Source: Clostridia bacterium
Lineage (GTDB): Bacteria; Bacillota; Clostridia; Christensenellales; Pumilibacteraceae
DNA length: 36,361 nt
Assembly: GCA_017623455.1 (NCBI GenBank)
Contig: JAGAPA010000093.1
Location: forward strand, 1-36,361
Direction of reading: 5' to 3'
The notes beneath the pieces are model-generated. The model was not told where the DNA came from, searched no databases, and saw only the letters and a list, made by a program, of their open reading frames with translations. Position numbers and translations under genes: made by a program. The number at the start of each line of letters is the position of its first letter. Position 1 is the first letter of the stretch. Shown here one piece after another: positions 1 through 36,361 of this stretch.

Positions 1-228
1 CCCAACAACGTGTACAGTCGATGCCGCCGCTGCCGAAATAGTTCGTCTTGTAACTCCATCTACTGCCGCTAAACCCGTAAAAGTGCAATACAATTCCGTT
101 CTCTCGTTTATACGTTTTGAAATTGCTTGTTCATTGATATACAAAGATACGTCATACCTTGCGGCTTCCTCCACTTTTTCCCAATACGCCATAATCCCAT
201 TCATTAAAGGTTTACAAATAAGCTTCAT
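1..228 (-). CDS. Partial FnIII-like module protein, C-terminal end off the window
   Basis: The reading frame starts with ATG at 228, preceded by a good ribosome binding site (TAAGGAG, 231-240), and stays open for 76 codons to the window edge, so the C-terminus is missing. After about 13 residues it enters a module containing A-Y-W-E-K-V-E-E-A-A-R-Y-D-V-S-L-Y, nearly the same signature as in the two genes just upstream. This pattern (Trp, acidic Glu-Glu/Asp-Ala-Ala, Tyr, alternating beta-type residues) resembles the first strands of a fibronectin-III-like fold. It lies 9 bases after the stop of the preceding gene, so it is almost certainly co-transcribed with it. No function can be assigned. 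What is seen is the paralogy; the FnIII assignment is inference. Confidence 0.72.
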   Translation of the reverse strand, partial: MKLICKPLMNGIMAYWEKVEEAARYDVSLYINEQAISKRINERTELYCTFTGLAAVDGVTRRTISAAAASTVHVVG

Positions 229-237
229 TTTTTCTCC

Positions 238-720
238 TTATTTGGCTATCTCTGTGCCAATTACCATTCCTGCAGACTTAGCCACTTCCTCGCCGTCTCT
301 GCCTCTTGCAATAACACGGAAAACATAGCCATCTCCAACAAGGTTCGTTATTGCAGCATAGCCATCATTTCGGCTAACGTGTATTTCTGTTAATTTATAC
401 CATCTCGACACTACGTTTTTATACACTTCAACACAATATTCAGCAGCATCTTCTAACTGTTTCCAATATACATTGAACGTAGTGTTAAATCTTTCAACGT
501 ACACGCCCAAATAATCACCGTTATTTTCTTTACCAAACACACCGGAAAATGATTCCGCAACACTGCCGACTTGCTTTGACACTCGCTGTTGATTTGACGT
601 CAGTTTTTTAATCGCATCTCTTGCCTCGTTAATATTTGAAACTAATGCTCTCACTTCCTCTTTTACTTGATTTATTTCAAACTCAACACCAGCTGTAGGC
701 GATTCTACATATACTTCCAT
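238..720 (-). CDS. Small coiled-coil protein with C-terminal FnIII-like module
   Basis: This 160-aa protein is unrecognised as a family. Residues about 15-60 are rich in charged and heptad-spaced hydrophobic residues (E-I-N-Q-V-K-E-E-V-R-A-L-V) and look like a coiled coil. Residues 84-160 form a module starting V-Y-W-K-Q-L-E-D-A-A-E-Y (Trp86), homologous by eye to the C-terminus of the gene upstream and the N-terminus of the gene downstream. There is no signal peptide or membrane segment. A strong AGGAGG site lies about 11 bases before the ATG at 720. It sits third in a tight minus-strand operon (23 bases after the previous stop, 9 before the next start). A role as an oligomeric adaptor or structural subunit is possible but unproven. 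Confidence 0.8.
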   Translation of the reverse strand: MEVYVESPTAGVEFEINQVKEEVRALVSNINEARDAIKKLTSNQQRVSKQVGSVAESFSGVFGKENNGDYLGVYVERFNTTFNVYWKQLEDAAEYCVEVYKNVVSRWYKLTEIHVSRNDGYAAITNLVGDGYVFRVIARGRDGEEVAKSAGMVIGTEIAK

Positions 721-743
721 ACAATTAATTTCCTCCTATAAAT

Positions 744-1829
744 TCATTCTTTCCAATACTGAACTTTACTTTCTTTTCCTGCAAACTTAATAGCTATTCC
801 CCTGGAAAAAGCTATCGGCATACCGCTTCTGTCCTCTGCAGTTATACGAACTATATAGTTTGTCCCATAAAGATTATCAATAGTTAACCAATGTTTATTT
901 CTGTCTACGTTAAATTCTTCCAGTAGATACAGTTTCTTTTCGATTTTTTCTCCCTCTCTATATTTGTATAAACTAACTTTATACCTTGCGGCATCTTCTA
1001 TTGGTTGCCAATACAAATTACCACTTGTATCCGCATTCTCCCAAAGCGGTGCCAATTTTATTTCGAATAATTCGCTGTCGAAAATATCAAGTTCATTTAT
1101 TCTTTTAGGATAAGTTTCATAAGGCACTTTATATAAAATTCGGGAGCCCGGCACAGAACCACCCATTCGCCTTAGTCTTTCTTCTTCCTCCCTCGGTATA
1201 CTTATTCCGCGACAATAAATTCCTTCCGTTTTATCTCCATATACAGACGTTATTGTACAAAGCTTATAAGCTTTGTTAGGCTGAGGATAAACCTTATCGA
1301 TTTTGTAGCTTCCATCACTCTTACCAGTATGTACAATCATTCCCTCCTTAATCTCATAATCATATATTCTATCGTTTCGATTAAAATCTTCCGGCACCTC
1401 ATACACTTCCTGATCCCAGAATGCCTCATAATTTGACTTTGTATGTTTCACACAGTCAATACTAACCCTTTTAAGTTTAAACAATTCTAACATATTCAAA
1501 TCCACTACTATGTTATTATAATAACTATTATAGTCGCCACAATGTTTTTGGTGAATATATATTTTTTCAAACTTAAAAATATTTGGAGCATCACTTATTG
1601 TTAAAAGCGAAAATTTACTGCCTGTTTTTTCATCTTTACGCTCTATATACAGATCTGTAATATTTATTGTTTTATCTTGTTCTATGGTTCTTCCATAATA
1701 ATAAGGATCCTTACATGATACAGTGCCGGTACAAGATATATTAAAGTCAAACTTCTTAAATCCGGCTCCATCCGTATAATAATAAGAAGTCTTCACATCT
1801 CTTAATCTTACTTTCTTTGCTATTTCCAT
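744..1829 (-). CDS. Unrecognised protein with C-terminal FnIII-like module
   Basis: A 361-aa protein with no family I recognise. Residues 1-180 are rich in Tyr, Ile and Asp with alternating beta-strand character (for example T-I-N-I-T-D-L-Y-I-E-R). Residues about 270-350 carry the module shared with its neighbours: L-Y-W-Q-P-I-E-D-A-A-R-Y-K-V-S-L-Y (Trp274), later Y-I-V-R-I-T-A-E-D-R-S-G. No signal peptide or membrane helix is visible, which argues for a cytoplasmic protein or one exported by a non-Sec route. An AGGAGG site lies 5 bases before the ATG at 1829. It starts 12 bases after the stop of the 319-aa gene, so the two are probably one transcript. The beta-rich N-terminus could be a binding or particle-surface domain; this is speculation. 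Confidence 0.8.
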   Translation of the reverse strand: MEIAKKVRLRDVKTSYYYTDGAGFKKFDFNISCTGTVSCKDPYYYGRTIEQDKTINITDLYIERKDEKTGSKFSLLTISDAPNIFKFEKIYIHQKHCGDYNSYYNNIVVDLNMLELFKLKRVSIDCVKHTKSNYEAFWDQEVYEVPEDFNRNDRIYDYEIKEGMIVHTGKSDGSYKIDKVYPQPNKAYKLCTITSVYGDKTEGIYCRGISIPREEEERLRRMGGSVPGSRILYKVPYETYPKRINELDIFDSELFEIKLAPLWENADTSGNLYWQPIEDAARYKVSLYKYREGEKIEKKLYLLEEFNVDRNKHWLTIDNLYGTNYIVRITAEDRSGMPIAFSRGIAIKFAGKESKVQYWKE

Positions 1830-1841
1830 ATTTTCCTCCTC

Positions 1842-2801
1842 TCAAATACCCAATGGGTTGGTTTGATCTTGTATTGTTTGGTTTATTATTTTAGTGAAAT
1901 AATCGTCATAGTTCCACTCTGCTTCGTCCGTATTTTCTTCGAAAAAAACTACACATAACGAGTCATAAAACACTTGCAGATCTCTTAACGAATTCTCTAT
2001 ATATCCGTCTCCGATTTTTAAATAATACATTGACGGTTCTCCATTGTGATAAGTATTAGTCAACAACATTTCCGGAGACTTCTCCTTTACTTTTTCGAAC
2101 AAATCTTCACTATTATGCTTTAATAAATTATATATTCGAAAAAAGTTATCATACGTCTTATACCCATCTAAATTTTCCACCTTCTCACTACCGTACCGTC
2201 CGTGCAGATAAGTATGCAATTTGCTTCTAGTAACCGCCTTTTCAGAGAACCCAAGATATCTGCATTTTCTTAACATTAAAGAATCCAACGCAACAGCTAT
2301 TTGCATTATGAATTGAGAGCATTGTGCAAGCCAAAGCTTTTGATAAACAAAACTCCGCTTCATGCCTGCCATTAAACCGAGTTCCGTTGCTTCTTCCGCG
2401 TCCGCATATCCGTAACTAAGCAATTCTACCCTTACGTTTTCTGAAACGTCTTTAGGTGTTTTTATTTTAGAAAAAGCATTCTTAAACTCTGCCCATTCTT
2501 TTGCAAGATCAGATAAGGCATCCCTAAATTGGTTAGTAACGTACTCAAAACGCCTTGCTTTCTTAGGATGAAAATACTTGGTATTTCTTGGAATTGCGGA
2601 TGCTTTCTCCAATACGGACTCCGGAACGCCCGTACAACCTATTTTTCTCATGCGTTTTATATCCAACTTGATGCGCTTGCCATCTTTGTGAACACCGTAA
2701 TACCGCATATCATCGCTTGGAAACTTAATACCATTCCACTCGTTTTCGTATTTTGAATAATCATGAACTTTTACTTTTTGTTGCCTGTTTTTCTTTTTCA
2801 T
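1842..2801 (-). CDS. Unrecognised 319-aa protein, possible HEPN-like R-x6-H motif
   Basis: First gene of the left-edge cassette. An upstream in-frame TTG at 2819 is possible, but the ATG at 2801 has the ribosome binding site (AGAGGG, 4 bases away) and lies beyond a terminator hairpin, so 2801 is preferred. The N-terminus is very basic (M-K-K-K-N-R-Q-Q-K-V-K). Residues about 85-185 look strongly helical. Near residues 219-230 is N-F-F-R-I-Y-N-L-L-K-H-N, with Arg222 and His229 in an R-x6-H spacing that falls within the R-x(4-6)-H range of HEPN-type RNases and appears in a similar 'YNxLKHN' setting. That resemblance is weak evidence, and the protein may simply be a helical unknown. It lacks the FnIII-like module of its three downstream partners. 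Confidence 0.8.
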   Translation of the reverse strand: MKKKNRQQKVKVHDYSKYENEWNGIKFPSDDMRYYGVHKDGKRIKLDIKRMRKIGCTGVPESVLEKASAIPRNTKYFHPKKARRFEYVTNQFRDALSDLAKEWAEFKNAFSKIKTPKDVSENVRVELLSYGYADAEEATELGLMAGMKRSFVYQKLWLAQCSQFIMQIAVALDSLMLRKCRYLGFSEKAVTRSKLHTYLHGRYGSEKVENLDGYKTYDNFFRIYNLLKHNSEDLFEKVKEKSPEMLLTNTYHNGEPSMYYLKIGDGYIENSLRDLQVFYDSLCVVFFEENTDEAEWNYDDYFTKIINQTIQDQTNPLGI

Positions 2802-2816
2802 ATTTCCCTCTTTATA

Positions 2817-2842
2817 CAAAAATATCCCGCTGAGCGGGATAT
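2817..2842 (-). terminator. Intrinsic terminator in the cassette leader
   Basis: A perfect 10-bp inverted repeat (ATATCCCGCT and AGCGGGATAT, one-base centre; as RNA a shorter stem with a small loop) is followed on the minus strand by TTTTT. It sits 16 bases before the start codon of the 319-aa gene, so it can end a short leader RNA or act as an attenuator for the operon. Confidence 0.75.
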
Positions 2843-2971
2843 CCTATGCCTGCGCACAAACTTGCACAACATAAAAATTTTAAGCATCCATCACCACTCC
2901 GCATTAAATATGCCATAGGCGAAATCTTCTCGACTGAAAAGATAATTGTTCTTCGTAAAACGATTTTGCTT
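2817..2971 (-). ncRNA. Candidate structured leader or small RNA, about 150 nt
   Basis: The stretch has no convincing ORF. It lies between two sigma-A-like promoters and an intrinsic terminator. On the minus strand it can form UCGU-UUU-ACGA, an 8-bp hairpin (AUCUUUUC/GAGAAGAU with AGUC loop, 2924-2943), a long-range CCUAUG/CAUAGG stem (2914-2919 with 2843-2848) enclosing a GCAU/AUGC hairpin, and the terminator. Transcripts from the upstream promoter also have AAAACGAT paired with AUCGUUUU. The layout fits either an attenuated leader of the 319-aa gene operon or a free small RNA. No known riboswitch class is recognised. Structure was judged by eye. Confidence 0.45.
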
Positions 2972-2977
2972 ATGATA

Positions 2978-3007
2978 AGTATAACATAAAAAAAGCACTT
3001 AACGCAA
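2978..3007 (-). promoter_or_regulatory. Second promoter for the leader RNA
   Basis: On the minus strand TTGCGT (3002-3007) and TATACT (2978-2983) are separated by 18 bp. This would start RNA near 2971, giving a roughly 150-nt product ending at the 2822-2842 hairpin. Confidence 0.5.
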
Positions 3008-3019
3008 TCGTTTTTTGCT

Positions 3020-3048
3020 ATTATATATGATTTTCTTAAATTCGTCAA
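3020..3048 (-). promoter_or_regulatory. Main cassette promoter
   Basis: Minus-strand TTGACG (3043-3048), 17-bp spacer, TATAAT (3020-3025): a near-consensus sigma-A promoter placed directly after the XRE gene terminator and reading into the structured leader and the cassette genes. Confidence 0.75.
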
Positions 3049-3062
3049 TGAACCTGCGGTTC

Positions 3063-3095
3063 AAAAAAAGACTTACTCTATTACGAGCAAGTCTT
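3063..3095 (-). terminator. Terminator overlapping the XRE gene stop
   Basis: AAGACTTGCTC and GAGTAAGTCTT form an 11-bp stem with one G-U pair, followed by a run of seven T on the minus strand. The regulator's stop codon lies inside the 3' arm, so the gene end and terminator are merged. Confidence 0.85.
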
Positions 3096-3300
3096 CGATT
3101 CGAACTCCCAGCATCCAAGAAAGGTGCACCAAATGTTCAAGTTTAGGAAGTTTCTTCCCGTTTGTCCATTCATAGATTACTCTTGGACTTTTTAGTCCAA
3201 GCTCTTCTGCAATCTTTTCTTTGGTAATCTTAGACTTATCAATTGCTTGATAAATTCTATCCCCTGTCAGCTGTTTGTTCAATTTTGGTTTGCAATCCAT
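3073..3300 (-). CDS. XRE/Cro-C1 family transcription regulator
   Basis: A 75-aa stand-alone DNA-binding protein. The ATG at 3300 is chosen because GGAGG lies 7 bases upstream; longer in-frame starts have no such site. The helix-turn-helix covers residues about 22-60 (I-T-K-E-K-I-A-E-E-L-G-L then V-I-Y-E-W-T-N-G-K-K-L-P), the typical Cro/C1 layout, followed by L-V-H-L-S-W-M-L-G-V as helix 5. No sensor or peptidase domain is present. It sits upstream of the leader and the 319-aa gene, and both its own promoter and the cassette promoter use TTGACG/TATAAT with 17-bp spacing, so it plausibly controls itself and the cassette. Small XRE proteins are common in phage, mobile elements and defence or injection islands. 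Confidence 0.88.
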   Translation of the reverse strand: MDCKPKLNKQLTGDRIYQAIDKSKITKEKIAEELGLKSPRVIYEWTNGKKLPKLEHLVHLSWMLGVRIEDLLVIE

Positions 3301-3353
3301 TTTATTACCTCCGTTAATGACCATCGCATTTTCCAAGGTCGGATTGCACTATT

Positions 3354-3382
3354 ATTATATCACATATACACCACGTCGTCAA
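3354..3382 (-). promoter_or_regulatory. Promoter of the XRE regulator
   Basis: Minus-strand TTGACG (3377-3382), 17-bp spacer, TATAAT (3354-3359). The rest of the 3301-3640 stretch between the regulator and the GH4 gene is AT-rich without a convincing gene, and holds only this promoter and two terminators. Confidence 0.75.
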
Positions 3383-3531
3383 TTAATATTTATCCTAACA
3401 TTCAATCTCTCAAATATACTATAAATTATACATCAAAAAAACGCTTATTACAATGTACTAAAAGTTCAAAAACGTTTTCTTATCTCTATACCCCAAGCCC
3501 CTTAACTAAACCCTTATAAACCTATAAAAAA

Positions 3532-3575
3532 GTACGCAAAACACACATACGTATCGTTGTTTTGCGTGCTTTTTG
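3532..3575. terminator. Bidirectional intrinsic terminator
   Basis: GTACGCAAAAC (3532-3542) pairs with GTTTTGCGTGC (3559-3569) with one G-U. It has T-runs on both strands, and it is the second of two tandem terminators after the GH4 gene. Confidence 0.7.
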
Positions 3576-3589
3576 TGTTTTTTGTTCTT

Positions 3590-3634
3590 ATTAAAAAACC
3601 GCCCCTTAACCGTGTGTTGATTAAGGGGTGGTTT
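3590..3634 (-). terminator. Terminator of the GH4 gene
   Basis: A 14-bp stem (3596-3609 with 3621-3634, core CCCCTTAA/TTAAGGGG) follows the GH4 stop codon. On the minus strand it ends in TTTTTT. Confidence 0.88.
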
Positions 3635-3640
3635 GTTTTT

Positions 3641-4954
3641 TTAGTGATATTTAGGGAGCCAGTCACCGTGGGCTTCGATAAGATCGTCGCAGAGGGACTT
3701 GATTTCGTCGAGGGTGAGCTGATCGCGGGTGTGGGGATCGAGGTAAGCTGCCATATAGATGTATTCCTTCTTCTTTTCAACTGCTGCTTTGATAACCATA
3801 TTATGTACTGCGATATGGGTCATATTAAGACCGGCAAGCTGATCGGGAATATCTCCTACATAGCAGGGGTTAAAGCCGTTTGCGTCTACCATGATTGGAA
3901 CTTCTACGCAAGCGTTTGCAGGAAGATTGGTAACAAGACCTGTATTTTGAACGTTACCGTAAATTCTGTAAGGAACGTTGGTTTCTACAGCTTCGATAAT
4001 ACGAGAGCCGTACTCGTGGCTACGCTCGTGCTTGATATTTTCGGGTTGCATAATGTCTTCTTTTTGCTTAGCCCACTTTGCGATCTGATTTACGCAACGT
4101 CTGGGATATTCGTCAAGCGGAATATTAAATCTGTCGATAAGTTCGGGATGATCTTTCTTTATAAAGTAAGGATGGTATTCTGCGGTATGTTCGCTACTTT
4201 CGGTGTTATAGTAGCCGAAGCGATTCATAATCTCACGTCTTACCAAATCGTCCTTAGCACCCTTTCTGTTAAAGCCTTTCTTGATTGCGGGATACAAATC
4301 CTTACCCGTCTTTTTGTCGGTAACGTCAAGAACCCAGCACATGTGGTTGATACCAGCCAAGTGGTACGTTACGTCGTCTTCGGTATACTTATCGTCAAGA
4401 CCTGCATGCTTAAGAAGATACTTTACAGCAACCTGACAGGAGTGGCAAAGACCAACCGTTCTGATCTTGGTATATCTTTGCATATAGCCCGAAAGAATAC
4501 TCATGGGGTTGGTATAGTTAAGGAAGAGCGCGCGAGGACAAACCTTTTCCATAATACGCGCATACTTTTCCAAAACGTGGATAGTACGAAGACCTCTAAA
4601 AATTCCGCCTATTCCCAAAGTATCTGCGATAGTCTGACGAAGACCATACTTTTTGGGAACTTCGAAATCGGTAACGGTACAAGGCTCGTAGCCACCAACC
4701 TGGATAGCATTGATAACGTACGAAGCGTCGCGGAACGCATCCTCTGCATTGTCAGCAAGATACTTTGTAACGGTTACCGTGGGCTTGTACTTGTCACGAA
4801 GAGCCGTAATAAGGTTGTAGGACTCGTCCAATCTCTGAGGATCGATATCCAATAATGCGATTTCGTAGTTGTCGAGCTTGTCGGACAATAAGCAGTCGCC
4901 CAAAACGTTCTTTGCAAATACGGTACTTCCAGCACCTAAAAACGTAATTTTCAT
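3641..4954 (-). CDS. GH4 alpha-galactosidase (MelA-type)
   Basis: A 437-aa glycoside hydrolase of family 4, the NAD- and Mn-dependent group that acts by oxidation at C3. The N-terminus is a Rossmann fold (M-K-I-T-F-L-G-A-G-S). The C-H-S motif at 170-172 (G-L-C-H-S-C) is the type seen in alpha-galactosidases and alpha-glucosidases rather than the phospho-glycosidases, and G-I-N-H-M-C-W around 201-207 supplies a further metal-binding His. N-Y-T-N-P-M at 146-151 is the usual substrate-region motif. Length matches MelA (about 450). Start 4954 is preferred because the upstream in-frame ATG at 4972 overlaps the GGAGG site. It is divergent from an AraC regulator, as in many raffinose/melibiose loci, and is cytoplasmic (no signal peptide). 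Alpha-glucosidase activity is the main alternative. Confidence 0.9.
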   Translation of the reverse strand: MKITFLGAGSTVFAKNVLGDCLLSDKLDNYEIALLDIDPQRLDESYNLITALRDKYKPTVTVTKYLADNAEDAFRDASYVINAIQVGGYEPCTVTDFEVPKKYGLRQTIADTLGIGGIFRGLRTIHVLEKYARIMEKVCPRALFLNYTNPMSILSGYMQRYTKIRTVGLCHSCQVAVKYLLKHAGLDDKYTEDDVTYHLAGINHMCWVLDVTDKKTGKDLYPAIKKGFNRKGAKDDLVRREIMNRFGYYNTESSEHTAEYHPYFIKKDHPELIDRFNIPLDEYPRRCVNQIAKWAKQKEDIMQPENIKHERSHEYGSRIIEAVETNVPYRIYGNVQNTGLVTNLPANACVEVPIMVDANGFNPCYVGDIPDQLAGLNMTHIAVHNMVIKAAVEKKKEYIYMAAYLDPHTRDQLTLDEIKSLCDDLIEAHGDWLPKYH

Positions 4955-4971
4955 TTTTTGTTTTACCTCCA

Positions 4972-5010
4972 TTGACTTAACAATTGTTTTATGTTATACT
5001 TGAAACAAGT
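4972..5010 (+). promoter_or_regulatory. AraC gene promoter and shared operator region
   Basis: TTGACT (4972-4977), 17 bp, TATACT (4995-5000) reads toward the AraC gene. The short divergent region also contains two small palindromes, AACAATTGTT (4979-4988) and ACTTG-AAA-CAAGT (4998-5010). They are candidate AraC-type or other operators that could act on both the GH4 gene and the regulator. Confidence 0.65.
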
Positions 5011-5034
5011 AAATAACCTTAAGGACAGAAAATC

Positions 5035-5841
5035 ATGCAAACCAAATACAATCTTGCAAAAAATTTTCATATCAGCTTTCCGATACACGAGCAAAACTCG
5101 TTGATCTACGTGTGCGATATCGGTCATCACATTACCGAGCCCGGGCACTGTCACGGTCCTGCCGTTCGCTCGTACTACCTTATTCACCTTATCGAAAAGG
5201 GTAAGGGAACTATTGAACGCGGTGGCAAAGTTACTCACCTTAGCGAGGGTGATGCTTTTATAATACACCCCAACGAAATAACCACCTACACTGCGGATAA
5301 AAACGAACCGTGGGAATATTATTGGATAGGTTTTGCAGGCTCGTACAGTGCGGACATTATGCGCAAAACCACCACGGAATTGTTCGCCAGATACCACAAA
5401 AGCGGGCTGATTGCGCTCAAAAACTGCATTGGCAACACCTCTACGCTGGACGAAATAGAAGGACTGAGGATCTTATTTTCCGTTCTCGACGCAATCAAGA
5501 CCGAAAAGGTTGAGAATCGGGACGTTGTAGGTCTTGCACTCGATTATATCGAAAACAATTATTTCAGACCCATTTCCGTATCGGGAATTGCTTCTCAGTT
5601 GGGCTTGTCCAGAGCGCATTTTACTACGGTTTTTACAAAAGCCGTGGGGGAATCGCCTTACAATTATCTGACTAAAATCAGAATTAAGCACGCAAAGCAA
5701 TACCTGTCGTCCACAACTTTATCCATAACAGAAGTTGCTTACTCGGTCGGTTTTGCATCCATAGAAAGGTTTTCGGATCAGTTCAAAAAATACACCGATC
5801 TCTCGCCTCTTGCATATCGCAAAGCTTACAGCTTATTATAA
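5035..5841 (+). CDS. AraC-family regulator, probable alpha-galactoside sensor
   Basis: A 268-aa regulator. Residues about 25-95 are a cupin-like ligand domain (H-C-H-G-P-A and L-S-E-G-D-A-F-I-I-H-P-N-E). Residues about 167-265 contain two helix-turn-helix motifs (I-S-V-S-G-I-A-S-Q-L-G-L-S-R-A-H-F and I-T-E-V-A-Y-S-V-G-F-A-S-I-E-R-F) ending in L-S-P-L-A-Y-R, the AraC/XylS C-terminal signature. It is divergent from the GH4 gene with only 80 bases between the starts, which matches MsmR/RafR-like control of alpha-galactoside use. An AAGGA site lies about 11 bases upstream. After the stop, TTATAACA/TGTTATAA (5834-5857) can form a hairpin but lacks a T-tract. Confidence 0.92.
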   Translation: MQTKYNLAKNFHISFPIHEQNSLIYVCDIGHHITEPGHCHGPAVRSYYLIHLIEKGKGTIERGGKVTHLSEGDAFIIHPNEITTYTADKNEPWEYYWIGFAGSYSADIMRKTTTELFARYHKSGLIALKNCIGNTSTLDEIEGLRILFSVLDAIKTEKVENRDVVGLALDYIENNYFRPISVSGIASQLGLSRAHFTTVFTKAVGESPYNYLTKIRIKHAKQYLSSTTLSITEVAYSVGFASIERFSDQFKKYTDLSPLAYRKAYSLL

Positions 5842-5984
5842 CACAACTTTTGTTATAACGCAAGGACGTAATGTTTTGACTTTTTAATGATTTGTTCTGT
5901 TTTTTTGCTAAAACCAAAATAAAACCCAAATTAAATTTAATTTTACAGATAAAAAATATCAATTCGTGTTTGTACTCAATTTTG

Positions 5985-6013
5985 TTGCAAACACAACCGT
6001 TTTATGTTATAAT
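5985..6013 (+). promoter_or_regulatory. Promoter of mrnC-thyA-folA, probably leaderless
   Basis: TTGCAA (5985-5990), 17 bp, TATAAT (6008-6013). The mrnC ATG begins only 8 bases after the -10 box, so transcription should start at or within a base or two of the start codon. Confidence 0.8.
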
Positions 6014-6021
6014 AGAAAAGT

Positions 6022-6423
6022 ATGGAAGAAAATAAAGCTAATCAACTTAATCCTCTGTCTTTGGCATTCGTGGGCGACGCGGTATTTACTCTGTTTATTC
6101 GCACCAAGCTTGCTATCGAGCACGACAACAAGGCAGGCGCGTTGCACTCTATGGCTAACCGCTACGTTAAGGCTACCGCGCAAGCCAGAATTGAAGACGA
6201 GCTTGCTCCGCTGTTTACTCAAAGAGAAGCCGACATTGCACGGCGCGCGCGCAATCACCACAACAGCACTAAGGCAAAAAACGCATCGCTTGCCGATTAT
6301 AAAAAAGCAACGGCTTTCGAGGCGGTTTTGGGATATCTAACGCTTACCGAGCAGTCAGAACGCGCGGAAGAATTTATGAAAAAAGCAATAGAAATAATAG
6401 ATAAGGAGAACGACAATGAGTAG
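6022..6423 (+). CDS. mrnC: Mini-ribonuclease III
   Basis: A 133-aa RNase III-type nuclease lacking a double-stranded-RNA-binding domain, as expected for Mini-III, which trims 23S rRNA precursor in Firmicutes. L-N-P-L-S-L-A-F-V-G-D-A-V-F (9-22) carries the catalytic Asp19. The second acidic site is Glu100 in F-E-A-V-L-G-Y-L. R-A-R-N-H-H-N-S (75-82) is the usual RNA-contact stretch. The start at 6022 fits family alignments, and the next Met is too far in. There is no ribosome binding site and the -10 box is 8 bases away, which suggests a leaderless mRNA. It overlaps thyA by 8 bases. In Bacillus the order is cysS-mrnC-rlmB; here thyA-folA sits between mrnC and rlmB. Confidence 0.93.
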   Translation: MEENKANQLNPLSLAFVGDAVFTLFIRTKLAIEHDNKAGALHSMANRYVKATAQARIEDELAPLFTQREADIARRARNHHNSTKAKNASLADYKKATAFEAVLGYLTLTEQSERAEEFMKKAIEIIDKENDNE

Positions 6424-7246
6424 AGCCGATAAGATATTTTTGGAAAACTGCAAAGACATTATCGAAAACGGATTTTGGGACACAGAGCTTGACGTAAGAC
6501 CCAAGTGGTTGGACGGCACGCCTGCGCACACGGTAAAAAAGTTTTGTATTGTAAACAGATACAATCTTAAGGAAGAATTTCCGATAATGACGGTAAGAAA
6601 GCTTAACTTTGCCGCCGCAATTGACGAGATCTTGTGGATTTGGCAGAAAAAGAGTAATAACGTCAACGACCTTAATTCTCATATTTGGGATTCTTGGGCG
6701 GACGAGAACGGTTCTATCGGCAAAGCTTACGGATATCAGCTTGGCGTAAAGCACAAGTACAAAGAGGGCGAAATGGATCAGGTGGACAGAGTTTTGTACG
6801 ACCTAAAACACAACCCTCACTCTCGCCGTATTATGACAAATATCTACACTCACGCAGACCTCAGCGAAATGAACCTCTATCCTTGTGCGTACTCCATGAC
6901 GTTTAACGTTAGCGGTAACACTCTTAACGGAATCTTAAATCAGCGTTCCAATGACTTTTTGACGGCAAACAACTGGAACGTTGTTCAGTATGCGGTTCTT
7001 CTTATGATGTTTGCAAAGGTAAGCGGACTTGAGGTGGGCGAACTTGTTCACGTTATTGCGGACGCGCACATTTACGACAGACACGTACCGCTTGTAAAAG
7101 AGCTTTTCGACAAACCGCAGTACGACGCGCCTAAGCTTGTTATTAAGCGCGACGTTAAGGATTTTTATGATTTTAAGGTAGAAGACTTTGAACTTGTGGA
7201 TTATAAATATTCACTCTTAGGTAAAAAAATTGAGGTGGCAGTATAA
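6416..7246 (+). CDS. thyA: Thymidylate synthase
   Basis: A 276-aa ThyA that methylates dUMP to dTMP using methylene-tetrahydrofolate. The nucleophile is Cys157 in L-Y-P-C-A-Y-S. H-S-R-R-I-M (135-140) is the phosphate-binding Arg pair. Q-R-S-N-D-F-L-T-A-N-N-W-N-V-V-Q-Y is like the Bacillus ThyA/phage phi3T branch rather than the E. coli ThyA branch. The C-terminus ends in I-E-V-A-V, matching the closing tail. A strong AAGGAG site lies inside the end of mrnC, giving translational coupling. The stop overlaps the folA start (TAATG). Being next to dihydrofolate reductase is functional: ThyA makes dihydrofolate, which FolA recycles. Confidence 0.97.
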   Translation: MSRADKIFLENCKDIIENGFWDTELDVRPKWLDGTPAHTVKKFCIVNRYNLKEEFPIMTVRKLNFAAAIDEILWIWQKKSNNVNDLNSHIWDSWADENGSIGKAYGYQLGVKHKYKEGEMDQVDRVLYDLKHNPHSRRIMTNIYTHADLSEMNLYPCAYSMTFNVSGNTLNGILNQRSNDFLTANNWNVVQYAVLLMMFAKVSGLEVGELVHVIADAHIYDRHVPLVKELFDKPQYDAPKLVIKRDVKDFYDFKVEDFELVDYKYSLLGKKIEVAV

Positions 7247-7746
7247 TGAAAGTAATAGTAGCAGTAGACGAAAAATGGGGTATTGGCAAAAAGAACGATC
7301 TTCTCTTCTCCATTCCTCTTGATATGAAATTTTTCAGAGAAAAGACAAGCGGACACGTTATCGTTATGGGTAGCAATACGCTCAAGTCCTTCCCCGGAGG
7401 AAACCCCTTGAAAAACCGTACTAACATCGTTTTGTATCCGGGCGGAGAAAAACGTGACGATTGCATTATTTGCGACAGTATGGAAGAGCTTAAAACAGAA
7501 CTTAGAAAGCGCGAAAACGAGGAAATTTTCGTGGTGGGCGGGGCAATGTTTTACCACACCATGCTCCCCTATTGCGACACCGCGTATATTACCAAGGTGG
7601 AAAAGGACGGGGGCGCGGAGGTTTTCTTTGACAACCTTGACAAAATGGATAACTGGAAGCTTGACTACACGAGCGAAAAGATGGAAAGTAACGGGCTTAC
7701 CATTACGTTTAATACGTACGTAAACAACGACGTTAAGCCACTTTAA
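7246..7746 (+). CDS. folA: Dihydrofolate reductase
   Basis: A 166-aa DHFR that reduces dihydrofolate with NADPH. M-K-V-I-V-A-V-D-E-K-W-G-I-G-K-K-N-D-L is the N-terminal strand and Met20-type loop (W-G-I-G). V-I-V-M-G-S-N-T-L-K-S-F at about 38-49 and I-F-V-V-G-G-A-M-F-Y (91-100) are the NADPH-binding signatures. The active-site acid normally after L-P-W is represented near S-I-P-L-D-M-K-F-F, with Asp26. Length is typical. It overlaps the thyA stop by one base and has a GAGGTGG site, so thyA and folA are coupled. The gene is trimethoprim-target type by family; resistance cannot be judged. Confidence 0.94.
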   Translation: MKVIVAVDEKWGIGKKNDLLFSIPLDMKFFREKTSGHVIVMGSNTLKSFPGGNPLKNRTNIVLYPGGEKRDDCIICDSMEELKTELRKRENEEIFVVGGAMFYHTMLPYCDTAYITKVEKDGGAEVFFDNLDKMDNWKLDYTSEKMESNGLTITFNTYVNNDVKPL

Positions 7747-7753
7747 TGAGCTT

Positions 7754-7781
7754 TTGACCGTTTTTGAGCAATACGTATAAT
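7754..7781 (+). promoter_or_regulatory. Promoter of rlmB
   Basis: TTGACC (7754-7759), 16 bp, TATAAT (7776-7781), 33 bases before the rlmB start. It gives rlmB its own transcription start downstream of folA. Confidence 0.7.
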
Positions 7782-7813
7782 ACTTTTTGATACAACAAGG
7801 AATTTTTTACATT

Positions 7814-8542
7814 ATGAAAATAGAAGGAAGAAACGCTGTTGCCGAGGCGATTAAATCGGGCAAAACCATTGACAGATTGGTTGTCAGCAAAGACGTTAAA
7901 GACGCAGGCGGAAACAGAATTATAGCAGACGCAAAGAGCAGAAACATCAAGATTATGTTCTACGATAAAGCCGTACTTGACAGAGAAAGCGAAAGCAAGC
8001 GTCATCAAGGCTTTATTGCGGAGATAACCGACTACAAATACTCCTCCGTAGAAGAAATCCTCGCTTATGCCGAGGAAAAGGACGAAAAGCCGTTTATTAT
8101 TATAGTGGACGGAGTTGAAGATCCGCATAATCTTGGTAGCATAATAAGAGTTGCGGACTGCGCGGGCTGTCACGGAGTTATTATTCCACGTCACCGTAAC
8201 GTAACCGTAAACGAAACGGTTATCAAGGTTTCGGCAGGCGCTGCAAGCCACGTTAAGGTTGCGAAGGTAACCAACGTTAACGACGCAATAGATTATCTTA
8301 AACAACAAAACGTTTGGGTATACGCTGCAGAGCTTGGCGGAGATGATATTTACAAAGCAAACCTTACGGGAGCTATTGCAATCGTTGTCGGAGGCGAGGG
8401 AAAAGGCGTGAGCAAACTTACCAAACAAAAGTGCGACGGCGTTGTAACCCTTCCCATGCGCGGACAGGTAAACTCGCTTAACGCATCAGTTGCGGCAGGC
8501 ATCGTTGCATACGAATACGTAAGACAGAATTTTGCAAAATAA
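7814..8542 (+). CDS. rlmB: 23S rRNA 2'-O-ribose methyltransferase, TrmH/RlmB family
   Basis: A 242-aa SpoU/TrmH-class methyltransferase (alpha/beta knot) with S-adenosylmethionine as donor. The N-terminal substrate-binding domain (I-E-G-R-N-A-V-A-E-A-I) is followed by the three SpoU motifs: N-L-G-S-I-I-R-V-A-D with its catalytic Arg, V-V-G-G-E-G-K-G-V, and L-P-M-R-G-Q-V-N-S-L-N-A-S-V-A-A. The family member modifies G2251 of 23S rRNA, though assignment of the exact nucleotide is by homology. ATG 7814 is chosen: an upstream in-frame TTG lacks support, and AAGGAA lies about 11 bases before 7814. It has its own promoter and a terminator right after the stop. Confidence 0.93.
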   Translation: MKIEGRNAVAEAIKSGKTIDRLVVSKDVKDAGGNRIIADAKSRNIKIMFYDKAVLDRESESKRHQGFIAEITDYKYSSVEEILAYAEEKDEKPFIIIVDGVEDPHNLGSIIRVADCAGCHGVIIPRHRNVTVNETVIKVSAGAASHVKVAKVTNVNDAIDYLKQQNVWVYAAELGGDDIYKANLTGAIAIVVGGEGKGVSKLTKQKCDGVVTLPMRGQVNSLNASVAAGIVAYEYVRQNFAK

Positions 8543-8551
8543 CACGTTAAA

Positions 8552-8586
8552 AAGATTGAGGTACGCATATCACTTCAGTCTTTTTT
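8552..8586 (+). terminator. Terminator of rlmB
   Basis: AAGATTGAGGT pairs with ACTTCAGTCTT through two G-U pairs and is followed by TTTTTT. Confidence 0.85.
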
Positions 8587-8637
8587 GTTGCGAAAATAAT
8601 GATTTTCTTGGATTTTTTTGAAAAAACTGTCGAATAA

Positions 8638-8669
8638 TTGTGTTTCAGTTCATATTTCTTTGTTATAAT
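8638..8669 (+). promoter_or_regulatory. Extended -10 promoter of the lipid kinase gene
   Basis: TATAAT (8664-8669) is preceded by TG one base away (an extended -10). The best -35, TTGTGT (8638-8643), is at a long 20-bp spacing. Confidence 0.6.
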
Positions 8670-8704
8670 TTTATACGAAAATCTAAGCTTAAGGACGCAG
8701 AACT

Positions 8705-9553
8705 ATGAAAAAATACCACGTATTATTCAATACTCTATCAGGTAACGGAGATGACAGCTATAAAACCTTATCTCAGAAATTGGACGGAAAGATTTTTTAT
8801 CACAACGTGCTTGAAACGGACTACGATCAGCTTATTCCCTCTTTAGACACTGACGACGTAATCGTAATTTGCGGTGGCGACGGCTCTATCAATAAGTTCA
8901 TAAACCGAACCAAGCATCTTTCGTTTGATAACGAGATCTTATATTTTGCAACGGGCACGGGCAATGATTTTTTGAAGGATCTTGACAAAACCAAAGAGGA
9001 TACACCCATCAGAATTAACGAATACTTAAAAGACCTACCCACCTGCTACGTTGACGGCAAAGAATATAAGTTTATTAACGGCGTGGGCTACGGCATTGAC
9101 GGGTACTGCTGTGAGGAAGGCGACAGACTACGCGCAAAGAACGTAAAGAACGTCAATTACACCGGTATTGCTATAAAAGGCTTGCTCTTCCACTACAAAC
9201 CGACAGGCGTAACCATAACGGTGGACGGTGAAAAACATTATTTTGCCAAGAACTGGATTTCGCCGGTTATGCTTGGAAGATATTACGGCGGTGGCATGAT
9301 GCCGTGTCCCGAACAAAGACGCGACAACAATGAAAAAAAGGTGTCCGTGCTTACATTCCACGGAAGCGGAAAACTGAAAACGCTTATGATCTTCCCCTCT
9401 ATTTTCAAGGGGGAACACGTAAAACACACTAAACTTGTTAAAGTCTTTACCGGACACGAAATAACCGTAGAGCACGATGAGCCTCGTCCGGTGCAAGTTG
9501 ACGGCGAAACTATCTTGAACGTAAAAACACTTACCGTAAAATACGGAAAATAA
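8705..9553 (+). CDS. Diacylglycerol/sphingosine kinase-family lipid kinase (YegS/DgkB type)
   Basis: A 282-aa soluble lipid kinase-like protein. The hallmark nucleotide-binding motif G-G-D-G-S lies at 57-61, followed by the F-A-T-G-T-G-N-D-F region (about 80-88) seen in DAGK catalytic domains. The C-terminal beta-sandwich ends in V-Q-V-D-G-E-T, the typical end motif of the YegS/BmrU group. These enzymes phosphorylate diacylglycerol or related lipids, recycling it into phosphatidate in Firmicutes. There are no membrane helices, so it is not DgkA. AAGGA lies about 9 bases upstream. It is a single-gene unit with its own promoter and a strong terminator. The precise substrate cannot be read from the sequence. 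Confidence 0.9.
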   Translation: MKKYHVLFNTLSGNGDDSYKTLSQKLDGKIFYHNVLETDYDQLIPSLDTDDVIVICGGDGSINKFINRTKHLSFDNEILYFATGTGNDFLKDLDKTKEDTPIRINEYLKDLPTCYVDGKEYKFINGVGYGIDGYCCEEGDRLRAKNVKNVNYTGIAIKGLLFHYKPTGVTITVDGEKHYFAKNWISPVMLGRYYGGGMMPCPEQRRDNNEKKVSVLTFHGSGKLKTLMIFPSIFKGEHVKHTKLVKVFTGHEITVEHDEPRPVQVDGETILNVKTLTVKYGK

Positions 9554-9566
9554 CAAACGTCTTGTA

Positions 9567-9600
9567 CGGAACGGAGAAATTTAGCTCCGTTCCGCTTTAT
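9567..9600 (+). terminator. Terminator of the lipid kinase gene
   Basis: A perfect 10-bp stem, CGGAACGGAG/CTCCGTTCCG, with an 8-base loop, followed by CTTTATTT. Confidence 0.85.
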
Positions 9601-9677
9601 TTAACGGAAAAAGCCAATAAAAAAGGTGAAATTTTAAGATTTTTTCATTATTTTTAGAGGAAATTATATTGTTTTAC

Positions 9678-9729
9678 TTGATAAAGTAATTTAAAAAGTT
9701 TATAATAGATATTGGTGGGCAAATTTGCC
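9678..9729 (+). promoter_or_regulatory. tpiA-gpmI promoter with downstream palindrome
   Basis: TTGATA (9678-9683), 17 bp, TATAAT (9701-9706). At the likely start of transcription lies a 12-bp perfect palindrome, GGCAAATTTGCC (9718-9729), a candidate operator or 5' hairpin controlling glycolytic gene expression. Confidence 0.72.
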
Positions 9730-9776
9730 TATCAAAAAATAATTATGATAATTTTACTTTAAGGAGATATTTTAAG

Positions 9777-10535
9777 ATGAGAAAACCTATCATTGCAGGA
9801 AACTGGAAAATGAACAACACACAGGCAGAAGCTATCGAGCTTATTACCGCTCTTAAGCCCCTCGTTGCCGATGCTCCCAAGACGACCGAGATCGTTGTTT
9901 GCGTTCCTTACACCTGTATCGAGAAAGTTAAGAAAGCAGTAAGAGGCTCTAAGATTAAGGTTGGAGCAGAAAACGTTGCTTGGGCAGACAAGGGTGCTTT
10001 TACCGGCGAGATCAGCGCAAACATGCTTAAGGAAGTTGGCGCTGAATATGTTATTATCGGACACAGCGAGAGAAGACAGTATTTTGGCGAGACCGACAAG
10101 ACCGTTAACATGAGAACCGTTCAGGCTCTTAAGAACGATCTTAAACCCATCGTTTGCGTAGGCGAAACTTTGGAAGAAAGAGAAGGCGGAATCACCAATA
10201 AGGTTCTTGATACTCAGCTTTACGGAGCTTTTGAAGGCTTTACTCAGGAAGACATCAAAAAGGTCGTTATCGCTTACGAACCCGTTTGGGCTATCGGTAC
10301 CGGCAAGACCGCAACCAGCGAGCAGGCTAACGATACCATCAAGTACATCAGAAAGGTTCTTGCAAAAATGTTTACAAGACCCGTTGCAAACAAAGTTCGC
10401 ATCCAGTACGGCGGATCTATGAATCCCAAGAATGCAAGCGAGCTTATGGCTATGAGCGACATTGACGGCGGACTTATCGGAGGAGCTTCTCTTAAGGCTG
10501 AAGATTTCTCTAAAGTTGTTAAGTTTGACTGCTAA
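9777..10535 (+). CDS. tpiA: Triosephosphate isomerase
   Basis: A 252-aa TIM-barrel enzyme that interconverts dihydroxyacetone phosphate and glyceraldehyde 3-phosphate. All catalytic residues are present: Asn9/Lys11 in G-N-W-K-M-N, His96 in I-I-G-H-S-E-R-R, Glu168 in A-Y-E-P-V-W-A-I-G-T-G (with the flexible loop), and the phosphate-binding Y-G-G-S near 210. Length is normal. A strong AAGGAG site lies 11 bases upstream. It heads a two-gene glycolytic unit with gpmI 52 bases downstream. In many Firmicutes these genes are in a gapA-pgk-tpi-gpmI-eno operon; gapA, pgk and eno are not here, so the operon is split. Confidence 0.98.
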   Translation: MRKPIIAGNWKMNNTQAEAIELITALKPLVADAPKTTEIVVCVPYTCIEKVKKAVRGSKIKVGAENVAWADKGAFTGEISANMLKEVGAEYVIIGHSERRQYFGETDKTVNMRTVQALKNDLKPIVCVGETLEEREGGITNKVLDTQLYGAFEGFTQEDIKKVVIAYEPVWAIGTGKTATSEQANDTIKYIRKVLAKMFTRPVANKVRIQYGGSMNPKNASELMAMSDIDGGLIGGASLKAEDFSKVVKFDC

Positions 10536-10542
10536 TTTCTAT

Positions 10543-10570
10543 AAGGGGCATTTTTGCCCTTTATATTTTT
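10543..10570 (+). terminator. Weak hairpin with T-run between tpiA and gpmI
   Basis: AAGGGGCA pairs with TGCCCTT with one bulged G, then TTATATTTTT. It may reduce read-through or be a processing site; gpmI has its own GAGGAG site after it. Confidence 0.4.
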
Positions 10571-10587
10571 GAGGAGATTTAATTAAT

Positions 10588-12108
10588 ATGAGAAAAACAG
10601 ACGCACTTATTATTATGGACGGTTTCGGATACAGAAAGGACAGTCACGGTAACGCGGTATACTCTGCTTCCACTCCCTTTATCGACAAGCTTTTTGCTAC
10701 CGTTCCCTACACTTATATCGACGCAAGCGGAAGAGCTGTAGGTCTTCCCAAAGGACAAATGGGTAACAGCGAGGTTGGACACCTTAACCTTGGCGCAGGA
10801 CGCGTTGTATATCAGGATATCACCAAGATTGACAAATCCATCGAAGACGGCGATTTCTTTACTAACGAAGCGTTTATGGGCGCTGTTGAAAACTGCAAAA
10901 AGAACGACTCCGCTCTTCATCTTGTAGGACTTCTTTCCTCCGGTGGCGTTCATTCGCTTAACACTCACCTTTACGCTTTGCTTGAACTTGCTAAGAGAAA
11001 CGGACTTACAAAAGTTTACGTTCACTGCATCACCGACGGACGTGACGTTGCTCCCGACTCTGCTATCAATTTTGTAAGCGAGGCAATGGACAAGACCGAG
11101 GAAATCGGTGTTGGTCAGGTTGCTACCGTTGTTGGTAGATACTACTATATGGACAGAGATAACCGTTGGGAAAGAGTTAAAGAGGGCTATGACTGTGTGT
11201 TTGCAGGCGTTGGCACTACCTTCCCTTGCGCTAAATGCGGTGTTAAAGCTTCTTACGAGGCAGGCGTTTTGGACGAGTTCATTAAGCCCATAGTTGTAAA
11301 GGGCTACGAAGGCGTAAAAGAGAACGACAGTATCATCTTCTACAACTTCCGTTCCGACCGTGCAAGAGAGATCACGAGAGCTGCGGTTTATCCCGACTTT
11401 GATCAGTTTGAAAGAGCTGGCGGATATAAAAAGACCTTCTACGTTTGCATGACTCAGTACGACGCTACGTTTGAGGGCGTGCATATCGCATTTGGTCCTA
11501 AGACCATCAAAAACACTCTTGGCGAATATCTTGCTTCTTGCGGTAAAGTTCAGGCTCGTGTTGCTGAAACCGAAAAGTACGCTCACGTTACATTCTTCTT
11601 TAACGGCGGTGTAGAACAGCCCAACGAGAACGAAAAGCGCGTACTCGTTGCTTCCCCCAAGGTTGCAACCTACGACTTAAAGCCCGAAATGAGCGCATAC
11701 GAAGTTACCGAAAAAGCTATCGAAACCATTGACGAGGGCATTGATACTCTTATCCTTAACTACGCTAACTGCGATATGGTTGGACATACAGGCGTGTTTG
11801 AAGCGGCTGTAAAGGCTGTTGAAACCGTTGATACTTGCCTTGAAAAGCTCGTTGCAAAAGTTCTTTCTACCGGCGGAACTTGCCTTATTACCGCAGACCA
11901 CGGAAACGCGGAACTTATGCTTAACGACGACGATACCGTATGCACCGCACATACCACAAACATTGTTCCCTTCTTCGTTGTAGGCGACAAGTACAAAGAC
12001 GCAAAGCTTGCTGAAACCGGCGCGCTTTGTGACGTTGCTCCTACACTTCTTTCGGTTATGGGACTTGCTATCCCCGAAGAAATGGAAGGAAAATCTCTTA
12101 TTAAATAA
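10588..12108 (+). CDS. gpmI: 2,3-bisphosphoglycerate-independent phosphoglycerate mutase
   Basis: A 506-aa metalloenzyme of the alkaline phosphatase superfamily that interconverts 3- and 2-phosphoglycerate. The phosphorylated nucleophile is Ser61 in M-G-N-S-E-V-G-H-L-N-L-G-A-G. Metal ligands are visible in I-I-M-D-G-F-G (Asp11), in C-D-M-V-G-H-T-G, and in T-A-D-H-G-N-A-E. H-C-I-T-D-G-R-D-V and N-F-R-S-D-R-A-R-E are the classic substrate-contact motifs. Length is typical (about 510). Being Mn-dependent, the family is pH-sensitive in clostridia. It follows tpiA on the same strand and ends at a strong terminator shared with the convergent glycosidase gene. Confidence 0.98.
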   Translation: MRKTDALIIMDGFGYRKDSHGNAVYSASTPFIDKLFATVPYTYIDASGRAVGLPKGQMGNSEVGHLNLGAGRVVYQDITKIDKSIEDGDFFTNEAFMGAVENCKKNDSALHLVGLLSSGGVHSLNTHLYALLELAKRNGLTKVYVHCITDGRDVAPDSAINFVSEAMDKTEEIGVGQVATVVGRYYYMDRDNRWERVKEGYDCVFAGVGTTFPCAKCGVKASYEAGVLDEFIKPIVVKGYEGVKENDSIIFYNFRSDRAREITRAAVYPDFDQFERAGGYKKTFYVCMTQYDATFEGVHIAFGPKTIKNTLGEYLASCGKVQARVAETEKYAHVTFFFNGGVEQPNENEKRVLVASPKVATYDLKPEMSAYEVTEKAIETIDEGIDTLILNYANCDMVGHTGVFEAAVKAVETVDTCLEKLVAKVLSTGGTCLITADHGNAELMLNDDDTVCTAHTTNIVPFFVVGDKYKDAKLAETGALCDVAPTLLSVMGLAIPEEMEGKSLIK

Positions 12109-12124
12109 ATGGCGTTTTTAATGC

Positions 12125-12163
12125 TAAAAAATCTCTCGGCAACTACAACCGAGAGATTTTTTG
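12125..12163. terminator. Bidirectional terminator between gpmI and the glycosidase gene
   Basis: AAATCTCTCGG/CCGAGAGATTT with a 9-base loop and T-runs on both strands. It serves convergent genes on either side. Confidence 0.9.
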
Positions 12164-12198
12164 TTATTAAAAGTAATATACGTATATCAAAAACCGTG

Positions 12199-14127
12199 TC
12201 AATATTCGAAAGTTAGAATTGTAGGCATAAGAATAGAAAGCTGTTCTTTAACTATTATTCCACTATCCGTTTTTTCAAATTTACAATCGTTGTAGTTACC
12301 GTTACTGTCAAGGATTTTAACGGCACGTATTTGCTTTGTGGTGCAGATTCTGATCTCGTCTACTGCGTCAAAGCCTGTATTTAGGAACATACACCAGCCG
12401 TTTCCGTCTTTGGTTGTCCCGTACTTTACGTACACCTGATCATCGCCTTCGCAATACATTGGCAAATTACCACTTTCGTTAAGTAGTTGCACAATTTGAG
12501 CCTTTCTTGATTCGTTAAGGTATGAGAACGGCGCGCCTATGCCGTAGTTAAAATCAGCCTTTCCGCAAAATACGATTACCTTGCCTCCAAGTTCGTTTTC
12601 GTATTCGGTAACGGCAGGGAATAATCTTTGAAGTTTTGTACCATTCTTTAGATTATACGCGGTTGATATTTCGGTTGCTCCACACAAAATAAGCTCTTGA
12701 TATGAAGGCTGAGAACTAAACACTCTACCCCACTTATCTATCTCTTTGCTAAAAGTTACACCCGTCCATTTTCTTACCTTTACGCCGACAAACTTTGAAA
12801 AACCGCGTTCTTCCAATCGTTTTGCACACACGCCATCTACCACAAGCGTACCTTTTAGCATTTGCAAAATTTCTTCGTCCGAAAAATACTTATCAAGTTC
12901 ACCCTCTAAAAAGCACGCTCCTCCGTTTTCGTTATCCGAGATGTACACGGGCAAGCCCATTACCTCCAGAACGTTTGTCAGCCACTTGTTTTTATCCCAA
13001 TGGTACGCATCTCGAACAAAATCGTAACGTATTTCTTTTGACAACGGAATTTTACAGCCTTGCCACGAAAGCGAGGGTACGGTTCTAATTATTTCCTCAT
13101 AAAAACCGCGATACTTTGACAAGATATTTCTATACGCCTTTCCGCTATCAGGCTCGTAGGACGCAAGTCTTGTTATCCAATGCTTTGCGCCGTTTGCTCC
13201 TTCTAACAAGGAAAGAACGTAATGAGCGTGCAATGCCGTAGCCGAAGTACTGTACCGATTTTGTGGACACGTATCCGTTTCTGCGAGCACGTATTTTACG
13301 CCGTTATTACGCAACCTGTTACCGGCATCTGCGCACCTTATCGACACTTCGCTTATATTTTTAGCAGTTGGAGTTACGTACCGACCGTTATTAATTCTTA
13401 CCACAGGCTCGTTACCCTTGCCCGCTAAAATCTTGGCGATATCCCACGCAAACTCAGTGCTTGCACCCACACAACAAAAGGATGCGAACAACGACGGATT
13501 AACGGAGTCAAGTCCCTCTCTCATTGCCTTTGCGCCTTCGATTAGCGCCTCTCGTTGCGTTTGAACGTACGCGTCGGTTACTTGTTTATTCTCGTTTTTC
13601 AGTTGCTCGAAAAGTTGTCGTCTACCTAAAGACAGACCGCTTTTTTGTCTAAACGCCTTAACGTGGAGCTTACACGCACAACCTTTGCCGGGTCTGAACA
13701 TCAATCTATAGTCGTCGTCAACCATTATCGTATAAGGTTCAAGCTGAGCCAAAACAGAAAACTGAGAGCGGATATAGTCTTGAAACTGACGAGAATACGG
13801 ACACACTACGTTTACATCTTCTTTACCGTTAGTTAAATTTTTATATTTTACAAGGTTATTAGGCTCATCAAGCGTCCAGCCATGTCCAATAGAGCATTGA
13901 ACTAAAATTCCGCTTTTAAGCCCCATTTCGTCTAATCTTTTCTTGAAAATTTTATACTTTTCGCCTTGGATTTTCGCTTTGTTGATAAGTGGATTCCCTT
14001 CGGGCACAAGCTTAAACATAAACAAAACACAATTGGCAACACCCGTTTCGTATTGCCAATTAATATCGTTGCATATTTCGTCAATATGGTCTACGTCTAA
14101 AGCCATTATTGAATACAAATTCTCCAT
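12199..14127 (-). CDS. Predicted TIM-barrel glycoside hydrolase, family uncertain
   Basis: A 642-aa protein without signal peptide. Features suggest a GH-A-like glycosidase: V-D-D-D-Y-R-L-M-F then G-C-A-C-K-L-H-V-K-A-F (about 140-160), a pattern I associate with uncharacterised putative glycosyl hydrolase families (GHL6-like). A candidate acidic residue lies in V-L-A-E-T-D-T-C-P-Q-N-R-Y. A beta-rich C-terminal part (about 540-642) looks like an accessory beta-sandwich. The catalytic pair cannot be assigned by eye, so the substrate is open. It starts 22 bases after a membrane-anchored DUF4886 protein, with GGGGGA as its site, so the two form a minus-strand operon. It may work on plant or mucin oligosaccharides imported into the cell. 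Confidence 0.7.
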   Translation of the reverse strand: MENLYSIMALDVDHIDEICNDINWQYETGVANCVLFMFKLVPEGNPLINKAKIQGEKYKIFKKRLDEMGLKSGILVQCSIGHGWTLDEPNNLVKYKNLTNGKEDVNVVCPYSRQFQDYIRSQFSVLAQLEPYTIMVDDDYRLMFRPGKGCACKLHVKAFRQKSGLSLGRRQLFEQLKNENKQVTDAYVQTQREALIEGAKAMREGLDSVNPSLFASFCCVGASTEFAWDIAKILAGKGNEPVVRINNGRYVTPTAKNISEVSIRCADAGNRLRNNGVKYVLAETDTCPQNRYSTSATALHAHYVLSLLEGANGAKHWITRLASYEPDSGKAYRNILSKYRGFYEEIIRTVPSLSWQGCKIPLSKEIRYDFVRDAYHWDKNKWLTNVLEVMGLPVYISDNENGGACFLEGELDKYFSDEEILQMLKGTLVVDGVCAKRLEERGFSKFVGVKVRKWTGVTFSKEIDKWGRVFSSQPSYQELILCGATEISTAYNLKNGTKLQRLFPAVTEYENELGGKVIVFCGKADFNYGIGAPFSYLNESRKAQIVQLLNESGNLPMYCEGDDQVYVKYGTTKDGNGWCMFLNTGFDAVDEIRICTTKQIRAVKILDSNGNYNDCKFEKTDSGIIVKEQLSILMPTILTFEY

Positions 14128-14149
14128 ACAATTCCCCCAAATAACATTG

Positions 14150-15049
14150 CTACTTTTTAGTCGTTACATAAAAAGGATATGCGTAAGCGTCGTTTACCGC
14201 CTTAATGTATGCATCTGTTTGCTCGCGCGTTACAAAATCGGGGGCATAGGAAAGCTCGTCTACGTTTACATCGAAAATCTCTTTTACCCACATGAGCGAA
14301 GCGAGAAATCTTCCGTTTTCGTTAAGGTGAATGTCGTCACGGTTGAGAGTTTCGCCCACCAAAACTCTTGCGTTTTGCACCGCAGTTCCCGTGGGTATAA
14401 CGTAAGATATTTCGTAGTCGGTATCAATTCGGGTGGAAACAACCGAGCAAATCTTGCCGTACATGGTGTCCTGATCGTTGTTAAAATCCGCAAACTGCGG
14501 GCTTTTGCTGTAAGTAGGGTAAGCCCAAGTCATATTAAAACCAAACTTTGCGTTTGGACAAACGCTTCTCACGTATGCCTTGAGTTGGTCAAAAAACGGC
14601 ACATACGTACTCCACTTTCCTGTCTTTGCCGACTGTTGCTGAAAGATTATCAAATCCCAATCCTCATCCTCAAGTCCTTCTAAAATCGAGGTGTTTGGAG
14701 TAGTTACCCATTCTCCGTTTGCATTTTTGCGGTAGTCGTACACTTTATCTCCGCTAACCGCATTATTCCTATGCATTTCGAGCGAGCATCCACCTATATA
14801 AAGGTTTGCAATAACTACGTTCTTTATTCCAAGATTTTCTGCGACGTCGCGAATGTACTTTACGCTGTCATCACCATAACTGTTTCCTATACATAGTATT
14901 TTCTTACCCTCAAAAGGTTCTCTTTCCGTCTTTTTAGCCATATACACATTGTCCCCCTTTTCTTCCTCGCCGTTCTTTTTGGTATACACGACGACACACG
15001 TGATGATAACCATCACCAACAAAACCAAACCTATATATAATACTTGCAT
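14150..15049 (-). CDS. Membrane-anchored DUF4886 SGNH-like hydrolase
   Basis: A 299-aa protein. ATG 15049 is chosen because AAGGAG lies 5 bases upstream. The first 20 residues form a single transmembrane or signal-anchor helix (V-L-Y-I-G-L-V-L-L-V-M-V-I-I). The rest matches the DUF4886 fold related to SGNH/GDSL esterases: block I L-C-I-G-N-S-Y-G (Ser nucleophile), then L-I-I-F-Q-Q-Q-S, and R-D-D-I-H-L-N-E-N-G carrying the Asp/His of block V. Such proteins often deacetylate polysaccharides or sit in polysaccharide-use loci. It is expected to act outside the membrane. It is first in an operon with the glycosidase gene and divergent from cysK. Confidence 0.85.
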   Translation of the reverse strand: MQVLYIGLVLLVMVIITCVVVYTKKNGEEEKGDNVYMAKKTEREPFEGKKILCIGNSYGDDSVKYIRDVAENLGIKNVVIANLYIGGCSLEMHRNNAVSGDKVYDYRKNANGEWVTTPNTSILEGLEDEDWDLIIFQQQSAKTGKWSTYVPFFDQLKAYVRSVCPNAKFGFNMTWAYPTYSKSPQFADFNNDQDTMYGKICSVVSTRIDTDYEISYVIPTGTAVQNARVLVGETLNRDDIHLNENGRFLASLMWVKEIFDVNVDELSYAPDFVTREQTDAYIKAVNDAYAYPFYVTTKK

Positions 15050-15067
15050 TACGTTCTCCTTGTTTTT

Positions 15068-15096
15068 AATATACCATATAAAAATCAATTTAGCAA
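15068..15096 (-). promoter_or_regulatory. Promoter of the DUF4886-glycosidase operon
   Basis: Minus-strand TTGCTA (15091-15096), 17-bp spacer, TATATT (15068-15073). Confidence 0.7.
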
Positions 15097-15111
15097 GTAC
15101 TTAAAAAGAAA

Positions 15112-15140
15112 TTGACTTTTTTTAAGGAAAATACTACAAT
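15112..15140 (+). promoter_or_regulatory. Promoter of the cysK operon
   Basis: TTGACT (15112-15117), 17 bp, TACAAT (15135-15140), 30 bases before the cysK start. It lies back to back with the minus-strand promoter at 15068-15096. Confidence 0.72.
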
Positions 15141-15170
15141 ATAAACATAAGATTATTACGAGGTTATTTT

Positions 15171-16079
15171 ATGAAGATCTACGATTCTTTAACTCAGCTT
15201 ATCGGAAACACCCCTCTTATCAAGCTTAGCTCGCTCTCCCTAAACGGAAGCGACGTTATTGCAAAAGCGGAATGTTTTAATCCGTATTCGGTAAAAGACA
15301 GAGTTGCGTACAAAATGCTTACCTCCGCCTTAAACTGCGGAATAATCGACAAGAACACAGTTATAATCGAGCCTACCAGCGGTAATACCGGTATCGGGCT
15401 TGCTTTTTGCTGTGCGTCAATGGGTATGAAATGTATTCTTACTATGCCGTCGTCTATGAGCGAAGAACGCAAAAAACTGCTTTCTGCCCTTGGCGCGGAA
15501 CTTGTTCTTACCGATCCTAAAAGCGGTATGCAAGGCGCAATAGATATGGCAAACGAGCTTAAAGCCAAGCTTCCCTCCGCTTTTATTCCTCAGCAGTTTG
15601 AAAACGAAAGCAATCCCCTCGCGCACGAAAGCACCGCAAACGAAATACTTACCGACACGGACGGAAAAATAGATTATTTCGTTTCTTGCATTGGTACGGG
15701 CGGAACGATTTCGGGCGTGGGAAAAATTCTTAAAGAGCGTTTACCCTCCGTTAAGATCGTAGGCATAGAGCCTTACGACAGTCCGCTTATCACAAAGGGT
15801 GTTGCAGGTCCGCATAAAATTCAAGGAATTGGCGCAAACTTTATTCCCAAAACCTTTGACAAAAGCGTTGTAGATGAAATAGTTACAATAAAGACTGAAG
15901 ACGCATACGCTACGAGCAGAGAGGTTGCAAAGAAGGAAGGATTTTTGGTGGGGATATCATCAGGCTCCGCATTGTTTATCGCAAGCGAGATTGCAAAACG
16001 CGAGAGCGGAAAACGAATCGTTGCGCTATGTCCGGACAGTGGCGAAAGATACTTATCTACTGAACTTTTTGGAGAATAA
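15171..16079 (+). CDS. cysK: Cysteine synthase (O-acetylserine sulfhydrylase)
   Basis: A 302-aa PLP enzyme of fold type II that makes cysteine from O-acetylserine and sulfide. The PLP lysine is in N-P-Y-S-V-K-D-R-V (Lys near residue 42). T-S-G-N-T-G-I-G-L-A-F binds substrate, and G-T-G-G-T-I-S-G-V-G-K binds the PLP phosphate. The usual N-P-G-G-S-V-K-D-R is N-P-Y-S-V-K-D-R here, a mild variation. The start is supported by a GAGG site and the promoter at 15112. It leads a four-gene cluster with a YgjV-like membrane protein (3 bases after), ProX-like deacylase and asparaginase, suggesting an amino-acid housekeeping role. Confidence 0.95.
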   Translation: MKIYDSLTQLIGNTPLIKLSSLSLNGSDVIAKAECFNPYSVKDRVAYKMLTSALNCGIIDKNTVIIEPTSGNTGIGLAFCCASMGMKCILTMPSSMSEERKKLLSALGAELVLTDPKSGMQGAIDMANELKAKLPSAFIPQQFENESNPLAHESTANEILTDTDGKIDYFVSCIGTGGTISGVGKILKERLPSVKIVGIEPYDSPLITKGVAGPHKIQGIGANFIPKTFDKSVVDEIVTIKTEDAYATSREVAKKEGFLVGISSGSALFIASEIAKRESGKRIVALCPDSGERYLSTELFGE

Positions 16080-16082
16080 AAC

Positions 16083-16640
16083 ATGATACTAGAAATTATA
16101 GGACAGGCTATAGGCATAGTAGCGATGGCTTTTAACGTGCTTTCCTTTCAGGCAAAAAACAGTAAAGGTATTATCTTATTCCAATTTTTTGGCGGAATGT
16201 TCTTTTCTATAAACTTTTTGCTAATTGGCTCGTATATCGGTGCAATGCTTAATTTTTTGGGCATGCTACGTGCTCTCTTCTTTGCTTTTAGGGACAAATG
16301 GCATATAAGCAAAACCTTGTTAACCGCGGTATTTTGCGTACTTTTCGTAAGCACGTATCCGATACTCTTTACTGTTTTTAGTAAACCGTTTAACGCTTTT
16401 AACGCCATACTAGAAATAATTCCAGTTTGCTCTATGATATTAAGCACGTTCGCGTACGGCGTAGAAGCAAAGAAATTTAGAATTTTGGCGCTGATATATT
16501 CGCCGATGTGGTTAGCGTATAATATCGTAGTATTCTCGATTGGCGCAATAATTAGCGAAACGCTATGCATAATCTCGGCAGTCGTGGCGCTTATAAGATA
16601 TAAAAGGAAAGAAAATAATGTACAAAATAATAACGGGTAG
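16083..16640 (+). CDS. YgjV-family integral membrane protein
   Basis: A 185-aa protein of the bacterial inner-membrane YgjV family. It has about six hydrophobic segments, starting with I-I-G-Q-A-I-G-I-V-A-M-A and including F-F-G-G-M-F-F-S-I-N-F-L-L-I-G, a phrase characteristic of this family, and a short basic C-terminal tail (R-Y-K-R-K-E). Its function is not established in general. It starts 3 bases after cysK and overlaps the next gene by 23 bases, so its translation is tied to both. The context suggests, but does not show, a link to amino-acid metabolism. Confidence 0.85.
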   Translation: MILEIIGQAIGIVAMAFNVLSFQAKNSKGIILFQFFGGMFFSINFLLIGSYIGAMLNFLGMLRALFFAFRDKWHISKTLLTAVFCVLFVSTYPILFTVFSKPFNAFNAILEIIPVCSMILSTFAYGVEAKKFRILALIYSPMWLAYNIVVFSIGAIISETLCIISAVVALIRYKRKENNVQNNNG

Positions 16641-17151
16641 ACCAACTGATAAAAGAGAAGAGAAAGAAGAACGCATATACGACTTTTTAGACGCGATTGG
16701 CGTATCTTACGAAAGGGTTGACCACGAGGCGCTTTTTACCATTGAAGCATGTCAAAAAGTAGACGAGATTTTGGGATTTGAGATTTGCAAAAATTTGTTT
16801 TTAGTAAACAGCAACAAGTCGCAGTTCTACCTCCTTCTTATGATGCCAAATAAAAACCTTTCCACAAAGGACTTAAAAGTTCAAATAAACTCCTCCCGAC
16901 TTTCGTTTGGTACGGCGGACTTGCTTTTACAAACGCTTAATCTAACGGCGGGAAGCGTTAACGTTTGCTCGCTTTTATACGATATAGATAACAAAGTAAA
17001 ACTGCTTATAGACGAGGATATCTTAAAGCAAGAATACTTCGGTTTTCATCCTATGCTCAATACGTCCACGCTAAAAGTAAACACACACGACTTTGTGGAC
17101 ACAATTATCCCCGCGCTAAAGCACGAGCCTACTATCGTCAAAATTCCCTAA
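16618..17151 (+). CDS. Prolyl-tRNA deacylase (ProX/YbaK-like trans-editing factor)
   Basis: A 177-aa trans-editing protein, homologous to YbaK/ProX, that hydrolyses Ala or Cys from mischarged tRNA-Pro. The N-terminal Y-E-R-V-D-H-E and F-T-I-E-A-C lead into a YbaK fold. The C-terminal G-F-H-P-M-L-N-T-S-T resembles the family's G-x-H-P-x-x-N-T active-site loop. K-N-L-F-L-V-N (about 59-65) is the other typical motif. It overlaps the upstream membrane protein by 23 bases, with an AAGGAAAG site before the ATG. Placing it beside cysteine synthase is sensible because cysteine can be mischarged onto tRNA-Pro; this is inference. Confidence 0.88.
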   Translation: MYKIITGRPTDKREEKEERIYDFLDAIGVSYERVDHEALFTIEACQKVDEILGFEICKNLFLVNSNKSQFYLLLMMPNKNLSTKDLKVQINSSRLSFGTADLLLQTLNLTAGSVNVCSLLYDIDNKVKLLIDEDILKQEYFGFHPMLNTSTLKVNTHDFVDTIIPALKHEPTIVKIP

Positions 17152-17161
17152 AGGAGGGCTT

Positions 17162-18160
17162 ATGAAAATTCTATTCGTTTTTACGGGAGGCACGATTTCC
17201 ACCACGCTAAAAGACAGCGTACTGAAAGTGGACGAGAGTAAGCCTTATGCTTTGATAAGGGCGTACGAGGATCGGTTTGGCATAGATTTTGAGTACGATT
17301 GCATTTCGCCGTACCTTGAACTGAGCGAAAACAACACGGGCAAGCACTTAGACGAACTTTGTGCTTGCGTAAAAAACAACACGCAAAAGGACTACGACGG
17401 AATTATCGTAACGCACGGCACGGATACGTTACAGTATTCAGCCTGCGCGCTTGCATACGTTTTAGGAAACAATTGCATTCCCGTATGCCTAGTTTCCGCA
17501 GCCTTTCCCCTAGACGACAGCAAAAGCAACGCTTTAGTTAATCTTCACGGTGCTGTAATGATGATAAAAAACAAACTTGGCAAAGGCGTTTTCGTACCCT
17601 ACAAAAACGCAGGCGAGGACGAAATAGTTATTCATAGAGGTACGCGACTACTACCTTCTCTTCCGTTTTCTAGCGAATTAAAGAGTGTTAAAAATCAGGA
17701 ATACGGTCGTTTTGTCCGCGGTAAAAAGAGTGATTACAACTTCCTAAAAAACGGAATAACCGAACGCGAGGATATTGCCTTGCCGTTTACTCCGCGCTTT
17801 TCCCTCGCATCTTCCGTCCTATTGCTTAACGCTCACCCGGGCATGATTTACCCCGAATTATCGCAAAAAGTCAAATACGTATTGATTTCTTCTTACCATT
17901 CAGGCACGATAGATACGAAATCTACCGAGGCAAGGGCGTTTTATTTAAGAGCGTGGGAAAGAGGAATTAAGGTATACGTGTCGGGCGTAAAAAACGGGGA
18001 TATATACGAAAGCGCAACAGAGTTTTCTAACCTTAATATAATCACACTTAACCTCTCGCCAATATCCGCGTATATCAAGATTTGGCTTATGGCAAACTCT
18101 AATACTCATCAAGACAGCGTTTTACAACCGCTTGGTGGCGACACGGTTACAAACTACTAA
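17162..18160 (+). CDS. ansA: L-asparaginase (type I-like)
   Basis: A 332-aa amidohydrolase of the bacterial asparaginase family that converts asparagine to aspartate and ammonia. The first catalytic Thr is in F-V-F-T-G-G-T-I-S (about Thr12). The second, in I-V-T-H-G-T-D-T, holds the Thr-Asp pair. The central A-F-P-L-D-D-S-K-S and G-T-I-D-T-K-S segments are usual in family members. There is no signal peptide, so it is cytoplasmic and probably the catabolic or housekeeping form. A strong AAAGGAGG site lies 4-6 bases upstream, and it ends the operon at a terminator. A related glutaminase activity cannot be excluded. Confidence 0.93.
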   Translation: MKILFVFTGGTISTTLKDSVLKVDESKPYALIRAYEDRFGIDFEYDCISPYLELSENNTGKHLDELCACVKNNTQKDYDGIIVTHGTDTLQYSACALAYVLGNNCIPVCLVSAAFPLDDSKSNALVNLHGAVMMIKNKLGKGVFVPYKNAGEDEIVIHRGTRLLPSLPFSSELKSVKNQEYGRFVRGKKSDYNFLKNGITEREDIALPFTPRFSLASSVLLLNAHPGMIYPELSQKVKYVLISSYHSGTIDTKSTEARAFYLRAWERGIKVYVSGVKNGDIYESATEFSNLNIITLNLSPISAYIKIWLMANSNTHQDSVLQPLGGDTVTNY

Positions 18161-18167
18161 AAAAACA

Positions 18168-18205
18168 GCACACTATACTTTTTTCAAGTACGGTGTGCAT
18201 ATTTT
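18168..18205. terminator. Bidirectional terminator after the asparaginase gene
   Basis: GCACAC/GTGTGC (18168-18173, 18193-18198) with an inner TACTT/AAGTA stem across a small internal loop, followed by a T-run on the plus strand. Convergent with the GDPD gene. Confidence 0.75.
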
Positions 18206-19234
18206 TTATTTGGTATATTCGTTGTAAACTTCTTTTAATAGATGCGGATAGTCGGTCATTATTCCGTCCGCGCCAATGGAAATAAGATAACGCATATCGT
18301 CGGGATTGTTTATCGTCCAGTAGTGAACTGCCAGATTATGCGCGTGCGCCTTTGCCACAAATTCTTTGGTTGCAAGGTTTATGCCGTATTCTTCCATAGG
18401 AAGCTGGAACACGCTCATTTTATCGGCAAAGAACAGGTCGAGCTGTAAGCAATGCAGTATATAAAACTTTACCACTCCGCCTATTCCGGGCGAGCACATA
18501 AATTCTTTTGGTAAGCTTCCGTCGTTCTGCCTTGCTTGATACAAATCATACAGCTCGTCGTGAAAGGACGCGAGCACCACTCTGTCGAACGCGTCGTACT
18601 TTTCGAGCAATTTTACCGTTGCCTCAAACGCCTTTTTACCAAGCTCGCCTTCCTGCTTTATCTCAACGTTAATGCGATTGTAGGGAAAGGAAACGAGTAA
18701 ATCCTCCAAGGTCGTCGCAAGGAATTTGGTAGCGTGTCGTGGCTCGACGCCTTCGGGGTAGAGCACGTCGTGAGGAGTGACTTCCACTCCGTCGGGATTG
18801 GTAAATCTTTTTCTCTCACCGCTCAGTTGCTGATTGCCGTCCGTGGGGTTTGTATACGAAAAATCCACTTCCATTGCAATAAGATCGGTATAATTCCATT
18901 CGGAAATCTCGCCTACGTTATCGGTTTTTCGGTCAATCGTGGTATCGTGCGAAAGCAGAATTACCCCATCCTTGGTAATACTGACGTCAGTTTCCATCAT
19001 TACGTTTTCGTCCACGCTATACGCATTATAAAACGCCTCGAGCGTATTATCGGGAAATTCCCTATTACCTCCGCCGTGAGCGATGAGAATGGGAAGCTTG
19101 CCGTCCTTTCTCATCGGATTAGCACCTTTATGATTTATATTTTTAGGCACGAACGCAATAACCAGATACGCAACTAACACTACGAGCAATACAGAGCATA
19201 ATATTATTAAAAAATTACGTTTTTTTGCTTCCAT
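18206..19234 (-). CDS. Membrane-anchored glycerophosphodiester phosphodiesterase
   Basis: A 342-aa GDPD-family enzyme (TIM barrel, Ca or Mg dependent) that splits glycerophosphodiesters to glycerol 3-phosphate and an alcohol. An N-terminal membrane anchor (about 8-30, I-I-L-C-S-V-L-L-V-V-L-V-A) precedes I-A-H-G-G-G-N-R-E-F-P-D-N-T-L-E-A-F, containing the catalytic His. The second half of the site is M-E-T-D-V-S-I-T-K-D-G and L-L-S-H-D-T. A C-terminal W-T-I-N-N-P-D-D-M near G-A-D-G-I-M-T-D-Y-P is typical. It acts outside the membrane, possibly on teichoic acid or lipid-derived diesters. It begins 1 base after the AraC gene stop, with the AAAGGA site inside that gene, so translation is coupled. 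Confidence 0.93.
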   Translation of the reverse strand: MEAKKRNFLIILCSVLLVVLVAYLVIAFVPKNINHKGANPMRKDGKLPILIAHGGGNREFPDNTLEAFYNAYSVDENVMMETDVSITKDGVILLSHDTTIDRKTDNVGEISEWNYTDLIAMEVDFSYTNPTDGNQQLSGERKRFTNPDGVEVTPHDVLYPEGVEPRHATKFLATTLEDLLVSFPYNRINVEIKQEGELGKKAFEATVKLLEKYDAFDRVVLASFHDELYDLYQARQNDGSLPKEFMCSPGIGGVVKFYILHCLQLDLFFADKMSVFQLPMEEYGINLATKEFVAKAHAHNLAVHYWTINNPDDMRYLISIGADGIMTDYPHLLKEVYNEYTK

Positions 19235-19235
19235 T

Positions 19236-20093
19236 TCAGTTTCCTTTATTTGTATTTTTATGCTTTTTGCGGTAACAAGAAGGCGTTAACGCGTATTCCT
19301 TTTCGAATATATCGTAAAAGTTTTTCTTATCCTTATATCCTACCTCACGCATAATCTTTTCGACGGGCATATCGGTGTGCGCAAGCATTTGCGCGGCAAG
19401 TGAAATGCGTTTTTTACGGATGAGGACAGACAGGTCTTCGCCTGTAAACTTCTTGTACATTTTGCTAACGTAAGAGGGCGAGAAGAAAATCGCATCACTT
19501 ATTTTTTCCACACTTATATCTCCGCTCGTAGCAGACGAGATCATTCGGTTTATTTCGTCCACCAAAAAACGATTGGACGCAACGCCCACGTACGAATTTC
19601 GGCAAAACAGAGTCAGTACTATGGTAAGGTATGAACACAAAACCTGAACGTATCCGTCACTTTTACCCTCATACTCCTCTTTCATATCTAAAAGAAGCTT
19701 CGCTATCTGCTTAGAATTTTTGGCTTTGACTATAGGGTAAGGAATGGACGATGAAACGGAGTCTGTAAAAATTTTTACCGCAAAATCCCCAAAATCCGTT
19801 CCGTCAAAACTAATCCGTTCCAAAAACGATGGAGGGAAAAGACAGTTGAGTATAACGCAATCTCCTTCTGTTTTTAAATAATAATGAGGAGTGTTCATAT
19901 CAACGATAAACACGTCGCCCTTCTTTACGTGCGTGCTTTCGTTTTTTACGACGTGTTCCACCTTACCCTCAAGCACAAGCACAAGCTCCATAAACTCATG
20001 CGAATGCTCTTTGCTTGAAAATGGGCTGTAATCCACGCGCATTGTTATGCCCTCGTTGATATTTATGTAATTGTCCGACAGCAAAGTATTCAT
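19236..20093 (-). CDS. AraC-family regulator, possibly leaderless
   Basis: A 285-aa regulator. An N-terminal cupin (E-H-S-H-E-F-M-E-L-V-L-V-L-E-G and K-K-G-D-V-F-I-V-D) is followed by two helix-turn-helix motifs in the C-terminal third (I-S-V-E-K-I-S-D-A-I-F-F-S-P-S-Y-V-S and V-E-K-I-M-R-E-V-G-Y-K-D-K-K-N-F) ending L-T-P-S-C-Y-R-K-K-H. The ATG at 20093 lies only 6 bases after a TATACT box, which suggests a leaderless start. An alternative GTG at 20111 would overlap the promoter but has AGGG upstream. It is co-transcribed with the downstream glycerophosphodiesterase, the likely target of local control. Confidence 0.88.
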   Translation of the reverse strand: MNTLLSDNYININEGITMRVDYSPFSSKEHSHEFMELVLVLEGKVEHVVKNESTHVKKGDVFIVDMNTPHYYLKTEGDCVILNCLFPPSFLERISFDGTDFGDFAVKIFTDSVSSSIPYPIVKAKNSKQIAKLLLDMKEEYEGKSDGYVQVLCSYLTIVLTLFCRNSYVGVASNRFLVDEINRMISSATSGDISVEKISDAIFFSPSYVSKMYKKFTGEDLSVLIRKKRISLAAQMLAHTDMPVEKIMREVGYKDKKNFYDIFEKEYALTPSCYRKKHKNTNKGN

Positions 20094-20099
20094 AATAAA

Positions 20100-20129
20100 A
20101 GTATACCACACATATAAGCCCTAAATCAA
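20100..20129 (-). promoter_or_regulatory. Promoter of the AraC-GDPD operon
   Basis: Minus-strand TTGATT (20124-20129), 18 bp, TATACT (20100-20105). It reads almost directly into the ATG at 20093. Confidence 0.65.
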
Positions 20130-20174
20130 CAATATAACCAAACTATTTTTATTATTTTTCTTCATTATCCGAGG

Positions 20175-20219
20175 CAAAAAAACAATGCTTAACGGCAACG
20201 TTTTGTCACAGTTAAGCAT
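20175..20219 (-). terminator. Terminator of the DUF554 gene
   Basis: ATGCTTAAC (20185-20193) pairs with GTTAAGCAT (20211-20219). On the minus strand the hairpin is followed by TGTTTTTTT. Confidence 0.85.
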
Positions 20220-20235
20220 ATACGTATGTTGATTT

Positions 20236-20988
20236 TTAAGCAAGAGCAGGGAAAATTATGTAAAACAGCATAACAAGATAATGCCAAATAACGGGTACGA
20301 ACATTGATGGTAACATATTTGCCGTTTTGATTTTTTCGGTAAGAATGAAGTTAAGACCGATAGCCATAATTATTGCGTAACCCACAAAACTGAACTGCGC
20401 CATAAGCTCACCGGTAAGGATATAGCCAAGCCCAAACCTACCCAAAAGCACGAATATAAGCTGATACACAAATACCACTATTGATGAGAATATTACGCCT
20501 ATACCCATTGTAGAGGTAAGAAGAATCGCGTTTATTCCGTCAAGTATTGCCTTAGTATAAAGAATGGAAGGATCGCCAAGCCCGTCCTGTATTCCGCCCA
20601 GTATTGCCATAGAGCCCACACAGTAAAGAATAGTGCTGTATACAAATCCCTGAGCAAAGCCCGTCATTTTGAACTTCTGCTCCACCTTGTCCGCAAGACC
20701 GTTAAACCGCTCCTCTATTTTTAAGAGCGAGCCGACAAGCGTTCCGATAACAAGCGACGCGATAAGCAATAGCTCCCCCGAAGAGGATAACGTCCCGCTA
20801 AACGCATCACCGTTTTTTACCAACGTTATCATATTGGTTATTACACCGTTAAGACCGATTATTATTACCGCCAAGCCCAACGCTTTGTGAAGTGCTGTCT
20901 TATGTTCTTCCTTTATTGCTTTTTTGAATAGCAGTCCGAGCAATGCTCCTATAACGATTGCTCCAAAGTTTACTAAGTTTCCAAGCAT
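20236..20988 (-). CDS. DUF554 integral membrane protein
   Basis: A 250-aa protein with about seven hydrophobic segments and no soluble domain. It matches DUF554 (YdfK/YqgA type): M-L-G-N-L-V-N-F-G-A-I-V-I-G-A-L-L-G at the start, E-L-L-L-I-A-S-L-V-I-G-T-L-V-G, and G-Q-G-F-V-Y-S-T-I-L-Y-C-V-G-S-M-A-I-L-G-G, where the family's C-V-G-S-M-A-I-G type motif is clear. A transport role is often presumed but not shown. ATG 20988 is used because the upstream in-frame GTG lies within the AAGGTG site. It is a single-gene unit with its own promoter and terminator. The lysine-rich segment (K-K-A-I-K-E-E-H-K) is cytoplasmic. Confidence 0.9.
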   Translation of the reverse strand: MLGNLVNFGAIVIGALLGLLFKKAIKEEHKTALHKALGLAVIIIGLNGVITNMITLVKNGDAFSGTLSSSGELLLIASLVIGTLVGSLLKIEERFNGLADKVEQKFKMTGFAQGFVYSTILYCVGSMAILGGIQDGLGDPSILYTKAILDGINAILLTSTMGIGVIFSSIVVFVYQLIFVLLGRFGLGYILTGELMAQFSFVGYAIIMAIGLNFILTEKIKTANMLPSMFVPVIWHYLVMLFYIIFPALA

Positions 20989-21023
20989 AGTAGTCACCTT
21001 ATTGAAAAATTTTTACATATTGT

Positions 21024-21052
21024 ATTATAGCAAATCAAAAACGTATTGTAAA
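21024..21052 (-). promoter_or_regulatory. Promoter of the DUF554 gene
   Basis: Minus-strand TTTACA (21047-21052), 17 bp, TATAAT (21024-21029). Confidence 0.72.
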
Positions 21053-21063
21053 TTATTTTCAAG

Positions 21064-21098
21064 AAAAAACGGCAAAGATTTTTATATTCTTCGCCGTT
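21064..21098 (-). terminator. Terminator of the two-component operon
   Basis: AACGGCGAAGA pairs with TCTTTGCCGTT (one G-U), followed by TTTTTT on the minus strand. Confidence 0.85.
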
Positions 21099-21125
21099 AT
21101 ATCCTATAATTTATTTTATTACGCG

Positions 21126-22619
21126 CTACTCGGTACTTTCCTTTGCTTCAAACCAGAACGTAGAGCCCTCGCCTACCTTACTGTCCACGCCAAACTCCAT
21201 TCCATGCTTAATAAGAATGTTCTGCACTATTGACAAGCCTATTCCGCTACCGGCTACGCTTCGCTTGGTCTGATTAGCTCTGTAGTACCTATCCCAAATA
21301 CGGTCGAGCTCTTCTTGCTTGATGCCTTTGCCCGTATCCCGAACGGAAAATCTTATCTTTCCATCCTTTACCTTCAGCGACACGAAAACCTTTTTATCTT
21401 CGCCCGTGTAGTTTATCGCGTTACATACCAGATTATACACAACCTGCTCAATGCGGTTTCTATCACATTCGCACAAACAGTTGCTGTCGATATCCGTAAC
21501 GAACTCATACCCATCGCGTTCTCTGAATATATCAAGACGATCTAAAACCGTTTTTACAATATACCCCATTTCCACACACTTAAGATCTAATTCTACCGTT
21601 CCTGCCTGAAGCTTGGATAAATCCAAAAGATCGCCCACAAGCGCGTTAAGCGTATCAACCTCGTTGATTATAATCTCGCAATGTTCTTCTCGTCTTTGCG
21701 GATTATCACCCGACAAATCCCTTATCATTTCAGCATACGCCTTTATCATGGTAAGAGGCGTTCTTAAATCGTGAGATACGTTTGCTACTATATCGCGCCT
21801 AAAGTGCTCGGTCTTTTTTTGTTCTTTTATCGAATAATCAAAAGACTGTGCAAGCTCGGTTATCTCCACGTAGTCTGAGTCTTCCACCGTAATCTCGTAC
21901 TTTTCATCACCTGCCGCCTTTCTTACGTCTTGTGACAGTTTTACAAGCGGATACGTTATCTTTTTTCCGACTATCAACGCGTAAAGTATGGATACTCCCA
22001 ACGCTATTATCGACATTCCCGCAAAAAGCTCGTAGAAGAAGTTTGTTGCAAAGTCCTGATCTTTAATAAACGAATGGATATAAAAATATACCGTTTTACC
22101 GTTTGCGGTCTTTTGTCCGCCTATAACAAGATCGCTTCCGGCATACTTGCCGTTACCAAGCACAAAATGAAAGGACGTATTCTTTTCTGCGGAAAGAATC
22201 GAAAAATACTTGGTTGTGATCGCATCCATATTAACAATCATTTCCACGTCGTCGCCACTGCTAATTCTGTACAGTATCATATTAACGTCTTCAAATTTAG
22301 TGTTTTCGGTTATATCGTCTTGCGTAAACACGATTACGGACATATTATTCATTATGACGATTTCGTCAAGAATATCTTCAAACTTGGCAAGATGCTCCGC
22401 ATTGTCGTCCACAGGATACGACGAAACAATATAGTTACCCGTTTTAACCAGATTATCTATGCGTTGATTGCGGTACATAAACGTATAGACTACCAAAAAG
22501 ACGGTTGCCATAATCGCTATAATAACGACCGCAAGCGAAAGAAAGCTTAGCCAAGCGTGAAAGATGACGCTTTTAAAAAATCTGCCCTTGTCGGGATTTA
22601 GTATCTTTGGTTGATTCAT
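21126..22619 (-). CDS. Sensor histidine kinase with HAMP domain
   Basis: A 497-aa two-component kinase. TM1 is at about 25-48 and TM2 at about 197-218, with a roughly 150-residue extracellular sensor between them, then a HAMP linker (219-271). The phospho-accepting His283 is in V-A-N-V-S-H-D-L-R-T-P. The catalytic ATPase has the N-box N-L-V-C-N-A-I-N-Y-T, G1 D-T-G-K-G-I, F-box near W-D-R-Y-Y-R-A, and G2 G-S-G-I-G-L-S-I-V. It starts 10 bases after the response regulator stop, so it pairs with that gene. The layout (OmpR partner, extracellular sensor, no PAS) resembles cell-envelope or antimicrobial-stress systems. The stimulus cannot be told from the sequence. Confidence 0.96.
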   Translation of the reverse strand: MNQPKILNPDKGRFFKSVIFHAWLSFLSLAVVIIAIMATVFLVVYTFMYRNQRIDNLVKTGNYIVSSYPVDDNAEHLAKFEDILDEIVIMNNMSVIVFTQDDITENTKFEDVNMILYRISSGDDVEMIVNMDAITTKYFSILSAEKNTSFHFVLGNGKYAGSDLVIGGQKTANGKTVYFYIHSFIKDQDFATNFFYELFAGMSIIALGVSILYALIVGKKITYPLVKLSQDVRKAAGDEKYEITVEDSDYVEITELAQSFDYSIKEQKKTEHFRRDIVANVSHDLRTPLTMIKAYAEMIRDLSGDNPQRREEHCEIIINEVDTLNALVGDLLDLSKLQAGTVELDLKCVEMGYIVKTVLDRLDIFRERDGYEFVTDIDSNCLCECDRNRIEQVVYNLVCNAINYTGEDKKVFVSLKVKDGKIRFSVRDTGKGIKQEELDRIWDRYYRANQTKRSVAGSGIGLSIVQNILIKHGMEFGVDSKVGEGSTFWFEAKESTE

Positions 22620-22629
22620 ACGCCTTAAG

Positions 22630-23292
22630 TTAGAGCTCTACCTTGTAGCCAAGCCCACGTAAAGTTATTATTTTATCTCTGTACCTGCCAAGCGATGAAC
22701 GCAACATCTTAACGTGCGTATCAACCGTTCTGTCATCTCCGTAAAAATCGTAACCCCAAACGTTGCTAAGCAATTTTTCTCTCGATATTGCAATTCCGTT
22801 GTTTTCCACAAGATAGAACAAAAGCTCGTACTCTTTGGGAGTCATATCCACTTTTTTGCCGTCAACGTACACACTGCGACCTGCCATATCGATCTCCAGA
22901 CCGTCACTCTTTATAATTTCCTTCTTGGGCGAACCGCTACGCTTAAGTACCGCTTGCACTCTTGCAATAAGCTCTTTGGGCGAGAAAGGCTTTGTTACGT
23001 AGTCGTCCACGCCAATCTCAAACCCGAACAGTTTATCATACTCCTCAACACGTGCAGAAAGCATAATAACGGGGGTGGACGCGTTTTTTCTCAGCTCTTT
23101 TACGGCGCTATAACCGTCAAGCTTAGGCATCATAACGTCCATAATAACAAGATCGTACTTGGTCTCTTTGCATTTTATAACGGCTTCCATACCGTCTTTT
23201 GCTTCGTCGGTTTCAAAACCCGAAAACTCAGCGTATTCTTTTATAACGGCTCTGATTTTCTCTTCGTCGTCTACAATAAGCAATTTTGCCAT
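22630..23292 (-). CDS. OmpR/PhoB-family response regulator
   Basis: A 220-aa regulator. The receiver domain has Asp8/Asp9 (V-D-D-E), phospho-acceptor Asp52 in I-M-D-V-M-M-P, the conserved Ser/Thr in V-I-M-L-S-A, and Lys101 in V-T-K-P-F-S-P. The C-terminal winged-helix DNA-binding domain contains M-T-P-K-E-Y-E-L-L-F-Y-L and ends with the D-R-T-V-D-T-H-V-K-M-L-R recognition region and L-G-Y-K-V-E-L. An AAGGAG site precedes the start by 9 bases. It leads the histidine kinase gene. A promoter lies about 110 bases upstream, giving a moderately long leader that could house regulation. Confidence 0.96.
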   Translation of the reverse strand: MAKLLIVDDEEKIRAVIKEYAEFSGFETDEAKDGMEAVIKCKETKYDLVIMDVMMPKLDGYSAVKELRKNASTPVIMLSARVEEYDKLFGFEIGVDDYVTKPFSPKELIARVQAVLKRSGSPKKEIIKSDGLEIDMAGRSVYVDGKKVDMTPKEYELLFYLVENNGIAISREKLLSNVWGYDFYGDDRTVDTHVKMLRSSLGRYRDKIITLRGLGYKVEL

Positions 23293-23404
23293 AACGTAAT
23301 TCTCCTTATAATTTTATCTTTCGTATACGTATTTTAGCAACGCGCGGTAAAAATACAATATACGAAGAGTGAAAATCAAGTGAAATAACAGATTTTCCAA
23401 TATA

Positions 23405-23434
23405 AGTATACCTTATTTTGGCAAGGATTGTCAA
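23405..23434 (-). promoter_or_regulatory. Promoter of the two-component operon
   Basis: Minus-strand TTGACA (23429-23434), 18 bp, TATACT (23405-23410). It lies back to back with the aldo/keto reductase promoter at 23453. Confidence 0.72.
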
Positions 23435-23452
23435 TATGCTGTATTTTATTCG

Positions 23453-23481
23453 TTGCAAAATTTTCAGGATTGTGTTACAAT
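23453..23481 (+). promoter_or_regulatory. Promoter of the aldo/keto reductase gene
   Basis: TTGCAA (23453-23458), 17 bp, TACAAT (23476-23481), followed by an AAGGAG site and the ATG at 23503. Confidence 0.7.
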
Positions 23482-23502
23482 ATAAACTAAGGAGAACGTT
23501 TT

Positions 23503-24336
23503 ATGGAATATTTTGAGATAAAGGGAAGACAAGTTCAGGCTATTGCATTCGGAACCTATCTTAGCTCAGGCAACGATTGTTATAATTCCGTGCGCGACGC
23601 GATTGACGTGGGATACACAAATATAGACACCGCCGCGTTTTACAAAAACGAAGACCTTGTCGGAAAAGCGGTAAGAGATAGCGGAACGGACAGAGAAAAA
23701 CTGTTTGTTACCACCAAAATCTGGAACAGCGAACAGGGTACTACGCTTTCTCAAAAGTCCATAGAAAACTCATTAAAGCTATTGGATATTGATTATATCG
23801 ACCTCGTTCTTATTCATTGGCCAATTCCCGTAGGACATAACCACGATTACCAAATTTTGAACAAAGAGACGTTTGAGGTTATGGCAAAGTACCGCGAAAA
23901 GGGGCTTGTAAAACATTTGGGCGTAAGCAACTTTATGGTAGACCATCTCGACCAGATTGAACGCAACACGGGCATAAGAGCAGAGGTCAACCAAATAGAA
24001 ATGCATCCCGGTCTTATGCAAGACGAAATATGCTCGTACTGCAAAGAGCGCGGAATACTCGTACAAGCCTGGCGCCCGTTAATGCGCGGAAACTGCGCGT
24101 CCTTTGCTCCGCTTTGTGAGCTTGGTGAAAAATATGGAAAAACGCCTTCTCAAGTTGCACTTCGTTCAATATATCAGAAGGGCGTTATGCCTATTCCAAA
24201 ATCGGTTCACAGATCAAGAATAGAGGAAAACTTCGACGTTTTCGATTTTAGACTTTCAGATGACGACATGAAAATTATAGAAGGTATGGACGAATACCGA
24301 TGCGGATCGCATCCGTTACGTCTTACCAGAACTTAG
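23503..24336 (+). CDS. Aldo/keto reductase
   Basis: A 277-aa NADPH-dependent oxidoreductase with a TIM barrel. The catalytic tetrad is present: Asp42 and Tyr47 in I-D-T-A-A-F-Y-K-N-E, Lys72 in F-V-T-T-K-I-W, and His105 in L-V-L-I-H-W-P. The cofactor site near the C-terminus is I-P-K-S-V-H-R-S-R-I-E-E-N. The Y-x-N-E motif (Tyr-Lys-Asn-Glu) is the bacterial variety like the AKR5 group. Length is typical. The substrate (sugar or aldehyde) is unspecified by sequence. It begins a plus-strand unit with a TPR-like gene 11 bases after its stop; the first gene has AAGGAG as its ribosome binding site. Confidence 0.94.
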   Translation: MEYFEIKGRQVQAIAFGTYLSSGNDCYNSVRDAIDVGYTNIDTAAFYKNEDLVGKAVRDSGTDREKLFVTTKIWNSEQGTTLSQKSIENSLKLLDIDYIDLVLIHWPIPVGHNHDYQILNKETFEVMAKYREKGLVKHLGVSNFMVDHLDQIERNTGIRAEVNQIEMHPGLMQDEICSYCKERGILVQAWRPLMRGNCASFAPLCELGEKYGKTPSQVALRSIYQKGVMPIPKSVHRSRIEENFDVFDFRLSDDDMKIIEGMDEYRCGSHPLRLTRT

Positions 24337-24347
24337 GGAGATAATTT

Positions 24348-25430
24348 ATGGATCTTAAAGAAAATAAATTTTATGAAAATACGGACAAAAAAGAAGTAAG
24401 TATGTACGAGGGTTTGAGCAACCTCATCCGCAAATCGTATTTTGCGGTAGATAGAAGTAACCTCAGCGTCAACGAAAAACGCAATCTGCTCTTTTCGCTC
24501 TACTCTTTCAGATGCCTTTTTGACAACAAAGAACTGTACCGTATATCTAACATATTGCTTGAATACGGCTGTTCTTTCATTTGCTCATCGGCTTATAAAA
24601 ACGAAAAGGGCGTTTATGAAATAACGGATAAAAACGGTAAAAAGCATTATAAATTCGATGCCGGCTCCCCTATTTTTATAAAGCTGTTAAAAGAGAGAAA
24701 GCTTAACAAATTTGCTTCCATTCCGCAAAAGCTTACACTATTTGAAATGGTATACGCTTGCATCACGCTGAACAGCGCAACCAACGCGCTGAGAGCTTTG
24801 TGGTACTCTTACTTCCCATACGTTTTCCTCGTTGCTCCCACAGAGCACGATTTGTACGACAGAATAAAGGAAATTCTTTGCACCGATAAGGTTTTTTCTT
24901 GCGTTATAAATACGGAAGAGGGGGATAATATTTACGTGGACGAGGAAGATATCCGTGAAGATAATCCCATCTTAAAGGACTGGTACGCACCCTTTATCGC
25001 TTACCGCAGAGAAAAACCCGACGGAACCGCAAGATATAACGAAAGATTGCTTGCCATCATGAAAACAGGTGATTTTAGAAAAGTTATGGAGTTGTCCGAT
25101 CTTTTCCTTGCGGCATACCCCGACGACGAGGACCTGCTTATAAACAACGTTACTGCACGCCTCGCGCTCTGCGCAAGCGCTGAAGGTAAGGAACGAGAAC
25201 AACTGCTCAAACTCAACCTTTCCGTTATAAACGACGCTCTCGCCTCTACCGTGGACAACCAAGCATCCTTCCTCTACTTTTCGGGCATGACTAAGCTTGG
25301 TCTTCAAGATCTGGACGGCGCGGAAAAGGATTTTGAAGCAACGCTTAAAGCAGACCCAAGCTATGATAACGCGCTTAAGATGCTTATGGGTATGAAAAAC
25401 GCCGAAAACCTCAATCAAAAAAGCGAATAA
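24348..25430 (+). CDS. Unrecognised protein with C-terminal TPR-like repeat
   Basis: A 360-aa cytoplasmic protein not assigned to a family. The first 230 residues are mixed alpha/beta without a motif I can name. Residues about 230-340 are helical with a TPR-like pattern: D-F-R-K-V-M-E-L-S-D-L-F-L-A-A-Y-P-D-D-E-D, and later A-S-F-L-Y-F-S-G-M-T and L-D-G-A-E-K-D-F-E-A-T-L-K-A-D-P-S-Y, a near-consensus TPR (A/L-x3-A at the right spacing). TPR domains mediate protein contacts. It follows the aldo/keto reductase by 11 bases with an AGGGAG site. A terminator ends the unit. The N-terminal region could be a novel domain. Confidence 0.82.
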   Translation: MDLKENKFYENTDKKEVSMYEGLSNLIRKSYFAVDRSNLSVNEKRNLLFSLYSFRCLFDNKELYRISNILLEYGCSFICSSAYKNEKGVYEITDKNGKKHYKFDAGSPIFIKLLKERKLNKFASIPQKLTLFEMVYACITLNSATNALRALWYSYFPYVFLVAPTEHDLYDRIKEILCTDKVFSCVINTEEGDNIYVDEEDIREDNPILKDWYAPFIAYRREKPDGTARYNERLLAIMKTGDFRKVMELSDLFLAAYPDDEDLLINNVTARLALCASAEGKEREQLLKLNLSVINDALASTVDNQASFLYFSGMTKLGLQDLDGAEKDFEATLKADPSYDNALKMLMGMKNAENLNQKSE

Positions 25431-25437
25431 TAAAAAC

Positions 25438-25478
25438 AGACAGAACAAAGTAAAATGCTTCGTTCTGTCTTTATTTTT
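25438..25478 (+). terminator. Terminator of the reductase-TPR unit
   Basis: AGACAGAAC (25438-25446) pairs with GTTCTGTCT (25462-25470), extended inward by AAG/CTT around a small mismatch and followed by TTATTTTTT. Confidence 0.85.
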
Positions 25479-25484
25479 TCAAAT

Positions 25485-25571
25485 CATACATGTCCCTAAA
25501 AATTGTCGCACCCTCTGTTCTTTGGGGTTTGCCTTAACGGATTAGCTCATATTGAGAGTGCGTCTGCGCAC
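25485..25571. repeat. Structured intergenic repeat, unit 1
   Basis: An 87-bp unit. Conserved parts on the plus strand: TCGCACCC...GTTCTTT...TTAACGG...ATATTGAGAGTGCG, ending GTGCG-TCTG-CGCAC. The ending is a perfect 5-bp hairpin, and GCACCCTC can pair with GAGAGTGC across the unit. It is the first of three tandem copies filling most of the 326 bases between the TPR gene and trkH. Confidence 0.85.
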
Positions 25572-25669
25572 CATACGTATCCATCAAAACATAACATATA
25601 TGTTGCACCCTCTGTTCTTTGTGGGTTTGCCTTAACGGAATAACATATATTGGGAGTGCGTCTGCGCAC
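25572..25669. repeat. Structured intergenic repeat, unit 2
   Basis: A 98-bp unit, the most divergent of the three. It shares the GCACCCTCTGTTCTTT block, TTAACGG and the terminal GTGCG/CGCAC hairpin, but has ATATATG in place of the TTGTCG-side sequence and ATATTGGGAG in place of ATATTGAGAG. Its end most resembles the distant copy at 35574-35597. Confidence 0.85.
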
Positions 25670-25757
25670 CATACATGTCCCTAAAAATTGTCGCACCCAC
25701 TGTTCTTTATGGGTATGTCTTAACGGAATAACTCATATTGAGAGTGCGTCTGCGCAC
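25670..25757. repeat. Structured intergenic repeat, unit 3
   Basis: An 88-bp unit sharing the CATACATGTCCCTAAAAATT lead-in with unit 1. The unit ends at the first base of the trkH stop codon, so trkH transcripts run straight into all three repeats. Confidence 0.85.
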
Positions 25758-27205
25758 TATTTCTTGATCCAAGTATTTGGAGAAAGCGCAAGCAACAACG
25801 GATAGATTTCAAGTCTGCCTAAAAGCATTGCAAAAGAAAGCACTATTTTGGCAAAGGGAGAATAACCGACAAAAGAGCCCATAGGACCAACGGCACCAAA
25901 TCCGGGACCTATATTGTTAAAGCAAGCAGCAACCGCCGTAAAATCGGTTTCAAACCCATACGTCGTATCAAAGCTTACCAATAAAAAGGTTGCAACGAAT
26001 ACCACGATATAGATAGTAAAGTACGACTGAACGCCCGATATCGTTGCTTCATCCAATCTTTTACCCTCAAACTTAACTATGTTTGCGCTTCTTGGATGCA
26101 AAACTCTCTTAAACTCGTTTCCTACTTTTTTGAGCAGGATTACTACTCTGGACATCTTAAGTCCGCCCGCGGTTGAGCCGGCACAAGCGCCCGTAAACAT
26201 CAATACTATCAACACAGCTTTTGCGGCGCTATTCCATAAATTAAAGTCTGTCGTTGAAAATCCCGTGGTTGTCATTATTGACGAAACTTGGAACACCGAC
26301 ATACGCAATGCTTCCTCAAATCCCGAATACATCGGAAAAATGTTTATACAAACTATAATTACGGACGCAAGGAAGATTAAAACGTAAGTTTTAAGCTCGG
26401 TACTGTTAAGTACAGACTTAAACCTGCGAAGCAACAACAGATAATAGAGGTTAAAGTTTATACCGAACAGTAGCATAAAGATTGCTATTACCCACTGAAG
26501 ATAAGCGTTATAACCACCTATACTGTTCGCTTTTACTCCAAAACCTCCCGTTCCTGCCGTTCCAAACGCATGCACTATGCTGTCAAAAACCGGCATACCA
26601 CCGCACAAAAGCATTATTATTAGCACGACGGTCATAACTATATAGATAATATACAGAATTTTCGCTGTTTCATTCGCCTTGGGAACAAGCTTATCTACAG
26701 AATGTCCCGGCATTTCTGCACGCATAATATGAATTGATCTGTCCGTGGCTTTAGGCGTTATTGCCATAACGAATACAAGCACGCCCATACCGCCTATCCA
26801 ATGCGAAAAGCTACGCCAGAACAGCAATCCGTGGCTCATCTCTTCCACGCTTGTAAGAATAGAAGCTCCCGTAGTGGTAAAGCCGGACACTACTTCAAAA
26901 ACAGCATCCACGTACGAGGGGATTTCTCCGCTTAAGGTGAACGGAACCGCGCCCGTAAGAGATACGGCAATCCAAGCAAAAGACACTATAATCAAGCCCT
27001 CTTTTGCAAACATCACGTTTGTTTTAGGCTTGCAAGTAAGAATTAACAACAAGCCCGTTAAAAATGATATGCCTGCCGTTATCAGAAACGCCCATGCCGG
27101 AGCAATTTCAAGATAAATTACCGACACAATAAGTGGTATTAAGAGCAAGGCTGCCAGTATCACCAGAACCTTTCCCATTGTATTGAAAATCAGTCTGTAA
27201 TTCAT
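25757..27205 (-). CDS. trkH: Potassium uptake channel subunit TrkH
   Basis: A 482-aa member of the Trk/Ktr/HKT superfamily, a K-translocating subunit with four M1-P-M2 repeats. P-loop-like glycine filters are visible, for example F-T-T-T-G-A-S near residue 110, T-A-G-T-G-G-F-G near 221, T-T-T-G-F-S-T-T near 315, and F-N-N-I-G-P-G-F-G near 440, each supplying a selectivity-filter Gly. A C-terminal W-I-K-K tail follows G-R-L-E-I-Y-P-L-L. It starts 9 bases after trkA on the same strand, and the pair forms an uptake complex with TrkA as the gating ring. Its ribosome binding site is weak (AGGGG). Its stop runs directly into the structured repeats. Confidence 0.95.
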   Translation of the reverse strand: MNYRLIFNTMGKVLVILAALLLIPLIVSVIYLEIAPAWAFLITAGISFLTGLLLILTCKPKTNVMFAKEGLIIVSFAWIAVSLTGAVPFTLSGEIPSYVDAVFEVVSGFTTTGASILTSVEEMSHGLLFWRSFSHWIGGMGVLVFVMAITPKATDRSIHIMRAEMPGHSVDKLVPKANETAKILYIIYIVMTVVLIIMLLCGGMPVFDSIVHAFGTAGTGGFGVKANSIGGYNAYLQWVIAIFMLLFGINFNLYYLLLLRRFKSVLNSTELKTYVLIFLASVIIVCINIFPMYSGFEEALRMSVFQVSSIMTTTGFSTTDFNLWNSAAKAVLIVLMFTGACAGSTAGGLKMSRVVILLKKVGNEFKRVLHPRSANIVKFEGKRLDEATISGVQSYFTIYIVVFVATFLLVSFDTTYGFETDFTAVAACFNNIGPGFGAVGPMGSFVGYSPFAKIVLSFAMLLGRLEIYPLLLALSPNTWIKK

Positions 27206-27214
27206 ACGCTACCC

Positions 27215-28579
27215 CTATTCTAACATGTCGGAAATATCATCCGTTCCGAGATTAGAAGATATTACGATAACTCTGTCGTCTGCAAGAATAACGTCGTCGC
27301 CTGTGGGAATAATGGACTTGTTATTTCTGACAATTCCTGCCAAAAGCGCGTTCTTCTTGAATTTTACGTCCTTTAACGGCACGCCTATATACTTAAAGTC
27401 GGACATTACGGTAAACTCTATTGCCTCCGCATTTCCGTCCATAAGCGAATACAACGTTTCCACCTTGCTTCCCGACGCGCTTTGAAGCGCTCTTGCATAT
27501 CGAGCAATAATATCAGCCATTATAGTTTTGGAGGTGATAACGGTATCCACACCCAATTTTTGAGCGATTGCGCTAAGCTCCGAACGGTTGACTTTACTTA
27601 TAATCTTGGGTACGTTTTGCGACATTGCGTATACGGAAATAAGAATGTTCTGTTCGTCCATACCCGTAAGAGCCACGAACGCATCCGCCGTATTTATACC
27701 CTCTTCGCTGAGAAGCTCCTGACTCATCGCATCGCCGTGAATAACGGTTACACCGCTTCCCACAAGCTCGCAAATATCCTCACACCGAGCTTCTTCCTTT
27801 TCGATAATCTTGGTGCTTATTCTGCTTTTTGTAAGCATGGAAGCAAGACTTACGGACGTCATGCCTCCGCCCAGTATTATAACGCTCTTTATCGGCTTTT
27901 GCTCAACGCCCAAAAGTTTGAAGAGCTTGGGAATATCGGGCTCGGAAGCAATAAGACCAATCTTATCTCCGCTCCTTAATGTAAAGTCGCCCTTGGGGAT
28001 ATAAGTCTCGCCGTTTCTGCTTACTGCGCAGATAAGGAACTTGATTTTGGCTTGCTTTCTTATTTCGCTTACCGTCTTACCCTCAAGCGCGCTCACGTTT
28101 TTGAGCTGAAGCTCTATCATCTCAAAGCCTTTACTGCTAAAAATTTCCACCTTGCTTGCAAGAGGAAGCTTTATTATGTTATAAATAGCCTGCGCGGTAA
28201 GGTGTTCGGGATTGATCGCCATAGAAAGACCTAAGCCCTTAATCATAAACGAAAGGCTCTCCTGTGTCGTGTTTTCCGAGTTACGTATGCGCGCAACCGT
28301 GTGCTTTGCTCCCATTCTCTTTGCCGCAAAGCACGACAGCATATTAAGTTCATCCGAACCTGTTACCGCAATAAAAAGATCGGCTTTGTGCGCGCCGGCT
28401 TCCATAAGCTGTCCATACTCGGTTCCGTTTGCACACAACCCCATTACGTCATAGGCATTGGTAATGCTTTCTATTACCGCAGGATTGTTGTCCATAGCAA
28501 GAACGTCGTGCTTTTCTGCCACAAGTCTTTGTATGATCGCCTTTCCTATTTTTCCGCATCCGACTACTACAATACGCAT
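27215..28579 (-). CDS. trkA: TrkA, regulatory subunit of the potassium transporter
   Basis: A 454-aa two-RCK-domain TrkA. The N-terminal RCK has the Rossmann motif V-V-V-G-C-G-K-I-G-K (about 4-13) for NAD/ATP, with a TrkA-C domain near 140-210 (L-R-S-G-D-K-I-G-L-I). The second RCK repeats it at I-I-L-G-G-G-M-T-S-V (around 230-240), with a second C domain ending I-L-A-D-D-R-V-I-V-I. It sits peripherally on the membrane and gates TrkH. AAGGAG lies 8 bases upstream. It heads the trkA-trkH operon behind a promoter whose -10 box sits inside a 20-bp palindrome, so binding by a regulator may block transcription. Confidence 0.95.
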   Translation of the reverse strand: MRIVVVGCGKIGKAIIQRLVAEKHDVLAMDNNPAVIESITNAYDVMGLCANGTEYGQLMEAGAHKADLFIAVTGSDELNMLSCFAAKRMGAKHTVARIRNSENTTQESLSFMIKGLGLSMAINPEHLTAQAIYNIIKLPLASKVEIFSSKGFEMIELQLKNVSALEGKTVSEIRKQAKIKFLICAVSRNGETYIPKGDFTLRSGDKIGLIASEPDIPKLFKLLGVEQKPIKSVIILGGGMTSVSLASMLTKSRISTKIIEKEEARCEDICELVGSGVTVIHGDAMSQELLSEEGINTADAFVALTGMDEQNILISVYAMSQNVPKIISKVNRSELSAIAQKLGVDTVITSKTIMADIIARYARALQSASGSKVETLYSLMDGNAEAIEFTVMSDFKYIGVPLKDVKFKKNALLAGIVRNNKSIIPTGDDVILADDRVIVISSNLGTDDISDMLE

Positions 28580-28612
28580 ATACTTCTCCTTGTTCCACCG
28601 TTTTTATTACGC

Positions 28613-28651
28613 GTGGTATAATATTATACCACATTATAGCAATCAAGTCAA
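28613..28651 (-). promoter_or_regulatory. trk promoter with 20-bp perfect palindrome operator
   Basis: Minus-strand TTGACT (28646-28651), 17 bp, TATAAT (28623-28628). The -10 box lies in the perfect palindrome at 28613-28632 (arms GTGGTATAAT and ATTATACCAC). No T-run follows, so this is more likely an operator than a terminator. Confidence 0.7.
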
Positions 28652-28747
28652 GGTCTGTAAAAAAAATTTGAACGTTAATTACTGTTAGCAAAACCGAGCT
28701 AAAAGGTTAACTTCGTTTCGCTCCCCTAATACGGAACTTTTGTGTGT

Positions 28748-29347
28748 TTATTGATTGTCTTCCGCAAAACGGTATTTATGCTTATCTTCTTCCGTGATGG
28801 GACGTAAAACCTTACACGGCACACCCACAGCAACAACTGAGGGCGGAATATCCTTTGTAACTACGCTTCCCGCACCTATTACGGCATTGTCGCCTATTGT
28901 AACACCGCCAAGAACGGTAACGGACGCACCTATCCACACGTTATTGCCCACCTTTATTGGAAGCGCAACCTCCAGCCCCTCGTTACGCTGAGAAGCGTCC
29001 GGCGCATGCTCGGCTGTCGTAAAGGTGCAATTCGGTGCTATAAACACGTGATCGCCAAACGTAACCTTACCCCCGTCCAGTATATGGCAGTTATGATTGG
29101 CAAAAAAGTAGTCGCCCACCTCCGTGTTATATCCGTAATCGCACCAAAACGGTGTGTTTACGTACACGTCCTTACCCATCTTACCTAATATCTTTTTCAG
29201 AACAGATGTTTGTTTTTTACGGTTTGACGGCTTGATTGCGTTAAACTTATGGCATAAATCGTTGCATTTTGCAATCTCTTTCAAAATTTCTCCGTCATAG
29301 TTTGCGTTATACAAAAATCCCTTATCCCGTTTTTCCTTTTCCGTCAT
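28748..29347 (-). CDS. Maltose/galactoside O-acetyltransferase (left-handed beta-helix)
   Basis: A 199-aa sugar acetyltransferase of the LbH-MAT/GAT type using acetyl-CoA. The N-terminal cap is followed by hexapeptide repeats (V-G-D-Y-F-F-A-N-H, V-T-F-G-D-H-V-F-I-A-P-N-C). The catalytic His114 is in T-A-E-H-A-P-D. The C-terminal coil is V-G-N-N-V-W-I-G-A-S-V-T-V-L-G-G-V-T-I-G-D, ending V-G-V-P-C-K-V-L-R-P-I, the usual CoA-binding end. Length fits (about 185-205). It probably acetylates non-metabolisable sugars or cell-surface precursors. The monocistronic unit has its own promoter; no clear terminator is seen after it. Confidence 0.93.
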   Translation of the reverse strand: MTEKEKRDKGFLYNANYDGEILKEIAKCNDLCHKFNAIKPSNRKKQTSVLKKILGKMGKDVYVNTPFWCDYGYNTEVGDYFFANHNCHILDGGKVTFGDHVFIAPNCTFTTAEHAPDASQRNEGLEVALPIKVGNNVWIGASVTVLGGVTIGDNAVIGAGSVVTKDIPPSVVAVGVPCKVLRPITEEDKHKYRFAEDNQ

Positions 29348-29379
29348 ACCAACACCTCAGCTTTTTATTTGTCATCTAT

Positions 29380-29409
29380 ATTATACACCATTTAAGATAA
29401 ACTTTGCAA
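29380..29409 (-). promoter_or_regulatory. Promoter of the acetyltransferase gene
   Basis: Minus-strand TTGCAA (29404-29409), 18 bp, TATAAT (29380-29385). Confidence 0.72.
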
Positions 29410-29463
29410 TCAAAAAGCAAGCAAATTAAATTTCCGCAACCCATCTTAAACGATTGTTGCATA

Positions 29464-29498
29464 AAAAAAGATTGCATCCTTGTGATACAATCCTTTTT
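29464..29498. terminator. Terminator after the DUF4304-like gene
   Basis: GATTGCATC pairs with GATACAATC (one mismatch) with T-runs on both strands. On the minus strand it ends the 29589-30284 transcript. Confidence 0.75.
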
Positions 29499-29506
29499 GC
29501 TTGCGA

Positions 29507-29552
29507 AAGAACGACTAAAAGGTGCGTAAATGCAGGTAAGAACGACTAAAAG
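29507..29552. repeat. 15-bp direct repeat, two copies
   Basis: AAGAACGACTAAAAG occurs at 29507-29521 and 29538-29552 (31-bp period) just after the DUF4304-like gene. It is probably a local slippage product or a binding-site pair; no function is seen. Confidence 0.6.
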
Positions 29553-29588
29553 TACACCAATAGTAATGCTCGTCAAATTTGGATTTAC

Positions 29589-30284
29589 TTAATTCAGCTT
29601 AGGTTCAATATAATTTTTTAAGGCATATTGAATTAAATTCTCAATTTGGTCTTGCGTCATCAACTGCCAATTATATATGTCGCTACCGTACATCACAACG
29701 CGCTCATAAGAATGTATTGCGTATAAATTTGATGCCTCGTGTACGGTAACATTGAAATAATACTGATCGGAGAATGCCGATTTTTGAGCATCAAAGGTAA
29801 GTGCTCTTCCATTTCCCAATTCCCTTGTCCACTTTGTCCCTTTTTTCTTGAAACCAAGCGGTTTGAGAGCACGAGCAAAATGAGCGAGAAATTCTTTTTG
29901 TCTTTCTTTTTTTACAGCAAGAATCTCTTCCTTGGCGTGATTTTTGTATTGCTCATAAAAATTTAAAATGCTTGTTTGGGCGTTGGTTTCGCTCGCATCG
30001 TCCCAAACGGAAAGTATATTTCGAACTTGGCAATCATCCATATCAGAGCCATGATTTGCAAACCATTCTTCATCTCCTGCCATGTATGCAGTAGAGGCAA
30101 ATCCGTACAATATGGTAATGCAACCTTCTTCATCATCTTCAAGGTTAATAACAAACGCTGTTTGTTCTGTTGCTTGACGAAAGAAATGCCCCGTTTTCTG
30201 TTTAGCTTCTGCAAAACCTTTCTCAAAAAGCATTTCTCTATATTGCATACATCGCCCACTTTTTGGTGAATAAGTCATTATCAT
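29589..30284 (-). CDS. Cytoplasmic protein with DUF4304-like C-terminal domain
   Basis: A 231-aa protein (or 229 if the second Met at 30278 is used; GAGG lies 4 and 10 bases before the two Mets). Residues about 130-225 resemble DUF4304 (L-K-P-L-G-F-K-K-K-G-T-K-W-T-R, then F-N-V-T-V-H-E), a family with no settled function. Residues 40-115 are acidic, with M-A-G-D-E-E-W-F and a Trp/Asp-rich L-S-V-W-D-D, and may be a separate small domain. No membrane or export signal is visible. A well-formed promoter lies just upstream, and the two tRNA genes follow further back on the same strand with their own terminator. Confidence 0.75.
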   Translation of the reverse strand: MIMTYSPKSGRCMQYREMLFEKGFAEAKQKTGHFFRQATEQTAFVINLEDDEEGCITILYGFASTAYMAGDEEWFANHGSDMDDCQVRNILSVWDDASETNAQTSILNFYEQYKNHAKEEILAVKKERQKEFLAHFARALKPLGFKKKGTKWTRELGNGRALTFDAQKSAFSDQYYFNVTVHEASNLYAIHSYERVVMYGSDIYNWQLMTQDQIENLIQYALKNYIEPKLN

Positions 30285-30329
30285 TTTACCTCTTTTTCAA
30301 CTTGCAAATTTTTATTTATCTGTGAGTTA

Positions 30330-30358
30330 ATTATAGCACACTTTTACCAATAAATCAA
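30330..30358 (-). promoter_or_regulatory. Promoter of the DUF4304-like gene
   Basis: Minus-strand TTGATT (30353-30358), 17 bp, TATAAT (30330-30335). Confidence 0.7.
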
Positions 30359-30377
30359 GGCGTAAGCCTCGGATAAC

Positions 30378-30407
30378 AAAAAGGAACTTTTGATAAACAA
30401 AAGTTCC
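30378..30407 (-). terminator. Terminator of the tRNA-Leu/tRNA-Pro transcript
   Basis: A perfect 10-bp stem, GGAACTTTTG/CAAAAGTTCC, followed on the minus strand by TTTTTG, just past tRNA-Pro. Confidence 0.85.
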
Positions 30408-30416
30408 TTTTTTGCT

Positions 30417-30492
30417 TGGTCGGAGTAACGAGACTTGAACTCATGACCTCTTGCCCCCCAGACAAGCGCGCTACCAACTGCGCTATACCCCG
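30417..30492 (-). tRNA. tRNA-Pro, anticodon GGG
   Basis: A 76-nt gene with encoded CCA. The acceptor pairs CGGGGTA with TACTCCG, the D stem is GCGC/GCGC, and the anticodon stem is CTTGT/GCAAG with loop CTGGGGG, which puts GGG at positions 34-36 (reads CCC/CCT). The T arm has GTTCAAGTC. It follows tRNA-Leu by 4 bases on the same strand. Confidence 0.93.
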
Positions 30493-30496
30493 ATAT

Positions 30497-30581
30497 TGGT
30501 GCGAATGACAGGACTTGAACCTGCATGAATCGCTTCACCAGAACCTGAATCTGGCGTGTCTGCCAATTCCACCACATTCGC
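30497..30581 (-). tRNA. tRNA-Leu, anticodon CAG
   Basis: An 85-nt class II tRNA with a variable arm. The acceptor pairs GCGAATG with CATTCGC, followed by A73 and an encoded CCA. The anticodon stem is CCAGA/TCTGG with loop TTCAGGT, so CAG is at 34-36. GGTTCAAGTCC is the T arm. Confidence 0.95.
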
Positions 30582-30757
30582 AAATGGCAAGTTCTTTCGT
30601 GTAAGCACCGTGCTTTCTGTCAAACTGCTATAATATTATATATGAAAGTTTAACAAAAAGCAAACGTTTTGACGCTGATTTTTAAAAAAAATTTATTTTA
30701 TCTCAAAATTTATCGGGGAATTTTATTTTTCAGGCTATCTGCTTACTCAAATTCAAG

Positions 30758-30806
30758 AAAAAAGGAATACACCCACAAAAAACTGTTACCTTTTGCGGTG
30801 TATTCC
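30758..30806 (-). terminator. Terminator of the GH106-like gene
   Basis: GGAATACACC (30764-30773) pairs with GGTGTATTCC (30797-30806). On the minus strand the hairpin is followed by TTTTTTC. Confidence 0.85.
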
Positions 30807-30833
30807 TCTTTTATTGCTAAGTTGTTTTTTTCG

Positions 30834-33800
30834 TTACTTTTGATAAATCTTGATTTCGGGCGACTTAAGAATTCCGTTATCGTAAAGATTATATTCATAC
30901 GACCAGTCCGCACCCTTATTATACCAATGTCCGGGACCTTTCCACTTTATGTCAGTGCAAGTATGATGAGCCACGAACGAATTAACCCTTGTAAGCACGA
31001 TTTCAAGCTCTAATACGTGTTCGCCCTTTGCTACGTTTTCAACTTTAAGTGTATACGGGTTGAACACGATATTACCTATATCCTTTCCGTCAAGCTTAGC
31101 TTTAATAAGCGCGCCGAAATACTTTTGCGCTAACACCTCGATATCGCAATCATTATCTACGCTAAAGGGAATCTTGTAGGTAATGCCTGCGCCGTAGAAA
31201 GGTAAGCCCTGATTTACTACCGAGCCAAAAGCAAGTTTGTCCGCCTTTTTGATAACAGAAGCACAGCATCCTTCCACCTTAACGCCAAAATCTCCTAAAA
31301 GGAAATAATTTTCTAAGCTTATGCGCTTTCCAAGCGGTGCTTTTATAATAAGCTCGTTTTCACCCTTTTTAAGAGATGGAAGCTTCATTGTATAAATTCG
31401 TCTGTCGGTAAAGTACCCGTTCTTTTTAACGTCTACCTTTTCGCCGTTGAAGAACACTTCTTCCGCCTCTTCATACGCAAGAGTGCATTTGGTCTTTATT
31501 TCGCTGTTTATAACAAACTTAAGGTATACGCTCTTTTCGGGCTTTTCTTCGTTTATTACCCATGGCTGAACGTCGTGACCGTCGGCAAGCGGATAGCCGT
31601 ATTTATCACGAAGCGATTTGTCGATACGAAGCATTTCTTCACGCTCGTTATAAACTTCTCCGTCCTCGCTCCAGTACGGCATATCCAATACAAGCACGTT
31701 ATCTTCTGCAAGAGAATACTCAACTTTGTCTTTAATATCTATTGTCTTAATAGGTTTTTGTACGGGTTTTGCGCATACGTATTGCGAAACTACGTCGTTT
31801 TCGTCCGCCTCGTCTAATCTTAAGAGCAACGAATCGAAGAGGTGGAAACGGTTTTTAATCTCGGTATTTCCGTTAACGTGACGATATGGCGCAGGATATG
31901 TTTTGCCGGTAAGAGTGTCGTAAACGGTAACTTTTTTAAGTCCTTTAACCGTGATAAAAACGTTTTTGGGATGATGAGCAAGGTTTGTGAGCATAAACTT
32001 ACTACCCAAGTAATCGGTGGTGTTTGCAATAAACAACCACTCGGTATTTCCGTCGATACGCTTGTTGTAAATAAAGTTGTCCGTTCTCTCGCCGTAGTCG
32101 TGAACGATATTTACCTCTCTTTCACTCTCTAACGCGTCAAGCACGTCGCAAGAGGTAAATTCTACCCTTTGAGAAAGCTCGTAAAGCTCTTTGCACTTAT
32201 CCGATACTTGCGCGTCAACGCACTTGGGACAAGCGCCAAGGAAGATAACCTTTCCTCCGTTTTTAGCAAACTCGGTAAGAATATCTACGGTAGTTCCTCT
32301 GATTGTGATAACAGGAGGCACTACTATTGCGGAATAATTCATTTCGCCCACGTTAAGCTTGTTATCCTTGTTTTCGCCGTGTTGCTCGGGAAGAAGCGAT
32401 TCGCTGATAAAATCAAAGTCGATACAGCCTTTAAGCAACCAGTTTATAATATTGGTAAAGTTGTTTTCAAGCTGAGTACGCATGCTTGCCGTATTTTGAG
32501 AAGGTCCGTATGCAAGCCAATAGCTCTCGACAGGATGAATAACGCCTACGTTTACCGACGGCTTACCACGGGTGAGCGCAGTATTCACTCTTGCAAAATG
32601 ATCCTCTATATACGGATAGTCTTTATACCAAGCAGACTGATAGGAAATTGCGCCCGGATAGTCGCGTTTTGCGCTACCTTTCATACTATACCAAGAAAGG
32701 TGAGGAACGCGCACGGTTACGCCTAACGCTGCTTGCCAATCGCCTTGGAACTTGTGTCCCCTAAAGTCAAAATCCCAACCCGTAACACCGTAAAGTTCGC
32801 TAAGCATTCCCTCACGTCCGTACTGATGCACGGCGGACTGCGTTTGCTTTGCGGTGGAAAGTTCTACGTAATTACAAAGCATATCAATGCCCGGGATACC
32901 AAAGTTGCGGTATGCGCGCATAGCTTCGCCCAAAGCGCTTGACTGAGAGTGAAGAGAAGCTTCCATCATCATATGTCCGGTAAGATAAAATCCGTGGTCG
33001 TTACACCACTTTCCACACTGGTCGGCAAAAGCTTTTGTAAACCTGTCGCAGATATGGTCGTGGTAATAGTATCTCGTCTTGCTTGGCTTATTATCGGGCA
33101 AGTCCCACAACAGCTCGGGCAAGTAGGGCATCATATCATAACCATACTTTTTAGCAAACGTATCTGTAAAATCATACGTCCAGGGAAGCGTTATTTCATT
33201 CTCGCTCTTCGCAAACGGTAGCGTTTGCATATGCGTAAACTGTGGCTCGTCCGTAAAGATTGCAGGTACGGTTTTGCCAAACTCGTCGCCCACTACTTCG
33301 TTATACTTTTCGTGAGTTACCTTTATAAACTCCGCAACCGCCTCGTCCATAAGCGTATCAAGGTATGCCTGATTGTTGTACCAGCCCGAATCGCCCACGA
33401 TTATCAAATACACGTTCCACTTTTTACCGCATACGTTTGTCGCAAATTGGTCAATTCTTTCATAACTCTTAAGCGTTCCATCGGTATTTAACACGATATC
33501 GTAAGACGCCATATGTTTTACGCCCCTGAAGCCTGCAACCTTTCCCGCACTTCCCGTATTGCGATTTTTCTTGCGTTCCTCAGCGACAAACTCAGTTCCG
33601 TCCGTTATTTCTTCATACTCCGCGGTCGTAAAAAGAATGAGTTTTTGGCGGTAGTTGAGGTTTTTGGTAACTATTCCACCGGCAGCGCCCGAGGGCCATC
33701 TATCCTCGTCGTAAAGCCAAGACAACATTTTTTCTTTTTTTGCCTTGTCCGTACAACTTTTGATAAGATCCATAAACTCTTCGGAAAGATAGGGCGTTGC

Positions 33801-33989
33801 CATACCGCTTCTTACGTGCATGTGAAATCCGCCAAAGCCCATTTCCTTAAAGCGGTCTATCTGCCACAAAAGTTCTTTCTTTTCAAGATTATCGTTCCAC
33901 GCCCAAAACGGAGTCGCTCTGTACTCGCTCGTTGGGTTTTTGAAAAGCTCGATATCAAGTTCTTTTGCTTTGTTCTTTTCGTATAACAT
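30834..33989 (-). CDS. Alpha-L-rhamnosidase-like GH106 protein
   Basis: A 1051-aa protein without a visible signal peptide, so likely cytoplasmic. The N-terminal block fits GH106: P-F-W-A-W-N-D-N-L, E-L-L-W-Q-I-D-R-F-K-E-M-G-F-G-G-F-H-M-H-V-R-S-G, then Y-D-E-D-R-W-P-S-G-A-A-G-G and F-T-D-E-P-Q-F near residue 240. The middle and C-terminal parts contain galactose-binding-like beta-sandwich stretches common to this family, with a late beta domain around 780-930. GH106 enzymes remove alpha-L-rhamnose from plant or bacterial glycans, usually with calcium. The catalytic Glu residues are not assigned by eye. It is downstream of an OPA/MFS transporter on the same strand, separated by a terminator. 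GAGGTG precedes the start. Confidence 0.88.
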   Translation of the reverse strand: MLYEKNKAKELDIELFKNPTSEYRATPFWAWNDNLEKKELLWQIDRFKEMGFGGFHMHVRSGMATPYLSEEFMDLIKSCTDKAKKEKMLSWLYDEDRWPSGAAGGIVTKNLNYRQKLILFTTAEYEEITDGTEFVAEERKKNRNTGSAGKVAGFRGVKHMASYDIVLNTDGTLKSYERIDQFATNVCGKKWNVYLIIVGDSGWYNNQAYLDTLMDEAVAEFIKVTHEKYNEVVGDEFGKTVPAIFTDEPQFTHMQTLPFAKSENEITLPWTYDFTDTFAKKYGYDMMPYLPELLWDLPDNKPSKTRYYYHDHICDRFTKAFADQCGKWCNDHGFYLTGHMMMEASLHSQSSALGEAMRAYRNFGIPGIDMLCNYVELSTAKQTQSAVHQYGREGMLSELYGVTGWDFDFRGHKFQGDWQAALGVTVRVPHLSWYSMKGSAKRDYPGAISYQSAWYKDYPYIEDHFARVNTALTRGKPSVNVGVIHPVESYWLAYGPSQNTASMRTQLENNFTNIINWLLKGCIDFDFISESLLPEQHGENKDNKLNVGEMNYSAIVVPPVITIRGTTVDILTEFAKNGGKVIFLGACPKCVDAQVSDKCKELYELSQRVEFTSCDVLDALESEREVNIVHDYGERTDNFIYNKRIDGNTEWLFIANTTDYLGSKFMLTNLAHHPKNVFITVKGLKKVTVYDTLTGKTYPAPYRHVNGNTEIKNRFHLFDSLLLRLDEADENDVVSQYVCAKPVQKPIKTIDIKDKVEYSLAEDNVLVLDMPYWSEDGEVYNEREEMLRIDKSLRDKYGYPLADGHDVQPWVINEEKPEKSVYLKFVINSEIKTKCTLAYEEAEEVFFNGEKVDVKKNGYFTDRRIYTMKLPSLKKGENELIIKAPLGKRISLENYFLLGDFGVKVEGCCASVIKKADKLAFGSVVNQGLPFYGAGITYKIPFSVDNDCDIEVLAQKYFGALIKAKLDGKDIGNIVFNPYTLKVENVAKGEHVLELEIVLTRVNSFVAHHTCTDIKWKGPGHWYNKGADWSYEYNLYDNGILKSPEIKIYQK

Positions 33990-34072
33990 TTTCCACCTCG
34001 CGTTTTATTTGACAAGTTACGGCTTTTAACTCCGCTCCTCGTCTTGTATTTTCCATAATACTATTGTACAAT

Positions 34073-34103
34073 AAAACCCACTTATTTTGCAAGTGGGTTT
34101 TTA
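34073..34103. terminator. Bidirectional terminator between the transporter and GH106 genes
   Basis: AAAACCCACTT/AAGTGGGTTTT with a 7-base loop and T-runs on both strands. It ends the MFS transcript before the GH106 gene, so the two genes may not be co-transcribed. Confidence 0.88.
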
Positions 34104-34154
34104 AGATTTTTTAATTATTTTTTTGCGTTTAACTTCACAAAATCCCTACTAGTT

Positions 34155-35405
34155 TTACTCGGCGGAAAATTCTTCGCTTTCGATTATCGTTTCGCATTGC
34201 TTTTTCTTAGACTTAAAAATTTTTTTGTATGGTAAAACGATTAGTAATCCCGCTACCACTAGGGCAAGCCAAATAAGTATAAGATTTTGCCATCCGATAA
34301 CGCCCACGGCATTTGCGAATACTAAATTAGCGATCGCTGCGCCGATATAACTAAGACAATCCAAATATCCCGTTGCAGTGGAAACCATTCCCGTATCTCG
34401 TAAGGACGGGCAATATTTGCTATAAAGCATTGTAGCTGCTCCGTTACAAGACATAATCGCAAGCACAATCGTTATTATTCCAATAACAGGCTGTTTTATA
34501 AAATACGTAAGCGTGAAAAATATGGCTGAAGTAAAGAACATTATGACCATAGTTTTATCCATATTATGTCCAAGTCTTTCGTATACAAAGATTGAAATAA
34601 AAGTAGTAAATGCAATAACAAAAGTAGTTACGCTAAAAAGAACTGACGCAACTTCCGACCCCAATCCGTGATACTCCGAAATAAATGTTGGTAACCAAAA
34701 TACAACAGACGTACGCACGATTCCTGTAATTATTGAGATAAGAGAGAACAAAATTATACGGTGTTTGATAAGAATTTTTACTCCGCCTACTATTTTTTCT
34801 TTCTTTTCTATTTTATACTGTCCATACTTAATAAAACCTTTCTTTTCGAACATTGAAAAGACAACAAAGGAAATAATTCCCATTACGGCAAGAATTGCGC
34901 TTCCTACAAAAAATACGCCGTTCCAATCAAGAAATATTGCAAAAAATCCTGCAGTTGGCGTGCCTATAAACGACGCAAAAGTATATCCCAAAGAACAACG
35001 CGTGGTATAAATTGGGTCAGTGTTTTCTGCAACAACCTTGGTCATAGGTCCGTATATCATTGCAAGAAAAATTCCGGTCAAGCCATACACTGCCGGCGCT
35101 AGCATTTTTACGTCGATGCAAAGCACGAAAACAACGTTGCTAATTCCTGCAAGCATTAGTCCTAAACTTATCATCCACTTGGCTTTTACTCTGTCGCCTA
35201 CTATTCCGTTAAAAAGCTGACCTATCGCATAACAAATAAAATAAACAGAAGAAATAGTGCCTATATACCCTTTATCATAGCCTACTTCCGTCATTTGTGG
35301 GGTTACTGCGCTTAGTATGTTACGAGCTATATATACCGCCAAGTACGACACCGAACATAGCGTACCTATCTTGATTGCCTTTTTCGCTCCCACGCTTATT
35401 TGCAT
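34155..35405 (-). CDS. MFS transporter of the organophosphate:phosphate antiporter (OPA) type
   Basis: A 416-aa membrane protein with about 12 hydrophobic segments. The family signature Y-I-A-R-N-I-L-S-A-V-T-P-Q-M (about residue 25-38) and F-I-C-Y-A-I-G-Q-L-F-N-G-I-V-G-D-R-V-K-A-K (about 56-76) is typical of GlpT/UhpT/UhpC members, which exchange sugar phosphates or related organic anions for phosphate. A conserved G-D-R motif at the loop 2-3 position is present. It likely imports a phosphorylated or anionic sugar; the adjacent GH106 gene is only suggestive of a rhamnose-containing substrate. It has AAAGGAG upstream, its own promoter with a palindrome, and a terminator. Confidence 0.88.
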   Translation of the reverse strand: MQISVGAKKAIKIGTLCSVSYLAVYIARNILSAVTPQMTEVGYDKGYIGTISSVYFICYAIGQLFNGIVGDRVKAKWMISLGLMLAGISNVVFVLCIDVKMLAPAVYGLTGIFLAMIYGPMTKVVAENTDPIYTTRCSLGYTFASFIGTPTAGFFAIFLDWNGVFFVGSAILAVMGIISFVVFSMFEKKGFIKYGQYKIEKKEKIVGGVKILIKHRIILFSLISIITGIVRTSVVFWLPTFISEYHGLGSEVASVLFSVTTFVIAFTTFISIFVYERLGHNMDKTMVIMFFTSAIFFTLTYFIKQPVIGIITIVLAIMSCNGAATMLYSKYCPSLRDTGMVSTATGYLDCLSYIGAAIANLVFANAVGVIGWQNLILIWLALVVAGLLIVLPYKKIFKSKKKQCETIIESEEFSAE

Positions 35406-35438
35406 TATTATCTCCTTTTTGCATAATTATAATGATTT

Positions 35439-35480
35439 TATAATACGATATATTATACGCGCCTAAAATTATAAAGTCAA
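35439..35480 (-). promoter_or_regulatory. MFS transporter promoter with AT-rich palindrome
   Basis: Minus-strand TTGACT (35475-35480), 17 bp, TATAAT (35452-35457). The -10 box overlaps the interrupted palindrome TATAATA-CGATA-TATTATA (35439-35457), a possible operator; part of the symmetry may come from the TATAAT box itself. Confidence 0.6.
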
Positions 35481-35544
35481 ATAAAATATTGGCTATGTCA
35501 CAACAAATGGTTGATAAATATTATTATGTTTTGACGAGAAAAAC

Positions 35545-35567
35545 ACAAGAAAGACAAGTGTTCTTGT
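35545..35567. repeat. Inverted repeat near the diverged structured repeat
   Basis: ACAAGAA (35545-35551) and TTCTTGT (35561-35567) can form a 7-bp stem. The 35406-35714 stretch has no gene; it holds the MFS promoter, this hairpin, the diverged repeat and the tRNA promoter. Confidence 0.45.
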
Positions 35568-35569
35568 AA

Positions 35570-35597
35570 GGGAGGTACGCAGGCGTACTCCCAATAT
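35570..35597 (-). repeat. Diverged copy of the trkH-adjacent repeat, hairpin end
   Basis: The minus strand here matches the end of repeat unit 2 at 21 of 24 positions (35574-35597). The hairpin stem is GTACG/CGTAC here against GTGCG/CGCAC there, so a G-C pair has become A-T and base pairing is kept. The shared ATATTGGGAG follows the hairpin. On the plus strand GGGAG-G-TACGC/GCGTACTCCC forms a longer stem with one bulge. Confidence 0.6.
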
Positions 35598-35662
35598 TAT
35601 TATTTAGCAAAACAATAACACAAAATAAAAGAAAGATTAGTTATAAAATGCGTATTGTATTC

Positions 35663-35691
35663 TTGACAATAACGTTTTGTTATGCTAAAAT
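35663..35691 (+). promoter_or_regulatory. tRNA-Pro region promoter
   Basis: TTGACA (35663-35668), 17 bp, TAAAAT (35686-35691), 24 bases before the tRNA-Pro fragment. It can drive both the fragment and the intact copy. Confidence 0.75.
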
Positions 35692-35714
35692 AGTTAGGCT
35701 AAAATAAATACTTT

Positions 35715-35753
35715 CGAGGTGTAGCGCAGTTGGTAGCGCGCAGCGTTCGGGAC
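35715..35753 (+). pseudogene. 5' fragment of a tRNA-Pro gene
   Basis: 39 bases containing the acceptor 5' strand (CGAGGTG), a D arm with GCGC/GCGC, the 5' anticodon stem (CAGCG) and the loop TTCGGGA. It differs at only 4 positions from the intact tRNA-Pro 194 bases downstream. The 3' anticodon stem (CGCTG expected), T arm and 3' acceptor are missing: after CGGGAC the sequence turns into unrelated, hairpin-rich DNA. It is not a functional tRNA. Confidence 0.85.
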
Positions 35754-35774
35754 TCAATCACCGTTTTCGGCGTA

Positions 35775-35844
35775 GATTTTTCGAGAAGAGCCGAAAACCC
35801 TTGAAAACACTGACTTTTTCGGCTCTCCCGAATGTCGAAAAATC
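35775..35844. repeat. Nested hairpin between the tRNA fragment and intact tRNA
   Basis: An outer 10-bp stem GATTTTTCGA/TCGAAAAATC (35775-35784 with 35835-35844) encloses an inner 11-bp stem AGAGCCGAAAA/TTTTCGGCTCT. It may act as a terminator-like structure or an integrase/recombination structure. Confidence 0.55.
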
Positions 35845-35908
35845 ATCAATTTCTCGGTTTGACCACATGTTTGACCACTTACGAAAAAATTCAATATTTT
35901 TACCATTT

Positions 35909-35984
35909 CGAGGTGTAGCGAAGGTGGTATCGCGCATCGTTCGGGACGATGAGATCGCAGGTTCGAGTCCTGTCACTTCGACCA
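35909..35984 (+). tRNA. tRNA-Pro, anticodon CGG
   Basis: A 76-nt gene with encoded CCA. The acceptor pairs CGAGGTG with CACTTCG (one G-U), the D stem is GCGA/TCGC, the anticodon stem is CATCG/CGATG with loop TTCGGGA (CGG at 34-36, reads CCG), and the T arm is GGTTCGAGTCC. The D-stem C-G to A-T change against the fragment upstream is compensatory, so this copy is functional and differs by descent, not by random decay. Confidence 0.93.
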
Positions 35985-35987
35985 AAA

Positions 35988-36033
35988 AACAGCCGGAAAT
36001 AAGCCATTTTGACTTGTTTTCGGCTGTTTTTCT
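35988..36033 (+). terminator. Terminator of tRNA-Pro
   Basis: AACAGCCG pairs with CGGCTGTT, extended inward by a G-T and AAA/TTT, and followed by TTTTTCTAT, a few bases after the CCA end. Confidence 0.85.
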
Positions 36034-36170
36034 ATATATTTTCCACAAAATTGGATGTTTTCAGTTGACCACATGTTCGCCTGATTTTTTGGCTTTTTAT
36101 TGGATTTTTCATGGCTTTTTCTCAATCCTTTTGAAAATCCCTTTTCTTTGCTTTCTGCGACTCAAATTTT

Positions 36171-36201
36171 GAGGGCTGACGATTCATTTTCGTCAGCCCT
36201 C
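36171..36201. terminator. Inverted repeat after the CAT gene
   Basis: A perfect 11-bp stem (GAGGGCTGACG/CGTCAGCCCTC) with a 9-base loop. On the plus strand a moderate GCTCTTTAT follows; on the minus strand no T-run follows, so its direction as a terminator is uncertain. The 36034-36170 stretch has no gene I can support. Confidence 0.6.
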
Positions 36202-36238
36202 GCTCTTTATATCATCCCGACAAATTGGAATTTATATT

Positions 36239-36361
36239 TCAGCCAAAACGGTCAATATATTTTTGGAGCTTCTCGACGAACAGGCCAACATGATATCCGT
36301 CACAGACAGCGTGATGTACCTGTATTGCAAGTGGAAGCATGCGTTTACCTTCCCGATCAAA
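36239..36361 (-). CDS. cat: Chloramphenicol acetyltransferase-type protein, C-terminal end only
   Basis: A minus-strand frame from the window edge to a TGA at 36239 encodes the last 40 residues of a CAT-family acyltransferase: L-P-L-A-I-Q-V-H-H-A-V-C-D-G-Y-H-V, the active-site H-H-x-x-x-D-G region, with the second His as the catalytic base. The following V-E-K-L-Q-K-Y-I closing helix is typical. The N-terminal three quarters lie outside the window. Type A CAT proteins confer chloramphenicol resistance by acetylation with acetyl-CoA. A chromosomal, non-resistance member of the family is possible and cannot be ruled out from the C-terminus alone. Confidence 0.88.
   Translation of the reverse strand, partial: FDREGKRMLPLAIQVHHAVCDGYHVGLFVEKLQKYIDRFG

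What the first reader, a model, noticed from the sequence alone, without database searches (positions are those of the whole stretch)
1..3382. Accessory cassette with three paralogous FnIII-like module proteins under an XRE regulator
Three consecutive genes (the last cut at the window edge) end or begin with the same module: W-x2-[LIV]-E-[DE]-A-A-x-Y-x-V-x-[LV]-Y. Their other parts are unlike each other (a beta-rich 270-aa region, a coiled coil, and a very short N-terminus). A 319-aa unrelated protein leads them and a small XRE regulator precedes the unit. No phage structural gene, nuclease or toxin family is recognisable. A set of proteins sharing one module with different attachments suggests subunits that assemble together, such as a particle, surface or defence assembly. 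This is the best candidate in the window for an undescribed system.
Basis: partly seen in the sequence, partly recalled or inferred. Interest (0 to 1): 0.7.

Follow-up and report, generated by a model that had tools for sequence, protein, structure and literature searches.

The report
Mobile operon with FnIII recognition proteins
The three look-alike proteins are the front half of a mobile bacterial operon whose back half, on another contig, encodes a ring-forming ATPase and a radical enzyme; the set may help the cell recognise invaders, and no description of it was found in the papers searched.

Summary
In detail: three consecutive genes share a fibronectin-III (FnIII) module, behind a 319-aa protein and an XRE regulator. 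The window start is a contig break: its first 141 bases equal the end of contig C23, and a sister genome carries both flanks on one contig. The operon continues: end of FnIII-C, Ycf46-like AAA+ ATPase, coiled-coil protein with a degenerate PLD-like domain, DUF1257-like, DUF2997, radical-SAM enzyme. The low-GC unit (about 8.8 kb) is replaced by another insert in the sister species. Among 80 loci with a related AAA, five have the complete set with FnIII genes and one is cut. The module was found only beside this core. In one tandem array the N-terminal domains change faster than the modules. On the AAA tree this 'type I' operon lies inside a clade with helicase plus wHTH-effector operons ('type II'), some beside BREX, McrBC-like or Hhe-type genes. 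Best reading: FnIII proteins are exchangeable recognition/adaptor subunits of an AAA+/radical-SAM conflict system. The helicase-effector half of type II resembles CoCoNuT CnuH-CnuE.

The parts
3073..3300 (-). XRE-type regulator, 75 aa
   Evidence: Pfam HTH_3 E 5.9e-7, over its cut-off
1842..2801 (-). 319-aa leading protein, no known family; homologues only before the FnIII genes of L086, L087, L088
   Evidence: 34-35% identity; 3 loci; nothing in Pfam, PADLOC, NCBIfam, PHROGs
744..1829 (-). FnIII-A, 361 aa: beta-rich N-terminal region, FnIII module at about 774-1043
   Evidence: motif 966-1010; profile match
238..720 (-). FnIII-B, 160 aa: helical N-terminal half, FnIII module at about 244-498
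   Evidence: motif 421-465; profile match
1..228 (-). FnIII-C, first 76 of 116 codons; ends in contig C23
   Evidence: motif 139-183; joined frame; orthologue of 117 aa in L086, 139 bits
1..141 (.). assembly overlap with the end of contig C23; the rest of the operon lies there (L007: AAA+ 18080-19675, coiled coil 16223-18076, DUF1257-like 15461-16219, DUF2997 15258-15461, radical SAM 14678-15265, all -)
   Evidence: flanks on one contig in the sister genome
3498..3498 (.). right edge of the replaceable segment (left edge L007:14464); about 8.8 kb in all
   Evidence: similarity to the sister genome G733 starts here
3526..3574 (.). palindromic element at the edge of the segment, two copies at the edges of the sister genome's insert

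Best explanation
The FnIII proteins are cytosolic, exchangeable recognition or adaptor subunits of a mobile AAA+/radical-SAM operon, most likely a conflict (anti-phage or anti-element) system. Proposed working: the FnIII module is the constant part that docks on the shared core (AAA+ ring; coiled-coil protein with a dead PLD-like domain); the differing N-terminal parts (beta-rich, helical, or almost none) meet the target; the AAA+ ring remodels or threads the bound target; the DUF2997 protein, whose Gly-x-x-Cys is almost invariant, is substrate or redox partner of the radical-SAM enzyme and arms or gates the machine; the XRE protein keeps the unit silent. Shown here: gene set, order, linkage, replacement at one site, recurrence in distant lineages, AAA descent within helicase-bearing operons, constant/variable contrast in one array. 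Inferred: docking, recognition, remodelling, the radical-SAM substrate, and defence as the purpose.
For: Operon continuity and order; FnIII fold by profile; FnIII genes directly before the AAA gene in six of the 80 loci; module found in 1 of 398 genomes of the phylum, the window's own, and in 6 of 8 genomes reached through relatives, 20 matches, all on the contig of the core; dN/dS of N-domains 0.55-1.12 against 0.19-0.59 of modules, higher in 10 of 10 pairs of five copies; type I is one clade next to helicase-bearing L093 and L092; AAA C-terminal NPF in 7 of 8 type I and 17 of 20 type II rows, 3 of 103 others; type II neighbours BrxC and PglX (L108), PDC-S37/Hhe type (L109), McrB-like and DUF2357/PDDEXK_7 (L093); exchangeable effector in type II, NYN RNase in L113; 1 of 74 genomes of the family has the AAA; GC 0.35-0.36 against 0.42-0.44.
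Against: No defence assay exists, and no defence gene was found beside the type I loci that I looked at. The same AAA/DUF2997/radical-SAM combination also sits in viral contigs and plasmids, so the core need not be defensive. L090 has the core without any FnIII gene, so FnIII is not essential to the core. Six of ten type II neighbours scanned matched no defence model at 1e-20. The dN/dS contrast rests on one locus, five copies and dependent pairs, and gene conversion of the modules was not excluded. FnIII binding to AAA is untested.
Confidence: 0.45

Rival explanations
1. A non-defensive AAA+ remodelling or proteostasis unit with Fe-S chemistry, akin to the Ycf46/DUF1257/DUF2997 genes of cyanobacteria; the FnIII proteins are adaptors for the cell's own proteins or for stress.
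For: Cyanobacterial DUF2997 and DUF1257 (ycf35) genes cluster with a ferredoxin (PMC4284462, one passage) and in Pseudanabaena with Hsp70, GrpE and AAA; AAA domain closest to CDC48/p97.
Against: Patchy, mobile distribution: 1 of 74 family genomes; low-GC replaceable segment; sits within the clade of helicase/effector operons.
Confidence: 0.2
2. A gene set of mobile elements themselves (maintenance, counter-defence or host takeover), of which the chromosomal copy is a remnant or passenger.
For: AAA relatives in 1513 plasmid records, 127 phage records with part of the protein and 31 viral contigs, some with DUF2997 and radical SAM; integrase pieces near L086 (by eye).
Against: Close FnIII/AAA relatives were not found in plasmid or phage records; no phage, plasmid or transposase gene between the XRE gene and the radical-SAM gene.
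Confidence: 0.2
3. Subunits of a particle, surface layer or contractile injection device.
For: Several paralogous FnIII proteins; in a Treponema plasmid a related AAA and a 4Fe-4S gene lie among VgrG/Pvc8 and baseplate-V genes.
Against: No tail, sheath, tube or surface family in the unit; highest 19-residue hydropathy of the FnIII proteins 0.93 and no signal-like N-terminus by eye.
Confidence: 0.07

Closest known systems
CoCoNuT CnuH-CnuE pair (PMC11090510; passages, outline, section 9 part 1 and section 10 seen)
   Same: Type II relatives carry a UPF1-like SF1 helicase followed by a protein with an exchangeable nuclease-like C-terminus; [quoted passage not shown]
   Different: No McrB-type CnuB or McrC-type CnuC in the core; AAA+, DUF2997, DUF1257-like and radical SAM instead (radical SAM does not occur in that paper). 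The window's type I operon lacks the helicase and effector altogether
Mokosh type I (PADLOC models; names as in PADLOC, design recalled)
   Same: The type II helicases match the MkoA model best (E 3.3e-76 and 9.2e-82)
   Different: No MkoB match at E 0.01 in the other type II proteins scanned; window operon has no helicase
Ycf46 / DUF1257 (ycf35) / DUF2997 genes of cyanobacteria and plasmids
   Same: AAA family, DUF2997 and DUF1257-like partners
   Different: Coiled-coil protein, FnIII cassette and the C-terminal NPF of the AAA are missing or rare there
IetAS (PADLOC IetA; partner recalled as a subtilisin-like protease)
   Same: AAA domain match E 4.9e-30 over residues 255-495
   Different: No protease in the operon
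PFNA operon of bifidobacteria (PMC8430577; only the listing seen)
   Same: An FN3 protein and, as recalled, an AAA ATPase in one operon
   Different: As recalled: kinase, DUF58 and transglutaminase partners; none here

Membership tests
FnIII domain | profile similarity to solved FnIII domains | tested here: met
   by name most of the 60 chains shown are FnIII domains, a few are cadherins or others
FnIII domain | single sequence over Pfam fn3 gathering score | tested here: not met
   14.6 bits against 25 for FnIII-A; 2 of 14 members match at all
FnIII domain | seven-strand beta sandwich | not testable with these tools
   structure prediction switched off
DUF2997 | match over Pfam cut-off | tested here: met
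   28.9 bits, cut-off 24.1
DUF1257 | match to the family | tested here: inconclusive
   no Pfam match of the 252-aa protein; C-terminus aligns with two annotated DUF1257 proteins
radical SAM activase | CxxxCxxC cluster motif | tested here: met
   sequence; 54 of 55 family ORFs
CoCoNuT | McrB-like GTPase (CnuB) with McrC (CnuC) | tested here: not met
   no such Pfam match in the window operon
CoCoNuT | UPF1-like helicase CnuH in types II and III | tested here: not met
   helicase profile does not hit the window, L007, L086-L091 or L095
Mokosh | MkoA helicase with MkoB PLD protein | tested here: not met
   window operon has neither; type II has MkoA-like only
IetAS | subtilisin-like IetS beside IetA | tested here: not met
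   no peptidase match in the operon
phage tail / contractile injection / S-layer | structural protein families | tested here: not met
   one weak tape-measure match of FnIII-B, E 0.0027
HEPN RNase (319-aa protein) | conserved R-x4-6-H | tested here: not met
   the Arg before KHN in the window protein is Leu in L086 and L087; no Pfam match
PLD nuclease (coiled-coil protein) | H-x-K-x4-D | tested here: not met
   pattern H-x-K-x4-[DE] in 2 of 29 family ORFs, though the N-terminus matches NucT at E 2.2e-4
anti-phage defence system | protection from phage | not testable with these tools
   needs experiment

The most novel reading that the evidence does not exclude
A prokaryotic intracellular recognition repertoire built on FnIII: a constant FnIII module docks a diversifying set of N-terminal recognition domains, expandable in tandem, onto a radical-SAM-licensed AAA+ machine that replaced the helicase-nuclease effector of an ancestral defence operon.
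Probability: 0.25. Interest if true: 0.9.

Novelty: new variant of a known kind. Interest (0 to 1): 0.66.

Why it matters
DUF2997 and DUF1257 are families without a known function. A compact mobile operon that ties them to an AAA+ ring, a radical-SAM enzyme and either a helicase-effector pair or a variable FnIII cassette makes their role testable in laboratory strains. If the constant/variable reading is right, it would be an unusual case of FnIII, known mostly from outside cells, used as a cytosolic scaffold for target recognition in bacteria.

Tried and rejected
Known families: Pfam, PADLOC, NCBIfam and PHROGs give no convincing family for the 319-aa and FnIII proteins. Viral-contig scans with the 617-aa and 319-aa proteins found nothing; the genome scan with FnIII-A found nothing. 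PDB profile searches with the 319-aa family (A2), the wHTH/PLD-like family (A3) and full-length FnIII-A proteins (A1) gave nothing convincing. HEPN for the 319-aa protein was considered from its KHN motif and dropped. Mokosh, IetAS and CoCoNuT membership each fail a defining feature. My simple gene caller failed in the GC-rich loci L039 and L040; there stop-to-stop ORFs and profile hits were used.

Weak points of my own tests. The defence-neighbour comparison set 81 flank proteins from 13 type II or helicase-bearing loci (14 taken, L113 gave none) against 81 control proteins chosen by hand out of 158, mostly longer ones, with L073, L080 and L082 left out; matched families were 149 against 27 at E 1e-15, but PADLOC models overlap and these are not counts of genes, so only proteins named are relied on. 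In the AAA tree 128 of 130 rows were used (length limits; L095, cut, is out), L090 was labelled type I by hand although it has no FnIII gene, rows are stop-to-stop ORFs, and FastTree gives no bootstrap. The N-terminal likeness of the window's FnIII-A to L089 and L095 rests on an alignment with 22-31% identity; single-sequence matches cover residues 240-346 in L089 and 175-361 in L095. dN/dS used five copies of L089, two of them halves of one ORF.
Full report
Observation. The window's - strand carries XRE (3073-3300), a 319-aa protein (1842-2801) and three FnIII-module proteins: A (361 aa, 744-1829), B (160 aa, 238-720) and C, open at base 1. From the 319-aa gene on, the gaps are 12, 23 and 9 bases; XRE lies 271 bases upstream (from the coordinates).

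The window ends at an assembly break, not at the operon's end. Bases 1-141 equal the last 141 bases of contig C23, and no third place was found in the genome. The frame of C runs on into C23 to give 116 aa, the size of a complete orthologue (117 aa in L086, 139 bits over residues 1-116). Independent support: in a sister species of the same genus (G733) the genes on either side, a GH4-like gene (98% identical) and a metallophosphatase (84%), lie on one contig about 5 kb apart. DNA similarity to that contig ends at window 3498 on one side and at L007:14464 on the other. Between these points the window's genome has a unit of about 8.8 kb; G733 has a different insert of about 4.65 kb with a 1035-aa repeat protein and two HTH genes that look XRE-like by eye. 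GC of the unit is 0.353 and 0.357 in its two parts, against 0.436 and 0.418 of the flanks.

The rest of the operon, in order: AAA+ ATPase of 531 aa (Pfam AAA E 4.2e-32; best PDB relatives CDC48/p97; whole-length match to a phage family of unknown function, phrog_8638); a 617-aa protein; a 252-aa protein whose C-terminus aligns with DUF1257 proteins (no Pfam match of its own); a 67-aa DUF2997 protein (28.9 bits, cut-off 24.1); a 195-aa radical-SAM protein of the NrdG/activase kind (Fer4_12 E 6e-33). A profile of the 617-aa protein and its type II relatives matches the PLD nuclease NucT at its N-terminus (E 2.2e-4) and Rad50 coiled coil further on. H-x-K-x4-[DE] occurs in 2 of 29 family ORFs, so the PLD-like domain is probably not catalytic.

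Recurrence. Profiles give, among these 80 loci: AAA 80, DUF2997 55, DUF1257-like 50, radical SAM 44, helicase 30, coiled coil 24, wHTH/PLD-like 19, FnIII 6, 319-aa 3; many loci are cut, so these are minima. Type I (FnIII genes, AAA, coiled coil, DUF1257-like, DUF2997, radical SAM) is complete in 5: L086, L087, L088, L089, L091. L095 has four FnIII ORFs and is cut inside AAA; L090 has the core without FnIII genes. Their records are named Clostridia, Caccovivens, Bacilli and a Planctomycetota MAG, while 1 of 74 genomes of the window's family, its own, has the AAA at E 1e-150, and the 617-aa protein is found in 1 of 297 genomes of the order.

The FnIII module was met only beside this core. At E 1e-5 it is found in 1 of 398 genomes of the phylum, the window's own, three times. 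In 8 genomes reached through relatives it gives 20 matches in 6, all on the contig of the core; the genomes of L090 and of type II L093 have none. Plasmid and phage records gave no match to an FnIII-A protein. Solved-structure profiles place the module among FnIII domains. The attachments differ: a beta-rich region of about 250 aa (FnIII-A and the proteins of L089 and L095; the likeness is weak), a helical stretch (B), or almost nothing (C).

Constant and variable parts. L089 holds seven FnIII modules in a run before its AAA gene. For five copies with both parts, dN/dS of the N-domain is 0.55-1.12 and of the module 0.19-0.59; the N-domain is higher in 10 of 10 pairs, which share copies and are not independent. 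A constant docking module with diversifying recognition domains would give this. Gene conversion of the modules is an untested alternative.

Relation to other operons. Eighteen of the 80 loci carry a complete type II set: AAA, SF1 UPF1-like helicase, wHTH/PLD-like protein, coiled coil, DUF2997, DUF1257-like, radical SAM, in archaea, Bacillus, Pseudomonas, Helicobacter, Planctomycetota, Myxococcales and others. The third protein has H-[DTQGE]-R-[YFHW] in 14 of 20 ORFs (half-PLD reading and wHTH reading are mine, by eye) and in L113 a Zc3h12a-like NYN RNase instead (E 4.8e-17), so its effector part looks exchangeable. On the AAA tree type I is one clade (7 rows, local support 100); its nearest rows are helicase-bearing L093 and L092; both lie in a clade of 42 rows (support 98) that holds all 19 type II rows of the tree. 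The AAA's C-terminal NPF occurs in 7 of 8 type I and 17 of 20 type II rows and in 3 of 103 others (the type I miss, L095, is cut). Type I therefore most likely lost helicase and effector and gained the FnIII cassette. Type II neighbours include BrxC and PglX (L108), a PDC-S37/Hhe-type protein (L109) and a weak LmuA match (L100), and McrB-like plus DUF2357/PDDEXK_7 genes (L093). Six of the ten neighbours scanned matched nothing at 1e-20.

Against a purely defensive core: AAA relatives occur in 1513 plasmid records, 127 phage records (none over 80% of the protein) and 31 viral contigs, several of the last with DUF2997 and radical SAM.

Chemistry. The radical-SAM motifs are kept (CxxxCxxC 54 of 55, GGEP 55 of 55 ORFs), and the DUF2997 protein keeps GxxC in 76 of 77 and GxxGxxC in 74 of 77 ORFs. 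A tiny protein with a near-invariant Gly and Cys beside an activase-type radical-SAM gene suggests substrate or redox partner; in Synechocystis and kin a ferredoxin gene clusters with DUF2997 and DUF1257 genes (PMC4284462, one passage). This is inference.

Prior description. Three held papers use DUF2997 or DUF1257, none about defence by title or abstract start. Searches joining radical SAM with AAA, helicase, phospholipase D and Ycf46, with FnIII and AAA, or with Mokosh and AAA found none; one search listed 8 of 419 papers and none of these concerned such an operon. The CoCoNuT paper (PMC11090510; passages, outline, section 9 part 1, section 10) describes the UPF1-like helicase CnuH, typically followed by a wHTH-effector, CnuE, which fits that half of type II, and a SpoVK-like AAA in some Type III-A operons; radical SAM does not occur in its text. 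The library lacks most subscription papers, so absence here is not absence in print.

Verdict. A real, recurring, mobile operon. FnIII identity and linkage to the AAA+/radical-SAM core are well supported; its role as the recognition cassette of a conflict system is the best but unproven reading.

Noticed in passing
window 3526-3574; L182:3822-3869 and 8491-8539; L007 about 14560-14620: A palindromic element with centre ATACGTAT borders the replaceable segment in both genomes (89.8% and 89.6% alike; the L007 one is only related, by eye); three places in the window's own genome match it. Terminator or a recombination site?
   Followed up: partly
L182:3887-8480: At the same site the sister species G733 carries another insert: a 1035-aa repeat protein and two XRE-like genes.
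   Followed up: no
L113:3334-4992: The type II wHTH/PLD-like protein has its C-terminus replaced by a Zc3h12a-like NYN RNase domain, E 4.8e-17: effector swapping.
   Followed up: partly
L021 (Treponema succinifaciens plasmid pTRESU01): A related AAA (46% identical) and a 4Fe-4S gene lie among VgrG/Pvc8 and baseplate-V genes.
   Followed up: no
L025 (Citrobacter plasmid typed IncA): More distant AAA with DUF2997 in IncA-type plasmids; AAA relatives in 1513 plasmid records.
   Followed up: no
L041, L042, L044, L045, L066 (IMG/VR contigs): Viral contigs that carry AAA, DUF2997 and radical SAM together.
   Followed up: no
L089:1361-2466: One copy of the tandem array is in two overlapping ORFs, an N-domain without module (262 aa) and a module without N-domain (106 aa); it may be a split gene.
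   Followed up: no
L086:6-7500: Upstream of this type I operon lie an Hsp70-like gene (E 5.2e-58) and another AAA gene (E 4.7e-30), and integrase-like pieces by eye.
   Followed up: partly
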